Assembly: GCA_016181005.1 (NCBI GenBank)
Contig: JACPAE010000002.1
Coordinates: 1 to 64,000, forward strand
Direction of reading: 5' to 3'
Source of the DNA: Candidatus Aenigmatarchaeota archaeon
GTDB lineage: Archaea > Aenigmatarchaeota > Aenigmatarchaeia > CG10238-14 > SCSR01
DNA: 64,000 nt
The notes beneath the pieces are model-generated. The model saw nothing but the letters and a program-made list of their open reading frames with translations, had not been told where the DNA came from and did not search any database. Below, piece by piece: positions 1 through 64,000 of this stretch. The position numbers were made by a program, and so were the translations under genes. How positions within the stretch are numbered: the stretch's first letter is position 1; every line of letters starts with the position of its first letter.

Positions 1-270
1 GAGGTTCAAATCAAGTTTGACAGCAGTAGGATAGAAGATGTAAAATTCCAAGGCGAAGGTTGCGCAATCAGCCAGTCGAGTGTAGATTTATTGATAGACT
101 TTGCAAAAAGCAAAGGCGCAGATGAATTGAAGAAATTCCAGAAGGAAGATTTCCTTAACATGCTTGGAATAGAACTATCGCCCAATCGGCTCAAGTGCGC
201 GCTTCTTGGTTTCAAGGCGCTGAAGACGGCTTTATACACCTATTTAGGATGGCAAACAGCAATTTAGTTA

Positions 271-699
271 ATGGCGAGGAACCACCAAACGAGCAAATAT
301 CTAGTTCCTGTAGCCCTGTTGTTAATAGGAGTTTCAATAGTACTTTTTCTGGTGTCGCAAAATGGCGTCACATCAAGCTACAGTATAAAAACAATTTCAC
401 AGACTTGTTTTACGGAACCTCATGATTTGGATGTCAGGGGCGAGAGCAATTCGATAATAATAACAGCGCCGATGAGCACGCCGAATCCATGCTATTATGC
501 AGGGGGAAATGTTGATTTCAGAAATGGCGACATCAATGTGAGACTTATCCCATTCCCTGAAGGCGGGGTTCAGGTATGTGTACAATGCATTGGGGAGATT
601 GTTGGAGAAGTTGTAGTGCAGAATCTGTCAAGCGGCGTCCATGAAGTGAATGTGACGACACCCGACAGGACTGTCACGACAAGCATAACTGTGAAATAA
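271..699 (+). CDS. hypothetical protein with N-terminal transmembrane segment
   Basis: 142-aa ORF; hydrophobic N-terminus LVPVALLLIGVSIVLFLV. Confidence 0.6.
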   Translation: MARNHQTSKYLVPVALLLIGVSIVLFLVSQNGVTSSYSIKTISQTCFTEPHDLDVRGESNSIIITAPMSTPNPCYYAGGNVDFRNGDINVRLIPFPEGGVQVCVQCIGEIVGEVVVQNLSSGVHEVNVTTPDRTVTTSITVK

Positions 700-700
700 T

Positions 701-1030
701 TCAGTTTCTGTAAAGGCGCTGTGCAGCCAGTCCTCTACCGTACTCGGCCAGCAATCTACCTAGAGTATCATTAGGTATTTTATTTGTTGCCCTTTGTAAA
801 TAGCGAGGTGCTGTATACGGGTTATGCAAAAGCTCCAACCCCATCACTGCAGTCTTACTTAAATCAGGTAAAGTGACATCTGGATTTGACGTTGTTTCAA
901 ATTCGAAAACAGTGTAACAGTTGTCATCCGTCCTACGCTTAATCATTTTCTTCACGGAGTATAATCCATACCCAAAAGCAACTGCACTAGCAGCTGCACC
1001 TGCAAGAAAATTTCCAATATCATTTTCCAT
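701..1030 (-). CDS. hypothetical protein
   Basis: 109-aa ORF, converging on the preceding gene. Confidence 0.5.
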   Translation of the reverse strand: MENDIGNFLAGAAASAVAFGYGLYSVKKMIKRRTDDNCYTVFEFETTSNPDVTLPDLSKTAVMGLELLHNPYTAPRYLQRATNKIPNDTLGRLLAEYGRGLAAQRLYRN

Positions 1031-1493
1031 ATGTGAAATGCGACAGCTAATTATTTAACTTTTAGGAAATGCAGGGGTCACCTAGTTATAAAATCATCGG
1101 CTCTCCCTAACTACTTCAATCTCCGGTATTCTCGGATATTCCAGAAAACGTATTCTTCTTTTTAGAACTTTTTCTAACAGCAAACCGAGAGCAGTTTTTT
1201 CTACCATTGTTCGTCTAACTAAGGTATCGTCATCCTCAAGTGTCCTTAATTGCGGCCAAGGGTCGTATGTTCTAATAATTAGCCAGATACATCTGGGCCC
1301 TCTAAAGTTCTTTCCACACCAAAAATTACACCTTCGCCATAGTGATTTACTTTATTCACAACATACCTACTGGTTTCTACTGTTTCATTTCGCACCGGTA
1401 TAACAGTTCCAATATATAGTGCTAATAATCCAAATGCTGTGCATACTACTTTTCTCACAGTTTTTACTTGGCTGTTAAATTTAAAAAGCTGGA

Positions 1494-1593
1494 TGCAGGG
1501 GGTGAGATTTGAACTCACGAAGGGACTAACCCACCAGCTTTCCTACAAAATGGCCTAAGGCTGGCGCCATTAACCAGACTAGGCGACCCCTGC
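1494..1593 (-). tRNA. tRNA-Leu(UAG) with a 14-nt canonical (37/38) intron at about 1540-1553
   Basis: Acceptor GCAGGGG/CCCTGC; anticodon stem CCAGC/GCTGG; loop CTTAGG + 14 nt + A; long variable arm; T-arm GTTCAAATC. Confidence 0.93.
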
Positions 1594-1625
1594 GTGTGAT
1601 AGTATTAGATTGCAATTTATAAAAC

Positions 1626-2459
1626 TTAAACAGAATTAGGCCCAAGATATTTCTCGACAGAATCCACGCCAAACCATTTCTCCAGGTCTATATCCTTCAC
1701 TTTCTTATAATCGTAAGGAGTCTTCAGCGGATACCAATTTTCAAACAGTTTCCCAATGCCGTAGCACTGCGCCTTTCCAAACAGTTCCTGTCCCATGTTC
1801 TCCCAGTCCATCGGAAGCCTCTCATCCTTTATCTTCAGGAATGTCTGGTTCAGCTTGGAGTCGAAAAAAACGGTGCCCATGTTCGCGAATTCCCCCCCGG
1901 GCAAGACTATGGTGCGGTCTATGTCCATCTTGACTATGTGGTTGGTCTTAGAGTCAGCGATTATCTTGTCGAACTGGCTCATGCCGACAGTGCTCCCAAA
2001 CAGAGTCGCCAAGAACCCCTTTTCCATTCCCTGCAGATGGAATTTTGCGAAAGCATCCAGATTGATGTTGACAATGTCCGCACCTCCCACATTAATCTTG
2101 TTTTTGTTAGAGTCAAGCACACTCTTCTCAAGATAGTGCTTCAAAACTCCTGCACGTCCCAGCCTTTTCTCCCATTCTATCAGAAAAACGAATTCAATCC
2201 CGGTATTTTCGCTGATGATTCTGCAGTAATTCATTATCTTTTCTGGATCATGCCACAAGGAGATGAAAATTTTCTTAAATCCCGCCTTTACATACGGCAG
2301 TATCGTCCAGTCGAGCATGGGCCTAGGCTTCTTCCCCACCCTTGTCAGCACCTTCGGTATCTTCCCCTGCGTGACAGGGTACCATCTCTCGCTCAGTCCT
2401 CCCGCATGCACGATGACTTCAGTATTCTCTAGATAAGTCTTCCAGGCCGAATCAACCAT
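1626..2459 (-). CDS. NTP-transferase (sugar nucleotidyltransferase family)
   Basis: VIVHAGGLSERWYPVTQGKIPKVLTRVGKKPRPMLDW nucleotidyltransferase signature. Confidence 0.85.
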   Translation of the reverse strand: MVDSAWKTYLENTEVIVHAGGLSERWYPVTQGKIPKVLTRVGKKPRPMLDWTILPYVKAGFKKIFISLWHDPEKIMNYCRIISENTGIEFVFLIEWEKRLGRAGVLKHYLEKSVLDSNKNKINVGGADIVNINLDAFAKFHLQGMEKGFLATLFGSTVGMSQFDKIIADSKTNHIVKMDIDRTIVLPGGEFANMGTVFFDSKLNQTFLKIKDERLPMDWENMGQELFGKAQCYGIGKLFENWYPLKTPYDYKKVKDIDLEKWFGVDSVEKYLGPNSV

Positions 2460-2509
2460 GCTTTATTTCTCCAACTTGAAGACATAAATATGTGACGATG
2501 ATTCAAGAA

Positions 2510-2584
2510 TGCTCCCGACGGGATTTGAACCCGTGTCTCAACCTCGAGAAGGTCGAATCCTTGACCGGACTAGACGACGGGAGC
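2510..2584 (-). tRNA. tRNA-Glu(CUC), no intron
   Basis: Cloverleaf: acceptor GCTCCCG/CGGGAGC, anticodon loop TTCTCGA. Confidence 0.95.
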
Positions 2585-3096
2585 TTTCCTATTTCTTGTA
2601 CCTGCTTCTACTAAACCCTTTCTTCATTCCTTTATATCTCTTCTTGCCGGAGGGATACTCCACTTCTTCCATTATGTCCTGGATTTTCTTCTTCAGTTTC
2701 TTATCGTCCATAGATTTAATATGACAATCCAATTAATTATTATGCTGGTGTGCTCCTGCGTCTGCCATCTCTCCAAGGTGTGCTTCGTGAAGCACCTGTG
2801 CTGCAATTTAGTTAATAGATGTTGATTGTGGGCCCAGAGTCCTATAGACCGTAGGTTCAAAACTCCAAAAGGATGTTAGGGAGAGGTTGAATGAGTTGTT
2901 TTAAGATATAATCCAATAGTTGAATAAATTCTCACATGCGTTTTCATATTATCACGTGTGTAAACAGCTTCTTAAAATATTGTTTTCGAGGAAAACCAGT
3001 ATTCAAATACATGTAAAAAGCTTGCAGAATCAGGAATGCTCATTGAGAGGTTTTTGGATGGACTAGGGTTTGGTACATATATGGACCGATAGTATA

Positions 3097-3627
3097 TTAC
3101 GATGTTGTTTTGATTATATCTGCGGTTAGCACAAGTACCAATCCTAAAGAGCTAAAAAAAGTCGACAAAAATAAAAAGATAGTGAGCATCCTTTCGAGTC
3201 TATTTCTTTGGTCGGAAATTTTATTATGATATTTTCTGAACTCTTCAGATGTGTAGTTATTTATTGATATCAACTCTTCTGCACCCATTTTATTTAACTG
3301 ATTTTGGAGAATTGATGGAAAAGATTCCTTGTTTGTTGACAAGTATCTCAGCCTAAGTGCAGTTATTAGATGAAATCTTTGTGCTTCTTTCAAACTGTGC
3401 AGTTTACTACTCTCTTTGTTAATCTCAGTGATTATTGTTTCGATGTCTTTAAATGATTGTGCATATGATTCATTTCTAATTATCTGCTGGAAATTACTTT
3501 CCCATATGTCAAGTCTTCGATTCAGTTTTGCTACCCAGTTGCTGATAAAAATGTTTCCTACAGTCAAACCACTACCTATCGCCACAAAACTAACACCTAT
3601 CCAAAGAAATAGTAAACTAGGCTCCAT
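3097..3627 (-). CDS. hypothetical membrane protein (two TM segments with coiled coil)
   Basis: 176-aa ORF with hydrophobic N- and C-termini. Confidence 0.6.
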   Translation of the reverse strand: MEPSLLFLWIGVSFVAIGSGLTVGNIFISNWVAKLNRRLDIWESNFQQIIRNESYAQSFKDIETIITEINKESSKLHSLKEAQRFHLITALRLRYLSTNKESFPSILQNQLNKMGAEELISINNYTSEEFRKYHNKISDQRNRLERMLTIFLFLSTFFSSLGLVLVLTADIIKTTS

Positions 3628-3677
3628 TAACTCACTTTCTTCCCCACAGTACTGTAATATAACTAAAGAATGTGATT

Positions 3678-4319
3678 TTATTCATCTCTCTTTTTTATTG
3701 ATTCCAATGTTTCTTTTGGTAACTTGGAGTAAATCTCTTTAATTTGTTTAGGGTTAGTTATTCTGTCTTGCGCAATAATATTCACAATTTCGAAAAGTCT
3801 CGTAGCGGTTTTTATATCGTCTTTCAAATCCAGTTGTCCAGGATGTACAGCATTATTTCCTATAACTCTCAAAATATCTAACGATTGTTGTATCTCAGTT
3901 GGTAATCCTCTATCAACTAGCAGACCAATCTTTTCATTCAAATCCTTTCCATTACTTTCCAGTTGGTTAACAAGTTTTTCTATTGAAAGTCTAAGTAAAG
4001 CTGCAGCGCCTCTAGGAGATTTATTAACTATACTTCCAGCCTCCAAATAATCTTGTTTTATCGATTCGCTCAAATCTTCATTAGGCGGCGATATAGATGT
4101 TAATTCTGGGTATACAATTTCACCATTTAACCATAAAGAAAATTCTTTGCAATGTTCACAAAAAGCACTAATAAGTCCAGAAACTTGAATATGTGAAGGT
4201 GAATTTACTTCTTTAATCTCTCTCCAGATATTAGACCACACCTGACGTGAATAAACTCTACAGTGAGGACAATTAAATGAGGTTTCATAAAATGCAGGTG
4301 GATAATATTTTTCAACCAT
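3678..4319 (-). CDS. DUF4145-like protein with N-terminal Cys pairs
   Basis: CPHC...CEHC and AAALLRLSIEKLVNQL...GNNAVHPGQ typical of DUF4145. Confidence 0.75.
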   Translation of the reverse strand: MVEKYYPPAFYETSFNCPHCRVYSRQVWSNIWREIKEVNSPSHIQVSGLISAFCEHCKEFSLWLNGEIVYPELTSISPPNEDLSESIKQDYLEAGSIVNKSPRGAAALLRLSIEKLVNQLESNGKDLNEKIGLLVDRGLPTEIQQSLDILRVIGNNAVHPGQLDLKDDIKTATRLFEIVNIIAQDRITNPKQIKEIYSKLPKETLESIKKRDE

Positions 4320-4400
4320 ACATTCACACTAATATATTGAATAGAAAACTTTATTTGTTCTACCCGTTTCCAGTATTCTTAAACTTAACCTAGGGTACAA

Positions 4401-4487
4401 TGGGCCCAGAGGGATTCGAACCCTCGACCGTCTCGTTAAGAGCTTCAGCAATATTTGAGCTGCTCTACCATGCTGAGCTATGGGCCC
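4401..4487 (-). tRNA. tRNA-Lys(CUU) with a probable 13-nt non-canonical intron (about 4444-4456) in the anticodon stem
   Basis: Acceptor GGGCCCA/TGGGCCC; loop CTCTTAA; the 5' anticodon stem becomes GCTCG only after removal of AAATATTGCTGAA. Confidence 0.85.
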
Positions 4488-4500
4488 CTAAGAAATAGTA

Positions 4501-4863
4501 TTACTCCTTGCTTTTAAACTTTGACAGAATGTATATGATTACAATTGCGATAACAGTTACTATCAGCGCCGCGATATACTTGTAAAAAAGCTCCTCTGAC
4601 GGCGACACAACGCGGGAAATGGTTTCCCTTATCAAATCATTCCATGTGAGCGCGGCGACAAATGCAAATGCGCCTGTCAGGAACGCGACAATATCCTTCT
4701 GGAATTCCTTCCTGAATGATGTCAGCTCTTCCCTGATTTTTACACGGCTTCGAATATCCTCCCTGAAACGCCTAAGTTCATCCCGCGCTCTCTTCAACTC
4801 TTCCGCCCTTCTGCGAAGATCCTCCCTTGCACGCCTAAGCTCAGGCAGGCGTACTTTCACCAT
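4501..4863 (-). CDS. coiled-coil protein with two C-terminal TM segments (DUF5654-like)
   Basis: Arg/Glu-rich coiled coil, then FLTGAFAFVAALTWND...VTVIAIVIIYIL. Confidence 0.6.
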   Translation of the reverse strand: MVKVRLPELRRAREDLRRRAEELKRARDELRRFREDIRSRVKIREELTSFRKEFQKDIVAFLTGAFAFVAALTWNDLIRETISRVVSPSEELFYKYIAALIVTVIAIVIIYILSKFKSKE

Positions 4864-4897
4864 AATATATCATATGAATTTTGCATAATTTATTATT

Positions 4898-5878
4898 ATG
4901 AACCTTGTAAATGCAGCGCTTGGGGTCATGATGCTGGCCTTGGTAGTAGCTCTGGGCTACAAGGCTGGCCAGCTTGTTATCGAACTCAACAAGCCAACCA
5001 TACCGCAGGTAAGTCCGGCATCTTTTGTGCTGACGAATGAGTCCTACGAGAATACAGCCTTTGCAAGATGGAACCATTTTCCGCTGACTGTAAAGATAAA
5101 TGCAGAGTCTCTGGGCGAAGACGACAGGAATTATTTCGAGGATTTTCGGAATGCAATGATAATATGGGAGACATCCACCAATGGTCTGATGTCCTTCAGG
5201 GAAGTTGAGGGCGATTCGGCCGACATAACGGTCGAATGGGTTAAGACGCTCAAGGAAAAGTCCACCGACAACATCGGCGACACAGAACTAAGCTATGTGA
5301 ATGTTTCATACGGCGGCGTCATAAAGAATGCAGCAATAGAGCTCTTGTCCAAGTCCGGACCAAGAAAGCTGAACGACAACGACATGACTAACCTCGCCCT
5401 TCATGAGCTTGGCCATGCTATTGGGCTGCAGCACACTGACGACAAGACGAACATCATGTATCCCGTCCTTGTAGTGCCCTCGGATGGAATCATACGGATT
5501 TCGGACGGCGAAAGGAGATTGCTGGAGGAAGTTTACAGCATCGAACCGAAGCCTGATCTCAAGATCGTAGAAGTGAATGTGACAAAGGCTGTGATGAAGC
5601 GATTTGTCTACACTTATTACCTGCTCAACGTGAGCATGATAATTGGTAACGACGGTCTTCTGGAATCGCCGGCGCTCCTATTGCATATAAATGCAAATAA
5701 TATGACCGTGAAGAATGATACCATGCCCGATGTTGGCATAGGCACAAAACTCAGCATAGTTTACGGAAACTTGCAAGTAGACGGCGATTTTGAGCAGGTC
5801 GATATTGTTGTAGATCCGTATAACGCCATAGATGAAATGAATGAAGCTAACAACAAAGCTATGTTGAGACCGGCATAA
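4898..5878 (+). CDS. secreted/anchored matrixin-type metalloprotease with CARDB-like C-terminal domain
   Basis: N-terminal TM; LALHELGHAIGLQHTDDKTNIMYP (HExxHxxGxxH plus Met-turn); PDLKIVEVNVT C-terminal domain. Confidence 0.85.
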   Translation: MNLVNAALGVMMLALVVALGYKAGQLVIELNKPTIPQVSPASFVLTNESYENTAFARWNHFPLTVKINAESLGEDDRNYFEDFRNAMIIWETSTNGLMSFREVEGDSADITVEWVKTLKEKSTDNIGDTELSYVNVSYGGVIKNAAIELLSKSGPRKLNDNDMTNLALHELGHAIGLQHTDDKTNIMYPVLVVPSDGIIRISDGERRLLEEVYSIEPKPDLKIVEVNVTKAVMKRFVYTYYLLNVSMIIGNDGLLESPALLLHINANNMTVKNDTMPDVGIGTKLSIVYGNLQVDGDFEQVDIVVDPYNAIDEMNEANNKAMLRPA

Positions 5879-5880
5879 AA

Positions 5881-6651
5881 TTATTCTATTCTGCTAAAGA
5901 GATGGCTCGCAAGCGCAACCATAACCACACAGAACGCAACCAATATTGTAAAATCGACCATCATAGGATATTGCGAAATACCGGTCAGCGATGACCTCAT
6001 TCCATCAACACCGTACATCAGCGGGTCTATGTGAGCCACTGCTTTCATCCACTGCGGAGCATTCTCTATCGGAAACATGGCGCCCGACAGGAAAAATGTC
6101 GGCATAACCAAAAGGCTCATTATCATTTGGAATCCTTCCATGTTTGTAAGTTTTGAGGCGATGACCAATCCGACTGATACGAATGAGAACGATATTAGCG
6201 ACATGAATGCTACAGTTTGCAGCAATGAAATAGGATTTAGCACCAGCGACGAGACGCCATTAAGCAGAATTACGATAAACAGAATCACAAGCCCTGTAAT
6301 CAGCGACACGGTAGAGCTCCCAACCATCTTGCCTATGACGATGCTCGTCCTGGACACAGGCGACACGAGTATCTCCTTCAAAAAGCCGAACTGCCTGTCC
6401 CATATCACCGACACACCTGAGAATATGGACGTGAAGAGCAGGGACATGCCTATTATCCCAGGCGACACGAAAACCAAATAGTTGAAAGCGGCGTTTGGAA
6501 TGCTGAAGCTAGAGCCCAGTCCTATGCCCATCACAACAAGCCACAATATTGGCATTGACAAGCTTCCTATCATCCTAGGCTTGCTTCTCCACCATCTCTT
6601 CATTTCCCTGAGCCACATTGTGTAGACTACACGAAATTCTATCATCGCCAT
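5881..6651 (-). CDS. ABC-2 type transporter permease
   Basis: Six hydrophobic segments; adjacent to and overlapping the ATPase gene; DrrB-like. Confidence 0.88.
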   Translation of the reverse strand: MAMIEFRVVYTMWLREMKRWWRSKPRMIGSLSMPILWLVVMGIGLGSSFSIPNAAFNYLVFVSPGIIGMSLLFTSIFSGVSVIWDRQFGFLKEILVSPVSRTSIVIGKMVGSSTVSLITGLVILFIVILLNGVSSLVLNPISLLQTVAFMSLISFSFVSVGLVIASKLTNMEGFQMIMSLLVMPTFFLSGAMFPIENAPQWMKAVAHIDPLMYGVDGMRSSLTGISQYPMMVDFTILVAFCVVMVALASHLFSRIE

Positions 6652-7628
6652 CCTACTCTCATCCTCAATCGCATGGCATTTTTGGAGTCCGCCTCCTCTT
6701 CCCTTATGGCCCTGCCAGTATAGTGTATGAAGACGTCCTCCAGGCTGGGACTTTTCAATGTTGCCGACCTGATTGAAACCCCGTTGTCATGCGCAACTTT
6801 GATGATTCTCGGCAGTACTGTGCTCCCGTTATTTGCTGTCACATTCAGCTTGTCGCCAAAAATAGTAACCTCGTTTATGCCAGCCATCTTCCCAACAACT
6901 TTTTTGAGGCTTTCAGGCTCGGAAGCTTCCAGCGTAATCACATCGCCGCCGAGGACTTGCTTAAGCTTTTCAGGCGTGTTCGATGCGATTATTTTCCCTT
7001 TGTCCACTATGGCTATCCTGTTGCAGAGAAAATCCGCCTCTTCCATATAATGCGTTGTAAGAATCATGGTGGTTCCTTTCTCGCTGTTGATCCTTTTGAT
7101 ATATTCCCACAGCTTTCTCCTGGTTTGGGGGTCCAGCCCTATCGTAGGTTCGTCCAAAAATAATATTTTAGGCATGTGGATCAGGCCTCTTGCTAGCTCA
7201 AGCCTTCTCTTCATCCCGCCGGAATAAGTTTTGACTTGGCTGTCCGCCTTTTCTTCTAGTTCCACAAGCTCAAGCACAGCCTTAATTTTTTCTTTGCGCT
7301 CCTTGGAGCTTACGCCATAAAGCCGGCCGTGGAAATCAAGATTTTCCCTGCCTGTCAGCTCATCGTCCAAGCTTGGATCCTGGAACACAATTCCTATCGA
7401 CATTCTGACATCGTTTTGCTGCGTAGCCAAATTGAAGCCGTTGATTGTTGCGGAACCAGATGTAGGCTTTAGGATAGTGGAGAGCATCGAGATTGTTGTT
7501 GTTTTACCGGCTCCGTTGGGACCAAGCAGCCCGAAAATTTCACCCTCTTTAATTTCAAAATTTATGCCGTCAACTGCCGCAAAGCCGTTGAATTTTTTCG
7601 CCAAGCCTTTTACTTCTATAGCGTTCAC
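6642..7628 (-). CDS. ABC transporter ATP-binding protein (DrrA-like)
   Basis: GLLGPNGAGKTTT, YSGGMKRRLELARGL, LFLDEPTIGLDP. Confidence 0.95.
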   Translation of the reverse strand: MNAIEVKGLAKKFNGFAAVDGINFEIKEGEIFGLLGPNGAGKTTTISMLSTILKPTSGSATINGFNLATQQNDVRMSIGIVFQDPSLDDELTGRENLDFHGRLYGVSSKERKEKIKAVLELVELEEKADSQVKTYSGGMKRRLELARGLIHMPKILFLDEPTIGLDPQTRRKLWEYIKRINSEKGTTMILTTHYMEEADFLCNRIAIVDKGKIIASNTPEKLKQVLGGDVITLEASEPESLKKVVGKMAGINEVTIFGDKLNVTANNGSTVLPRIIKVAHDNGVSIRSATLKSPSLEDVFIHYTGRAIREEEADSKNAMRLRMRVGWR

Positions 7629-7636
7629 ATCATCAC

Positions 7637-7939
7637 CTAAGCGATAACGTCCATGAACATCTGGCAGAATTTTCTTTTAGCAATGGCAAGAACTCTTTTG
7701 CCGATTGGCGTCAGGCTGTATTTTATAATCTTTCCGGATTTTGTCTCCTTGATCAATTTGGCTTCATTAAGCCCCTTAAGTGCGGGATAAATAGTTCCTG
7801 GACTCGGCTTTATACCCTTTCTCTTGCCAAGCTCATTCGCAATTTCCTGTCCGTGCATGGATTTTTTCGAGAGCAAGAAGAGTATCAAAAATGACAGCAT
7901 GCCCCTCATGTCGCATGTGTAATAATTCCTTTTTACCAT
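7637..7939 (-). CDS. PadR family transcriptional regulator
   Basis: MHGQEIANELGKRKGIKPSPGTIYPALKGLNEAKLIKE winged-helix PadR pattern. Confidence 0.88.
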   Translation of the reverse strand: MVKRNYYTCDMRGMLSFLILFLLSKKSMHGQEIANELGKRKGIKPSPGTIYPALKGLNEAKLIKETKSGKIIKYSLTPIGKRVLAIAKRKFCQMFMDVIA

Positions 7940-7942
7940 ACC

Positions 7943-8005
7943 ACGTATTGGACGTCCGATATATTTAAATACGTGCAGTTCTATATATCGTATACCCGAT
8001 AGGAG
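7943..8005. promoter_or_regulatory. divergent promoter/operator region of padR
   Basis: GGACGTCC palindrome, TATCG-n6-CGATA inverted repeat and AT-rich TATA-like tracts between divergent genes; RBS AGGAGGT downstream. Confidence 0.5.
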
Positions 8006-8013
8006 GTGTTGTG

Positions 8014-8160
8014 ATGGAATGCTACGGTTCGGCTTGCAGCATACCCAGGAGCTTTCTTACAAAGGAGGAAAAGGTAGAGATGCTGGAAGAGTACAAAGAT
8101 TATCTGGAGAAGGAAGCCAAGGGCGTTGCCGAAAGGATCAAGGAATTGAAGAGCAACTGA
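8014..8160 (+). CDS. small DUF5320-like protein (48 aa), below the size limit of the ORF track
   Basis: AGGAGGTG RBS; MECYGSACSIPRSFLTKEEKVEMLEEYKDYLEKEAKGVAERIKELKSN. Confidence 0.8.
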   Translation: MECYGSACSIPRSFLTKEEKVEMLEEYKDYLEKEAKGVAERIKELKSN

Positions 8161-8185
8161 CTCTTTCTTCCTTTTTGTTGGTTTT

Positions 8186-8797
8186 ATGTCGAAATGGGAC
8201 AAGCTTGCAACTGGTGAGGAGATAGAACGTACTATCAAAGCCCTGAAAGAAAATGGAATAGACGCGATAGTTGTTGATGGTAGGGAGGAAGCTAAAAAGG
8301 AAGTCCTGAAAATTATACCGCGCGGGTCAGAGGTGATGGGTATGTCCTCTACGACGCTGGAAGAGTCTGGTATAGATGAGGTGCTTAACTCCGGAAGGTT
8401 CGATTCGGTGAAGCAGAAGCTTATGAAGATGGACAGGACAAAGCAGGGGCAGGAGATGAACAAACTGGGAGCGACACCTGGGTGGGCTGTCGGAAGTGTG
8501 CATGCAGTCACGCAGGACGGCAAAGCCCTGATTGCGTCAAATAGCGGCAGCCAGTTGCCCGCTTATGCATATGCTGCATCAAATGTCATTTGGGTTGTTG
8601 GTACTCAGAAAATCGTAAAGAATTTTGAGGACGGCATGAAAAGAGTTTACGAGTATGTGCTGCCGCTTGAGAGCGAGCGTGTTAAAAAGGCTTATGGCAT
8701 GCCTCACAGCAACGTGAACAAACTTTTGGTTGTTAACAATGAGATCAAAGCTGGCCGGATAAGGATGATATTGGTTAAAGAGAAATTAGGATTTTAA
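8186..8797 (+). CDS. LUD domain-containing protein (lactate utilisation LutC/DUF162-like)
   Basis: LGATPGWAVGSVHAVTQDGKALIASNSGSQLPAYAYAASNVIWVVGTQKIV. Confidence 0.88.
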   Translation: MSKWDKLATGEEIERTIKALKENGIDAIVVDGREEAKKEVLKIIPRGSEVMGMSSTTLEESGIDEVLNSGRFDSVKQKLMKMDRTKQGQEMNKLGATPGWAVGSVHAVTQDGKALIASNSGSQLPAYAYAASNVIWVVGTQKIVKNFEDGMKRVYEYVLPLESERVKKAYGMPHSNVNKLLVVNNEIKAGRIRMILVKEKLGF

Positions 8798-8914
8798 TGG
8801 GCCCAGAGGGATTTGAACCCTCGACGCTCTGGTTCCTTCCTATCATCTTGGATCAATACGCTTTTTAACATATAGTTAAAAGCCAGGTGCTCTACCATGC
8901 TGAGCTATGGGCCC
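8798..8914 (-). tRNA. tRNA-Lys(UUU) with a 43-nt intron at canonical 37/38 (about 8834-8876)
   Basis: Acceptor GGGCCCA; CCTGG-CTTTTA / A-CCAG flank the insertion; T-arm GAGGGTTCAAATCCCTC. Confidence 0.9.
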
Positions 8915-8949
8915 ATTACAAGTAATTGACTGGGAAGAAATATATTGGT

Positions 8950-9135
8950 TCACAGTTTCCTGATTCTTCTGATGTCGTGGGTCTTCCAGGAATAGGTCTT
9001 TATCTTGGCGCTCCTGCCAAAGCCGCATGCGGCGCAAATCCCTTGCTGCATATGGAAAGCAGTCCTGCCGCATCTTCTGCACCGGGTATGCTTGAGCCCA
9101 ATTCTTTTGCCCATCGAAGGTGTCCCTTTTGTCAT
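8950..9135 (-). CDS. rpl37e: 50S ribosomal protein L37e
   Basis: [44 protein letters not shown]. Confidence 0.95.
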
Positions 9136-9169
9136 AGAATAATATTTGAAATAATACAGATTTAAGAAT

Positions 9170-9496
9170 TTGCATGCAGCTATGATTCATATGGAACAAA
9201 GATGGTATCGTGTAGTTGGTGATTTTGGACATCGGGGCAGTGGCAAATCTATTGATGCTGCCGTTTTTATATACGCAAAAGATCCTACTTCTGCTCTTCA
9301 AAAGTATCACCACATACCTGGATTTAAACGAAGGGGAACATACTCTATCACACCCCTAACAGACGACGAGTCAATTGCATTAGAACAACAAATGTCAGAA
9401 AGGGAAGGATCTGTAGGACTTTATAGAGACAGATGGTATTATGACTTTAGTACCTTGCCTGAAGAGGCTATAAGAAAATTAAATCGTAATCCATAG
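9170..9496 (+). CDS. hypothetical protein
   Basis: 108-aa ORF, probable start at an internal Met. Confidence 0.5.
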
Positions 9497-9503
9497 CCTA
9501 TAC

Positions 9504-9980
9504 CTACAGAACTTCCAAGTGGTCGGCTGCATTCTGCAAAGAGGCTGAAAAGCCCGATTCCGCGCCTATGACGACAACCCTCTTCCCGTATTCCTTGGCC
9601 TTTTGCATCACAGGCAGAAAGTCTGCGTCCCTGGTCACGATAACAACAGCGTCTATATCCTTCGTAATTATTGCCTCCATCGCAGCCACGGTCATTGACA
9701 CGTCGACGTCCGCAGAAGTGTTGTCAGAGCTCTTCTCCCCAAGAACCATTATGCACTCAAACCCTTCGTTAATGACAGCCTCTATCAGCTTCTCCGGCGC
9801 ATACTGGTTGATAAAGACTTTTGCGATGGTGACCCGGCCGAACTTTTGCGCAATCCTCCTTACCTCGCCCAGGTCTATCATGAACTCCTTCCTGAGCATG
9901 TTGGGCCCGTCTACGAAAATGCCTATGTTGTAGTTATAGTCTCCTCTTCCCTGCCTTCTTTGATACAAAATTATCACCAA
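9504..9980 (-). CDS. NYN domain (LabA/DUF88-like, PIN-fold) protein
   Basis: IGIFVDGPNMLRKE...DVDVSMTVAAMEAI...VIVTRDADFLPVMQKAKEYGKRVVVIG. Confidence 0.9.
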   Translation of the reverse strand: MVIILYQRRQGRGDYNYNIGIFVDGPNMLRKEFMIDLGEVRRIAQKFGRVTIAKVFINQYAPEKLIEAVINEGFECIMVLGEKSSDNTSADVDVSMTVAAMEAIITKDIDAVVIVTRDADFLPVMQKAKEYGKRVVVIGAESGFSASLQNAADHLEVL

Positions 9981-10693
9981 CTGAATTCGGTGCTCTTTAC
10001 GGCTGTTGCCGTCCCTGTAAGTGTCAGAACACCATCTTTTAATTCGGCGTCTGCATTTAAATTGCTTATGTCCAGGGGAGTTTTGCTCAGATAGGATACT
10101 CCCTTAAGCTCGCCGCCCGAGAACTTGGATATGCTGCCTGACGGCGCCACAGTTGAAATCTTGCTCTTGATCAAACCAGTTGCATGAAATCCTGTCGGTA
10201 TTACTTCTGCCTCAATGCTGACAGCATTCCCTGCTGTGTATGTGTACGCGTCAATCTTGACCGAGGGGGCCTGCCCTGACACAACTATGCTCCCGAAAGG
10301 CGTGTACTCGAACTTTCCGGTGTACCCGCTTGCCTGAATGCTGCATCTTGTGTTGTCCTTCGCGACGGTTAGACTGCCTATCTTTAGAGAATTGCAGATG
10401 CCCGACACTGTTATGTCCGAGCCTGCCAAATCAAAGCTATTGCCATAAAGAACTGTCGAATCGGTTGACAGCACGATATTGAATGGCTCGCCTCCAATTC
10501 CGCCTACGCTGGAGAACCTGCCTATGACGCTGCTCACAACGTTGTCGCCTCTGTTGCCATAGGCTAGCAGACCAACTATTCCTACAATCAATGCGAGTGC
10601 CAGGAACATCTTGAAGTGGCTGCGCTTGCCTCCGTCCTCTGCCATAATTATCGATAAAACTATTTCGGATTGTATAAATAAATAATAGAGCAT
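9974..10693 (-). CDS. hypothetical membrane-anchored protein
   Basis: 239-aa ORF; TM segment MFLALALIVGIVGLLAYG followed by an extracellular-like domain. Confidence 0.7.
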   Translation of the reverse strand: MLYYLFIQSEIVLSIIMAEDGGKRSHFKMFLALALIVGIVGLLAYGNRGDNVVSSVIGRFSSVGGIGGEPFNIVLSTDSTVLYGNSFDLAGSDITVSGICNSLKIGSLTVAKDNTRCSIQASGYTGKFEYTPFGSIVVSGQAPSVKIDAYTYTAGNAVSIEAEVIPTGFHATGLIKSKISTVAPSGSISKFSGGELKGVSYLSKTPLDISNLNADAELKDGVLTLTGTATAVKSTEFSW

Positions 10694-10702
10694 GAATTGC
10701 TT

Positions 10703-10984
10703 CTATTCGGCTCCGATTCTTTTGGATATTTCAAGAAGTTGATGAACATCATACTTTTCAAGAGGCATTTCATCGGGTGTTGTTTCTATCGTTACCGACT
10801 GTCTAGGACTAACTGGGTGGACCGTGTATAACCTGCCGTCCTGAATATAAAAATAGGCATCGCTTGACGTTATAATATCTAAATTAGTAACTCCTTCTCT
10901 CAGAACGTACGCTATCCTTCCCCTTATGTTTCCTGCCAGTTCCAATCGCGCTTCTTCCAATCTTTGGTTATATTGCTGAACCAT
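10703..10984 (-). CDS. hypothetical protein
   Basis: 93-aa ORF. Confidence 0.5.
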   Translation of the reverse strand: MVQQYNQRLEEARLELAGNIRGRIAYVLREGVTNLDIITSSDAYFYIQDGRLYTVHPVSPRQSVTIETTPDEMPLEKYDVHQLLEISKRIGAE

Positions 10985-11239
10985 TAGTAATTACTTGCCA
11001 GTTAAACATTTAAGTATGAAGAGCGGCGCTTTGGTTGGACATATGCAATATTATTTAGGAAGAATTCTAATTTCATATTGTCGTAAACGATTGCTAACGA
11101 CATAAATTCTAGTCCGAGAATGAGTATAGTCTCTAGTATCTAAAGTTATTTAAATGTTGACTTGCCATAGGAATTTAGGTATGAGCCCCAGTATCCTTAA
11201 GTGGGATGCTGGATGTCACTTATTTCTTTCTAATTAGGT

Positions 11240-11383
11240 ATGGATATTATGGAGAAAGCACTTGTTTTTATTGACGATGGTTATTTATCGAAAATTTCAA
11301 TGTCAAACCATATACTGAAAGCGTGTGATAGGCATTTCTTATTGAAGAAAAGCCATTTTGATAAAAGTTTGTTTAAAGGCTAG
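11240..11383 (+). pseudogene. truncated NYN-domain-like N-terminus (47 aa)
   Basis: MDIMEKALVFIDDGYLSKISMSNHILKACDRH... resembles NYN N-termini (xxxFIDxGYL), then stops. Confidence 0.4.
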
Positions 11384-11431
11384 AATTTTAGCAACGACTT
11401 AAGGCGATAAAAGTCAAAACTCGAATAAATC

Positions 11432-11506
11432 ATGAATGTACTACAATACCTACTTGGTCATAGCCATGTCATGTTGGAAAATCAATATAAGCAAAAGAGT
11501 TTAAAA
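11432..11506 (+). mobile_element. remnant of tyrosine recombinase C-terminus
   Basis: MNVLQYLLGHSHVMLENQYKQ resembles the xLQxLLGHSxxxxTxxY integrase C-terminal motif; in frame with but upstream of the DUF1512 start. Confidence 0.45.
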
Positions 11507-11536
11507 ATAGTATTCTGCAAATTATATTGTGGTAAA

Positions 11537-12727
11537 ATGGCGATATTCAACGACTTTGGTACAATAGCGAACATAATCTGGATAGTGCTGTTCGTCGCAA
11601 TGATTTTTCTATATCCGAAGATGATGATAACCCAGATGCTGTGGAAGCTCGACCAGACCCTGTCCATGCTGGACGGCTATACAAAGAAGGCCAAGGGCAT
11701 AACTACCAGGAAGATTTCGAAGAGTCCGTCCAAGGAGCTGAGCGAGAAGATAGAAAACTTTCTGGAGTTTTTCGCCATACAGCCTGTCAACTTGGATCCC
11801 TACGGCATCGTCAAGAAGATCGAGCATATAGAGGTCCTGTCGGAAAAGAGGTTCAAGCACTTTGTCAAGAGGGTCGCGCCGAAAATGAGCGAGGAAGAGC
11901 AGGCGAACACGATGATGACACTTGCAGGCACGATGTCGCTGAACCAGATATCAAAGATTGTGAAGCACTTCATAGAGCTGATAAAGAAGACTAAGAGCTG
12001 GCAGCTTGGGCTTATACTTCAGATGCAGTTGCCGCTGATTGAGAGGATATCGAAGGCTTTGCTAAGGGGAACAGAGGCCTTTGCGAACGGCTGGCCTGTT
12101 GGAGATTCTGTAGGCGGCATGGTCGTCGCAAAGATGGCGGGCAAATCGGAGATGAAACCGATTGAGGAGGACACTGTTATGGCCAGGAAGAGGATAAAGG
12201 GCAAAAGTGTGATTTTGATCAAGGCGGGCGGGCCGGGCGGCAGGTTGGGAAGGCTCGGGAAAGCTGTTGAAAAGATGTCTAAAAGGCAGAAAGTGGCCAA
12301 GATAATAACTGTGGACGCTGCCGCAAAGCTGGAGGGGGAGAAGACCGGGAGTGTGGCTGAAGGTGTTGGCGTCGCCATCGGGGGCCTTGGCGTCGACAGG
12401 GCGTACATCGAGAGCCTTGCTGTGAGCAAGGACATACCGTTGGACACTTTTGTGATAAAGATGAGCCAGGAGGAGGCGATAATGCCCATGCACCTGGACG
12501 TGCTGAAAAGCTCTGGCAAGGTCGTGAGCATGGTCGAGGACAACATCGCAGAAACAAGGGAAAGGGGTGTAATAATTGTTGTCGGGGTTGGCAACACATG
12601 TGGTATTGGTAATGATGCCAAGTCTGTGGAATCTGCTGACAGGACCATTAGAAAAGCGGCGCAGATTATGAAAAGGAGGGACGAAGAGGAAAAGCCTAAG
12701 AAAAGATGGTGGGATTTCGGATTCTAA
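11537..12727 (+). CDS. DUF1512 domain-containing archaeal protein
   Basis: MAIFNDFGTIANIIWIVLFVAMIFLYPKMMITQMLWKLDQTL...GVIIVVGVGNTCGIGNDAKSVESADRTIRKAAQIM; the ORF track start at 11432 is probably too far upstream. Confidence 0.85.
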   Translation: MAIFNDFGTIANIIWIVLFVAMIFLYPKMMITQMLWKLDQTLSMLDGYTKKAKGITTRKISKSPSKELSEKIENFLEFFAIQPVNLDPYGIVKKIEHIEVLSEKRFKHFVKRVAPKMSEEEQANTMMTLAGTMSLNQISKIVKHFIELIKKTKSWQLGLILQMQLPLIERISKALLRGTEAFANGWPVGDSVGGMVVAKMAGKSEMKPIEEDTVMARKRIKGKSVILIKAGGPGGRLGRLGKAVEKMSKRQKVAKIITVDAAAKLEGEKTGSVAEGVGVAIGGLGVDRAYIESLAVSKDIPLDTFVIKMSQEEAIMPMHLDVLKSSGKVVSMVEDNIAETRERGVIIVVGVGNTCGIGNDAKSVESADRTIRKAAQIMKRRDEEEKPKKRWWDFGF

Positions 12728-12775
12728 GCTTAATTTTATCAAAAGTAAAAAACTGGGTCGTTCGACCCCTGCAAT

Positions 12776-12946
12776 TTAGACGTCGCACGCACGGCAGGTC
12801 TTTCTTCCGTTTTCCTTGGCCCTGCGCATAGCATTCTTGACTTTGTTGTCCATTGCAGCATCAAGAGCCTTGAAAAAGTCGCCGCCAGCCCGCATGCCCT
12901 TCATTCTTGACCTAACAGAAGATTTTACCACTAACGATGATGCCAT
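12776..12946 (-). CDS. small histone-fold-like/DUF1931-like protein (56 aa)
   Basis: MASSLVVKSSVRSRMKGMRAGGDFFKALDAAMDNKVKNAMRRAKENGRKTCRACDV, with RBS GGAGGTGC upstream. Confidence 0.65.
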   Translation of the reverse strand: MASSLVVKSSVRSRMKGMRAGGDFFKALDAAMDNKVKNAMRRAKENGRKTCRACDV

Positions 12947-12995
12947 TGTTGCACCTCCAATAGGATTATTTGTACGGCGTTATTTAAATGCTGAT

Positions 12996-13349
12996 TTACT
13001 TGCTATCATACTTCTTTAGTAGCGCGTCTACCTTTCTAAGCATTTGTTGTTTTTTAACTGGATTAAGCCTACTGAAAATACTTTTCAGCCTTGAAGAGTA
13101 AGATTCTAATTGTGCGTCGTCGTCGACATCTGTTAAAAGAAAATCTAGTCTCGGGTCTTGACCTAAACAATAATATATTCCCAAACCAGCACTAACAGGC
13201 ATACGAGCTCTATTTAGATATTTATTGAGAGTTTCTCGTCTGACGCCCAAATATGGGGCTAGACCTCCCTGACGCAATCGTTTTTCCTCAATCACACCTT
13301 TTATTGCCTGTGCTTCTTCCGGCGCTAATGTATAATAGCCTTTTGTCAT
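12996..13349 (-). CDS. helix-turn-helix transcriptional regulator
   Basis: RQGGLAPYLGVRRETLNKYLNRARMP, HTH-like. Confidence 0.65.
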   Translation of the reverse strand: MTKGYYTLAPEEAQAIKGVIEEKRLRQGGLAPYLGVRRETLNKYLNRARMPVSAGLGIYYCLGQDPRLDFLLTDVDDDAQLESYSSRLKSIFSRLNPVKKQQMLRKVDALLKKYDSK

Positions 13350-13462
13350 GTAAATGACATTTCTAGGAAAATTTATAAAGGTTTCGTTGAATCAAGTTTC
13401 GTTGAAAAAATACGAAAGATGAATGACTTTTCAATAGAAATTAAATGTTGTTTTGACAGCGC

Positions 13463-14287
13463 TTATGGTGTTTCGGTGCATACGCCTTGCAGAGTTTGTA
13501 CAATATCCGAAGAATTAATTAACAACGAAAAGCCCAAGTCGTTTGGAGGAGTTATTTGAGGTTCGTTAGAAGATGGTTTATGAACATCACCAGATCTTAC
13601 TCCCCAAAGAACACCTATCAAGTTATTTTCTTCATCAAAAGCAGGAGAACCGCTCATTCCTCTCCTTGCAATATCATTTTCAGAAACCGGATAAGCCCGT
13701 CGAACATATCCATCACCGACAAAAGAAACACGCGATAATTTATGTGAAAGTGTCATTCTACTATAACTTGATGCGCCATCAGGGCTTAATGTCTTGATCG
13801 TTACATCGCCGTTGAATGACTGTAAAGAAGCTATAGATAAAGTCGGGATAGCTGTGCTGTTAAACCTCCTATTTTCCGGCGTATATTTCATTACTGCTAT
13901 GTCTCTATCAGGATCCTTTCCAATTACATCCGCTTGATAAGTATTTCTTCCGTCTGAAACATGGGGCGATACCATGCCATCTGGAACATGATTAGCTGTC
14001 AATACGAAACCATCGGCAAGAGTATAACCAACTGCGAACTTGGCTGGATTGGCCGAGTCGTAAATTCTGACTATTCTGTCATCACTAATATCATATTTCA
14101 CATCGGATCTAATGCGTTGCTCACGCTTATCTTTTCTGTATTCGCATCTTTTACCATCGTCCGAAGCGTAAAAATTGTAAGTTTCTACTGGTGCAGTAGG
14201 TGCGAACAAGGATAATGATAACGTCAAAAAGAGACCTGTCTCAGCTATTATACCCGCCCATGTTATCCCCCTCAACCAACGACGCAT
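13463..14287 (-). CDS. trypsin-like serine protease, N-terminal TM anchor
   Basis: Catalytic triad context FVLTANHV...DRDIAVMKY...RGMSGSPAFDEENNLIGVLWG. Confidence 0.82.
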   Translation of the reverse strand: MRRWLRGITWAGIIAETGLFLTLSLSLFAPTAPVETYNFYASDDGKRCEYRKDKREQRIRSDVKYDISDDRIVRIYDSANPAKFAVGYTLADGFVLTANHVPDGMVSPHVSDGRNTYQADVIGKDPDRDIAVMKYTPENRRFNSTAIPTLSIASLQSFNGDVTIKTLSPDGASSYSRMTLSHKLSRVSFVGDGYVRRAYPVSENDIARRGMSGSPAFDEENNLIGVLWGVRSGDVHKPSSNEPQITPPNDLGFSLLINSSDIVQTLQGVCTETP

Positions 14288-14360
14288 TAAATCACAATAT
14301 AAATTACACTGTTTACTGATAACTATTTAAAAATAAGTGATAAAATAAAGGCTAGTAAAA

Positions 14361-15553
14361 ATGCAAGGTGGAAACTTCCTATTCACATCAGAATCGGTAA
14401 CTGAAGGTCACCCGGATAAAACATACTAGCTATTTGTTAGTTTGTGTCCAAAATTTGTGACCAGATCTCCGACGCTATACTAGACGAATTAATCAAGCAG
14501 GATCCTAACTCTAGGGTGGCTGTAGAAACATTGACTACCACAGGCCTGATAATGGTTGCCGGCGAGGTTACGACAAAGGGCTATGTGGACGTCCAGGGTG
14601 TTGCAAGAGATGTCCTCAAGAGAATTGGCTACGACAAGCCTGAATACGGCTTTAATTATGATGACTGTTCTATTCTTGTCTCGCTGCACGAGCAGAGTCC
14701 TGACATCTCGCAGGGAGTGACTGAAGGTCAGGGTGACGACAAGGAGCAGGGTGCGGGTGATCAAGGATTAATGTTCGGTTATGCCACAAACGAAACACCA
14801 GAACTGATGCCGATGCCAATAGTAATTGCTCACAAATTGGTAAGGAAATTGTCCGAAGTGAGAAAGTCAGACGAGCTCAAATGGCTTAGGCCGGATGGAA
14901 AATCGCAAGTGACAGTTGAATACGAGAACGGCAAGCCGAAGAGAACTCACACTATTGTTGTCTCAGCGCATCATGCTGACATTCCAATGGAGCAGGTGAG
15001 GAAGGAAATTAAGGAGAGAGTTGTTATACCGGTTTGCAAGGAGTGGATGGATGACAAGACTATAGTTCACATCAATCCTACTGGAAGATTTGTAAAAGGC
15101 GGTCCTCCGGCAGATACAGGGCTGACAGGAAGAAAAATTATAGTTGACACTTATGGCGGCTGGGGGCGACATGGAGGAGGATGTTTCTCCGGCAAGGATC
15201 CTTCGAAGGTCGACAGGTCCGCAACTTACATGGCCCGTTATGTAGCGAAAAACATTGTGGCCGCAGGTCTTGCTGAGAGATGTGAAGTTCAGATTGCATA
15301 CGCAATTGGCTTATCAAAGCCGGTTTCCGTTTATGTCAACAGCTTCGGGACAGGAAAAGTTCCTGATCAGAAGATCGAGGAGATTGTAAAGCAGACATTC
15401 GACATGAGGCCCAAAGCCATTACTGAATATCTGCAGCTGAAGAGACCCATTTATGAAAAGACTGCGGCATACGGGCATTTTGGAAGAAGCGAGTCGGAGT
15501 TCACATGGGAGAGGACGGACAAGGCTGAAGAATTAAGGAGTTATTTGAAATGA
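14361..15553 (+). CDS. metK: S-adenosylmethionine synthetase (bacterial-type MetK), interrupted by a 32-nt BHB-like intron; join(14361..14419,14452..15553)
   Basis: Exon 1 [20 protein letters not shown], exon 2 [13 protein letters not shown]...; removal of 14420-14451 gives an uninterrupted 386-aa protein with [13 protein letters not shown]. Confidence 0.93.
14420..14451 (+). other. predicted BHB (tRNA-endonuclease type) intron in metK pre-mRNA
   Basis: Bulge AAA (14418-14420), helix GGAT(14414-14417)/GTCC(14446-14449), bulge AAA (14450-14452), inner helix ACA/TGT + ACTA/TAGT, outer GGTCAC/GTGACC. Confidence 0.85.
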
Positions 15554-16036
15554 TCCTCCAACATAACCCATTCTATAATTTCTTCTTTCCCAAGCGTCGA
15601 CGAACGTTTTAACGTCTAATTTTACATCTGGACCTTTTTCTGTGTCGTGTACAATGACATAGTTTTCGTTGATATCAATGACTATAATTGTGTGGTTTCT
15701 GTGTTCAATGTCGCCTAGTTTCCTCGAATCTATGCTGACTATTACCGGAATTCCATTTTCAATGAGGTTCTTTAGCTTGCTTAGAGTCTGGTCTTTAAGG
15801 TATACAAAATCTAGGCCTATTTCCCTAAGACCAATAACAATATATGACCAACTAGTCCCACCACGAATAGTAGTTTTGAACAGTTTTCTCAATGCTTTTT
15901 CTTCCATTTTGAAATTGTGAAACTCTGACAACATTTTTATGCATGCTGGAAGGCAACTGAACCAGAACTCCTGTCTATGATAAGGAACTTTAATCATCAG
16001 TATCAATAGGAGCACACGCATTTCTAATTTTTTCAA
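15533..16036 (-). CDS. C39-like (papain-fold) cysteine peptidase
   Basis: [20 protein letters not shown]...GIPVIVSID...[20 protein letters not shown]. Confidence 0.8.
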
Positions 16037-16304
16037 CAGAATCTGACAGGTCTTCTATAATTTGCATATTGGATGGATCAATATAGATATGCCCCAAAGT
16101 CTGGTTCTTGTATTCGCTCTTAACAGGATATTTAAACAGCTTTTTACTCCTCCATATTTCTACTGCTGGAACACCTGCATAGGTCATGTCTCCCACGTTG
16201 TCCAAAAGAAAATTATCTACCTCTTTTCCCCCCTCGTCAATCTTTCTCATATTTTCTGTATCGTTCATCTCTTCCTTTGATAACTGGACTGATAGCTTCG
16301 GCAT
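15990..16304 (-). CDS. hypothetical protein overlapping the C39-like peptidase gene
   Basis: 104-aa ORF, 3' end overlaps the next gene (15990-16036). Confidence 0.6.
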   Translation of the reverse strand: MPKLSVQLSKEEMNDTENMRKIDEGGKEVDNFLLDNVGDMTYAGVPAVEIWRSKKLFKYPVKSEYKNQTLGHIYIDPSNMQIIEDLSDSVEKIRNACAPIDTDD

Positions 16305-16545
16305 AATAGAAATTAGGTTTGGTGCAATAAATAGAAATGTTTGACGAACTGAGAAGGCTGGTATTAAGATAATTGGCTGAAATGAAATTATTCTATAACT
16401 CCTAAAATTTGATTTTTTGCCTTATAATCAATATTTTTGGTATCTGGGCATTCTACGCCTGATATGAACAATATATCTCACAAACTACAATTGGCTTTTT
16501 AGAGGAACTTATAAAATGCGTTTACCAAAACATTAAAAGATTGGT

Positions 16546-17268
16546 TTGCTATCTTATTTTTCCGCAGCATTACAGAACATTGTAAGACTGCCCTATGAGA
16601 AAGCTTCCGAAGATGGGGTCAAATATCTAGCTGTAATCGGTCCTGTTGGCGCCGGTAAAACTTATGTATCGCGGCATTTGTGCGATGAAGCCGAAAAAAT
16701 GCATATACCTGCATCATACCTGGGGTTTGACAGTTATTTGAGGCTTTCAAGCTCGGAAAGAAAAAGGATGTTGCAGGAAGCCGATGCATCGCAGAATCCT
16801 GAATTAGTCGCATTAGCAACAAACCAGTTGGAGTGGTATGACTTTGTTGCATTAAACAGAGATTTATCACAACTGAAGGAAGGTTCGCATATACATAGAC
16901 AGAGTGTGTATTCAAAGGAGACTGGAGAACTTGATGCAGTTTTGGATGTGTCCACCCAAGACCTTTTGGCTAGGAGTAACGGGACCGCACCTTTGCTTGT
17001 GATAGACGGCACTTATTTGTTGCACGACGGCTTACGAAATCTATTTGATGCAGTTGTTTTTCTATATGCGAACGATGAAGTCAGACTCGAAAGGTTGAGG
17101 AGGAGAGACTCTCATCGTAGAACACCCAAGGAAATTAAAAGACAGTTCATCATAGCATATGAAAGCCAGATGCCGTATTTCAGGCTCTATTGTGAAAGTG
17201 TGGACGCGGTTGCACTAAACAATGAAAGATTCGAATTAATTAGTGCCAATGTAAAAGATTTGTTATGA
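16546..17268 (+). CDS. P-loop kinase (uridine kinase/zeta-toxin-like)
   Basis: LAVIGPVGAGKTYVSRHL...VVFLYANDEVRLERLRRRDSHRR. Confidence 0.75.
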   Translation: MLSYFSAALQNIVRLPYEKASEDGVKYLAVIGPVGAGKTYVSRHLCDEAEKMHIPASYLGFDSYLRLSSSERKRMLQEADASQNPELVALATNQLEWYDFVALNRDLSQLKEGSHIHRQSVYSKETGELDAVLDVSTQDLLARSNGTAPLLVIDGTYLLHDGLRNLFDAVVFLYANDEVRLERLRRRDSHRRTPKEIKRQFIIAYESQMPYFRLYCESVDAVALNNERFELISANVKDLL

Positions 17269-17945
17269 AAGCTCTGATTTTTGATATAGACGGCGTAGTT
17301 CTTAATAGCCCTCATGAAACAACGTTCGGGAAGGCGCTGAAAAAGATGGGTATTGAGGGATTCACGCCGGAAATATACCACATGGTAGCTTCTGGGCGGC
17401 CTAGAATGAAAGGCGCTGAAAACATTTTGAAAGAATTGAAGATATTTAAGAAAGTAAAAGATTTGAAGGAGAGACAGGCTCTAGTGAAAAAACTTTATGA
17501 CCTGAAACAGGAATTTATGGACGAGTGTATCGAGAAAGGGCAATTCACTGTATTTGATTCGGCGGTAAAGATTATTAAAGAAGCGAAAAGAAAGGGGATT
17601 CTGATAATTGCTGCATCGTCATCCAAGAACGCCAAAAAAATGCTAATTAAGGCTGGCATATACAAATTGTTTGACTATGATATTCTAGGTGCGGACTTGG
17701 AGCATGGAAAGCCAGCTCCGGATATATTTCTGCTTGCAGCTAAAGCAGCCAATCTAAAGCCGAAAGACTGCATAGTCTTTGAGGATGCACCAGCGGGTGT
17801 CGAAGCTGCAAAAGCTGCCGGAATGTTTTGCATTGGTGTGGCATCTCACGGGCATAGGGAATGGTTGAAAGGCGCCGACGCAGTTGTGGACGACCTGTCG
17901 GAAGTGAGCTTGAATAGTTTGGTGGAAATGCATGGCAAGGTATAG
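17265..17945 (+). CDS. HAD-superfamily hydrolase (beta-phosphoglucomutase-like)
   Basis: LIFDIDGVVLNSP...IIAASSSKNAKKML...KPAPDIFLLAAKAANLKPKDCIVFEDAPAGVEAAKAAGM. Confidence 0.92.
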   Translation: MKALIFDIDGVVLNSPHETTFGKALKKMGIEGFTPEIYHMVASGRPRMKGAENILKELKIFKKVKDLKERQALVKKLYDLKQEFMDECIEKGQFTVFDSAVKIIKEAKRKGILIIAASSSKNAKKMLIKAGIYKLFDYDILGADLEHGKPAPDIFLLAAKAANLKPKDCIVFEDAPAGVEAAKAAGMFCIGVASHGHREWLKGADAVVDDLSEVSLNSLVEMHGKV

Positions 17946-18759
17946 ACAATTTACGCAAAGGTATGGAATAACTCAAACAGATTTATTGGCGGGGCTGAAG
18001 CAGGCGGCCTTAGCAGGAGGGAATATAATAACAAACGCAAATTACGAGAACCTAGGCTATTCTAGAAAGACTGACGGCGAACCTACAACAGATGTTGACG
18101 CGGCATCAGAAAGAGCTATAGTAGATATTTTGCGGTTGCATCTGCCTCGGATTTCCATCTATTCCGAAGAAAACGACTATGAGCAATATGGCAGACTATG
18201 GGCGCTGGTAGACCCATTAGATGGTACTAAGAACTTGGTTGGCGGCACAAATATCGACCGGGTGTCTGTGAGTATAATTGTGTTCTATCGTGACGATAAG
18301 ATAGCAGCGGTTGTTTACGCTCCATTTAAGAAAAAAATGTATTACGCACTGCGTGGAGAAGGTTCCTGGCTTGATGGTAGTATGGTAAGTGTTAGTGAAG
18401 GGAATGATTTAGTCGGTGGGAGAATAAATTTCAATTCCCCACGAGATAGAAATGACGCACTGCTTACAGAGCAGATAAGAGGAGTGTTACCTACAAATCC
18501 TGACCGAGGATCACCATCTTTGGATATAGCTGAAGTTGGGAGTGGGGAAGTAGACGCATTCTTCAAAGTTTCTTATAAACCGCATGATGTGGGGGCTGCG
18601 CTAATTGTTGAAGAAGCTGGTGGTATTGTAACTGACACGCGCGGTAATCCGTTAACATTCTCGAAAGACACTACAAGAGTTAGAAATCCTTATGGTATTT
18701 TAGCGTGCAACCGTCATTTACACGGCCCACTAGTGGAAATTATGAAAATGTTTAGATAG
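17932..18759 (+). CDS. inositol monophosphatase family protein
   Basis: YSEEND...ALVDPLDGTKNLVGG...HDVGAALIVEEAGGIVTDTRGNPL. Confidence 0.92.
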   Translation: MARYRQFTQRYGITQTDLLAGLKQAALAGGNIITNANYENLGYSRKTDGEPTTDVDAASERAIVDILRLHLPRISIYSEENDYEQYGRLWALVDPLDGTKNLVGGTNIDRVSVSIIVFYRDDKIAAVVYAPFKKKMYYALRGEGSWLDGSMVSVSEGNDLVGGRINFNSPRDRNDALLTEQIRGVLPTNPDRGSPSLDIAEVGSGEVDAFFKVSYKPHDVGAALIVEEAGGIVTDTRGNPLTFSKDTTRVRNPYGILACNRHLHGPLVEIMKMFR

Positions 18760-18808
18760 CAAGCGTTAGAATTTAAGCATTACCATTTAATTATAAGTAG
18801 GTCATTGG

Positions 18809-19381
18809 ATGATACTGTCTGACAGGGAAATCAAGAAATATATAGATTCGGGAAACCTGAAAATCGATGGCATGGAGAATCCAGATGTTCAGATACAGCC
18901 ATCGGGCGTTGACTTGAGGCTGGGAAATGAGTTCCGAGTGTTCAAGGTTATTTCAGTGCCTTACATAGACCCTAAGCATCCTATCGAGAATTATACAGAA
19001 CTGATTAGAATAGAGGATAATCAGCCGTTCGTTATACATCCGGGCGAGTTTGTTTTGGCGTCTGTTAAAGAATACATTAAAATACCTGATGAGTTAGTCG
19101 GGTTGATTGACGGCAGGTCAAGTCTAGGAAGACTGGGAATTAGTGTCCATACTACTTCTGCAGGAATAAATCCTGGGTGGGAGGGCATATTGGCGTTGGA
19201 AGTTGCAAACATAGGAAAGATGCCTATTGCTCTTTATCCAGGCATGAGGGTCGCCAAATTGACTCTTGCTAAATTAACGTCACCTCCTGAAAGGCCTTAC
19301 GGTAAAAGAGGGGACGAAAAGTACCACAAGCAGGAAGGGTCTGAGGAGAGCAAGATTTTCAAAGATTTTAGGTGGAAGTAA
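18809..19381 (+). CDS. dcd: dCTP deaminase
   Basis: IQPSGVDLRLGNEFRVF...DGRSSLGRLGISVHTTSAGINPGWEG. Confidence 0.92.
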   Translation: MILSDREIKKYIDSGNLKIDGMENPDVQIQPSGVDLRLGNEFRVFKVISVPYIDPKHPIENYTELIRIEDNQPFVIHPGEFVLASVKEYIKIPDELVGLIDGRSSLGRLGISVHTTSAGINPGWEGILALEVANIGKMPIALYPGMRVAKLTLAKLTSPPERPYGKRGDEKYHKQEGSEESKIFKDFRWK

Positions 19382-19414
19382 TATTTATAAACCGAAAAGT
19401 CATTTCTAACATAT

Positions 19415-20398
19415 ATGAAAGAGTATGATGTTTTTGGAATTGGCTCTGCTTTGGTCGACCTTTTAATTCTGGTAGAAGAGGAAAAGTTGAAAGACCTTAA
19501 TTTGGAAAAGGGCTATACGCATCCTATAGACGAGGACAGATCGAAGGAATTAATGGGAAAAATAAAAGGCCATGATGTAAAGATAATTCCCGGCGGCTCT
19601 TCAGCGAATGTAATGGCTGCAATCTCAGTCTTGGGCGGGAAGGTTGTTTTTTGCGGTAAAGTCGGTAATGACGAACATGGTCGTTTATATGAAAAGGCCA
19701 TGACAGAAAATAACATCAAATCTTATATCGCAAAAGAAGAAAAATTGACAGGTCATGCGATAACTTTTATAACACCTGATTCTGAAAGGACGATGGCTAC
19801 TTATAAAGGCGCATCATTATTCCTGGCAAAGGAGGATATTCTTGAAGAAGACGTCAAGAAAAGCAAGTTTCTTCATATTGAAGGATATCAATTGGAAGAT
19901 CCGCAGTTAAGAGAAACTGCATTGCATGCTATGAATATTGCGAAGAATAGCGATACAAAGATATCTATTGATTTGGCCGATGCAGGACTTGTGAAAAGAA
20001 ACTTGGATGATATAAGAAAGATAGTGAAGGACTATGCCGATGTAGTTTTTGCGAATGAGCTAGAGGCTGAAGCTTTCACTGAAATGAAGGATGAGGAAAA
20101 GGCGGTGGAAGAACTTTCAAAGTTTGCAGATATAGCTATTGTCAAGCTTGGTGAAAGAGGGTCTCTGATAAGAGGGAAGGGGCAGACTATAAGGATAGAC
20201 GTTGTTCCCACGAACGCTGTAGATACTACAGGCGCGGGCGATGTTTATGCTGCTGGGTTTTTGCATGGTTTATGCAACGGATTTTCTTTGGCGCAAACTG
20301 GAAACATGGCGTCTTACATTGCTTCGAAAATAGTTTCTCAGATTGGTGCACGATTGGATAGCACCGTAAGAGAAGATTTAACGCTCAAATTCTTATAA
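19415..20398 (+). CDS. PfkB family carbohydrate/adenosine kinase
   Basis: IIPGGSSANVMAAISVLGG...VDTTGAGDVYAAGFLHGL. Confidence 0.92.
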   Translation: MKEYDVFGIGSALVDLLILVEEEKLKDLNLEKGYTHPIDEDRSKELMGKIKGHDVKIIPGGSSANVMAAISVLGGKVVFCGKVGNDEHGRLYEKAMTENNIKSYIAKEEKLTGHAITFITPDSERTMATYKGASLFLAKEDILEEDVKKSKFLHIEGYQLEDPQLRETALHAMNIAKNSDTKISIDLADAGLVKRNLDDIRKIVKDYADVVFANELEAEAFTEMKDEEKAVEELSKFADIAIVKLGERGSLIRGKGQTIRIDVVPTNAVDTTGAGDVYAAGFLHGLCNGFSLAQTGNMASYIASKIVSQIGARLDSTVREDLTLKFL

Positions 20399-20419
20399 AT
20401 CCAAGTTCTATAGAAACTA

Positions 20420-21691
20420 GTGACGAATGTGGATGCAGGAGAAAATTACGAAGTAAAAGATTTGAATTTGGCTGAACAAGGAAGGAAGAATATAGAATGG
20501 GCAGAATCACAGATGGCTGCTCTGCTTAATGTCAGGGAAAGATTTGCGAAGGAAAGGCCGTTTGAAGGAATAAGAATAGGCGCTGCATTGCACCCGACGA
20601 AAGAAACCGCTGTTTTGGTGAGAACATTGGTGGCAGGCGGGGCAGATGTTGCACTTTGCGCCTCTAATCCCTTGAGTACGCAGGACGATGTTGTTGCTGC
20701 ACTGGCTAAAGAGGGCGTGAAAGTATGGGCTTACAAAGGAGAGACGAAGGAAGATTATTACCGCTATTTGACAAATGTGATTAAGACCCAGCCCAATTAT
20801 ACAATTGACGATGGTTGTGACTTGGTCTTTGAGATACATAACAAGCATCCTGAACTTATTTCGGACATTATTGCAGGGGCTGAAGAAACAACTACAGGTG
20901 TTATAAGATTGAAGGCTATGGAAAACGGCAATGCCTTGAAATATCCGATGTTTGCTGTCAATGACTTGAAAACAAAGCATATGTTTGATAATTTCCTGGG
21001 AACAGGTCAATCGACTATTGACGGAATCTTAAGAGCTACGTCTGTTCTTTTAGCTGGGAAGAATTTTGTTGTGTGCGGTTATGGCAATTGCGGTAGAGGG
21101 ATTGCATTAAGAGCAAGGGGAATGGACTCCAATGTCATAGTTTGCGAGATAGATCCTGTCAGGGCTTTGCAAGCCGCGCATGATGGCTACAAGGTAATGC
21201 CGTTGGCAGAAGCTGCTACAATTGGTGATATTTTTGTAACCGCCACGGGCAACAAACATGTGATAAGGACCGAACATATGAAGACAATGAAGAATGGTGC
21301 TATACTTGCCAATTCCGGGCATTTTGATGTTGAGATAGATGTTGCTGGATTGGAAGGAATGGGAAAAAAGGAAAATGTGAGGCCATTTCTGGACAGGTAC
21401 GTATTGGGTGGTGGAAAAAATATTTATTTGATAGGTGAAGGGCGGCTCTGCAATTTGGTAGCAGCCGAAGGACATCCTAGCATTGTTATGGCGCAAAGTT
21501 TTTGCGGACAGGCTTTGGCTGCCGAATATGCTGTGAAGAATCGAGGCAAGCTGCCAGTTCAAGTCATCAACGTACCAGAAGCGATTGACAATGAAATTGC
21601 TGTATTGCAGTTGGATGCGCTAGGTGTTAGGAAGGACACGTTGACGGAAGACCAAGAAAGATATTTGAAAAGTTGGGAAGAAGGGACTTGA
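20420..21691 (+). CDS. ahcY: adenosylhomocysteinase
   Basis: Alignable to SAHH throughout; LLAGKNFVVCGYGNCGRGIALRARGM NAD-binding motif; GTG start. Confidence 0.96.
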   Translation: MTNVDAGENYEVKDLNLAEQGRKNIEWAESQMAALLNVRERFAKERPFEGIRIGAALHPTKETAVLVRTLVAGGADVALCASNPLSTQDDVVAALAKEGVKVWAYKGETKEDYYRYLTNVIKTQPNYTIDDGCDLVFEIHNKHPELISDIIAGAEETTTGVIRLKAMENGNALKYPMFAVNDLKTKHMFDNFLGTGQSTIDGILRATSVLLAGKNFVVCGYGNCGRGIALRARGMDSNVIVCEIDPVRALQAAHDGYKVMPLAEAATIGDIFVTATGNKHVIRTEHMKTMKNGAILANSGHFDVEIDVAGLEGMGKKENVRPFLDRYVLGGGKNIYLIGEGRLCNLVAAEGHPSIVMAQSFCGQALAAEYAVKNRGKLPVQVINVPEAIDNEIAVLQLDALGVRKDTLTEDQERYLKSWEEGT

Positions 21692-21712
21692 TTCATTTAC
21701 TATCATAAATCA

Positions 21713-23473
21713 TTAGCTTACTATCCTGTCGCCCGACGGCAATTCTATCGGATTGTCATACTTGTACTCTATCCCAAGCTTCATGCACATCTCGGCTTTT
21801 GCCAATTCGGAGCCGACGAAAGCCGCGTGGTCGGTTCTTGAAATCAGCTTGAAGTGCTTTATCTTGTACATCAGCTCTTTGGCTGTTTTCCCATCTGCTT
21901 CAAACAGCAAGTCTCCGGTCTTCAGATCCTGAAGCTTGACCTTTATGGAGCCGTCTATCACGGCAATGTTGACAACCCCGCGCGGATCGGAATCAATCTC
22001 AGGGTCAAAGTACATCCTCACCTGCTTGTCGTAAACCTGCTCCTTCAGCAACTTCTCTACGGTCTCCCAGTCTCTTTGATAGATGTGTGCAGACTCTGAT
22101 TCGATTATGATGTAACCTGGACTGTAGCCGGTTTCCTTGGCAACTTTTCCCAGAAGCTTTGTTATGCCATAAAAGTTGAAGAACCAAGCCTGTGCAATGT
22201 CATGGCTTCGAACGAAAACATGAAGATCAACCTTTTCATTCCTGACTGAAAACGAGAACTTGAAAAGACATGGCCTGCCACTTTCCAGCCTGCTATGGTA
22301 TCTTGCGTCCCAGAGCACAACCTCCTTGTCCAAATCCACTGCCTTCCTTTTTATCCTGTCGACGACATTTGCAATCTGGTCGGTTACAGGAATCAAACCT
22401 TCAATCAGAATTTCTATTTTCTTCTCATCCGGCAAACCGCTCTCATCAACCTTCATTATCAGTTCATGCGTCGCATCATTATTGAGCTTGGAGTTCACAA
22501 CCAGGAAACTTTTTGCGGCCTCATAGCCGCCCTTTGCGAAGAGCTTGCTGACAGTGTTCTCGACCTCCTCCGGCCTTGGAAACGCATACATCAACTCTGC
22601 ATAAAGATAAGAATAGTCCCTCGGCCTTTCGAACTTGACAATTCCCGGGAAGATTTTTTTCCTGTAAGTTTCGGGGGAAAATTGCGTCGCAAAATAATTC
22701 TCCAAGCTCTCCTTTGATATCCCAAGAGCCTTTGTGTTCAACAGCCATTCAGGCAAAATTATATTCTCCGGATCTTCGTTCTCAATCACGACTACCGGCC
22801 CACGTATTTCCTTCACATCCTCGCTGCCGGTGTCTATCGGCGTCTTCTGGCCGTACTTCCATATGTGGTAAAGCAGGGAAAGAAATGCATCAGCCCCTTT
22901 CTTTTCCCGTATCGGATAGGAATATCCCTCTGACGGGAACGTCTCCGGGGCCTTGACGACAAACTCGGGAAACTTGACTGGCTCCATGTATGCTCCGTCT
23001 GGAGATCTCGGAAGGGAATCCAACTCCAACTGCTGCTGGTTGCTGGACTCGTGCAATTGGACATTCTTCAAAATTACAGGAATCACAGAACCGTCGATCT
23101 CTTCTACCAGCTTGAACGGCGTATTCACTATCTGCTTCTGCCCGTCTATCCCGCTTTTCCACAGCTCCAGCAAGGCATTCTTGCCGGCAAGCCCTATGTT
23201 AGTGTTGCTGAGCTTGTCGGGCCCCCATACCACCACATGCCTGATTTGCGGATTTAATGCAAGGTTGTAGAGGGCTACGTTGACGCCGAAAGGCGAGCGT
23301 AGGTTCCCTATAATCGCGAATTTTTCCTTGAATTCCGGATGGAAATTCAGTATCCTTTCCACATCCTGCCAGACAATGCATAAAGCCAGGGAGCTCTTTG
23401 GGTTCCCGACGACTACTGGGAATTCCGAATGCTTGTAAAGCTCCAGACCGTTCACTAGAGTTGTGTAAGCCAT
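21713..23473 (-). CDS. multidomain protein: N-terminal MtrA/DUF4346-like domain and C-terminal thymidylate-synthase-like domain
   Basis: VVVGNPKSSLALCIV...FAIIGNLRSPFGVNVALYNLALNPQIRHVVVWGPD; ESGRPCLFKFSFSVRNEKVDLHVFVRSHDIAQAWFFNFYGITKLLGKVAKETG; start taken at MAYTTLVNGLELYKH. Confidence 0.75.
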   Translation of the reverse strand: MAYTTLVNGLELYKHSEFPVVVGNPKSSLALCIVWQDVERILNFHPEFKEKFAIIGNLRSPFGVNVALYNLALNPQIRHVVVWGPDKLSNTNIGLAGKNALLELWKSGIDGQKQIVNTPFKLVEEIDGSVIPVILKNVQLHESSNQQQLELDSLPRSPDGAYMEPVKFPEFVVKAPETFPSEGYSYPIREKKGADAFLSLLYHIWKYGQKTPIDTGSEDVKEIRGPVVVIENEDPENIILPEWLLNTKALGISKESLENYFATQFSPETYRKKIFPGIVKFERPRDYSYLYAELMYAFPRPEEVENTVSKLFAKGGYEAAKSFLVVNSKLNNDATHELIMKVDESGLPDEKKIEILIEGLIPVTDQIANVVDRIKRKAVDLDKEVVLWDARYHSRLESGRPCLFKFSFSVRNEKVDLHVFVRSHDIAQAWFFNFYGITKLLGKVAKETGYSPGYIIIESESAHIYQRDWETVEKLLKEQVYDKQVRMYFDPEIDSDPRGVVNIAVIDGSIKVKLQDLKTGDLLFEADGKTAKELMYKIKHFKLISRTDHAAFVGSELAKAEMCMKLGIEYKYDNPIELPSGDRIVS

Positions 23474-23562
23474 AACACCTAAGAAATGGTTTATTTTAAA
23501 ATTTATAACCGTTTTTAACGGCATGGTATAAACTAAAAAATCCAATAATTGTCAGTGAGCCT

Positions 23563-23928
23563 ATGGGAGAAATAAGGGAAAAAATGAAAATCAGAGACAA
23601 GGAGATTGAGACTATTGTGGATACCGGATCTGACCATGTTGTTATCAACGAGGGCTTGCTTGAAGAAATAGGCTTGAAACCTGTCAAAAAAGAGACTGCC
23701 TCTTTTGCGGATGAATCTCGAAGAGAAGTGAATGTCTATTTGGAAGATATTGAAATCAGAAATCACAAGATACCTGCTGTTGTTATTGTTGGCGGCAGGA
23801 AGAATTTGCTTGGCCGAAATGTACTGCAACAACTCGGCGCTAAAATAGACCAAGTTTCAGACACAATTACCTATACTAGGCATCCTACTGGATTAATTGA
23901 AATACCGGCTGTAGAGCTGGAAGGTTAA
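23563..23928 (+). CDS. retropepsin-like aspartic protease domain protein
   Basis: ETIVDTGSDHVVINEGLLEEIGL...GGRKNLLGRNVLQQLGAKID. Confidence 0.82.
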   Translation: MGEIREKMKIRDKEIETIVDTGSDHVVINEGLLEEIGLKPVKKETASFADESRREVNVYLEDIEIRNHKIPAVVIVGGRKNLLGRNVLQQLGAKIDQVSDTITYTRHPTGLIEIPAVELEG

Positions 23929-23960
23929 TTCTCCTACTAAGAAAAATATAAAGTGATAGT

Positions 23961-24059
23961 ATGGTTATGGAAAAAGTTGTGAAGCTGGCCAAGAAATTCA
24001 TAAAGGAAGATAGAGAATTTCTTAGAAAGCTTGCTGAAGAGCACAAATACTTGAAATAA
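23961..24059 (+). CDS. putative 32-aa microprotein
   Basis: MVMEKVVKLAKKFIKEDREFLRKLAEEHKYLK between two genes; no other evidence. Confidence 0.4.
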   Translation: MVMEKVVKLAKKFIKEDREFLRKLAEEHKYLK

Positions 24060-24599
24060 TTAAATCTGTTTCTCTTTGCCGTCGGTAGTAATTCTCCCAC
24101 CCTGCCACTGTCCCTTATAGCTATTGACATTGCCTTCAACAAGATGGAACTGCGCGTGCACAATCCTTGCGCCCATCTCCAAAGTCACGGGAACGGGACC
24201 GTCGTTCTTTATCGCAAATGTCAACTCTCCCCTGTATCCGGGAGCGACATTGCCTGTCCTTATGTGGAGTCCTGACCTGAATGTGGTGGTCCGAGGCTTG
24301 AAGTTTATTGTTATATTCTCAGGTGTGTTCACCTTCTCGATGGTTTTTGCAAGGTAGAACTCCCCGGGATTTATGGTATGCGAGTGTTTTGTGCCGTTGT
24401 CGAACTTTGCAACGCTTTCTATGTCAGGCGTTTCCCTCTCCGTGACGCCAATAAATGCCCTGCCCTTTATCCTGTAGAGCTCCCCCAGTCTAAGGTCGAA
24501 ACCTGCGCCCTCTGGATTTGAAAGCTCCCTTTCGGAAAGGTTTTCCACCAGCTTCTGCTCCTTGACCATCTTAAGTAGGATGTCAGTGCCAAGAATCAT
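24060..24599 (-). CDS. dCTP deaminase/dUTPase-family protein (second Dcd-like gene)
   Basis: NPEGAGFDLRLGELYRIKG...FKPRTTTFRSGLHIRTGNVAPGYRGELTFAIKN. Confidence 0.85.
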   Translation of the reverse strand: MILGTDILLKMVKEQKLVENLSERELSNPEGAGFDLRLGELYRIKGRAFIGVTERETPDIESVAKFDNGTKHSHTINPGEFYLAKTIEKVNTPENITINFKPRTTTFRSGLHIRTGNVAPGYRGELTFAIKNDGPVPVTLEMGARIVHAQFHLVEGNVNSYKGQWQGGRITTDGKEKQI

Positions 24600-24653
24600 G
24601 TTTCTAATTTTGAAAATATTCTATTTAAGCTTGAAACAATAACAGACATTTAT

Positions 24654-25554
24654 ATGGATAATGGCCACGGTTATTCGATTGGGGAATTAAACGGTGCTCT
24701 GCTGTCTGATACAAAAAGGACTTCAAATGGTCCCGCTTATCTTAGAAATTACAAAGGTGTTTTTGTAGATGGTGCGTTAGAAGATTACAGACTTGCAAAA
24801 CTGTCGATACTTCTTGAAAATCCGCGAGAAACGTTGCCTGACCTTGAAGAACGAGTGCAACGCAGGATGGCAGCTTTAGATGGAGATAGACCACAACTTA
24901 CTGATGAAACTTACTCAGGATTATCCAAAATGGCTGGAAGGTATGCTTGGACCCTAAAGGAAAGATTTAGTTCTCGACGATTAAGCTCTTTATTAAGAGA
25001 AGGCGAATTTGAGGATTTGGTAGAGGAAAGCGTACTGAAAGCATTGAACGGTATTGTGATATACAAACCTACTTCTCCCTTTTTCTAGCTGGTTCTATAG
25101 AATAATTCGGAATGCTTTGTCCGATTTATTAAGGGTGGAAGTGCTGCATAAGCCTGTAAAAAGATTCTCTGAAATGTTTCCAGATATTGCAATGGAGGTA
25201 GAGGAGAGCTTAGATGTGGCTTCTGAAAGGACAGGTTATAATTTTAGACCATATATGCGTGATCCACTTGTTACAGTGGTTGGCAATGAAGTTATAACTG
25301 CTATAAATGAAGGTTATCAGCTTTTGACACCTGATCAGCAAACTGCTTTGGCGTATGTGGCACACGAAACTCCTTATAATGTTATAGCTGCTTTAATGGG
25401 AAAATCAGAGGTGAATATCAAAGTTATAGTCCATCGTGCTAGAGCTGCTATGGGTGCTTATCTTGCACTATCAGGTGTCGATTTACCGAGAAGGTATTTG
25501 GATAGGATGATAGATAGGGAAAGGAGAACAGCTCAAATTAAGCTAAATTTATGA
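24654..25554 (+). pseudogene. ECF-sigma-like protein gene split by a +1 frameshift at CCCTTTTTCTAGC (25077-25089)
   Basis: FEDLVEESVLKALNGIVIYKPTSPFF | SWFYRIIRNALSDLLR (sigma region 2-like) and LTPDQQTALAYVAHETPYNVIAALMGKSEVNIKVIVHRARAAMGAYL (region 4-like). Confidence 0.7.
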
Positions 25555-26115
25555 AATCTGGCCTATGAATTCCTCTACCTTCTTCTGAAACTCTTCCAGA
25601 TTACCGTCGTTCTCAAGGACAACGTCGGCCAACTCCATGCATCGCCTTACATGCTGGCCGTACTCCGGCTGGTCATTGCCCTGGTCGCGCTCGTCAAGCA
25701 CAAGAAACTCCTCCCACTTTGTGGGATCCAGCTCCCTCGCTCTGCTTAGAACACGCTGGAACCTGAGATCCTGGGGCGCGTCTATACCTATAAGCACAAA
25801 GCTGTCGCCGAACTGTTCTTTAAAGAACTCTACTTCGCCAGGATTCCTTATGCCGTCTATAATCTTCACCCGGTCCCTCTTCTTCATTAAATCGACTGCG
25901 ATCTTGGCCAGGACATGGCCGCCGTACTTCTGCCTCAGCTCGTCCCCCAAGTTCTGCGTTATCTTGCGCGTCACCCTTATTTTCTTTTTCTTCAGAGGGG
26001 CTGTCTCGATCAGGTCGGAGAGCCTCACGGATTTGACGTTGAACTTCTTTTCCAGCATGTCGCGGACTATATCCTTCCCAGCGCCTATTGTACCGGTCAG
26101 CCCTATGACTTTCAT
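25549..26115 (-). CDS. P-loop nucleotide kinase (dephospho-CoA kinase/AAA kinase-like)
   Basis: MKVIGLTGTIGAGKDIVRDML...IIDGIRNPGEVEFFKEQF. Confidence 0.85.
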   Translation of the reverse strand: MKVIGLTGTIGAGKDIVRDMLEKKFNVKSVRLSDLIETAPLKKKKIRVTRKITQNLGDELRQKYGGHVLAKIAVDLMKKRDRVKIIDGIRNPGEVEFFKEQFGDSFVLIGIDAPQDLRFQRVLSRARELDPTKWEEFLVLDERDQGNDQPEYGQHVRRCMELADVVLENDGNLEEFQKKVEEFIGQIS

Positions 26116-26217
26116 AATTTACATTATAATTTGGTGTGCAAAGGATAAAAATAAGTTGTTATCCATGCCGGACACGGCAATTTAAAAGTTTTTAAACATA
26201 CGATTAAAAGTGATTCT

Positions 26218-26733
26218 ATGGCTGCGTTGAGACCAGGAAGATCAATGAGGAGAATAGAGAGGCCGTGGACAAGATATTCGTCCAAGAAGACGAAGAGCTA
26301 CATACCTACCCTGCCGGGCACAAAGATACACGTGTTCAACATGGGTGAACAGAATCCTGATTACGACGTCACTCTTAATCTCGTTGCAGAAAGACCAGTG
26401 CAGATAAGGGACAACGCGCTTGAGGCTGCAAGGGTTGTGGCGCAAAAGTTCATCGAGGCAAAGCTTCCGAAGGGCTATTTCATGAAATTCCTGTTATATC
26501 CGTATCAGGTGATAAGAGAAAAGCCTCTGGCGCAGGGTGCGGGCGCTGACAGGTATTCAATGGGCATGAAGCTCGCATTCGGCAAGCCGACGAGCAGGGC
26601 TGTGCAGGTCAAGCAAGGGCAGACGATAGTTAGGATGAAGACGTTCAAGAGTAACATTGTCATTGCAAAGCAGGCATTGAAAAGAGCAGCAGGGAAACTC
26701 CCGACACCTACGAGAATAGTTGTTGAGGAATAA
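26218..26733 (+). CDS. rpl10e: 50S ribosomal protein L16/L10e (archaeal L10e)
   Basis: MAALRPGRSMRRIERPWTRYSSKKTKSYIPTLPGTKIHVFNMG...LLYPYQVIREKPLAQGAGADRYSMGMKLAFGKP. Confidence 0.97.
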   Translation: MAALRPGRSMRRIERPWTRYSSKKTKSYIPTLPGTKIHVFNMGEQNPDYDVTLNLVAERPVQIRDNALEAARVVAQKFIEAKLPKGYFMKFLLYPYQVIREKPLAQGAGADRYSMGMKLAFGKPTSRAVQVKQGQTIVRMKTFKSNIVIAKQALKRAAGKLPTPTRIVVEE

Positions 26734-26734
26734 G

Positions 26735-27049
26735 ATGGAAGTCAAGATAGGCAAGCTGTCAGATTTCCCAGAAGGCAAGATGAAAAAGGTTTTTGCACAG
26801 GGCAAGGAACTGCTTGTTGTGAATATTGGCGGGAATCTTTATTCTATTGACGACATTTGCACGCACGAGGAATGCTCCTTGGCCGACGGTTTTCTAAGGG
26901 AAGAAGTTGTTACATGTCCGTGCCATTTGGCACAGTTTAATGTGAAAACCGGTGCTGTAGTGCAGAGACCGGCGACTGGCGCCGACATAGAATCTGAGCC
27001 AACTTTCAAGATAACAGTTAAAGGCGAAGAAGTTTTTGCCGAAGTTTAA
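26735..27049 (+). CDS. Rieske [2Fe-2S] ferredoxin-like protein
   Basis: CTHEECSLADGFLREEVVTCPCHLAQFNVKTG (CxH...CxxH). Confidence 0.95.
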   Translation: MEVKIGKLSDFPEGKMKKVFAQGKELLVVNIGGNLYSIDDICTHEECSLADGFLREEVVTCPCHLAQFNVKTGAVVQRPATGADIESEPTFKITVKGEEVFAEV

Positions 27050-27059
27050 TCATTAAGAA

Positions 27060-27144
27060 AGCCCCAGTCGAGAATTGCACTCGAGACCTTTTGCTTACCA
27101 TGCAAACGCTCTTTATCATATTATACTGACTGAGCTACTGGGGC
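27060..27144 (-). tRNA. tRNA-Thr(GGU) with a D-loop insertion (20-nt D-loop)
   Basis: Acceptor GCCCCAG/CTGGGGC, U73; anticodon stem TTTGC/GCAAA, loop ATGGTAA; D-loop AGTCAGTATAATATGATAAA. Confidence 0.85.
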
Positions 27145-27178
27145 TAAGCTTTAACTTTAGATAAGAATAATATTTATT

Positions 27179-27520
27179 ATGGAAATACTTAAGAAAGCAA
27201 AAGTTTCAGTCAATGGCAAATTTGAAGAAGTAGAGGCAGTTATAGATACTGGCGCTGACAGGACTATGATAAGCGAAGAGGTTTTGCTGAGAATAGGTGC
27301 GATTCATATAAAAAACATATCAGTGCACTCGATGGGTGAATATAGAGATACAAAGCCGTTATATGGTGCAGCTGTAGAAATTGATGGTTGTGAATTTCCA
27401 TTATGGTTGATTGGAGGTAAGAAGAATATAATAGGGCACGATTTCTTACAGTTGGCCAAAGCCGTTATAAACGAGGAGAATGGGGAAGTGAAACTCACTA
27501 AGAATTGGGTTGAGATGTAG
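27179..27520 (+). CDS. retropepsin-like aspartic protease domain protein (second copy)
   Basis: EAVIDTGADRTMISEEVLLRIGA...GGKKNIIGHDFLQLAKAVIN. Confidence 0.82.
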   Translation: MEILKKAKVSVNGKFEEVEAVIDTGADRTMISEEVLLRIGAIHIKNISVHSMGEYRDTKPLYGAAVEIDGCEFPLWLIGGKKNIIGHDFLQLAKAVINEENGEVKLTKNWVEM

Positions 27521-28201
27521 TTATCCAACAACAGTACCATTATGTTGCCCATTGACAGCTTTAATTATTTCACGAGGGTTGTTACCATCAATCAGAACCG
27601 TCCTTATCTTATGCTTTACAATCACGTTCGCCGCTTTCAGGTCGAAGAGCCTGTATTCGCCGGGCGTCTGGGAATTCTTTTTGATAATCTTCAAAAACTC
27701 TCCATAAGTTAGCTTGTCGTACTTTTTTGCATTCGGATTTGCTTTCGGATCGTCCGAGTAAACTCCAGCTACATTTGAGGCGTTGACAAGCAAATCCGCC
27801 TTTACTGCGCTGGCAAATACTGCCGCATCATGGTCGGTAGAAGAACCGGTGTCATGCCCTGCAGCAACAACAATCTTTCTTCCGAAATTCTTCTTTACTT
27901 CCTTCACTGCCTCCTTTAACGGCTTCCATCTTACAAAATAGGCATTTTTACCCAAGCCGGACACAAATGTAGACGCGTTAAGATGAGTAGACATTATGCC
28001 GATAAAATCCTGCTGGTCGCTGTCAGCACCCAACTCCCTGCCTACTTTCTGGTATTCGCGACAAACCTTGCCGCCTCCAACGATTACAATTAACTTGTGC
28101 TCTTTTGACAGCTCCTTAACAACATCTATGTATTTCTTGAAATGTTCTGCAGCTAACTCCTTCGTCAAAAGGGAACCGCCAAGAGAAATCACTATTTTCA
28201 T
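27521..28201 (-). CDS. pyrH: UMP kinase (archaeal type)
   Basis: MKIVISLGGSLL...IVGGGKVCREYQKVGRELGA...GHDTGSSTDHDAAVFA. Confidence 0.93.
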   Translation of the reverse strand: MKIVISLGGSLLTKELAAEHFKKYIDVVKELSKEHKLIVIVGGGKVCREYQKVGRELGADSDQQDFIGIMSTHLNASTFVSGLGKNAYFVRWKPLKEAVKEVKKNFGRKIVVAAGHDTGSSTDHDAAVFASAVKADLLVNASNVAGVYSDDPKANPNAKKYDKLTYGEFLKIIKKNSQTPGEYRLFDLKAANVIVKHKIRTVLIDGNNPREIIKAVNGQHNGTVVG

Positions 28202-28232
28202 ACTCTAATTTATAACACTATTTACTTATTGT

Positions 28233-28496
28233 TTATTCGGCTATCTTGTAGACGTTGTCGCCTGGCCTGACCTTATCAGATACCTTAAGTCCTACAGCAT
28301 CTCCCTTATGAGCAATCTTGACAGCATTGTGCTCTATCTGCATCGAGTCGACCGTCTGCTCAATGTTGGTGGATGGACCTTCTATAGAAATTCTGTCGCC
28401 GTACTCCAGGTCGTCCTCGAGCTCGACTATGGCCACAGCTAGCTTGCCGTAATAATGCGTCACCTTGCCTACAAGCTTCTTCTCTCCCATAATCAA
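28233..28496 (-). CDS. translation elongation factor-like beta-barrel protein
   Basis: KVTHYYGKLAVAIVELEDDLEYGDRISIEG...HKGDAVGLKVSDKVRPGDNVYKI (EF-Tu domain 2-like). Confidence 0.75.
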   Translation of the reverse strand: MIMGEKKLVGKVTHYYGKLAVAIVELEDDLEYGDRISIEGPSTNIEQTVDSMQIEHNAVKIAHKGDAVGLKVSDKVRPGDNVYKIAE

Positions 28497-28563
28497 AGAT
28501 TGCCGTAAATAGTTAAAAAGCTTGCATTAAGGATATAAGCTGGCCAATCAAATTATTTATTGT

Positions 28564-28884
28564 ATGGCATTCAAGGGCGCTAAGGCAGGATGGTTTGTAT
28601 TTCCCTTGCTTGTTCTTTTTCTCATCGTTGGTGTGTACCTCGCACTCATAAATTTTCCGAATGTTTTCAGCGCCGATAATTTTGCGGTGGGGTATCTTGC
28701 TGCGGGCAATCTCAGCGTGGGCATCTTTGCCGTAGGGACTTTTGCTATAGGTGTGTTCTCAGTCGGCATATTTTCCATTGGAATATTCTCCATTGGTATT
28801 TTCTCTGTGGGCATCTGGTCTTTTGCATTATTTGCTTACGGCATTTATGCCAGGAATTTTGAATCAAAAACATCAAAACGATAA
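28564..28884 (+). CDS. membrane protein with FSxGI-type pentapeptide periodicity
   Basis: GIFAVGTFAIGVFSVGIFSIGIFSIGIFSVGI. Confidence 0.65.
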   Translation: MAFKGAKAGWFVFPLLVLFLIVGVYLALINFPNVFSADNFAVGYLAAGNLSVGIFAVGTFAIGVFSVGIFSIGIFSIGIFSVGIWSFALFAYGIYARNFESKTSKR

Positions 28885-28886
28885 GG

Positions 28887-29846
28887 ATGATTAAAAAACT
28901 CTTTATTAGTGTCTTGGCGATAATTTTTGTTTCATTTCTTGTATATATTTTTCAAAGCAAACCGGAGACTGTTGAGGATATCAAAATAAGCCTGCCAGAA
29001 GGCAAATTTTTGAATACGTATTTTCCCCTGTATGTAGCACAACATAAAAATTTCTTTCAAGAGCAGAAGTTGAATGTATCCCTGGTTTTCACAGACCCGG
29101 GAAATTCAGTTTATCAAGTGGTAGCCGGCGACGTGCAATTCGCCAGTTTAATTCCTTCTTCGATATCGTCCATGATGTCAGGCAATGACCTCAAAATAGT
29201 TATGACATTTTCAAAGGATGATGTGTTCTTTTATTCGAATTTGTCCTCTGTTGAAGAGTTGAGAGGCAAAAAAATTGCCGTCCCGAGCACTGGCACGATT
29301 TCATATGCCAAGCTCTCGTCTTTCTTGAAAAATTCGAACATTAGCGTCAGGGATGTGCGGATTTTCACCATATCCAACGTGGCCGAAAGGGTTCAGGCGT
29401 TTGAACTGGGAACTGTAGATGCGCTCACGGCTACAAACCTGGCATTTGAACCAGGTGAGGTTAAGATGGCGGTATATTTGGGCAATTATACTTCGGATAA
29501 GGCTGGAGGAGTAGTTGCGGCCGGCGATTACATCAAAGAAAATCCTGAAACCGTTATGAAATTGGTTACAGCAATTGCCGAATCGGTAAATTACATTTAT
29601 GACAACAGCGAAGATTCTATTCGGCTATTAGAGTCGGCGTTCAGCATAGACGAGCAACGAGCTAGAGATGTCTACAAATTTATTTTAGACAATGAATACT
29701 ATACATCTGACCTGGATCTGCAGGCTCTGGACGAGGAGGCGAAAGAACTGGCAACTGCGCAGGGCAGGGTTCCGATAAACATAGAAAACTTTGTAGATAA
29801 GACTTTTGTGGACAACCTTCCCGAAAATTTGTTAATCGGCGGCTAA
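28887..29846 (+). CDS. ABC transporter substrate-binding protein (NMT1/SsuA-like)
   Basis: YFPLYVAQHKNFFQEQKLNVSLVFTDPGNSVYQVVAGDVQFASLIPSS. Confidence 0.85.
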   Translation: MIKKLFISVLAIIFVSFLVYIFQSKPETVEDIKISLPEGKFLNTYFPLYVAQHKNFFQEQKLNVSLVFTDPGNSVYQVVAGDVQFASLIPSSISSMMSGNDLKIVMTFSKDDVFFYSNLSSVEELRGKKIAVPSTGTISYAKLSSFLKNSNISVRDVRIFTISNVAERVQAFELGTVDALTATNLAFEPGEVKMAVYLGNYTSDKAGGVVAAGDYIKENPETVMKLVTAIAESVNYIYDNSEDSIRLLESAFSIDEQRARDVYKFILDNEYYTSDLDLQALDEEAKELATAQGRVPINIENFVDKTFVDNLPENLLIGG

Positions 29847-29863
29847 ACGATGAAATGAGGTGG

Positions 29864-29949
29864 TGCAGAGGGCGAGATTTGAACTCGCGCACTCACTAAG
29901 AGACTAGCACCTCAAGCTAGTGGAATTGACCAGGCTATCCGACCCCTGC
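29864..29949 (-). tRNA. tRNA-Leu(GAG), no intron
   Basis: Acceptor GCAGGGG/CCTCTGC, anticodon CTAGC-TTGAGGT-GCTAG, long variable arm. Confidence 0.93.
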
Positions 29950-30029
29950 TTCATAGAAATAGATTGAAAGTTGTTATTCAAATTATTTAACGGTGGGAAG
30001 AAAAATTTAAAAAGACCTGAAAAAGGATG

Positions 30030-30092
30030 TTACATCTTCTTCTTGGTTTTCTTTCCCATCTTACCGGCATGAGTTGCGCATGATGTGCACAT
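30030..30092 (-). CDS. putative 20-aa Cys-containing basic microprotein
   Basis: RBS-like GGAGGGG then MCTSCATHAGKMGKKTKKKM. Confidence 0.45.
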   Translation of the reverse strand: MCTSCATHAGKMGKKTKKKM

Positions 30093-30148
30093 ATTTACCC
30101 CTCCATTCTTAAGTCCTATATTATTTACACTTCTTAAAATTATAAAGA

Positions 30149-30784
30149 TTAGCTGGCAGCTTGCTTTTCCTTCTTCGACTTGAGCCTCTTCAGCCTGAAC
30201 AGGTTCTCCCTTTCCATCTCTTCAAGCCTTTGCCTGACTTCCTTTATACTTTCTTCAATTTCCGGAATTATTTTATACTCCAAAGAATTGACTTTTCTCT
30301 TTGTTTTATCTATTTCCACCAACAATTTTCTCATTGCAATTTCCACTTCAGCGATTTCAAGCACCTTCCTTATAACATCCTCGTAAGATTCGTAAGCGTC
30401 GTCGATGTAGCCAGAAGTGCCGATAAGGCCATATCCCCTGTCGTGAAACTGCTGACCAGATTTGTCAAAAGTTATTACAGGCACGGCAACATTCATTATC
30501 CTTCGTGACCTGACGTCCAAGTCAATTTTCTTTTTAGGCGCAAATGAAACTGCCCGGACAAATTGCGTTCCTTCGATTGCGCGTGCAACATTTATGGCGC
30601 CAATTGCCTGCTTGTACTTTCCCTCTAGTTCTGCACTGGAGTAGCTGATGCCTTTCAAAAGCAGGAAAAACTCTCTTATCAAACTGTCTCGTTTCTTTTT
30701 TAGTACGCTATAGCCTGAAAATGCAAGCTTCAACCTGCTTTTCAAATTCAACAATTCTGACCGAGATGGTTTAACTGTCTGCAT
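30149..30784 (-). CDS. atpD: A/V-type ATP synthase subunit D
   Basis: Position after B; RSELLNLKSRLKLAFSGYSVLKKKRDSLIREFF. Confidence 0.93.
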   Translation of the reverse strand: MQTVKPSRSELLNLKSRLKLAFSGYSVLKKKRDSLIREFFLLLKGISYSSAELEGKYKQAIGAINVARAIEGTQFVRAVSFAPKKKIDLDVRSRRIMNVAVPVITFDKSGQQFHDRGYGLIGTSGYIDDAYESYEDVIRKVLEIAEVEIAMRKLLVEIDKTKRKVNSLEYKIIPEIEESIKEVRQRLEEMERENLFRLKRLKSKKEKQAAS

Positions 30785-30788
30785 ACTA

Positions 30789-32177
30789 TCAACCGCCGCT
30801 CAACTCCACAAACTTCAATCCCAGCAGATTTTCATACTTGTCAATGATCTCGTCGTCAATTTTCGTGAGCTCGCTTTTAGGCAATAATGACAATAGTTTC
30901 CATGCAAGGTTCAACGTCTCTTCCGCATTTCTGTCTTCATACTTGCCCTGCCTAACAAACTTGTTTTCAAACTCGTCCGCAAATTTCAAATAAAGCCTGT
31001 CACGCTCCGTAAGAGCTTCTTTGCCGACAATAGCGGCCAAACTTCTCAAGCTTCTTCCTTCTGCATAGGCGGCATACAACTGGTTGCTAACAGCTCTATG
31101 ATCATCTCTTGTATTGCCTTCGCCTATGCCTTTATTCATCAACCTGCTCAGGCTTGGCAAAACGTCAATTGGCGGATAAATTCCTTTTGCATGCAACTCA
31201 CGTGAAAGAACTATCTGGCCTTCTGTAATGTAGCCAGTCAAGTCCGGCACAGGATGTGTGATGTCTGCACTAGGCATCGACAAGATGGAGAATTGCGTTA
31301 TCGAACCTTTCTTGCCCTTTATAACTCCTGCCCTCTCAAAAATTTGTGCAAGGTCTGTGTACATGTAGCCAGGATAACCTCTTCTTCCCGGGACCTCTTC
31401 ACGTGCCGCGCCAATCTCCCTAAGAGCCTCTGCATAGTTTGTCATGTCAGTTATTATCACAAGGACATCGTACCCTTTCTCGAACGCAAGATACTCTGCG
31501 GCAGTCAATGCAGACCTCGGCGTTATCAACCTCTCAATCGCAGGGTCGCTGGCAAGATTTAGGAAAATTGCCGACCTTTCCAACGCCCCCGTCCTTTCAA
31601 ACTCCTCCATGAACTGTCTTGATTCCTCGCTTGTGATTCCTATTGCGGCAAAGACAACCGCGAAGTTCTTTCCAATCTTTGCCTGGCGCGCAACCTGCAA
31701 TGCTATCTCATTGTGCGGGAGACCGGCAACGGAAAATATTGGAAGCTTCTGTCCTACGACAAGCGTGTTCATGCCGTCGACTGAAGAGATGCCAACCTGC
31801 AGGAACTTCTTCGGCACGTCGCGAGAATAAGGATTGATGGACTCGCCGTTTATGTCAAGCTGCTTCTCAGGGATTATCTCGGTTCCGCCGTCCAGAGGCC
31901 TCCCCAAGCTGTCAAAGATTCTTCCAAGCATGTCTGGACTGCAATTCAGCTTTATCGTCTTGCCGCTGAACCTTACCACACTCTGCCTGTCGATGTTGCT
32001 CGTTCCTTCGAACACCTGCACTACAATAATTTCTTTCGAAGTATCGATAACTTGGCCTGTCTTAACTTGCCCTTCACCGAACTCTATCTCCACAAGCTCG
32101 CCGTAACCAACCTCGTGCGTATTCTCAACGAACACCAGAGGCCCCGCAACCTGCTTTATCGTCCTGTATTCCTTCAT
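30789..32177 (-). CDS. atpB: A/V-type ATP synthase subunit B
   Basis: Full-length subunit [31 protein letters not shown]. Confidence 0.97.
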
Positions 32178-35100
32178 TTGGCACCACCCAACAATTTTTC
32201 AAACTCCTGATGCATCCCCTTGGTTATCCTGTCCAAGTCTTCCTTAAAGTGCTCTTCGTGTATAAAGCCTAGTTTGGATATGTTTATCCTGCTGTTCATG
32301 TTCACAATGGAATTTACAGGGACGCCCTTTTCAACAACCTGCTCTGCAGTTTCGTAAAATTTAATTATGGTCTTGAGCATATCGTACTGCTTCTTCATGC
32401 TGCAGTAGCTGTCGACTTGGTGGAACGCGCTCTGCTGCAGGAAACCTTCCCTGATTACTCGAGCAACTTCCAAAATTATTCTTTCCTTTTCTGGCAATGC
32501 ATCGGCTCCGACCAGTTGAACGATTTCTTGGAGCGAAGCCTCCCGATAAAGTATATCCAGTGCCTTTGCCCTCAACTCAACCCAGTCGCTTGCGACATTC
32601 TTGGAAAGCCAGGGTGAAATGCTCTCTACATAAAGGCTGTAAGATTCGAGCCAATTTATTGACGGGAAGTGCCTTCTTTGCGCCAGCCTTGCGTCAAGTG
32701 CCCAGAAAACTTTTACCAACCTAAGAGTGTTTTGCGTTACAGGCTCAGAAAAATCGCCGCCAGGAGGCGAGACTGCGCCAATCGCAGTTATGGAACCTAT
32801 CCTGTCGGAGTCATTGCCAATGCAGATGACAATGCCCGCACGCTCGTAAAATTCTGACAACCGCGATGCAAGATAAGCTGGGTAACCCTCTTCTCCAGGC
32901 ATTTCTTCCAGCCTGCTGGAAATCTCTCTCATTGCTTCCGCCCACCTGCTCGTAGAGTCGGCCATGAGCGAGACGTTGAGACCCTGGTCCCTGAAATATT
33001 CGGCAATTGTCATTCCGGTGTAGACAGACGCCTCTCTTGCTGCAACCGGCATGTTCGACGTGTTTGCTATCAGAACTGTTCTCTCCATCAACGGCAATCC
33101 GGTCTTGACGTCAATCAAGTGTGGAAATTCGTCCAGGACGTCCGTCATTTCATTTCCTCGCTCGCCACAACCAATGTATACAACTATCTCTGCATCGCTC
33201 CATCTCGCGAGCTGGTGTTGAATGACGGTGTTGTGAAGTATCATAGGCATATCGCCACCGACGAAGTTGTGAGTTTCAGGCACAGTAAGATCGTAGACGT
33301 CATATTCACCATCTATTATTGTCACTTCTGTTATCTCATCGCAAAATACGTAATCAAGCGCTTGCGAGAAATCTTGCAGAGAGCTCATCTGGAGCTTGTG
33401 GATCATTTTTTGGAATGTCTTCACTGTCAGGTTTTGGTTAACATAATAACCAGCCGTGGAAATGCCCTCCTTTTCTAGGGCAAATGGCTTTACGTCCCCC
33501 AACAACTTCTTAAACAGTGCGCTTGTCATCGGAACTATGTCTGTGGAGTTGAAGTAGGACTCCCTATTATAATAGGGATGCATCTTAATTGCCTCCCTAG
33601 CTGTTATGGATATTCTATGGTAGGTTCTCCCATTAAGCTGTCTATCCCGCGCTCTGAACAAAACCCCTAGTCTTAGGAGCAAATAGCAGATATGGTCCTT
33701 CATTTCAATGCTTGCAGTAGAAATTTCTATCTCTTCATCCATCACACTTCCGTCACCGCTTATGTAAGCAATCAGGAAAGCCTTTATGACAGATTCGGGA
33801 GACAACAATAAAATTTCAGGAGGCACCACTTTTCTGGACTTTTTCTCTTTGGGATATCCCAGCGAAATTAGGAGATTTGCGAGGGGTTTGCTGTGGACTT
33901 GCACAGACTCGACTGTTCTCGCCCACACTTCTTTGGAATCCAAGTTGAATAATTTCTTGAAAAGATACGCTACTCTTTCCCTTAGCTTTTTATTCTTGTT
34001 GAAGAAAATTACCGTTTGCCTACCTCTTATCATCCCGTCGGACATCAGGAATCCAAAGAATTCTCCCAGCTCTTCTGTCAAATATTTCGGTACCTTTATA
34101 GGTGTGGATAGTCTTTCGGTTTTAACTAGTGTAAACTCTATTTTTGTTTGCGTCAAATTCTCAAACTTTCTTAAGAACGAAAGTGTCGGCAGGTTTCGCC
34201 CAGTATAATAGCCTATCAAGACATCGTAAGAGACTTCCATCAGCTTGGCTAATTCCTTTTTGGTTATCTTGTACCTCTTTATGTAATCGCTAATAGCTTT
34301 GCACATTTTTCCAACAGTTTCCTTGTCGGCTATTCGGCAATCAAAGTCTATAGGAACTTCGATATAGTCAGAGTGCAAGTCAATTTTTCGCGGAGAAATT
34401 ACAAAATCTCCCTTCTTTAAATTTTCTGCCTCTTTCTCCGCGACATTCAACTCTTCGTCCAAGGAAAACAACTTGTGGGACGGCGTAAGTCTTACTTTGC
34501 GTCCTGATCTTGTGCATAGCTCAACCAGTCTGCTGGACTTGCCCTTATAGACGTGTGTGGCATGTGCCATGGCTATTTTCTTACCATTAAAAGTGTGCAC
34601 AAGTGACGGCTTGGAAAGCCGAATAAGTGTCTCGTATTCAGACTCCGACTCTATTTCTCCAACAGCTGACTCAAAAATATCTTTGATTCTCCTGAGCTGA
34701 TTGTCAACCAATATTTTAGTGTCGCCAGTGATGCACTTGCCGGAACCAAACGGCCCTGGGACTGCTGCCGTTCCGCCTTTAACCAGTGGAAAAAATGTGT
34801 CGACAATCCTCTGTCCCGTCATTAATGGAATCTCAGGTTTCAACTTTTCAGTATACGGCCTCGGTACTCTCACAGGCCATTTATGCGCAAGATAAAGTTT
34901 TGTCCCGTCTTCAAACTCTCCAATAGATTCACGAATTGTAAAACTACCTGCATTAATCGATTTAATCCTTCCTTTGACATTTGGCGGAACAAGAATTTTG
35001 TGTTCAATCATTTTTGTTTCTTGCACAGTTCCAAGAACATCTCCGCCTACAACTTCCGAACTAGCTTTAATCTTTGGCGTGAACTTCCATTTCTTCTTCT

Positions 35101-35434
35101 CGTCCAACGGCGAGACTTCTATGCCGCGCTTGATGAAATCCCCGGTTGCGTCCCTGATTTTTGATAGCGGGCGCTGGATTCCGTCATAAATTGTTGTCAA
35201 AAGTCCAGGTCCTAATTCAACTGAAAGTGGGGCACCAGTTGCAACAACTTTCTCGCCGGGCTTCAATCCTGTCGTGTCTTCATAAACCTGAATAGTATAA
35301 CGATCGCCATTTATCTGCACGACTTCACCAATGAGCCCTTCATTTCCCACTTTCGCGACTTCGTACATCCTTGCATTCAGACCTTCTGCGATGACGACAG
35401 GCCCGGTTATCCTGTAGATTTTTCCTTCTGCCAT
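32174..35434 (-). CDS. atpA: A/V-type ATP synthase subunit A containing an intein
   Basis: GPFGSGK | intein | [10 protein letters not shown]; flanks match catalytic subunit A. Confidence 0.97.
33230..34735 (-). mobile_element. intein (502 aa) with LAGLIDADG homing endonuclease in the P-loop of subunit A
   Basis: Starts [12 protein letters not shown], ends [11 protein letters not shown], +1 residue Thr; LAGLIDADG-like [11 protein letters not shown] and [15 protein letters not shown]. Confidence 0.95.
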
Positions 35435-35733
35435 AAATCAACACCCAATGTCCTTTTGATGTACTTCCTCAAGTCCTCCCCCCTTCCTTCTTTCGACAAA
35501 GGCACAACAACAGGCTGCACCTTGTTTTCCAAGACCTCTTTTAACTTGGGATTAATGGTATTATAATCTTTCTCGTCCATGATGACGATTCCTATTTCCT
35601 TGTTCTGCATTATCGTTTCCATAGTTTTGTGTATGTCCTGTCCTGGCTCAAAGTAATGCCTAACACCGGCAAGCATGAAGCCGGTCATGAACTCGTCGTC
35701 TCCTAGAACAGCTATCTCCATTTCACTCACCAA
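35407..35733 (-). CDS. atpF: A/V-type ATP synthase subunit F
   Basis: IAVLGDDEFMTGFMLAGVRHYFE...IGIVIMDE; operon position. Confidence 0.93.
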   Translation of the reverse strand: MVSEMEIAVLGDDEFMTGFMLAGVRHYFEPGQDIHKTMETIMQNKEIGIVIMDEKDYNTINPKLKEVLENKVQPVVVPLSKEGRGEDLRKYIKRTLGVDLWQKEKSTG

Positions 35734-36643
35734 TAATCAGCTGATGTCTCATGTCGGCTTCGCTTAATCCCGCTTTCTTGCCTCTGACAATAATTCGTAT
35801 GTTGCTCACCTCATTTTCTTTTGCAACGAAATAGGCTATGACAGGAGTTATGTCGTGGGAGAATTTGCTTATCAGCTTCAATGCTCTGCTCACGAAATCT
35901 TTTCTCAGCTTTAATCTCAATTCGGGAGAGTCGTAAAGGTCTTCCGAATAACTTTTTCCTCCGCGCATTTTTTTGAAAACCACTTTATGCTTCTTGGCTC
36001 TTGCTTCAATGGCCATGTTCTTTGACGTTATCTCATGCTTTATGAACTCCAGGAGATTCCTGCTCACACTTTTCAAAAGAGTATCGTAATAATATTTGTC
36101 CAGCTCATCTTCGAGAGTCGGCATGTCACTCCGGTATTTTTTCAGAATAGGATAGTATTCTGTATTCTTAAGATACTCGACAACTTCTTCAAAGTTTCCA
36201 GTCCTTTCCAGCAGTTCTTTAAAGAAAGCCTTGCTTAGCGAACCTGCTGTTATCAGCTCATTTGCCACAATTTCATCCTGTATACCGGAGATGTTTCCCC
36301 GCAAAACTGTCTTGATGCTAATGATATCGAATTTCTTCAGATACAGGGCCAATTCTTCCTTTGCATTTCTGACGGAAAATTTCAGAATAGAAGAAAACTG
36401 ATCTTCTAGATTCCGGTTTAGTGCATATTCAATCAGGTTAGTGCCGGAGAGGAGCCGCCCCAGCTCGTCAAACTCTTTTTTATACTCCCTTTCCTCCAGA
36501 AACCTTGAAATTTCTGCTATAGACATTTTCATCAGCTTTTCAAAATCGTCGCGCGATAGAAGCTTCGACTTCATCACCCTGACTCTCGTGTTGGTGTACA
36601 CGTATCCTGTGCCTTCACTCGAAATTCTTAGCAATCGCAACAT
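35723..36643 (-). CDS. atpC: A/V-type ATP synthase subunit C
   Basis: YVYTNTRVRVMKSKLLSRDDFEKLM...; operon position. Confidence 0.92.
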   Translation of the reverse strand: MLRLLRISSEGTGYVYTNTRVRVMKSKLLSRDDFEKLMKMSIAEISRFLEEREYKKEFDELGRLLSGTNLIEYALNRNLEDQFSSILKFSVRNAKEELALYLKKFDIISIKTVLRGNISGIQDEIVANELITAGSLSKAFFKELLERTGNFEEVVEYLKNTEYYPILKKYRSDMPTLEDELDKYYYDTLLKSVSRNLLEFIKHEITSKNMAIEARAKKHKVVFKKMRGGKSYSEDLYDSPELRLKLRKDFVSRALKLISKFSHDITPVIAYFVAKENEVSNIRIIVRGKKAGLSEADMRHQLIIGE

Positions 36644-37169
36644 TGATATCCCCCTTGAAATTTTCGAACAATCTGTCGAATGTTAAATTTATTCTAACTG
36701 TCTTGTCGGAATTTTCTACAATTATTCCGCCTATGCAATTTATCGCATCGGCAAAGACCAAGCCGGACTTTTCGGCGAATTTTTTGTCAGCCTTGTTAGA
36801 ATAAATGTATTTAGCATCCTGCAATTCCTGCCTGGCTCTTTCAACCAAAATCTTTACAATTGATTCTCTCTCCTTTTCGCCGAATTTAGATAGACTATCT
36901 TTTATTTCATTGAATATCTTTTCTGCGGCCATCTTCCTTGTTGCCAGCAGCATTCTCTTCTGTTCTATCTTTGCTGCCAGCAACTCGGCATTCTTCTTTT
37001 CGGCAAGCATCCTTTCTGTCTCTTCCTCGAATTGGAAAACCTGTTTTTCAGATTCTTTGCGGGCTTTGGACACTGTCCTTTCAGCCTCTTCCCCAGCTTC
37101 CTTAAGTATAGCCTGGGCTGTGACATTCGCCTGTCTTTCTATGTCTTCAATCACATCTTCCAATGCCAC
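36615..37169 (-). CDS. atpE: A/V-type ATP synthase subunit E
   Basis: Helical N-terminal stalk domain; operon position. Confidence 0.9.
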   Translation of the reverse strand: MALEDVIEDIERQANVTAQAILKEAGEEAERTVSKARKESEKQVFQFEEETERMLAEKKNAELLAAKIEQKRMLLATRKMAAEKIFNEIKDSLSKFGEKERESIVKILVERARQELQDAKYIYSNKADKKFAEKSGLVFADAINCIGGIIVENSDKTVRINLTFDRLFENFKGDINVAIAKNFE

Positions 37170-37206
37170 TTTTCCACCTCATAACCAATAAAATCATCCT
37201 GGAGCT

Positions 37207-37452
37207 TCATTGAGCCAATCCCAGGATGAGTATGGCCACTACCAGTCCGAAGATTATCAGCGTTTCCGGAAGTACAGTCATGATAAGCCCTTTTGCGAAG
37301 AAGCCCTCTTTTTCTGCACTTGCGCCTACTGCTGCGGCACCTATGTCCTTTTCAGCTATGCCTGCACCAAGCGCTGACAATCCTATAGCCAACCCTGCAC
37401 CGATAGCTATAAGGCCCGTGTTTACATCAGCCATTTGCATATCTACCTCCAT
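37207..37452 (-). CDS. atpK: A/V-type ATP synthase subunit K (proteolipid)
   Basis: IAIGAGLAIGLSALGAGIAEKDIGAAAVGASAEKEGFFAKGLIMTVLPETLIIFGLVVAILIL. Confidence 0.96.
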   Translation of the reverse strand: MEVDMQMADVNTGLIAIGAGLAIGLSALGAGIAEKDIGAAAVGASAEKEGFFAKGLIMTVLPETLIIFGLVVAILILGLAQ

Positions 37453-39239
37453 TTTTTAATTTTGCCAAAAGGAAAATATTGCCTGCCTCCGCCCTCCAAA
37501 AATTTTGCAAAAAATTCGAAGTAATGCAATCGCAAAGACTGGAGAAAAGGCCCTGAGATGCCCAAAATAATATTGACTGTGTGACCGATTAGAAATACGA
37601 AAATTGCTGGGACAAACCAGATGCCTCCGCTTTCGAGCATCTTTACACCCAATTCATTAACGACAACCGCCAAAGAGACGGAGGCCAGACCTATGGCAAA
37701 CAAACGCATGTATGAAAGTATGTTTGAGAGCAGGCCAGGAAGTTCTGCTATGCCTTTTATCCCTTCGCCCTTCAAGAGCATTAAAATACCCGCAACCATT
37801 AAAGCAGCACCACTATAGGTTAGAGCCTGGAACTTCATAAGGATCCCCAGAGTTAGTGCGGCAGCTGCAAATTCTATCAACAGCCAGGATCCTTTTTCAA
37901 AAATCGCATGCGGCAAGCCGTGCTCCTTGTATTTTGTTATAAATCCCAAAATCAGGCCGGCTGATATATGAACTAGCCCGAAGATTATAGAAACGATTAT
38001 CATAGTTTGAATTTCTTCAGCTCGGTGAATTACAGGACGGATTATTTCAAGGCCAAAAAATTCGCCGAACACTATACCGAAAATAATTGCTGACACTGAC
38101 GAGAACATCGCGATGTAAGCAATTGACTTGAGCGCGCCTTTGAGCTTGAAGAACAGGAATGCTGAAAGCGATAGAAGAACCAGGCCATAGCCGATATCCC
38201 CGAGCATGAAGCCGAAGAAGAGGGAAAATGTGAACAGAAGTATAATAGTCGGATCAAACTCATAATTCTTAGGATAAGAATACATTTTCAAAAGTTCCTC
38301 AAATGGTTGCGCGACTTTCGGATTGTCCAATTTTACAGGCGGTGCTTCTTCAGTCTCTAAAACTTCGATATTGACCTTGTCAGATGCGGCATTTGAAATC
38401 CGCTTTTCCAGCGCTTCATACGTGTCTTTGGGAACCCATCCTTCGGCGGCGAAAGTTCTTTTCGAAGTTACAAAGCTGAGAGGGGCTTCGGTTTTTTCTA
38501 TCAATTCTGTAAAGCTGTGCTCCATGTTCAAAATCAAACTCTCGTTGTATTTTCTGAATTGCCCGAATTCTGCTTTAATTTGCAGGATTTTTTTGTCCAC
38601 TTGCTCCAGTTCTGCAATCGCTTCCTCGTATCTCGTTTCTGGTAAATGCCGCTCCTCGAAGCTGTATTTAACCAGCATGTCTGCTGCAGACTTTGCGCTC
38701 TTTGTTGGAACTGTCAATATGACTGCTGCTTTATTGCCTACGATTTCTTTCATCAAGTCATAACTTAGGCCGGACCTTTCGAGTTCGTCTATAAAGCCTT
38801 TGCCAGCAACTCCGATAAAAGTTTTCAGAGATTTTGCTTGCTCTATTTTGTCAGACTCTGTAGCTATTCGTGAAATCGGATTAAGAATTATTTGTCCGAG
38901 CTTGGCTTTCCTTTCATTTAATTTCTCCAAGCCGGCACTCATCTTCTCGAATACCCGTTCAATTTTCTGCAGTTTCTTCAAGTTTGCCTTTGCAGGAATT
39001 TTTTTCCCTTCTCCGCCTATCTTTAAAAATGAAACCATAGAGCGTAGCTTCACCAAATGCTTTGAATAAAGGTCGGCCTCCTTGAAGGGTTTCCCTATGT
39101 CAAAATTTTCAGCAGGCCGGAATTCTGTCAAATGAAGCAGCTTCAAACCGTAAAGTTCATTTATCACTTTTTTCATCTGGCTCTTGCTTCCAAGGATTCT
39201 TATTTTGACCATGCCTTCAGGAGTCAGCATTTCAGCCAC
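37443..39239 (-). CDS. atpI: A/V-type ATP synthase subunit I
   Basis: FGFMLGDIGYGLVLL...LLSNILSYMRLFAIGLASVSLA. Confidence 0.96.
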   Translation of the reverse strand: MAEMLTPEGMVKIRILGSKSQMKKVINELYGLKLLHLTEFRPAENFDIGKPFKEADLYSKHLVKLRSMVSFLKIGGEGKKIPAKANLKKLQKIERVFEKMSAGLEKLNERKAKLGQIILNPISRIATESDKIEQAKSLKTFIGVAGKGFIDELERSGLSYDLMKEIVGNKAAVILTVPTKSAKSAADMLVKYSFEERHLPETRYEEAIAELEQVDKKILQIKAEFGQFRKYNESLILNMEHSFTELIEKTEAPLSFVTSKRTFAAEGWVPKDTYEALEKRISNAASDKVNIEVLETEEAPPVKLDNPKVAQPFEELLKMYSYPKNYEFDPTIILLFTFSLFFGFMLGDIGYGLVLLSLSAFLFFKLKGALKSIAYIAMFSSVSAIIFGIVFGEFFGLEIIRPVIHRAEEIQTMIIVSIIFGLVHISAGLILGFITKYKEHGLPHAIFEKGSWLLIEFAAAALTLGILMKFQALTYSGAALMVAGILMLLKGEGIKGIAELPGLLSNILSYMRLFAIGLASVSLAVVVNELGVKMLESGGIWFVPAIFVFLIGHTVNIILGISGPFLQSLRLHYFEFFAKFLEGGGRQYFPFGKIKKWR

Positions 39240-39561
39240 CCGCCTTCAATTTTGCCAAGAAATCTGAAACAATCCTGTCTACATTCTTCTTGATAAATTC
39301 GTCGGACTTTGAGAGAATCTTTTCTATCTGCTTTTCCGTCTCCTCAGCTATCTTTTCCTTTTCTTTTGCAAGCTTGCTTTCCATCTCTTGCAGCCTTATT
39401 TTCCTGTCCTTGACAGCTTCTTCATAGGATTTGCTGGTTATTTCCAGGGCTTTGATGCTGGCCTTTTCAACCAGTTCTTTTTTTTTAGCATCTGCCTGCT
39501 GTATAACTTGGTCTGCCCTGTCCTCTGTCTCCTTCACTTTTTGGATGGTTTCGAAACCCAT
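39232..39561 (-). CDS. A/V-type ATP synthase subunit H (stalk coiled coil)
   Basis: Coiled coil, first gene of the operon. Confidence 0.82.
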   Translation of the reverse strand: MGFETIQKVKETEDRADQVIQQADAKKKELVEKASIKALEITSKSYEEAVKDRKIRLQEMESKLAKEKEKIAEETEKQIEKILSKSDEFIKKNVDRIVSDFLAKLKAGG

Positions 39562-39709
39562 CGCTATTCAACCCTTGGAGTCCCCCGAATTAAGTTTGTG
39601 GGGATGTGCTTTTAAAGATTGGCTGAATTTGAGAAAACTTGGCAGGTGAACGGAAGATATTTATAGTTCCCATTCGAATTTAATAGGAAGAAACATTGGT
39701 GCTTTAGCT

Positions 39710-39973
39710 TTATTCTTGAACCACTCTATAGATAATTTGGCAGACGTCTAATTCCCGTTGGTTATGGGGTGAGTTATAAAAACTTGGATCCTCGTTTAAA
39801 ATTTGTTTTTTTGCTGTAAAGGCATCGCCTGCAGTTTGATAAGGAGGCGCGTGTCCGTTCCTGACATTCCGATAGCCTTGTGGGAATACCACAGTTTCAA
39901 ACTCTCTAGTTCCATTAGCTCGAATAAATCTCATAACATAAAATCCTTCAGGCAGAAATGGTATATCAGGCAT
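39710..39973 (-). CDS. hypothetical protein
   Basis: 87-aa ORF. Confidence 0.5.
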   Translation of the reverse strand: MPDIPFLPEGFYVMRFIRANGTREFETVVFPQGYRNVRNGHAPPYQTAGDAFTAKKQILNEDPSFYNSPHNQRELDVCQIIYRVVQE

Positions 39974-40002
39974 ATGCTTCTTTTAATTAATGAATAGTTA
40001 AT

Positions 40003-40407
40003 CTATTTATTCTTTGACTTTTCCTTGAAATCCAACGAGCAGGAATTAATGCAGAATCTTTTGCCACTAGGCTTTGGCCCATCGTCGAAGACGTGTCCAA
40101 GATGACCACCGCACTTTTTGCAGACGACTTCAACCCTTTTCATACCGAGGCTGCTGTCAGTCCTCAATTCCACATTCTTTCTAGAAGCTGGCTCCGAGAA
40201 ACTAGGCCATCCTGTACCAGAATCGAATTTTGCATCGGATGAAAACAGTTCAGTGCCGCAAGCTGCACATGTATACATTCCGTTTTCCTTTTTGTGAAGC
40301 AGTTTTCCGGTGAATGGAGTTTCGGTCCCCTTTTCCCGCAAGACATGGTACTGTTCAGGCGTGAGCTTCTTTCTCCATTCTTCTTCCGTTTTTTGCATAC
40401 TCTTCAC
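40003..40407 (-). CDS. msrB: peptide-methionine (R)-S-oxide reductase
   Basis: [27 protein letters not shown]...[32 protein letters not shown]. Confidence 0.97.
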
Positions 40408-40467
40408 AATATTTTATTGTTGTGCAATGCTTTATGAATGGCGAAATGTTAATAAAATGGTTGGAGA

Positions 40468-41730
40468 ATGACACAGATTAAAATCGAAGAGCTTGGTTTG
40501 AGGCCGGAGCTGCAGAGGGCAATAGGGGAGCTGGAGTACACCGAGCTCACTCCGATACAGGAGAAATGCATACCGGAGATACGCCAAGGCAAGGATGTCG
40601 TCGGCCAGTCGAGCACAGGATCGGGGAAGACCGTTGCGTTTGGCTTGCCTATTATTGAGAAGATAGTGCACGGAAATGGTGTGCAAACACTTGTGCTTAC
40701 ACCTACAAGGGAGCTCTGTGTCCAGGTGACAGACGCTCTAAATCACCTCGGGAAATACATGCACATCAAGGCGGCGAGCGTGTACGGCGGAGCTGGGATC
40801 GAGCCGCAGATACAGGCGATTAAAAAGGCTGACATCGTTGTAGGCACGCCTGGAAGGATAATCGACCACATTCGAAGGAGAACCATCAGCTTTGTGAACG
40901 TGAAGATTCTAGTTCTTGACGAGGCTGACAGGATGCTGGACATGGGGTTCATCCGCGATGTGGAATTCATAATAGGCAATGTCCCGCGCCACAGGCAGAC
41001 GCTTTTATTCAGCGCGACGATTCCGCAAGAGGTGCATAGGGTAATAGAGAGGTATCTCAAGTCGCCTGTCTTTATGAAGACAGAGATTCATGTCGCAAAG
41101 CACCTGCTTAGGCAGGTCTATTACGAGGTGCAACCTGAAGAAAAATTCTCGCTGCTTGTGCACCTGCTGAAAGAAAGGCCGGACGGCATGTCAATAATAT
41201 TCTGCAGCACCAGAAGGGAGGCGGACGTGGTGGGGAGGAACCTTCTCAAGCAGGGGATAAGGTGCATGACCATACACGGAGGCATCGCGCAGAACAAGAG
41301 GCTCGCGTCGATAGACGCGCTGAAGAGCAGCAGGATAAATGCACTTGTCGCCACGGACGTGGCTGCGCGCGGGCTGGACATCAGAAATGTCACGCATATT
41401 TACAATTATGACGTGCCGAAGACGTCGGAAGAATATGTGCACAGGGTAGGAAGGACTGCCAGGGCTGGGATGGAAGGCGACGCCGTGACGCTGCTCACGA
41501 GGAACGACCATGACAATTTCAGGAGCGTTCTTCGCAACCGCAGTTTGGAAATAGAAAAGGCGGAAAAGCCGAAATTCGAAATAGTGCGCTTTGTCCGGGA
41601 GGGAAGATTTGGCAGAGATGATGGATATGATCGCAGACAGCATGGCGGTGGCAGGCCCCGTGGAATGTTTCACCGCAAATCCAGTGGAAGGTTCCCTGGA
41701 GGCTCAAGGTTTTCTAGAAGGCGCAGATGA
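40468..41730 (+). CDS. DEAD-box RNA helicase
   Basis: GQSSTGSGKTVAFGLP, VLDEADRMLDMGF, SAT, HRVGRTARAG. Confidence 0.97.
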   Translation: MTQIKIEELGLRPELQRAIGELEYTELTPIQEKCIPEIRQGKDVVGQSSTGSGKTVAFGLPIIEKIVHGNGVQTLVLTPTRELCVQVTDALNHLGKYMHIKAASVYGGAGIEPQIQAIKKADIVVGTPGRIIDHIRRRTISFVNVKILVLDEADRMLDMGFIRDVEFIIGNVPRHRQTLLFSATIPQEVHRVIERYLKSPVFMKTEIHVAKHLLRQVYYEVQPEEKFSLLVHLLKERPDGMSIIFCSTRREADVVGRNLLKQGIRCMTIHGGIAQNKRLASIDALKSSRINALVATDVAARGLDIRNVTHIYNYDVPKTSEEYVHRVGRTARAGMEGDAVTLLTRNDHDNFRSVLRNRSLEIEKAEKPKFEIVRFVREGRFGRDDGYDRRQHGGGRPRGMFHRKSSGRFPGGSRFSRRRR

Positions 41731-41739
41731 ATTAATTAA

Positions 41740-41891
41740 TGCTCCCGCCGGGATTTGAACCCGAGTCTGCAGCCGTATTAAACGGTTACTGCCTAGCCTC
41801 GTTTGCTATCATCTTGCATCAAACCTTTCCAAGTATAACTCGAAAGGGCATTGGACGAGGTTGTCTCTGTGTCCTTGACCGGAGTAGAAAA
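41740..41891 (-). tRNA. tRNA-Glu(UUC), multiply interrupted, no adjacent 5' acceptor strand (split/trans-spliced or decayed)
   Basis: D-arm TCTACTCCGGTCAAGGAC and 3' part GTTCAAATCCCGGCGGGAGCA match tRNA-Glu(CUC); anticodon segment CCCTTTCG; no GCTCCCG upstream. Confidence 0.7.
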
Positions 41892-41896
41892 CATAT

Positions 41897-42295
41897 ATGA
41901 ACGGAAATCGGGATTTTTATCATGATGTAGATGGTCTAGTTGATGCCTCGATTGAAGCTGCTTTAAAAGGAGAGACAACTTACTTGGGTACTATGTACGG
42001 ATTTGGTTTATATGTTCATGATTGGTCATTGCTTCTAACACTACCTCATCCTACAATAAGCGGTGTTGATGTTAGTTCTTTATCTAGATATTTACAATCT
42101 CATGGTTGGCGTTCTGACGGAAGCGGGGGCCTAATAACAGTAGATGAGGGGGAGCAATCACTTCAAATGCACTATCTAAATCTCAATAGAATCACCGAAA
42201 TGAAAGAAAAATATCTCGAAGAACTGCGTGAATTATCGAACTTGTTAGAGATTTACAGTGTACATAAAGGATTACAGAACACTGTTAGAAGTTAA
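41897..42295 (+). CDS. hypothetical protein
   Basis: 132-aa ORF. Confidence 0.6.
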   Translation: MNGNRDFYHDVDGLVDASIEAALKGETTYLGTMYGFGLYVHDWSLLLTLPHPTISGVDVSSLSRYLQSHGWRSDGSGGLITVDEGEQSLQMHYLNLNRITEMKEKYLEELRELSNLLEIYSVHKGLQNTVRS

Positions 42296-43279
42296 TGAAT
42301 TAATTCTATCAATTCTTTCGGCGCTAATGTCAGAATCTTTGCCTTATTTTTTGTTACTAAAATAGTATCTTCAATTCTTACGCCACCTATAGAAGGAATG
42401 TAAACTCCAGGCTCAACTGTAACAACCATGTTTTCCTTAAGAATAAAATCTGTTTGAGAACTCAACCTATTCCCGTCATGAACAGACAAGCCGACTTCAT
42501 GGCCAAGCGAATGTATGAACTTTCCTTTATACTTCTTTTCCACAATGCCACGCGCTAGTTTATCAACATCCTTGCCGTTAACACCATCTTTAACCATGTC
42601 AATGGCCTGCAATTGAGCGTCTAAAACTGTCTCGTACATGTCCTTCATTTTCTTATCGGCCTTGCCAAAAACAAAAGTGCGAGTAATGTCAGATGCGTAC
42701 CTTTCGAACTTTGCGCCAAAGTCCGCCAGGACAAACTGGTTTTTACCAAGCCTGTTGTCGGTAGGTGAGTGGTGCGGGCGTGAAGAGTTCTTGCCGAATG
42801 CCACTATCGTAGGAAAAGCCGTGCCTGTCGCTGTTTCGCGCATCATTGAAGTTATTTTTCCCGCAAGCTCACGTTCGGTCATGCCTGCTTTAATCATCGA
42901 ATGTATCTTCTCTCCAGCTTTTCCAGACACCTCGCAGGCTTTTGATATACGTTCGATTTCCTTCTTGTCCTTTATGGAACGAGCTTTAGACAATCCGTCC
43001 GAGACATCGACAATTTCCGCTTTCAAAATTTTCTGAATTTCAGTTGCCTTGTAGTAGGATATGCTTTTGGAGTTTATTCCTAAAGTTTTAATCCCACTCA
43101 GCGCCTTTTTTATCTGCCATGATGCCGGTCACGTAGAAGAAGTTCAAATCTATGTTAGGATACTCTGAGTTTGCCAAGATAATTGCATCCGCTTTTCCGT
43201 CCAAGTTTGAAAATATTCTCTTTATTCTGGATTCCATATATGAAAGATGTCGATGCAGATTGATTAATATTTGCCACAA
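42292..43279 (-). pseudogene. Xaa-Pro aminopeptidase (M24 family), frame-disrupted near its N-terminal third
   Basis: N-terminal ORF 43088-43279 (...NFFYVTGIMADKK) and C-terminal ORF 42292-43026 (HSPTDNRLGKNQFVLADFGAKFERYASDITRTFVF; HSLGHEVGLSVHDG); frames joined by removing one A from the A6 run at 43106-43111. Confidence 0.7.
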
Positions 43280-43861
43280 TCAAATATACGTTTCCATCAA
43301 TTCTTTCATATCTTCTATTAGTGCATATGCACGCGTGCCGTCACGGGATACTTCCTTCAATCTCCCGTCAGCTACCAACATCTCCAATGCCTCTTCTTTA
43401 GTTTTTCTACCAACTCCAGGAGTTCTGATATATGAAGGGGCAGGATATCCATTGGCATCGATAAATCTTCGTACTGCTTCGTACACAGTGTCTGCGGCAT
43501 TGTCTAAAGGACTATGCGGCTTTGTATACTTCTCACGATAAGTAGCCATCCATCTAATCGATTCAGGCGATTCCGCATAACCTCTTTCTAACATAATTCT
43601 CGTAACATAGTCCATGTCGCCTGGATCAACACTAGTGCTACGTACTATTTTAGGAAATTCTCCCGGGTAGCATTCCAAAATTTTAAGAAATCTTCCAATA
43701 TTAGTCCCTTGTGGATAATCAGGATCTCTTGGTACGAAAAATACAAGTTGATATTCTAGACCAGGCAAACTTATAATCTCAGGACGTCTTTTATATCCCG
43801 AATCTTCTATCGAATATCCAGGAGGAGGAAACCTTAAATCGAAAGTACCATTAGTTTCCAT
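43280..43861 (-). CDS. hypothetical protein
   Basis: 193-aa ORF. Confidence 0.6.
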   Translation of the reverse strand: METNGTFDLRFPPPGYSIEDSGYKRRPEIISLPGLEYQLVFFVPRDPDYPQGTNIGRFLKILECYPGEFPKIVRSTSVDPGDMDYVTRIMLERGYAESPESIRWMATYREKYTKPHSPLDNAADTVYEAVRRFIDANGYPAPSYIRTPGVGRKTKEEALEMLVADGRLKEVSRDGTRAYALIEDMKELMETYI

Positions 43862-43930
43862 ATTATTATTGAGTGTGTTAAATTTATAAAATATTCACAT
43901 TTGTGAGCGGGAGATGTGTGAAATCTCGAA

Positions 43931-44299
43931 TTAGATAGAAGATTTGTAATTCTGGTACATTTTTTCAACAGTTCTTCTATTGGCATAGCCATGGCCCTTG
44001 AACCCGCCGCCGAACGCTTTTGGTATGTGCATCATCTCGTGTATTATCGTCTTGACCTTCTCCTCGTTGCCCAGCTTGTCAAAGTTTTCCGATATGACTT
44101 CGATGACATAGTGGGCTTTGATGTCAAGGCCTGCTTGAACGGCTTTTGATACCGTGTGGCATCTCGCAAGCATCCTCCTGCTCTTGGAGCCCCTGCTTCT
44201 TATGCAAGCAACACGCGAAAGGTCGTGATTGATTCTCAGCTTGTGCGTGACATCCCTTAGCATCATCTCGATGTCAGGCGCCTTGTAATATTTTATCAT
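43931..44299 (-). CDS. putative metallopeptidase
   Basis: KVKTIIHEMMHIPKAFGGGFKGHG (HExxH). Confidence 0.75.
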   Translation of the reverse strand: MIKYYKAPDIEMMLRDVTHKLRINHDLSRVACIRSRGSKSRRMLARCHTVSKAVQAGLDIKAHYVIEVISENFDKLGNEEKVKTIIHEMMHIPKAFGGGFKGHGYANRRTVEKMYQNYKSSI

Positions 44300-44309
44300 A
44301 ACAATAAAG

Positions 44310-44400
44310 TGGGCAGGGAGAGATTTGAACTCTCGACCGCTCGGTTATCAGCCGAGTGCATATTGGATTTAATCTTCCAACCAGGCTAAGCTACCCGCCC
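44310..44400 (-). tRNA. tRNA-Ile(GAU) with a hairpin insertion in the D-loop
   Basis: Acceptor GGGCGGG; CTCGG-CTGATAA-CCGAG; about 26 nt between D-stem halves including TTGGA-n8-TCCAA. Confidence 0.85.
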
Positions 44401-44462
44401 ATCAAGTTATTAATTAATTAGAATTACTTAAGTTTTTAATGAATTGGTTGAACAAGTTTTAG

Positions 44463-44891
44463 TTATTTACGTTTTACAGATTTTCTAACTGGCACACTAA
44501 TAGAACTTTCTTCTATTGATCTTTCCATAGCTTTAATTCCCAATGTCCATTCCAATGATTTCAAAGCTTTAACGACTTCGTTCTTCTCATCCAAAGTGTA
44601 CATTGTAGCTTTCCCTACTTCACGTGTTTTTTTGAAAATCCCGTTCTTTTCCAGAATATGGAAGTACTTGTAAAAAGTTATTCTGCTTATACCCGAATGC
44701 CTTATTGCCTCCTCCTTTGAATAATCTGACAGAGGATTGTCTAGGAAAAAGTCTATAATCCTTATTACCGGTGAATGTCCAAACGTTTCAACTAGAATTG
44801 TCTGATCTTCCATAAGTTTGTTATTAGGTCTATAGTATATAAATATATACCTTGAAAGTTCAAAAATTAAACTATGCTTTCCGACGAACAA
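44463..44891 (-). CDS. winged-helix transcriptional regulator
   Basis: SKEEAIRHSGISRITFYKYFHILEKNGIFKKTREVGKATMYTLDE. Confidence 0.8.
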   Translation of the reverse strand: MFVGKHSLIFELSRYIFIYYRPNNKLMEDQTILVETFGHSPVIRIIDFFLDNPLSDYSKEEAIRHSGISRITFYKYFHILEKNGIFKKTREVGKATMYTLDEKNEVVKALKSLEWTLGIKAMERSIEESSISVPVRKSVKRK

Positions 44892-45161
44892 ATCAAAGCC
44901 TTAATATTGTATAAGCTCTTTTTGAGAAGATGCTGGGGTGGTAAGCATACTTCCTTCGACAATCTTAAGAAGGGTGTAAAAGTTCAGGAGTTGGGCAAGG
45001 AAGGTTTGAAAAGAATAGATAAAATAGGCAAGGATCTGATTAGAGAGGGTGCACTTTTAACAAAACCTACAAGCTATGGATTGCAAATCAGCTTGAATCC
45101 AAGATTTTCGCAAGAAATAAAAGCTCTAATACAAAAGTATTTTCATGACTCGGGCCAGTAG
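44874..45161 (+). CDS. hypothetical small basic protein
   Basis: 95-aa ORF, 3' end overlaps the tRNA 5' end. Confidence 0.6.
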   Translation: MLSDEQIKALILYKLFLRRCWGGKHTSFDNLKKGVKVQELGKEGLKRIDKIGKDLIREGALLTKPTSYGLQISLNPRFSQEIKALIQKYFHDSGQ

Positions 45162-45269
45162 ATCAACGGTAGATATCTAGTGTGAACACGTGTTCACGAT
45201 AGCCGATATCGTCTCCTTCGCAAGGAGATAGTGTAAAGAAGGCTCTGGGTTCGAATCCCAGCTGGTCCA
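45152..45269 (+). tRNA. tRNA-Ala(CGC) with two non-canonical introns (about 45175-45209 in the D-stem and about 45229-45239 in the variable region)
   Basis: GGGCCAG/CTGGTCC acceptor with G3:U70; TCTCC-TTCGCAA-GGAGA; D-stem GATC/GAT|C closes only after removing 35 nt; T-arm CTGGGTTCGAATCCCAG. Confidence 0.88.
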
Positions 45270-45385
45270 CCTTTCATTTTCTATAGCTTAACTTTTAAGA
45301 TTAATAAAAATTTATTGTCTCAACTTCAAGCTAGAGTCTCAAGCCTAAAACTATTTATTATTCTAATCATAAAGAGTATAGTAAT

Positions 45386-45799
45386 ATGTTTGTGTCCGAG
45401 ATAAACACAGAAAAGAAGTACACAGGAATACTTCAGTTATTGCTAGTAACCCTAATGATCGAAGGTATTGTCAATGTTGCTGTTATGATTTCAATTATTT
45501 TGTTTAATTATAACTTTTTACAATTATTTTCAAACATTATCTTTCAAATAAATCCAACAAAAATATATGTTGCAATTTTCGGTACAATAGGAATTTTTAA
45601 AATAATTTCTATATATGCATTGTATAAGTGGAAAAAATGGGGCTTTTACGGAATAGTAGGCTGTTACATATTAACAGCCCTGATTGATTTCTTCATTACA
45701 AAATCACTTTCTCCACAAATCATATTACGTGGAATAATTGGTCCTGTATTTCTATTCGGCTTGTTTATAATTGATAAAAAATGGGGTTATCTCGAATGA
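45386..45799 (+). CDS. hypothetical membrane protein (four TM)
   Basis: 137-aa hydrophobic ORF. Confidence 0.65.
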   Translation: MFVSEINTEKKYTGILQLLLVTLMIEGIVNVAVMISIILFNYNFLQLFSNIIFQINPTKIYVAIFGTIGIFKIISIYALYKWKKWGFYGIVGCYILTALIDFFITKSLSPQIILRGIIGPVFLFGLFIIDKKWGYLE

Positions 45800-45939
45800 T
45801 TTCTAAAAAATGACATCCTACCCAGGCTAAAGCACCGGGGTTTCCTTTTTATTAACCTGGTTTCCAGCTTGTCTGCAATTCATCTAGCAGACTGAAGTCC
45901 GTAGATTTCTTGCTCAGGGATTAACTTTTAAGATTAAAA

Positions 45940-47490
45940 TTATTTCACGACGTCTTCCCACTTTGCTTTCGACTTGCTTACCCATGAAAATTTTTTCTGC
46001 AACGCTGACGTGTAGAGCTTGGTCCAGTCTATTCCCATCTTGTCCAGCCATGACTTGTAGACGCGGGGATCAATGTAATTCTTTAGCGACGTGCCAAGAT
46101 TGTACTCCTTTGTCTTCTTCGAAAGCTCTATGTCCATCTTCAGCTTTTCAATCCTCTCCTTCAGCTTTTCCTTCTGCTTCTCAGTCTTCGGAGTTGAGTT
46201 CATCCACTTTGTCAGTTTCTCCTGCTTTCTTGCAAACGTCTCCTCCCAAGTCTTCGGCGGGGTTTTCTTGTGGTTGCATGCAATTGCTACTTCCAGGTTC
46301 CCCATTTTTGCGTGGTAGAGCTTTTTCACATTGTCGTCATTAGGCTTTACCTTCACGGCCGCAAGATAAGAGACTAGAGTGTTTGTAGCGTGGAATGTCC
46401 TGAATGACTTGGCCGTGAGGCCTTTGATGCATCTTCCGAAGAACTGGTTGACGTCCCGCGAGCTTGCACCGTCGAATATTAGGTCGGAAGGCTTTTTGCC
46501 ATTTGTAAATTCTCTCATGTTCTTGACGAACGCGGGATCCACGTCGGACAGAAGCAATCTCTTCTCCCATCTCACGCTGTCCTTGCCCAGAAAATCGAAC
46601 TCTATCGAGCCGGGATTGAACTTGACATGCTCTACTCTTAATGTGGAAGCGCCGACAGTGTCCGCCTCGTCTTCGTCCTTTTCATCGCCCACCCTCATGA
46701 CAAGCCTATCTATCAGGAAACATACAGTCGCGACCCTCCTTTCCTTGGCGTCCGTTGACTTGAGGCCCTTGTGTATGTGTTCCCTTATCTTTTGCAGGTT
46801 GTTGTCTATCGACATGGCCTTGTCGTACTTGTCCTTCTCCATCTTTTGCCTAAGGGCAGATCCCTCGCTCGGCCACACATATTTCATCTTGTCTGTTAGC
46901 TCGTCGTGCCAGGACGCCACCCACATATAGTCGTTGCCGTGGATCACTTTCTTCCAGTTGCCTAAAGGAACAGGCGAGTCTTTGCTTAGATTGAGGATGA
47001 CGTCTTCATGCTTTATCCTTCGCTTCCATTTTCCCCTTAGAGGATGCTGGCCCCTTCCCATGAAGATTCCCGGCGGCTCGACCATCCAGTTTGCTACTTC
47101 TGCCCTGCTTCCGTCAATAATGACATAGCCGTATTTCTCCTTCAGAGCCTCTTTCTGCTTTTTCCTTTCTGCTGCCAAGGCTTTCTTTTCTTCCTTTGTA
47201 AGGTTCTTTTCACTCTCCTGGTATTTGACAATTTCAGAGAAATCAATGTCGTCCATTTTTATATTGTGGTATTTCTCCGGGAGCAGTTTCTTGAAATTCG
47301 ATAGAAAGTTTTCCTGGAACGCAGTATCCTTTACATAAGGGGTGTTGATTTTCTTGGCCCATGCGTAGAGCATTTCCTCCTGCTCGGCATTCAACGGAAC
47401 TTTCTCTCCTTTAATCTTTACAGACAGTTTCCTCCACTGGTGTTCCGGCGGGAAATAGACGCCGTTGTGCTTGAAGGACTTCCACTTCAT
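45940..47490 (-). CDS. DNA topoisomerase type IB (eukaryote-like Top1)
   Basis: MKWKSFKHNGVYFPPEHQ...; KSFRTFHATNT; YNLGTSLKNYIDPRVYKSW (catalytic Tyr context). Confidence 0.93.
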   Translation of the reverse strand: MKWKSFKHNGVYFPPEHQWRKLSVKIKGEKVPLNAEQEEMLYAWAKKINTPYVKDTAFQENFLSNFKKLLPEKYHNIKMDDIDFSEIVKYQESEKNLTKEEKKALAAERKKQKEALKEKYGYVIIDGSRAEVANWMVEPPGIFMGRGQHPLRGKWKRRIKHEDVILNLSKDSPVPLGNWKKVIHGNDYMWVASWHDELTDKMKYVWPSEGSALRQKMEKDKYDKAMSIDNNLQKIREHIHKGLKSTDAKERRVATVCFLIDRLVMRVGDEKDEDEADTVGASTLRVEHVKFNPGSIEFDFLGKDSVRWEKRLLLSDVDPAFVKNMREFTNGKKPSDLIFDGASSRDVNQFFGRCIKGLTAKSFRTFHATNTLVSYLAAVKVKPNDDNVKKLYHAKMGNLEVAIACNHKKTPPKTWEETFARKQEKLTKWMNSTPKTEKQKEKLKERIEKLKMDIELSKKTKEYNLGTSLKNYIDPRVYKSWLDKMGIDWTKLYTSALQKKFSWVSKSKAKWEDVVK

Positions 47491-47581
47491 TCATTAGAGT
47501 TAGGCGAGATGGATTTATAAAAGTAAATCTGACTAGTTAAGAAGTTTTAAATCCTTTTCTACCTCTGTAATCTTAGTCACT

Positions 47582-49606
47582 ATGCCAAGACATATTCACA
47601 AATGGACACCAAAAGAAGTAGACAGTATATTTGACGAGTTAGCGAACCGTTTAGGTAGAGTACCAACTTACAAAGAATTGCGAGATGAAAATTATAGTGC
47701 TATAAACTTTATAACTCGTGGTAGATACAATCCAGAAATCCGTACTTTTAGTGGATATCTTTTACACAGAGAGCTTCCTATCCGCCTATATCCAAATGGA
47801 CACCAAAAAAGAATACAACCGCCTCAAGACATTGACAAAATTTTTGACGATCTTAAAGGTAAGTTAGGCAGATTGCCTACCGCTGCAGAATTTCACAAAG
47901 AAAGTGGAACGCCTTATATTATGTGGTCTAAAGGTAAATATAGTCCTGCTATCCATACCTGGAGTGAATATGTTAGGTATAGGGGTTATGAAGACTTCCA
48001 CAAGAAAGGGAAACTTAGAAGGTGGAATTCTCAAGAGATTGATGATGCATTTGATAGTTTGAGAGAGAGTTTAGGGAGAATTCCTACTATGGTAGAATTT
48101 GGGGAATTGTATAACGGGGCCTTGAGTGCAATTATACGCGGTAGATACGATCTCGACATACATTCTTGGAGACAATATATGGCACTTAAGGAAATAGATT
48201 TACCTAGAACTGTGTGGACGCCTGAAGCGGTTGACCAAGCATTCGACGATTTGAAAGAAAAACTTGGTAGGGTGCCATCAAGTTTCGATTTTACAAAGAG
48301 ATTTAGTGGGGCGAGGGGACTAATAAATGGAGGTAGATACCATCCTAGTATTCAAACATGGAACGCTTATCTTAGATACAGAGGATTTGAAGTAGAGAAT
48401 AAAGTTAAAAGAAGGTGGGCACCGGCAACTATAGATAAGGCATTTGACGAGTTAGTTGAGGATTTAGGTAGAATACCTACTTCAGCAGAATTGAAACAAA
48501 TCAGCGGAGCTATTGCAACAATAGTTAATGGTAAATATCGCCCAGATATACACTCCTATAATGAATATCTTCAATATAGAGGGTTTGAAATACGATATGA
48601 CCCACGAGACTGGTCATCGCCAGCTTCTATCGATGACGCATTTGATAGTTTGAGGGAAGAACTTGGAAGAGTACCTAGATCAATGGAGTTCCGAAAACTA
48701 TTTAGCGGTGCAACCTTGCGTATATCGCAGGGTAAATATAACCCATCTATAAGATCGTGGAGAGACTATTTACGTCACAGGGGGTTCACCCCAACACAAA
48801 GGGATTTTAAGTCGATGACAAACGAAGAAGTTGAACAATACTATCAAGACCATTATGTTGGACTAGATAGAAAAGAATTAAGAAAGTTAGATGGTACTTT
48901 GCTTCAAGTATTAGCCAAAAGAAACCTACTAAATCAAGTAATACCTGTTTTGCAAAAAAAGGAAAAATTTGAATTTGGAAGAAAACTTGACGTTGTAGAA
49001 ACCTTTTTATTTACAAATAAAAGGTTAAAAGAAATCGGTGAAGAATATGGTATACATATTACAACAATTATAGGGTGGTATAAAAATGACAAAATATTGA
49101 GAACCATAGCTGAGAAAAAAGCTCTAACTTATGAACAAATTTTGGCGTTAAGAAATCAAAAACTTAGAAATCGACACATAAAAGAGGAATCTTCATTCCA
49201 AGAATTTCTGGGAACAAATGAAGCCCAAACAGTTAGAGACATTTTGGGAGCAAGGGAAGAACTATCTCAATATCTTTCAGTAGAAGAACAAGAAGAGGTT
49301 TTGCAAGCAACGGCTCAAACAATGTATGATAATTTGGATGGCCAAAAGTCAAGATTCTCACCAGAAAGGTTGTTGTATCTAACAAGAAAGTTGCATATAG
49401 GAGTCGTGCAAAAGTCTGAGTTAAATGGGAATTCGAGTTTACCTTATGTGCTTAGCAGGGCTTATCACGCTGGCATTATCACACCAGAACTTGGCGGTAG
49501 AGTTCTAGAACGCTGGCTGGACGATAAGCTTATTGACCAGGCAAGAACTCCTCAGGAAATGAGGGGTGCTTTCGACCAAATGGAGAAAGAGCTGATGGTC
49601 GCTTGA
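47582..49606 (+). CDS. tandem-repeat protein (about six repeats of roughly 65 aa, HNH-associated/SANT-like), predicted DNA-binding
   Basis: Repeated W(T/A)PxxIDxAFDxLxExLGRxPTxxEF...GAxxxIxxGxYxPxIxxWxxYLxxRGFE; C-terminal HTH-like segment. Confidence 0.8.
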   Translation: MPRHIHKWTPKEVDSIFDELANRLGRVPTYKELRDENYSAINFITRGRYNPEIRTFSGYLLHRELPIRLYPNGHQKRIQPPQDIDKIFDDLKGKLGRLPTAAEFHKESGTPYIMWSKGKYSPAIHTWSEYVRYRGYEDFHKKGKLRRWNSQEIDDAFDSLRESLGRIPTMVEFGELYNGALSAIIRGRYDLDIHSWRQYMALKEIDLPRTVWTPEAVDQAFDDLKEKLGRVPSSFDFTKRFSGARGLINGGRYHPSIQTWNAYLRYRGFEVENKVKRRWAPATIDKAFDELVEDLGRIPTSAELKQISGAIATIVNGKYRPDIHSYNEYLQYRGFEIRYDPRDWSSPASIDDAFDSLREELGRVPRSMEFRKLFSGATLRISQGKYNPSIRSWRDYLRHRGFTPTQRDFKSMTNEEVEQYYQDHYVGLDRKELRKLDGTLLQVLAKRNLLNQVIPVLQKKEKFEFGRKLDVVETFLFTNKRLKEIGEEYGIHITTIIGWYKNDKILRTIAEKKALTYEQILALRNQKLRNRHIKEESSFQEFLGTNEAQTVRDILGAREELSQYLSVEEQEEVLQATAQTMYDNLDGQKSRFSPERLLYLTRKLHIGVVQKSELNGNSSLPYVLSRAYHAGIITPELGGRVLERWLDDKLIDQARTPQEMRGAFDQMEKELMVA

Positions 49607-49682
49607 GTTTAAGAAACCCTTAAAAGCTTTAATGTCTTCTATAATTCTAGAGGCTAGTGTTACAACTATCTAATAATGACAA

Positions 49683-52208
49683 GTGATTGAGATGCAATTG
49701 CCAATTGACGATTTGAAGGGATTGCCGAAAGAACTAGTCCTACCTGCGTTAGAACGCCTCAATCGTAAAGCTGATTACTGGGAAGCACTCTTAGAACGAA
49801 GTACTGATCTGAAGCCTAGCTATCATCAGGCAAAGGCTGCGTTTGAAACCTTGGAAGGGGGTGATGGTAGAGTCCTTTTCGCCCATGCAACCGGCTCAGG
49901 AAAGACTTTCACCACATTTCTTATCAAAGCTGGTTTTGAAGAGAAAGTTGGCAGACCTGCGCGTGTTGTTGTCTGGTCACCTGAACAGGCTATAAGAACC
50001 GCTTGGAGCCAAGAAGAACTAGATACTTACAGCAAGAGTTTTGGTGTTGACAGTCAAAAACGAGTTCATCTGGAAGGAAGAAAAAGTTTATCCGAATTAA
50101 AAGAATATGATTTTCTTGAGCTTAACTATCACAAATTCGGTTATCTAAATCCGCGTGCTGGTTCGCATAATCCTTATTTTGATTTTATTCAAGAACTTGT
50201 CAGAACTCCTGACTTGCGGCCTGATATTTTTGTTGTGGACGAAGTACAAAACCTGAAAGCGCCGTCTTCGAATAGAACCTTGTGGTTTAAGGAATTGGAG
50301 GAGGCTACTCGCGACTCGGATATAATGTGGGTTTTGCTTAGTGCATATCCTGTGCCTAACAGATTGGGGGATGCGGGGGTTCCCTTATATTTGTTGGATC
50401 CAGCTAATTTTCCTCTTGCAAGATTTGACTACAGGTCAAACCCGCAGGCTATAAGAAGCATGATACAGAAGGGCAAGTGGCAGAATTTCACAAGAGACCA
50501 ATTAAGGAATTTGTTCGATTTACCCGAACTAACAGAGGAGCAAGTTCCTATAGAGATGGACGAACGTCATGTAAGGCAGTATATGGAAACCTGGAAAAAT
50601 GGCGACATGCATTTGTGGAAAAAATTGCATGCACTGCAAAGAATCTCAATTGACGCTGGTTATGATGGCTTGAGAAGTGCGATTGGAGACAGGCTTGCTG
50701 AAGACGGAAATTCCCAGTTTTTGATATTTTCTGATTTAAAGACAGGCATTTTTGACCATTTGTATGATTTGCTAAAGCCGTTTTCGCCGTATAGAGACAT
50801 TAATGTTATCGAGGAAAGTACGCCTTTCAATAGAAGGGTAAAAATGGCAAGAGCTTTCAGGGAAGGAAGGGCTAGCATACAGATAAACACGTCACAAATT
50901 ATGGGCGAAGGCGTACCTCTTAATACGGAAAATAGATGCTACGTAATTTATCTTACCCCACCTTCTGTTCCAGGTCCGTATCACCAAGGTATAGGAAGGG
51001 TTTATAGAAGAAACCAGAAGGCTCCTGTCGGGGTTTTGGAACTAGTGCCACGAAGCTCCCAACTTGCAGAGCTAATGACAGCCAGCAGGCCTGAATTAGA
51101 AGCTAGGTATAATATACAGTTTCCCGGTAGTTGGACACCGACAACAATAGCAGAAGACCAACGCAGCATCAGGTTGACAAAGGAAATAATCTATAACGAC
51201 AAGGTTGTTAGGGGTAGTGACATAACTGAATTGGAAGAGAATCTGATGAATACCGATGATAAGAACGTTGGTGATGTTCAGCATTCGACACACCTGACAG
51301 GAATACCGCCGATAAGCCCAGAGCAGATTCAAAGAGCTGTAATGATAGGATTCGCGAGGGAAGTAGAACTTTATGGAGCTGGAAGTAGAGAGGTTCAGGA
51401 AGCTTCTCAGGGACAAGGTAAGTATGCTACTCCGCAAAAAATTCTAGTTAACACCTATTCTCATACAGAAAAGTTCTTGCCGCAGGCAAGGATTGGTTAT
51501 TTTGTTCGGAGAGTCGTTGACAATTTGGAAAAGTCTCGAGACAGGAGATTTGAACATGTTTTAGATATAGGAAGTGGGTCTGGAACAATTGCGTATGCGT
51601 TGGAAAGACCTGTTGTCAGCTTTGATGTGGATCCAAGAATGTTGCAGCAAGCACAACATGTCCTTCACGATAAAGACGGCATGAGCTATGTGAGAGGTAA
51701 CATGGTAGATTTGCCTTTTCGAAGAGAAACATTTGATTTAGCTATAGCATCTAATTCTTTGATGTATTTGGCACAAAGACCTGATAATGGTGACTTTAGA
51801 CGTGAAATGGAGCAAGCTTTGATGGAGGTAAATAGAGTCCTGCAAGAAGGTGGTACATTTATTACAACTCTGCCGCATAAGAGGACAACTGCTCAAATTT
51901 TCGAGAATTTCAATAGATTGCTAGAACTTCATGGATTTGACATAAGGTATGCGGATTACGATAGTGTGTATGCAACTACTGACGCTGGTAAAAGAAGGTT
52001 GTATCAGAGAACTTTTCTGACAATAGCTGAAAAGAAAGATTATATTCAGGGTATGGTAGAAGGCTTGACATTACCAATGTATTTGCCTACAAGCTACAGC
52101 TTCATTGGTGGTGTTGGTAGGTATATGTTTGGTGATATACCTGTAAAAAGTGATGTTGGACGAAAATTTGTAACTATTGGGAAGAGAAGTGGTTTGGTAG
52201 AGTTCTAA
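49683..52208 (+). CDS. SF2 helicase fused to a class I SAM-dependent methyltransferase
   Basis: HATGSGKTFTTFLI, IFVVDEVQNLK, YHQGIGRVYRRNQ; VLDIGSGSGTIAYALERPVVSFDVDPRML...NMVDLPFRRETFDLAIASNSLMYL. Confidence 0.88.
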   Translation: MIEMQLPIDDLKGLPKELVLPALERLNRKADYWEALLERSTDLKPSYHQAKAAFETLEGGDGRVLFAHATGSGKTFTTFLIKAGFEEKVGRPARVVVWSPEQAIRTAWSQEELDTYSKSFGVDSQKRVHLEGRKSLSELKEYDFLELNYHKFGYLNPRAGSHNPYFDFIQELVRTPDLRPDIFVVDEVQNLKAPSSNRTLWFKELEEATRDSDIMWVLLSAYPVPNRLGDAGVPLYLLDPANFPLARFDYRSNPQAIRSMIQKGKWQNFTRDQLRNLFDLPELTEEQVPIEMDERHVRQYMETWKNGDMHLWKKLHALQRISIDAGYDGLRSAIGDRLAEDGNSQFLIFSDLKTGIFDHLYDLLKPFSPYRDINVIEESTPFNRRVKMARAFREGRASIQINTSQIMGEGVPLNTENRCYVIYLTPPSVPGPYHQGIGRVYRRNQKAPVGVLELVPRSSQLAELMTASRPELEARYNIQFPGSWTPTTIAEDQRSIRLTKEIIYNDKVVRGSDITELEENLMNTDDKNVGDVQHSTHLTGIPPISPEQIQRAVMIGFAREVELYGAGSREVQEASQGQGKYATPQKILVNTYSHTEKFLPQARIGYFVRRVVDNLEKSRDRRFEHVLDIGSGSGTIAYALERPVVSFDVDPRMLQQAQHVLHDKDGMSYVRGNMVDLPFRRETFDLAIASNSLMYLAQRPDNGDFRREMEQALMEVNRVLQEGGTFITTLPHKRTTAQIFENFNRLLELHGFDIRYADYDSVYATTDAGKRRLYQRTFLTIAEKKDYIQGMVEGLTLPMYLPTSYSFIGGVGRYMFGDIPVKSDVGRKFVTIGKRSGLVEF

Positions 52209-52254
52209 TAGAGGAATGGGTTGTATGGGAAGAGGATATAGACGCTGGACTGCT

Positions 52255-52328
52255 ATGAGTGATAAAGAACTCATCAGGAAACCAGGGCTGCTCTTGCCCA
52301 GATGTAGAAAGAGCTGATGGTCGCCTAA
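52255..52328 (+). pseudogene. degenerate copy of the 3' end of the 47582-49606 repeat-protein gene
   Basis: THQETRAALAQM*KELMVA* versus TPQEMRGAFDQMEKELMVA*; 19-nt identity AGAAAGAGCTGATGGTCGC (49584-49602 and 52306-52324). Confidence 0.8.
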
Positions 52329-52350
52329 AGCATTTAAAGATTTCTACCTA

Positions 52351-52731
52351 TTGAGTATCATGGAGCCAAGTATACAAATAACATTGCCAGAAATCAGTTT
52401 GCATAATAATAGCGGTATGCCCTCATGGCTACAATATAAAATAATCGTGGTGCCTCGATTAGTTAGGGGATTCTTTCCAGGATATAAGGAACACTTTGTG
52501 CTGGATACTGATGCTGGTGAAGTAGAGGCATGGATGAGCTCAGCAGACTCCCGAACTCCCATAGGAGATGATAATGGTGGGAGCTATATATGTACACCAA
52601 GAAAATCTTCCAGGCGGCAGCTTAATCTTTTGAGTCTTTCGGATTGGTATGATGTCCATCCTGAATTAAATCCAGGTCACGTACTTACATTCATCTACAA
52701 AGAACCTAGACGTTATGCATTGAGAGTTTAA
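52351..52731 (+). CDS. hypothetical protein
   Basis: 126-aa ORF. Confidence 0.55.
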   Translation: MSIMEPSIQITLPEISLHNNSGMPSWLQYKIIVVPRLVRGFFPGYKEHFVLDTDAGEVEAWMSSADSRTPIGDDNGGSYICTPRKSSRRQLNLLSLSDWYDVHPELNPGHVLTFIYKEPRRYALRV

Positions 52732-52988
52732 TCTTGTTTTTCCAGCTCATCGAGCTTCTTCTTCATCTCGTTTACAACATTGACAAAATCGTCTATCTGG
52801 TCCATCTTGATTACAAACCCCTGCTTCGTCGGCCCCTTGTATCTCGAGGAATTGAGCCAAACCCTGAAATCTATCCTGTCCTCGCCCTTGTAGTTGGTCT
52901 TCTTTATCACAAGGACGGACGTGTCCTTTAGCTTGAACTCAGCCAGCTTTACATCTTTGGACCCTTCAGGAAATTCTTCATCTTCCAT
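52728..52988 (-). CDS. PC4/p15-like transcriptional coactivator domain protein
   Basis: VLVIKKTNYKGEDRIDFRVWLNSSRYKGPTKQGFVIKMDQIDDFVNVVNEM. Confidence 0.6.
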   Translation of the reverse strand: MEDEEFPEGSKDVKLAEFKLKDTSVLVIKKTNYKGEDRIDFRVWLNSSRYKGPTKQGFVIKMDQIDDFVNVVNEMKKKLDELEKQD

Positions 52989-53101
52989 AAAGTAAATTGC
53001 ACTTTAAAGAAATAAACATAACTTCATCAGGCTGTTTACAAGATTCTAATAGCTTTTTCTTGGCTAGTTGATGGCGATCAATTTAATCCAATAATCACTT
53101 T

Positions 53102-53398
53102 TCAAAGAGATCTCATCATTCCGTTGTGGACACGCCGGACGTCTTGCCTCCTTCTTTCGATTGTATCTGTGTAAGCTTGATAAAGCTCTTCCCAAGAATT
53201 ATAGATGCTATTTGCAACTGCCAATTTTCTACCTTCTTCATACCTCGGACCTGGATCGGTTAGAAACCTTACTAGTTTGGTTTCATGAGGTGAATGAGGA
53301 TTGAAATACGCTAAAATACGATTCGCTATTTCTTCAGGAGATAATTCACCCTTTCTCATTATCTCTATCTTGCAACGAAATGATTTAAATCTTTCCAA
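53102..53398 (-). CDS. hypothetical protein
   Basis: 98-aa ORF. Confidence 0.5.
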   Translation of the reverse strand: MERFKSFRCKIEIMRKGELSPEEIANRILAYFNPHSPHETKLVRFLTDPGPRYEEGRKLAVANSIYNSWEELYQAYTDTIERRRQDVRRVHNGMMRSL

Positions 53399-53399
53399 A

Positions 53400-53765
53400 T
53401 CAGAACTTCATCAAGCTGTTAACAAGATTCTGTATCGCAGTTTCCTGGTCCGCCTGCGGCTTGAGCATGTCCCTCACAAGCTGGTCGATTGTCTTCCTCT
53501 TTTCCACGTCGCCCATTTCAGAGAGGGCCTTGAACGGCATCTGTGTCTTCTCCTGGCCGGCCTTTACTTCGTCTAATTCCTTCTTGAACTCGAGCATGGC
53601 GCACCAAAGCTGTGCAACCCTCGAATCATCAGCGCACATATAGGCGCACTTGTGCTTCCTGGCCATGTGTAGAACAGAATTAAGGACTTCCTTGTCCTCT
53701 TCAGTCATGCACTCCTTCCAGTCCTTTTCCTGCTGCTGCTTTCTTCCGAAAACCATTAACGTCAC
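53400..53765 (-). CDS. hypothetical protein
   Basis: 121-aa ORF. Confidence 0.6.
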   Translation of the reverse strand: MTLMVFGRKQQQEKDWKECMTEEDKEVLNSVLHMARKHKCAYMCADDSRVAQLWCAMLEFKKELDEVKAGQEKTQMPFKALSEMGDVEKRKTIDQLVRDMLKPQADQETAIQNLVNSLMKF

Positions 53766-53788
53766 TGTTATTTAATGAAAGGTAAAAT

Positions 53789-56191
53789 TTAAATACCTTT
53801 CGGTAGTAACTCGTGGTCAGTGCACTCTTCCCATCCCTGAGACCTGTGGACGTCATGCTGGACGACTGGAGCGATTAAAGAACCCTTTCTTGCAAAGTAC
53901 CAAGTGCCTGCAACCGCAATTGGAATAAGTAAAACCAGTCCGACCAAAGCTACCTGCTCCCACAAAATTGATGTCTCTGTCATTGAAACTGTCGGATAGG
54001 CAACCTGAGTCTTCACAACAGGCTTTTCCTCTGGAGTTGTTTCTGCGAACTTTTGCACGTAAATCGCATTGCCAACTGAAGCCGAGCTTACGCTCGTTAT
54101 CGAGGATGTGGTCGCCGGATTCACCTGAACAGTGCCCAACTGCGTCTTCGATATTGTGCTGCAGCTGCTGACGCCAGTAGATTCTACGTAAACCTTGTAT
54201 GTGCCTACAGGCCAGTTTGTTGTCGGGAAGTTGAAAGTATTCTCCGCAGTCGAACCTGAAGACGAGAATGTGTACACTTGCGTTAGCGAAGCCGTTGCAG
54301 GCCCTTCCACTGAAACTGCAACAGTGGCCCACGGATTTGTAAAGCCGGTGAAAGTCATTCTTTCTCTAACTAAAACAGTTAACACGTCTCCTGAGGCGAT
54401 GTTGGTGTTTGACAGGCTGGTAAAGTCCAAGCCAAGCGAGCATGTGTTTGCAGTTGGTGTAGGAGTTGGAGATGGTGTAGGACTTACAGTAAATGTGCCT
54501 GAAAAGATTGTCGGGTCTCCTGTAGGTTTTGTATAGTCAACTCTCACTTGATAAGTGCCTACTGCAGTTGCTATCGTCGAGCATGTTATGCTTTGCGAAC
54601 TTCCAGATGCCACGGTGACTTGGAGGTTTGTACAGTTAGGTATTGGTTGACAGCTTGTTCCGCCAGGTGCGCAGATGTAAACGTTGATATTAGAAACCGT
54701 TCCACTTGCAGTTCCCGTGTTTGTGAAAGTAACTGTAGTGGATATGGTCTGGCCGACAGCGGTGCTTGTAGGCGTGGTTACAGTCGCTGAAATTGAAGCT
54801 TGCGAAGGCGGCTGCACAGATACAGGAGACAATGATATCTGAACAGATGTCGTCTGACCTGCATATACTATTCTCGCTGCCTGCTTCAACTGATAGCCTG
54901 ACTTTGTGACAGTGATTGCGTAAGTTCCTGCCGGTAGTGTGAAAATCACATTCCCGTTCGCATTCGTAGTGTCAATTGGATCTGTACTAGTTGACTGTGC
55001 CGAGACAGTGGCGCCGGAGATAGGAGCCCCTGTGCTTCCGTCGGTAACAGTGACCATTAGCGTGCCTGTGTTAGGAGATATGGCAATTGGGTTTAAAACT
55101 ATGGTGACAAATGTTGTCTGCCCTGCGAAAACGCTTGCAGTTCTGGAAGAGCTCTGATAGCCTGATTTGCTTGCAGCCACTGTGTAAGCGCCGGGTGAAA
55201 GAGTGAAATATGCAAATCCGCTAGAATCTGTGAATTCGGTCGGATCAAATGCAGGAGCGCTTACATCTACTCTTGCGCTTGCTAGAGGATTTCCAAAATT
55301 GTCCACTACACGAACGCTCAAAGCGCCTGATGTAACTACGGGGGATATAGTTGCTAGAGAAATGAATACATTACTAGTCTGGAATTCTCTAACGAGTGCA
55401 GTTGTAACTCTCGTCTGGTAGCCAGACTTTGAGGCAGTGATTGTATAGCTCCCAGCCGGCACATTGAAATAAACAAATCCATCACTTCCAGTAAATCCTA
55501 TAGGGTCTGTGACAGTAGATTGTACGTTCACTTGTGCTCCAGACAGAGGATTGCCAAAATTGTCGGTGACTTTAACAGCCAAGGTACCAGTAGCAGGTGC
55601 AACTATAACAGGAACTAGATAGAATGTGACCAGTGAGGTAGATCCGGCTGTGACAGTTGAGGTTTTGATTTGGGCCTGATAGCCTGACTTGGTGACAGTG
55701 ATTGCGTAAGTTCCTGCCGGTAGTGTGAAAATCACATTCCCGTTCGCATTCGTAGTGCCAGTTGAATCTGTACTAGTTGACTGTGCCGAGACAGTGGCGC
55801 CAGATATAGGATTGCCAAAATTATCAAGAACTGTAACTGATAAAATACCTTGAGTTGGTGCTACGAAAGTTGGCTTTACCTTAAGATAAACTGAACTAGA
55901 CCCTTTTGGAAATTGATAGCCTTCGCATGCTCCAGTACATCCGCCAGTACCGTACCACACTATATTCCATTTGTTTGTATTGATGCTGTACTTGTTTACC
56001 CAACAATTGATGAGTTGTGTTGACGAAGCCAGGCAGCTTTGGAATTCTTGGTGATCTATGGCGCAATCGATGCGACCAGAGCCTTGGTTGCAATTAGGAA
56101 TATCAGTGCCGTCGACGTTAAGAGCAAATGCTGTGTTAATCCCGAAAAGTGCTAACGCAAGGACGAATGCCGTAGCCAACAGTTTATTCAT
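53789..56191 (-). CDS. large secreted surface protein with tandem carboxypeptidase-regulatory-like/PEGA-like repeats and C-terminal TM
   Basis: Signal peptide; repeats of (L)xVxVxDxxGNPISGAxVxxxSxxTDxTGxTxxxGxVxFxLPAGTYxITVTKSGYQ; C-terminal VALVGLVLLIPIAVAGTWYFARKG. Confidence 0.85.
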   Translation of the reverse strand: MNKLLATAFVLALALFGINTAFALNVDGTDIPNCNQGSGRIDCAIDHQEFQSCLASSTQLINCWVNKYSINTNKWNIVWYGTGGCTGACEGYQFPKGSSSVYLKVKPTFVAPTQGILSVTVLDNFGNPISGATVSAQSTSTDSTGTTNANGNVIFTLPAGTYAITVTKSGYQAQIKTSTVTAGSTSLVTFYLVPVIVAPATGTLAVKVTDNFGNPLSGAQVNVQSTVTDPIGFTGSDGFVYFNVPAGSYTITASKSGYQTRVTTALVREFQTSNVFISLATISPVVTSGALSVRVVDNFGNPLASARVDVSAPAFDPTEFTDSSGFAYFTLSPGAYTVAASKSGYQSSSRTASVFAGQTTFVTIVLNPIAISPNTGTLMVTVTDGSTGAPISGATVSAQSTSTDPIDTTNANGNVIFTLPAGTYAITVTKSGYQLKQAARIVYAGQTTSVQISLSPVSVQPPSQASISATVTTPTSTAVGQTISTTVTFTNTGTASGTVSNINVYICAPGGTSCQPIPNCTNLQVTVASGSSQSITCSTIATAVGTYQVRVDYTKPTGDPTIFSGTFTVSPTPSPTPTPTANTCSLGLDFTSLSNTNIASGDVLTVLVRERMTFTGFTNPWATVAVSVEGPATASLTQVYTFSSSGSTAENTFNFPTTNWPVGTYKVYVESTGVSSCSTISKTQLGTVQVNPATTSSITSVSSASVGNAIYVQKFAETTPEEKPVVKTQVAYPTVSMTETSILWEQVALVGLVLLIPIAVAGTWYFARKGSLIAPVVQHDVHRSQGWEECTDHELLPKGI
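54891..55024. repeat. near-identical intragenic repeat, copy 1
   Basis: About 128/134 nt identical to 55677-55810 by eye. Confidence 0.85.
55677..55810. repeat. near-identical intragenic repeat, copy 2
   Basis: See copy 1. Confidence 0.85.
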
Positions 56192-56314
56192 GTGAAACCC
56201 TTTTTAATATATAACCTCTCCACTTATAAAGCTATCACTTTTAAGTAGTACCTTTTAAAGCTATCTGCAGGCAAACAATAAGCTTTTATAAAAACTACTA
56301 TAAAGTAGAGAAAA

Positions 56315-57025
56315 ATGATAATAGCTGCGACCAGCGATGTGCATTCGCCAAGGTACTACGAGGAATTTGTGAAGGCTGTGGACAGCCTAACTGTCAGCCC
56401 TGATTTGCTGCTTTTGGCGGGGGACATGATCGAAAGGGCGCAGCCGAGTGAGTACATGAAGGTGTACAATGCATTGTTCGGCAAGTTCAACTGCCCTATA
56501 GTCGCGTGCTTCGGCAACAACGAGTTCATTCCGGATGTGAGGAATGACTTGAAAGGACAGGTGAAGGAAATCAAGTTTTTGGACGACAGCGCCGTTGCTG
56601 TAAGAATCGGGGATATTGATGTTGGGATTGTCGGCACGATGGGAAGCCTGGATGTGCCCACGCAATGGCAGAAGAGGAACATCCCGAATGTTGAGAATGT
56701 ATATCTGCAGAGAATGGACGTTGTCGACAAAGCCCTGCAGAGGATGACGACCCATTTCAGGATTGCATTGATGCACTATGCCCCTACATACAAGACTCTG
56801 GTGGGGGAGAATGTGAGAGCCTACGGCGGCCTTGGCTCGCAGATTTTCGAAAACGTGCTGATAAAGACGAAACCCAATCTTGTCGTTCACGGACATTCGC
56901 ACAAGGGAAGCAAGTTTGCATGGGTGGATTCCGTGCCTGTGTTCAATGCTGCATTTCCGGTCAACAGGGACATTGTCATCATTGACACTGAAAAGATAAA
57001 GCCTGGACTGGCGAAGTTTGTTTAA
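56315..57025 (+). CDS. metallophosphoesterase (YfcE/MJ0936-like)
   Basis: AATSDVHSPR...LLLAGDMIE...FGNNE...VVHGHSHKGS. Confidence 0.92.
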   Translation: MIIAATSDVHSPRYYEEFVKAVDSLTVSPDLLLLAGDMIERAQPSEYMKVYNALFGKFNCPIVACFGNNEFIPDVRNDLKGQVKEIKFLDDSAVAVRIGDIDVGIVGTMGSLDVPTQWQKRNIPNVENVYLQRMDVVDKALQRMTTHFRIALMHYAPTYKTLVGENVRAYGGLGSQIFENVLIKTKPNLVVHGHSHKGSKFAWVDSVPVFNAAFPVNRDIVIIDTEKIKPGLAKFV

Positions 57026-57035
57026 AGGCCGTTGA

Positions 57036-57563
57036 ATGGCGCTTGAATTTTTGCAGCAACTTGACACTTCAATACTAATTTTCATAAACAAAACTTTGGC
57101 AAACCCATTTTTCGACTTTATTTTTCAGTTCACGCATCTCTTTCCCTACATCTTTTGGGCGCTTTTGATTGGATTCTTTGTGCTAAAGCAGAAGAACAAG
57201 CTTGCGCTGCTGATGATAATAGCTGTTGCACTCGATCTTTTGCTGGTGCCTGTCTTGAAGACAACAATTTCAAGGGAAAGACCATATCAAGTGCTGGATG
57301 TCAGGCAGCTGGTTCCAGAAGAAGACAACACAAGCTTTCCTTCAAACCATACCATGCTGAGCTTCCTTTTGTCGACTATAGTGCTCTCATACTATAGAAG
57401 GTTTGGAATGGCGCTTTATGCTTTGTCGATTCTCGTAGCTATCGGCAGGGTTTATGTAGGTGTGCACTATCCTAGCGATGTGATCGGAGGAGCTTTGATA
57501 GGCATAATGTTGGCGTTTGCTATGTTGAAGTTTGAAAATATGCTTTTCAGAAAAAAAGAATGA
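57036..57563 (+). CDS. PAP2-family phosphatase
   Basis: KTTISRERPY...SFPSNHTMLSF...RVYVGVHYPSDVIGGALIG. Confidence 0.93.
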   Translation: MALEFLQQLDTSILIFINKTLANPFFDFIFQFTHLFPYIFWALLIGFFVLKQKNKLALLMIIAVALDLLLVPVLKTTISRERPYQVLDVRQLVPEEDNTSFPSNHTMLSFLLSTIVLSYYRRFGMALYALSILVAIGRVYVGVHYPSDVIGGALIGIMLAFAMLKFENMLFRKKE

Positions 57564-57567
57564 TTGT

Positions 57568-58590
57568 CTATATTTTCCTCTTGTGCGCGGCGTATACCCT
57601 GACTACTTCCAAGAACAGCGACAGTATAAGAGGCCCTATGACTATGCCTGAAAGCCCGATGAACGACAAGCCACCAATAACACCTAGCACTATCGTCAGC
57701 GAATGTATGTTGGAATATTTTGAGTACATCCGGACGAACTGCGGTCTTACAACATTGTCAATATTGCTCACTATCAGAAGGCCGTATACCAGCAGCCCCA
57801 AGCCGGCAGGTATGTTGCCGTTGAAAAACAGGAAGATTGATCCAGGGATGTAGACTATAGAAGCCGGGATGAACTGCAGAATCGACACGACCGACGTCAC
57901 AAATCCCCAGAATATCGGGTTGGGCACGCCGAAAATCATAAAGCCTAACGCTGCGATTATGCCCTGGATTATTGCAGTCAGGAAGGAGCCGATGAACAAT
58001 GCGTGTATTGTCGTGTAGGACCTTGAAAGCAGCAGGTTCTTGTACTTCTTCTCGAGCGGGATGTACTTCTTTAATCCTCGCACCATATGCTCGCCATCGA
58101 CAAAAAGGTAGTACATGACGAAGAACATAAGGAGAATGCCGGCTGTGAAATTTGTGATTATCTTGGTGAACGTCAGGATGTTGCCCACTACATAGGACCG
58201 CGACATCGTTGCAACGTCGCCCACCCACGACTGGATGTTGGCGGTCAACTCCAGCTGCAGGCCGGTGTATGATGACACAACTTCTTCGAGCTTCTGGAGT
58301 GACGTCAGCTGCGCGTCGCCGAGACTGAAGAAAAGGCTCCTGGCCTGTTCGGCCAGCTTTACCGTTATGTAAGCCGAGGGGACTATGATTATGAAAATTA
58401 TTATGAAAATTACGAGCAATGCCGACAGGGACGAAGACCTGATTCTGCTCTTTAACCTGCTGTAAAAAGGGTAAGCCACCACGACGAAGACGACGGCAAA
58501 AAGGACGTAAGTCAGGAAAGGCTTTAGTATAAAGAAACTTACGATTCCCAGGATTATTATCAGTGCAAACAGGAACTTGTCGTCTTTCAT
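57568..58590 (-). CDS. AI-2E family transporter
   Basis: Eight hydrophobic segments; IPASIVYIPGSIFLFFNGN, NIDNVVRPQFV, VLGVIGGLSFIGLSGIVIGPLILSL. Confidence 0.92.
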   Translation of the reverse strand: MKDDKFLFALIIILGIVSFFILKPFLTYVLFAVVFVVVAYPFYSRLKSRIRSSSLSALLVIFIIIFIIIVPSAYITVKLAEQARSLFFSLGDAQLTSLQKLEEVVSSYTGLQLELTANIQSWVGDVATMSRSYVVGNILTFTKIITNFTAGILLMFFVMYYLFVDGEHMVRGLKKYIPLEKKYKNLLLSRSYTTIHALFIGSFLTAIIQGIIAALGFMIFGVPNPIFWGFVTSVVSILQFIPASIVYIPGSIFLFFNGNIPAGLGLLVYGLLIVSNIDNVVRPQFVRMYSKYSNIHSLTIVLGVIGGLSFIGLSGIVIGPLILSLFLEVVRVYAAHKRKI

Positions 58591-58654
58591 CTGCTGTTAT
58601 TTGGTTTTCAGGAATAAAATTAGTATGCCCCCGCCCCGTGCATTCGAGTCATAA

Positions 58655-59716
58655 CTAGGCTGAGCCTAAAGTTCGTCTGAGGCGTTCTGGGCAGGGGATG
58701 TAATTAATTGGTGTTATAGTTAATTCCACCTGCCTGGTCCTTGTGTTGAACCAGCAATAAATTCCAGATAATGTGCCCTTGATAGTCGATAACATTGACT
58801 TATGCCTGTCGTGAATCTCTAAATAATCTCTTGCTATACCTGTTTTGTTTTGGCTAAGCAACTTGATTTGTCGGGAAATGGCCTTCAAAGTGGCGTCAAA
58901 CGCTTTCTTGAAATTGAAATGCTTAAAAAAGAAGTAAGTTGTATTCCTGTGCATATAGTACAGGAAATTGTCCAATTGGAATTTTATAATGTCCCTCATA
59001 CCGCCTTTGTCGGCTGTATTGTGGTAGGTAACTGCAGATGGCTCAAATATCAATTTCCCGTCGTTAATTACCTTGAAGCATAGATCGGTTTCTTCCCTGT
59101 AACAATTGCCGGTAAAGTTGACATCGCCCCCCTTAACTCTAAGCAATACATCTCGCCTGAAAGACATGTTGCCTCCCATCAAAAAACGCACGTGCTGCTT
59201 TGGCAGGTATCTAATGTCTTCGAATTTTTTGACCCTATAATTGTGCAAAATCTGCCCGTTTTTTATATAAGACAGTCTTTTCACGGGTTTGTTTGGGGTT
59301 TTCACATTCCTCCCAATCTCTATGACAGGGCCACCAACACCCACTATTCTTACATTGGAATAATTTTTCACTAGATTCTCAATCCAGTCCTTATTCGCAA
59401 ACCCGTCGTCATCAAGAAACGCTATTATGTTGCCGCTTGCGATCTTTATTCCTGAATTTCGTGACATGACAACGCCGGACTGTTTTTTGTTTCGTACAAG
59501 AATTATTTTAGTTTTGAAATTAAACAGTTTTTTCAAACTTATCGAAAATTCCTTTTTGAAAAATTCGGATACATTGGCCTGAGTTGAATAGTCATCAACT
59601 ATTATAATTTCCTTGGGCGGGAGTGTCTGATGCAGCAGTGAATCAAGGCATTTCCCCAGATATTCGTTCCTATTCCTAGTGCATACAACGACTGACACGC
59701 TTGGAGTTTTAGTCAT
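58655..59716 (-). CDS. family 2 glycosyltransferase
   Basis: SVVVCTRNRNEYLGKCLDSLLHQTLPPKEIIIVDDYS...NIIAFLDDDGF. Confidence 0.95.
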   Translation of the reverse strand: MTKTPSVSVVVCTRNRNEYLGKCLDSLLHQTLPPKEIIIVDDYSTQANVSEFFKKEFSISLKKLFNFKTKIILVRNKKQSGVVMSRNSGIKIASGNIIAFLDDDGFANKDWIENLVKNYSNVRIVGVGGPVIEIGRNVKTPNKPVKRLSYIKNGQILHNYRVKKFEDIRYLPKQHVRFLMGGNMSFRRDVLLRVKGGDVNFTGNCYREETDLCFKVINDGKLIFEPSAVTYHNTADKGGMRDIIKFQLDNFLYYMHRNTTYFFFKHFNFKKAFDATLKAISRQIKLLSQNKTGIARDYLEIHDRHKSMLSTIKGTLSGIYCWFNTRTRQVELTITPINYIPCPERLRRTLGSA

Positions 59717-59859
59717 TTTATTAATTTTCGTGTAGTTTGTTTATAAAATTTGCGATTTTGGGTGAATCCTGATAATCAAGATATTCATTTCCTGCCAAAT
59801 ATGTTTGGGTATATCAGGATATTTAAATACCTATAAATGACTGATTCAGAATCTTTATT

Positions 59860-60720
59860 ATGCCTTCTAGGATTCTTATATTCACTTTTGTGCTTATCGG
59901 ATTTGTGGTAGCTCTTTCTCTGACAAATTTTTTCCTTTCGGTTATTCCGCCAAAGTTCAAGACTAAAGTTACACCAGCGACATACAATCTTGGCTATGAG
60001 AATGTCAGCTTTATGACGTCGGACGGGCTGGATTTGAAAGGATGGTTCATCCCTAACGAGAAAAGCGATGCTGTTATCATAGTCGGACACGGATATCCAT
60101 TTGACAAGGCGAACATCCTGCAAGCGACCTATTTTTTGGCAGACGAATACAACCTGCTGCTCTTTGATTTCAGATACTTCGGCGAGAGCGGAGGCAGGTA
60201 CTCAACAGGTGGAGCAAAGGAATCGAAAGATATACTGGCTGCTGTGGAATTTCTAGAGAATGAAAAGGGTTTTGCAAAGATTGGCGCTATCGGCTTTTCT
60301 ATGGGAGGTGCTGCGATCCTGATGTCAGAGTCCAAGGATTTGAAGGCTGCTGTAATAGATTCGACGTATGCAAATTCAGACATGTTGTTTGAGCAGTTGT
60401 ATAGCATGTTTCCGGGAGTTTTGAAGTTGCCGTTTGTTTGGCTGACGAAATTTTATGCTTTGCTTTTTTTGAGAATTAACGTGAACGAAGTTTCGCCGTT
60501 AAACAGCATCCAAGAAATAGACGCGCCTATACTATTGATTCATGGCGAGAAGGACTCGCAGATTCCTGCCAAGAATTCTCAATTGCTTTATGAAAATTCA
60601 AACAAAAGCAGGACAGAGCTTTGGATAGTTCCTGATGCCGGCCACGGGATGGCATTTGCATTGTACCCCGATGACTATGAAGGGAAAGTTGTGGAATTTT
60701 TTGACAAACATTTAAAATGA
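59860..60720 (+). CDS. alpha/beta hydrolase, membrane-anchored
   Basis: VGHGYPFDK...GAIGFSMGGAAIL...LLIHGEKDSQIPAKNS...DAGHG. Confidence 0.93.
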   Translation: MPSRILIFTFVLIGFVVALSLTNFFLSVIPPKFKTKVTPATYNLGYENVSFMTSDGLDLKGWFIPNEKSDAVIIVGHGYPFDKANILQATYFLADEYNLLLFDFRYFGESGGRYSTGGAKESKDILAAVEFLENEKGFAKIGAIGFSMGGAAILMSESKDLKAAVIDSTYANSDMLFEQLYSMFPGVLKLPFVWLTKFYALLFLRINVNEVSPLNSIQEIDAPILLIHGEKDSQIPAKNSQLLYENSNKSRTELWIVPDAGHGMAFALYPDDYEGKVVEFFDKHLK

Positions 60721-60749
60721 TATACTTGCTATATATCTAAGGTACTAAA

Positions 60750-61244
60750 ATGAAAAACGAGCTTTTGCTGCTTTTCGCGCTTTTATTTGCACATCTGGCA
60801 TGTATAGATAGAAATAGGGAAGTGTATAATAGCCAAACAAATAGTGAAACATCTCGAATTGCAGTCGTTATTCCAGATCCTGTAAGTGTAGTTACAAAAT
60901 ATGAAACAGGAGTAACTGGAGAAACTGTATCTGAATTAACAATTAACTTCTATCTGAATCTTAGCTGCAGAAGATTAGCAGATACGTACGGGTCGGAAAA
61001 TGCGGCATCAATAATGGCTTCTAACTTTAGAAGAATATTAAAAGAAGAACAACCAAATTATAAGAAGCTTATTGTTGACAAAAATTCCATGTATTTAAAA
61101 TTTTTAAGCAAAGAAACAGACCATGAGAAGCTAAAACGATTGGGAACGAGGGTGTATAGAGGGTTATGCGCCCCGCCTATATCCGATATTCCGAGAGTGT
61201 CAAACGCTTATACTCAAATAGCTCAGTATTCAATGGTGAGCTAG
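60750..61244 (+). CDS. hypothetical secreted/lipoprotein-like protein
   Basis: N-terminal hydrophobic stretch then AHLAC; 164 aa. Confidence 0.6.
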   Translation: MKNELLLLFALLFAHLACIDRNREVYNSQTNSETSRIAVVIPDPVSVVTKYETGVTGETVSELTINFYLNLSCRRLADTYGSENAASIMASNFRRILKEEQPNYKKLIVDKNSMYLKFLSKETDHEKLKRLGTRVYRGLCAPPISDIPRVSNAYTQIAQYSMVS

Positions 61245-61273
61245 AAAAATTTCCGTTTTGAATAAAATTGTAG

Positions 61274-63628
61274 GTGATAAAATTGAAATTCGAACCCAAG
61301 ATAAAAGAAACGCATTGGAACCCGAAATTAGAAAAGTTAATCAGAGAGAAATGGGAGAAAGAAAGGCTGTATACTTTCGACATTAACACAAAGAAAAAAG
61401 TTTTTGTGATAGACACGCCACCTCCTTATCCGAGATCAATTTAAATTGACGGTAATGGGAGACCGTGGCATGTCGGCGCCGCTGCACATTTCTCACAGAT
61501 AGATATGATAGCACGTACCGCAAGGATGACTGGGCACGAGACATTGTTCCCGATAGGTATAGATAGGAATGGTCTGCCTGTGGAGATTTACACCGAGAAA
61601 AAATTCAACATCTCCATCCACAACACACCAAGAGAAAAGTTTCTCGAGTATTGCAAAACTGCGCTGAACGACCTGGAGGCCGAGATGATAGGAATCATGA
61701 AATCCATGAGCATGTCGGGCGACTTTAAGAATTATTATAGGACTGACTCGAATGAGTACCGTGCGCTGACCCAGACCACTTTCATACAGTTGTGGAAAAA
61801 GGGGCTTGTTTTCGAGGACACTAGGCCAAACAACTACTGTCCGAAATGCGGGACTACTCTTGCAGATGCAGAAATAGTTTACAAGGATTTGCCGTCGATG
61901 CTTGTCTACATCAACTTCAAGTTCAGGGACGGCGGTGTGATTACGATTGCGACTACAAGGCCGGAACTTTTGGGCGCATGCCAGGCCATAATCGTCAATC
62001 CGGAAGACGAAAGATACAAGGATGTTGTAGGCAAGAGTGCGGTGATTCCGCTGTTCAACAGGGAAGTTAAAATCAATGCCCATCCGCAGGCAGACCAGGA
62101 GTTCGGAACAGGGGCAGTCATGATTTGCAGCTATGGCGACTATGAGGATGTCAGGCTGTTCAGGGAAATGAAGCTGGAGGAGATCATACTGCTGAACAAG
62201 GAAGGGAAGATGACGAGAAATGCGGGGCAGTATGCCGGACTTGATGTGGAAGAGGCGAGAAAGAGAATAATAGAAGACTTGGACAACATGGGGCTTATAG
62301 TCAAGAAGGAGGAGATAATGCACAGGACGCCGACATGCGAGAGGAGCAAGAATCCGGTTGAGATTGTTCCGATGAACGAATGGTACATAAAGCAGGTGGA
62401 CATGAAGAAGACTCTTAGGATTCTGGCAAAAAAGTTCAAGTTCCATCCTGATGCCCACAGGCAACTGCTATTGGACTGGATAGATTCTGTTAGCATCGAC
62501 TGGCCGGTTTCGCGGAGGCGCTATTACGGCACGGAAATTCCGATTTGGTACTGCAGGGACTGCAAAGCAATTATGGTGCCGCCGCCTGGGAAATATTACC
62601 AGCCGTGGAAGCAGAAGCCGCCTTTTAAGAAATGCGGCAAGTGCGGCGGGAATTCTTTTGTTGGAGACACAAGAACATTTGACACGTGGGTAGACTCCAG
62701 CATATCGCCGCTTTTCATATCAAAGTACGGCAAGGACAAGAAATTCTTTTCCAGGACTTATCCGAATGCTTTGAGGCCGCAGGGAAAGGAGATAGTAAGG
62801 ACATGGTTATATTACACACTCCTAAGATGCTACCAGCTGACGAAGAAGTTGCCCTTCGAGCATGTCTGGGTGATGGGATGGGGCGTTGATGAGCACGGGG
62901 AGAAGATGAGCAAGAGCAAAGGCAACATCATCGATCCAATTCCTTTGCTTGAGAAATACGGTGCTGATGTCTTCAGGTTTTGGAGCGCGTCAGAAGCGAG
63001 CCTGGGCAGTGATTTTCGGTGCTCTGAACAGAGAATTGCAAGTGCGGGGAAGTTCCTGACGAAGATCTGGAATTTGTCCAGATTCATTTCGATGTTCCCT
63101 GTCGTGAAGAAGGCGACACTGACAGACACCGACAAATGGATTTTATCCGAATTGGGCAATGTGATTGAAGAATGCAAGGAAGGTTACGAAGATTTTAACT
63201 TTTTCGTGCCTGCAAACAAGATAAGAGAATTCACATGGAACATTTTTGCGGACCATTACGTCGAAATGGTGAAGAAGAGGGCTTATGGCGAAGGGTTCAG
63301 CAAAGAAGAGCAGCAGTCGGCTTGGTTCACTCTGCACACATGCCTGGAAGCCGTTCTTGAATTGCTGGCTCCAATAATTCCGCACATGACCGACTTTGTT
63401 GCAAGGCAATTGTACCACAAATACAGTGTGCATGCAGAAGAATTCCCGGAGGCAGAATGGAAAAGCAAATTAACCAATTCCACACAGAAGATTGTCGAGT
63501 TTAATTCTAAGATTTGGAGCGGCAAGAAGAGCCAGGGGAAATCGTTGAAGGACAGCATTGAAATTGAGTTGCCGAAGGAATTGAAGCTGTTTGAGAAAGA
63601 TCTTAAAGCGATGCACAATATCGGCTAA
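61274..63628 (+). CDS. valS: valyl-tRNA synthetase, interrupted by a 21-nt BHB-like intron; join(61274..61434,61456..63628)
   Basis: Exon 1 (GTG start) MIKLKFEPKIKETHWNPKLEKLIREKWEKERLYTFDINTKKKVFVIDTPPPYP; spliced junction PSGRPWHVGAAAHFSQIDMIARTARMTG; 777 aa. Confidence 0.93.
61435..61455 (+). other. predicted BHB-type intron in valS pre-mRNA
   Basis: Bulge AGA (61433-61435), helix TCCG/CGGT (61429-61432/61450-61453, one T-T mismatch), bulge AAT (61454-61456), inner 14-nt perfect palindrome TCAATTTAAATTGA, outer CTCC/GGAG and CCAC/GTGG. Confidence 0.8.
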
Positions 63629-63951
63629 ATTAAGTGGCCTAGTATTTTCCATATCTCTACAAACCCGTACAAAGCTATGCCTATGAATGCAATGCTCCCT
63701 ATATATGACACCCACTCATTCTTCACAGCCTTTGTAGTGAGATTCGGGTTGACAAACAATGCCGCATTAAGCAGGGTGTGCGCAAGCACGACACCGATGC
63801 TGAAGCTGAATACGTTGATGATGTTGAACAGGGGAACGTAACCGGCAAAATCGTCCAGTCCTAATATGAAAGGTATGCCGAATGAGAAGGCCAGCAAAGC
63901 TTTCCATGTGCTCAGGCTTTCCCCCTTCAAATGTTTTCCAACATTGGGCAT
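63625..63951 (-). CDS. hypothetical membrane protein
   Basis: 108-aa ORF with about three TM segments. Confidence 0.6.
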   Translation of the reverse strand: MPNVGKHLKGESLSTWKALLAFSFGIPFILGLDDFAGYVPLFNIINVFSFSIGVVLAHTLLNAALFVNPNLTTKAVKNEWVSYIGSIAFIGIALYGFVEIWKILGHLI

Positions 63952-64000
63952 TATTCTTCCGAGAACAGGCTTTATGACTTTGAGGAGATAGCGGAGGGGA

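Follow-up and report, generated by a model that had tools for sequence, protein, structure and literature searches.

A probable BHB intron in the active-site motif of an aenigmatarchaeal metK, with counterparts across the phylum

Watanabe is said to have described an intron in the pre-mRNA of cbf5 in Crenarchaeota in 2002. By 2009 no archaeal pre-mRNA splicing had been confirmed beyond cbf5, and further introns had been predicted (Yokobori, 2009; PMC2738675). A 2020 study of EndA substrates added one element in a 5′ UTR and called cbf5 the only other reported case (PMC7714728). The statement in a preliminary description of the present DNA, that BHB introns in protein genes are known mainly from cbf5 and that one in metK would be new, fits both papers. 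An intron in metK or rtcB was absent from the full-text literature searched; most subscription papers and bioRxiv preprints lie outside that search, and priority is not proven.

The insert described here interrupts metK in the window, a stretch of 64,000 nt (contig JACPAE010000002.1, positions 1 to 64,000) from a Candidatus Aenigmatarchaeota archaeon. It resembles the crenarchaeal cbf5 intron in placing a BHB or BHB-like motif in coding sequence, in its expected removal by EndA and in patchy loss among relatives. It differs in its gene (a bacterial-type metK), in its phylum and in its position inside an active-site motif and, unlike the cbf5 intron, it is more similar between species than the synonymous sites of its host gene. 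The HVO_1309 element of Haloferax volcanii (PMC7714728) is an EndA substrate in an mRNA, as the metK intron would be, but lies in the 5′ UTR and interrupts no open reading frame. Archaeal tRNA and rRNA introns, of which the window genome also has candidates, share the same helix and bulge geometry and would be expected to use the same enzymes, whereas the metK intron has an mRNA host and forms its structure within coding constraint. The gene and the lineage would be new and the mechanism known, with unusual recurrence and spread.

The sole metK found in the genome is broken at GHPDK-ICDQ by 32 nt at 14420-14451. Exon 1 runs on the forward strand from the ATG at 14361-14363 to 14419, and its residues are kept, with different wobble bases, in the relatives G001, G003 and G145. 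Exon 2 (A ATT TGT GAC CAG to the stop) follows on the same strand at 14452-15553. From exon 1 into the insert the frame reads GAT AAA ACA TAC TAG, with the TAG at 14427-14429, so that the unspliced message stops after 22 codons (ending GHPDKTY), whereas the spliced product of 386 aa matches three bacterial-type MAT domains in Pfam, namely S-AdoMet_synt_N (residues 5-103, E 9e-45), S-AdoMet_synt_M and S-AdoMet_synt_C (E 2e-69). A mechanical ORF list starts the gene at GTG 14444 and reports 369 aa, hiding the intron as the preliminary description had said it would; neither this truncated protein nor the 22-codon peptide has a complete catalytic domain. The coordinates, the TAG and the restored GHPDKICDQ given in that description are exact. 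A TATA-box-like TATTTAAAAATA at 14324-14335 on the forward strand, 26-37 nt 5′ of the ATG, would yield a metK transcript with no or nearly no leader.

The window genome (G000) is a draft of 739,890 bases in five contigs, 92.2% complete, and within that portion it holds a single bacterial-type metK. A search for an intact second metK found none in it, and a profile search of the same 92.2% complete genome found no archaeal-type MAT (PF01941). The missing part of this 92%-complete genome may hold another metK or another endonuclease subunit. Each of the seven intron-bearing genomes has one metK. Because the unspliced message stops after 22 codons, all functional SAM synthetase would depend on splicing. 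An intronless allele, which the preliminary description had proposed to seek in sister genomes, occurs in G003, whose metK is 85% identical and has an uninterrupted motif.

Folding of a 59-nt segment with RNAfold gave a minimum free energy of -19.3 kcal/mol and recovered the bulges, GGAT/GTCC helix and inner and outer stems first described. All elements lie on the forward strand. The outer exonic stem pairs GGTCAC (14406-14411) with GTGACC (14457-14462), and the central 4-bp helix pairs GGAT of the exon (14414-14417) with GTCC of the intron (14446-14449). Two 3-nt bulges, both AAA, lie at 14418-14420 and 14450-14452, with predicted cuts 3′ of 14419 and 14451, and the intron itself forms an inner stem-loop, ACA.ACTAGC-TATTT-GTTAGT.TGT (14421-14445). 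RNAfold places these stems and bulges in the minimum-energy structure, where the 3′ bulge and the adjoining ATTT form one 7-nt unpaired stretch; the outer stem, the central helix and the inner stem-loop are supported by covariation as well. The insert thus has two 3-nt bulges, a 4-bp helix between them and helices outside. Because AAAA runs stand at both ends, the excised 32 nt can be placed in five ways (14418-14449 to 14422-14453) with an identical product, and the choice of 14420-14451 among them is made on BHB geometry only.

A comparison of 156 genomes of the phylum found 75 with a bacterial-type metK, and the N-terminal part could be read in nearly all 75. Among those read, the motif GHPDK is intact in 50, carries a stop-containing insert of 30-32 nt in seven, and in 14 contains an in-frame UGA that needs +1 slippage. 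The seven inserts (32 nt in G000, G001 and G130; 31 nt in G145; 30 nt in G107, G106 and G117) stand at the same codon position, and cutting each bulge after its second base, as proposed for the window gene, gives an exact in-frame GHPDK(I/L/V)CDQ every time. The argument that a length not divisible by three rules out a harmless insertion does not hold generally, as the three 30-nt introns show, all of which contain in-frame stops. The metK of G132 was rejected as a further case, being intact at a contig edge, and no intron-like gap was seen in the top 80 named metK relatives.

Pairing was evaluated in a seven-row alignment in which the outer, central and first inner helices were scored. Across the seven sequences 97.8% of cells are paired, as against 18-44% when the partners are slid by 1-3 columns. 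There are 7 double-change cells (2.1 ± 1.0 in shuffles) and the covariation score is 0.319 (0.150 ± 0.032 in shuffles); none of 500 shuffles matched the observed paired percentage, double-change cells or covariation score. Two weaker measures were reached by shuffles, pairs with a double change in 47/500 and the number of pair types in 42/500. The shuffle control ignores relatedness and the slid control does not, and the two agree. The central helix is paired in 28/28 cells, and its first pair, which joins the wobble base of the proline codon in the exon with an intron base, is G-C, G-U, A-U or U-A over the seven genomes. The inner stem ACA/TGT is replaced by ACC/GGT in G001, G145 and G130. 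The seven-genome alignment therefore contains the compensatory changes looked for in BHB pre-mRNA introns, and the insert lies beyond chance because it recurs at the same codon in six other genomes with pairing and covariation that exceed the controls.

The probability that the 32 nt are a minimal archaeal BHB pre-mRNA intron is put at roughly 0.93. This is the best reading because the geometry is canonical, the product is exact in seven genomes, exon and intron show compensatory changes, the gene is single-copy and the genome encodes EndA and RtcB homologues, and on the same grounds the intron proposed in the preliminary description is supported. Folding of the metK transcript would bring exon bases GGTCACCCGGAT together with GTCC and GTGACC across the intron. 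EndA, the tRNA-splicing endonuclease of the host, would then cut both 3-nt bulges after the second base, and RtcB would join the exons into GAT AAA ATT TGT, restoring GHPDKICDQ. Cleavage and ligation in the cell, the enzymes responsible and any regulatory role are predictions made from the DNA.

Some other accounts of the same letters have to be weighed. Translational bypassing is known from T4 gene 60 and the yeast-mitochondrial byps, and a ribosome leaving at AAA 14418-14420 and landing at AAA 14450-14452 would skip the 32 nt with the RNA uncut; G000, G001 and G145 do have matching AAA codons around the skipped stretch, with a hairpin between. The landing codon is, however, ATA in G107 and G106 and AAG in G130. 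With these three mismatches among seven genomes bypassing cannot account for the inserts in general, whereas the BHB cut is exact in 7/7. Bypassing also has no need of a covarying 4-bp exon-intron helix with 3-nt bulges, and equivalent geometry is found in rtcB as well, all of which makes it highly improbable here. A ribosome could instead restart at GTG 14444, where the 369-aa frame opens, and make a MetK without its first 18 residues. Such a product would lack the conserved active-site GHPD, which includes His14 and Asp16 (E. coli numbering), and the exon 1 residues that it discards are kept in relatives with synonymous changes, so that this account is very unlikely.

A damaging 32-nt insertion in a decaying metK, or an assembly or sequencing artefact, might be suspected in a draft of five contigs, the more so as uS11 in the same genome is broken by an exact tandem duplication of 23 bp, which may be an assembly error or real damage. 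Yet six other genomes have an insert at this very site, which contradicts the artefact or decaying gene that the preliminary description had named as its refutation; exon 2 has an open frame of 365 codons (counted from CDQ) and 84% identical to that of G003, the gene is single-copy, and changes within the insert preserve its structure. We give decay or artefact hardly any credence. An intein was rejected for an insert of only 30-32 nt with an in-frame stop, as was a group I or II intron, with its ribozyme core of hundreds of nt, for a 32-nt insert; in the window Rfam finds tRNAs and nothing else.

Both enzymes that a BHB intron would call for have homologues in the window genome. The sole EndA homologue found there (G000:C5:69016-69579, L127; about 188 aa) aligns over its length with EndA of M. 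jannaschii (1a79). Of the Tyr/His/Lys active-site triad Tyr and His are retained, with Ala (IRATMVWAV) in place of Lys by comparison with 1a79. The substitution counts against the proposed reading, and it is not a sequencing error because the sister G003 has the same residue (G003:C2:204832-205395). An RtcB ligase homologue is also present. More tRNA genes are found by ARAGORN in the genome once anticodon-loop introns are allowed, among them a 117-nt gene predicted as tRNA-Lys UUU with a 24-nt intron (8798-8914, reverse strand; also found by Rfam), likely a native EndA substrate within the window. Outside the window on the same contig, the 16S rRNA gene has a 37-nt insert (G000:C1, about 173443-173480) that adjoins a universal primer site (GACGGGCGGT...TGTGCAAGG) and is absent in G003; it is probably an rRNA BHB intron, which would defeat common primers.

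The gene for the RtcB homologue (C2:74457-76001, minus strand, L128) is itself interrupted twice. Removal of the first insert, of 32 nt, yields CMPDGH-SGYGF, and its central helix has three pairs and a G-A. The second, of 31 nt, is a canonical BHB with a CGAT/GTCG helix, bulges ATT and TTT cut after the second base and an inner stem of 9-10 bp, and its removal yields GFDI-NCG. Insert 1 is found at 21-30 nt in eight further genomes (G015, G117, G052, G046, G132, G057, G077 and G114; loci L218, L220, L224, L229, L232, L236, L240 and L242), where the inner stems differ in sequence with pairing intact, and insert 2 also in G046, making two genomes in total. In many relatives RtcB pieces are split at residue 107-108 in open frames of about 800-1000 aa, i.e. 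by what appears to be an intein-like insertion at the same GFDI-NCG site as insert 2. As rtcB is interrupted by such introns, the expected ligase would itself need its introns joined.

A simple genome-wide de novo BHB scan of G000 with a coding-potential filter gave no excess, with 59 candidates at true cuts and 71-81 once the cuts were moved by 1-2 nt, which counts against the intron reading; the known BHB cases were not among the candidates that it listed. When protein genes were compared with contig C2 of the sister G003 in search of further splits, only metK and rtcB stood out. The other split-gene matches between the two genomes were rejected as antisense or upstream-extension noise, apart from the 16S rRNA insert and the tandem duplication in uS11. 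The latter shifts the frame through an exact repeat of 23 bp (AGAGGATCCCAATATTCAAAATC twice; G000:C5, about 172615-172665) and could reflect misassembly or damage that is very recent.

On a maximum-likelihood tree of metK exon 2 (360 columns, trait columns left out) the intron is scattered, with 6 changes of which at least 4 are forced by well-supported branches, and the intron-bearing G000 adjoins the intronless G003. The UGA type is scattered likewise, with 11 changes, at least 9 of them forced in the same way. The introns of G000, G001, G145 and G130 are 72-91% identical (91% for G001 and G145), as against 31-37% at third positions of fourfold-type codons in the same four metK genes. Part of the intron sequence is constrained by its structure. 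Because 91% identity is hard to reach by descent when synonymous sites are saturated, the likely cause is strong constraint or a lateral transfer of the intron by itself. The scatter together with the similarity suggests that the intron was repeatedly lost or gained, or spread laterally, and we infer that within the phylum it is either old or able to move laterally, and not a one-off. No further copy of it was found elsewhere in G000.

In 14 genomes, each with one metK and no intron, the active-site motif reads GAA GG(G/C) CAT CC(T/C) TGA CAA, with GCA in place of GAA in one of the 14 (L006, L007, L019-L022, L028, L160, L162, L170, L173, L180, L183 and L201). GHPDK is obtained from these genes only by a +1 shift at the proline codon, and a reversed control pattern had no match in any genome. 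The codons around the UGA vary less than in intact genes: CAT stands in 14/14 UGA-type and 28/48 intact genes, and CCT in 13/14 and 11/48 respectively (Fisher p 3e-6, with no correction for relatedness). Of the top 80 named metK relatives, L055 alone matched from residue 15 on, as a frameshift gene would. A call in G154 was rejected as a false pattern match outside metK. Intein-like in-frame insertions also occur in metK of L177, L178 and L180-L183, at sites other than the intron's; they split the gene close to residue 265 or 120, and the open frames measure 765-850 aa.

The layout of the UGA-type genes resembles the +1 programmed frameshift of bacterial prfB (AGG GGG UAU CUU UGA C), and they appear readable only by a putative event of that kind. 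They differ from prfB in gene, in their archaeal host, in a Pro and not a Leu slip codon and in that the frameshift is putative; the metK of the window has none. A review of archaeal recoding knows one proven frameshift in archaea, a -1 event (PMC8211752), and within the literature found the metK case would be the first +1 example. The frameshift version could, as a hypothesis, sense SAM itself, because Trm5, which depends on SAM, places m1G37 on tRNA-Pro and so keeps proline codons from slipping by +1; Trm5/TrmD and m1G37 are the subject of a review (PMC5372744). If this were true, low SAM would lead to more frameshifting and more MetK. That the GHPDK codons are a switch for SAM-synthetase expression, built repeatedly from two unrelated devices, either a BHB intron that spreads laterally or a +1 frameshift of the prfB type at CC(U/C) UGA C, is a speculative proposal that we consider unlikely as it stands.

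Introns of this kind in metK and rtcB across one phylum would mean that protein-gene introns handled by tRNA-splicing enzymes are no peculiarity of Crenarchaeota. ORF callers overlook them, so that essential genes are cut short or broken up. Autoregulation could readily be tested with an rtcB transcript whose ligation depends on RtcB itself, and similar introns in diverged host genes raise the question of how a protein-less 32-nt intron spreads. With a putative +1 frameshift in these GHPDK codons of other relatives, the control of metK would be directly testable in these archaea.
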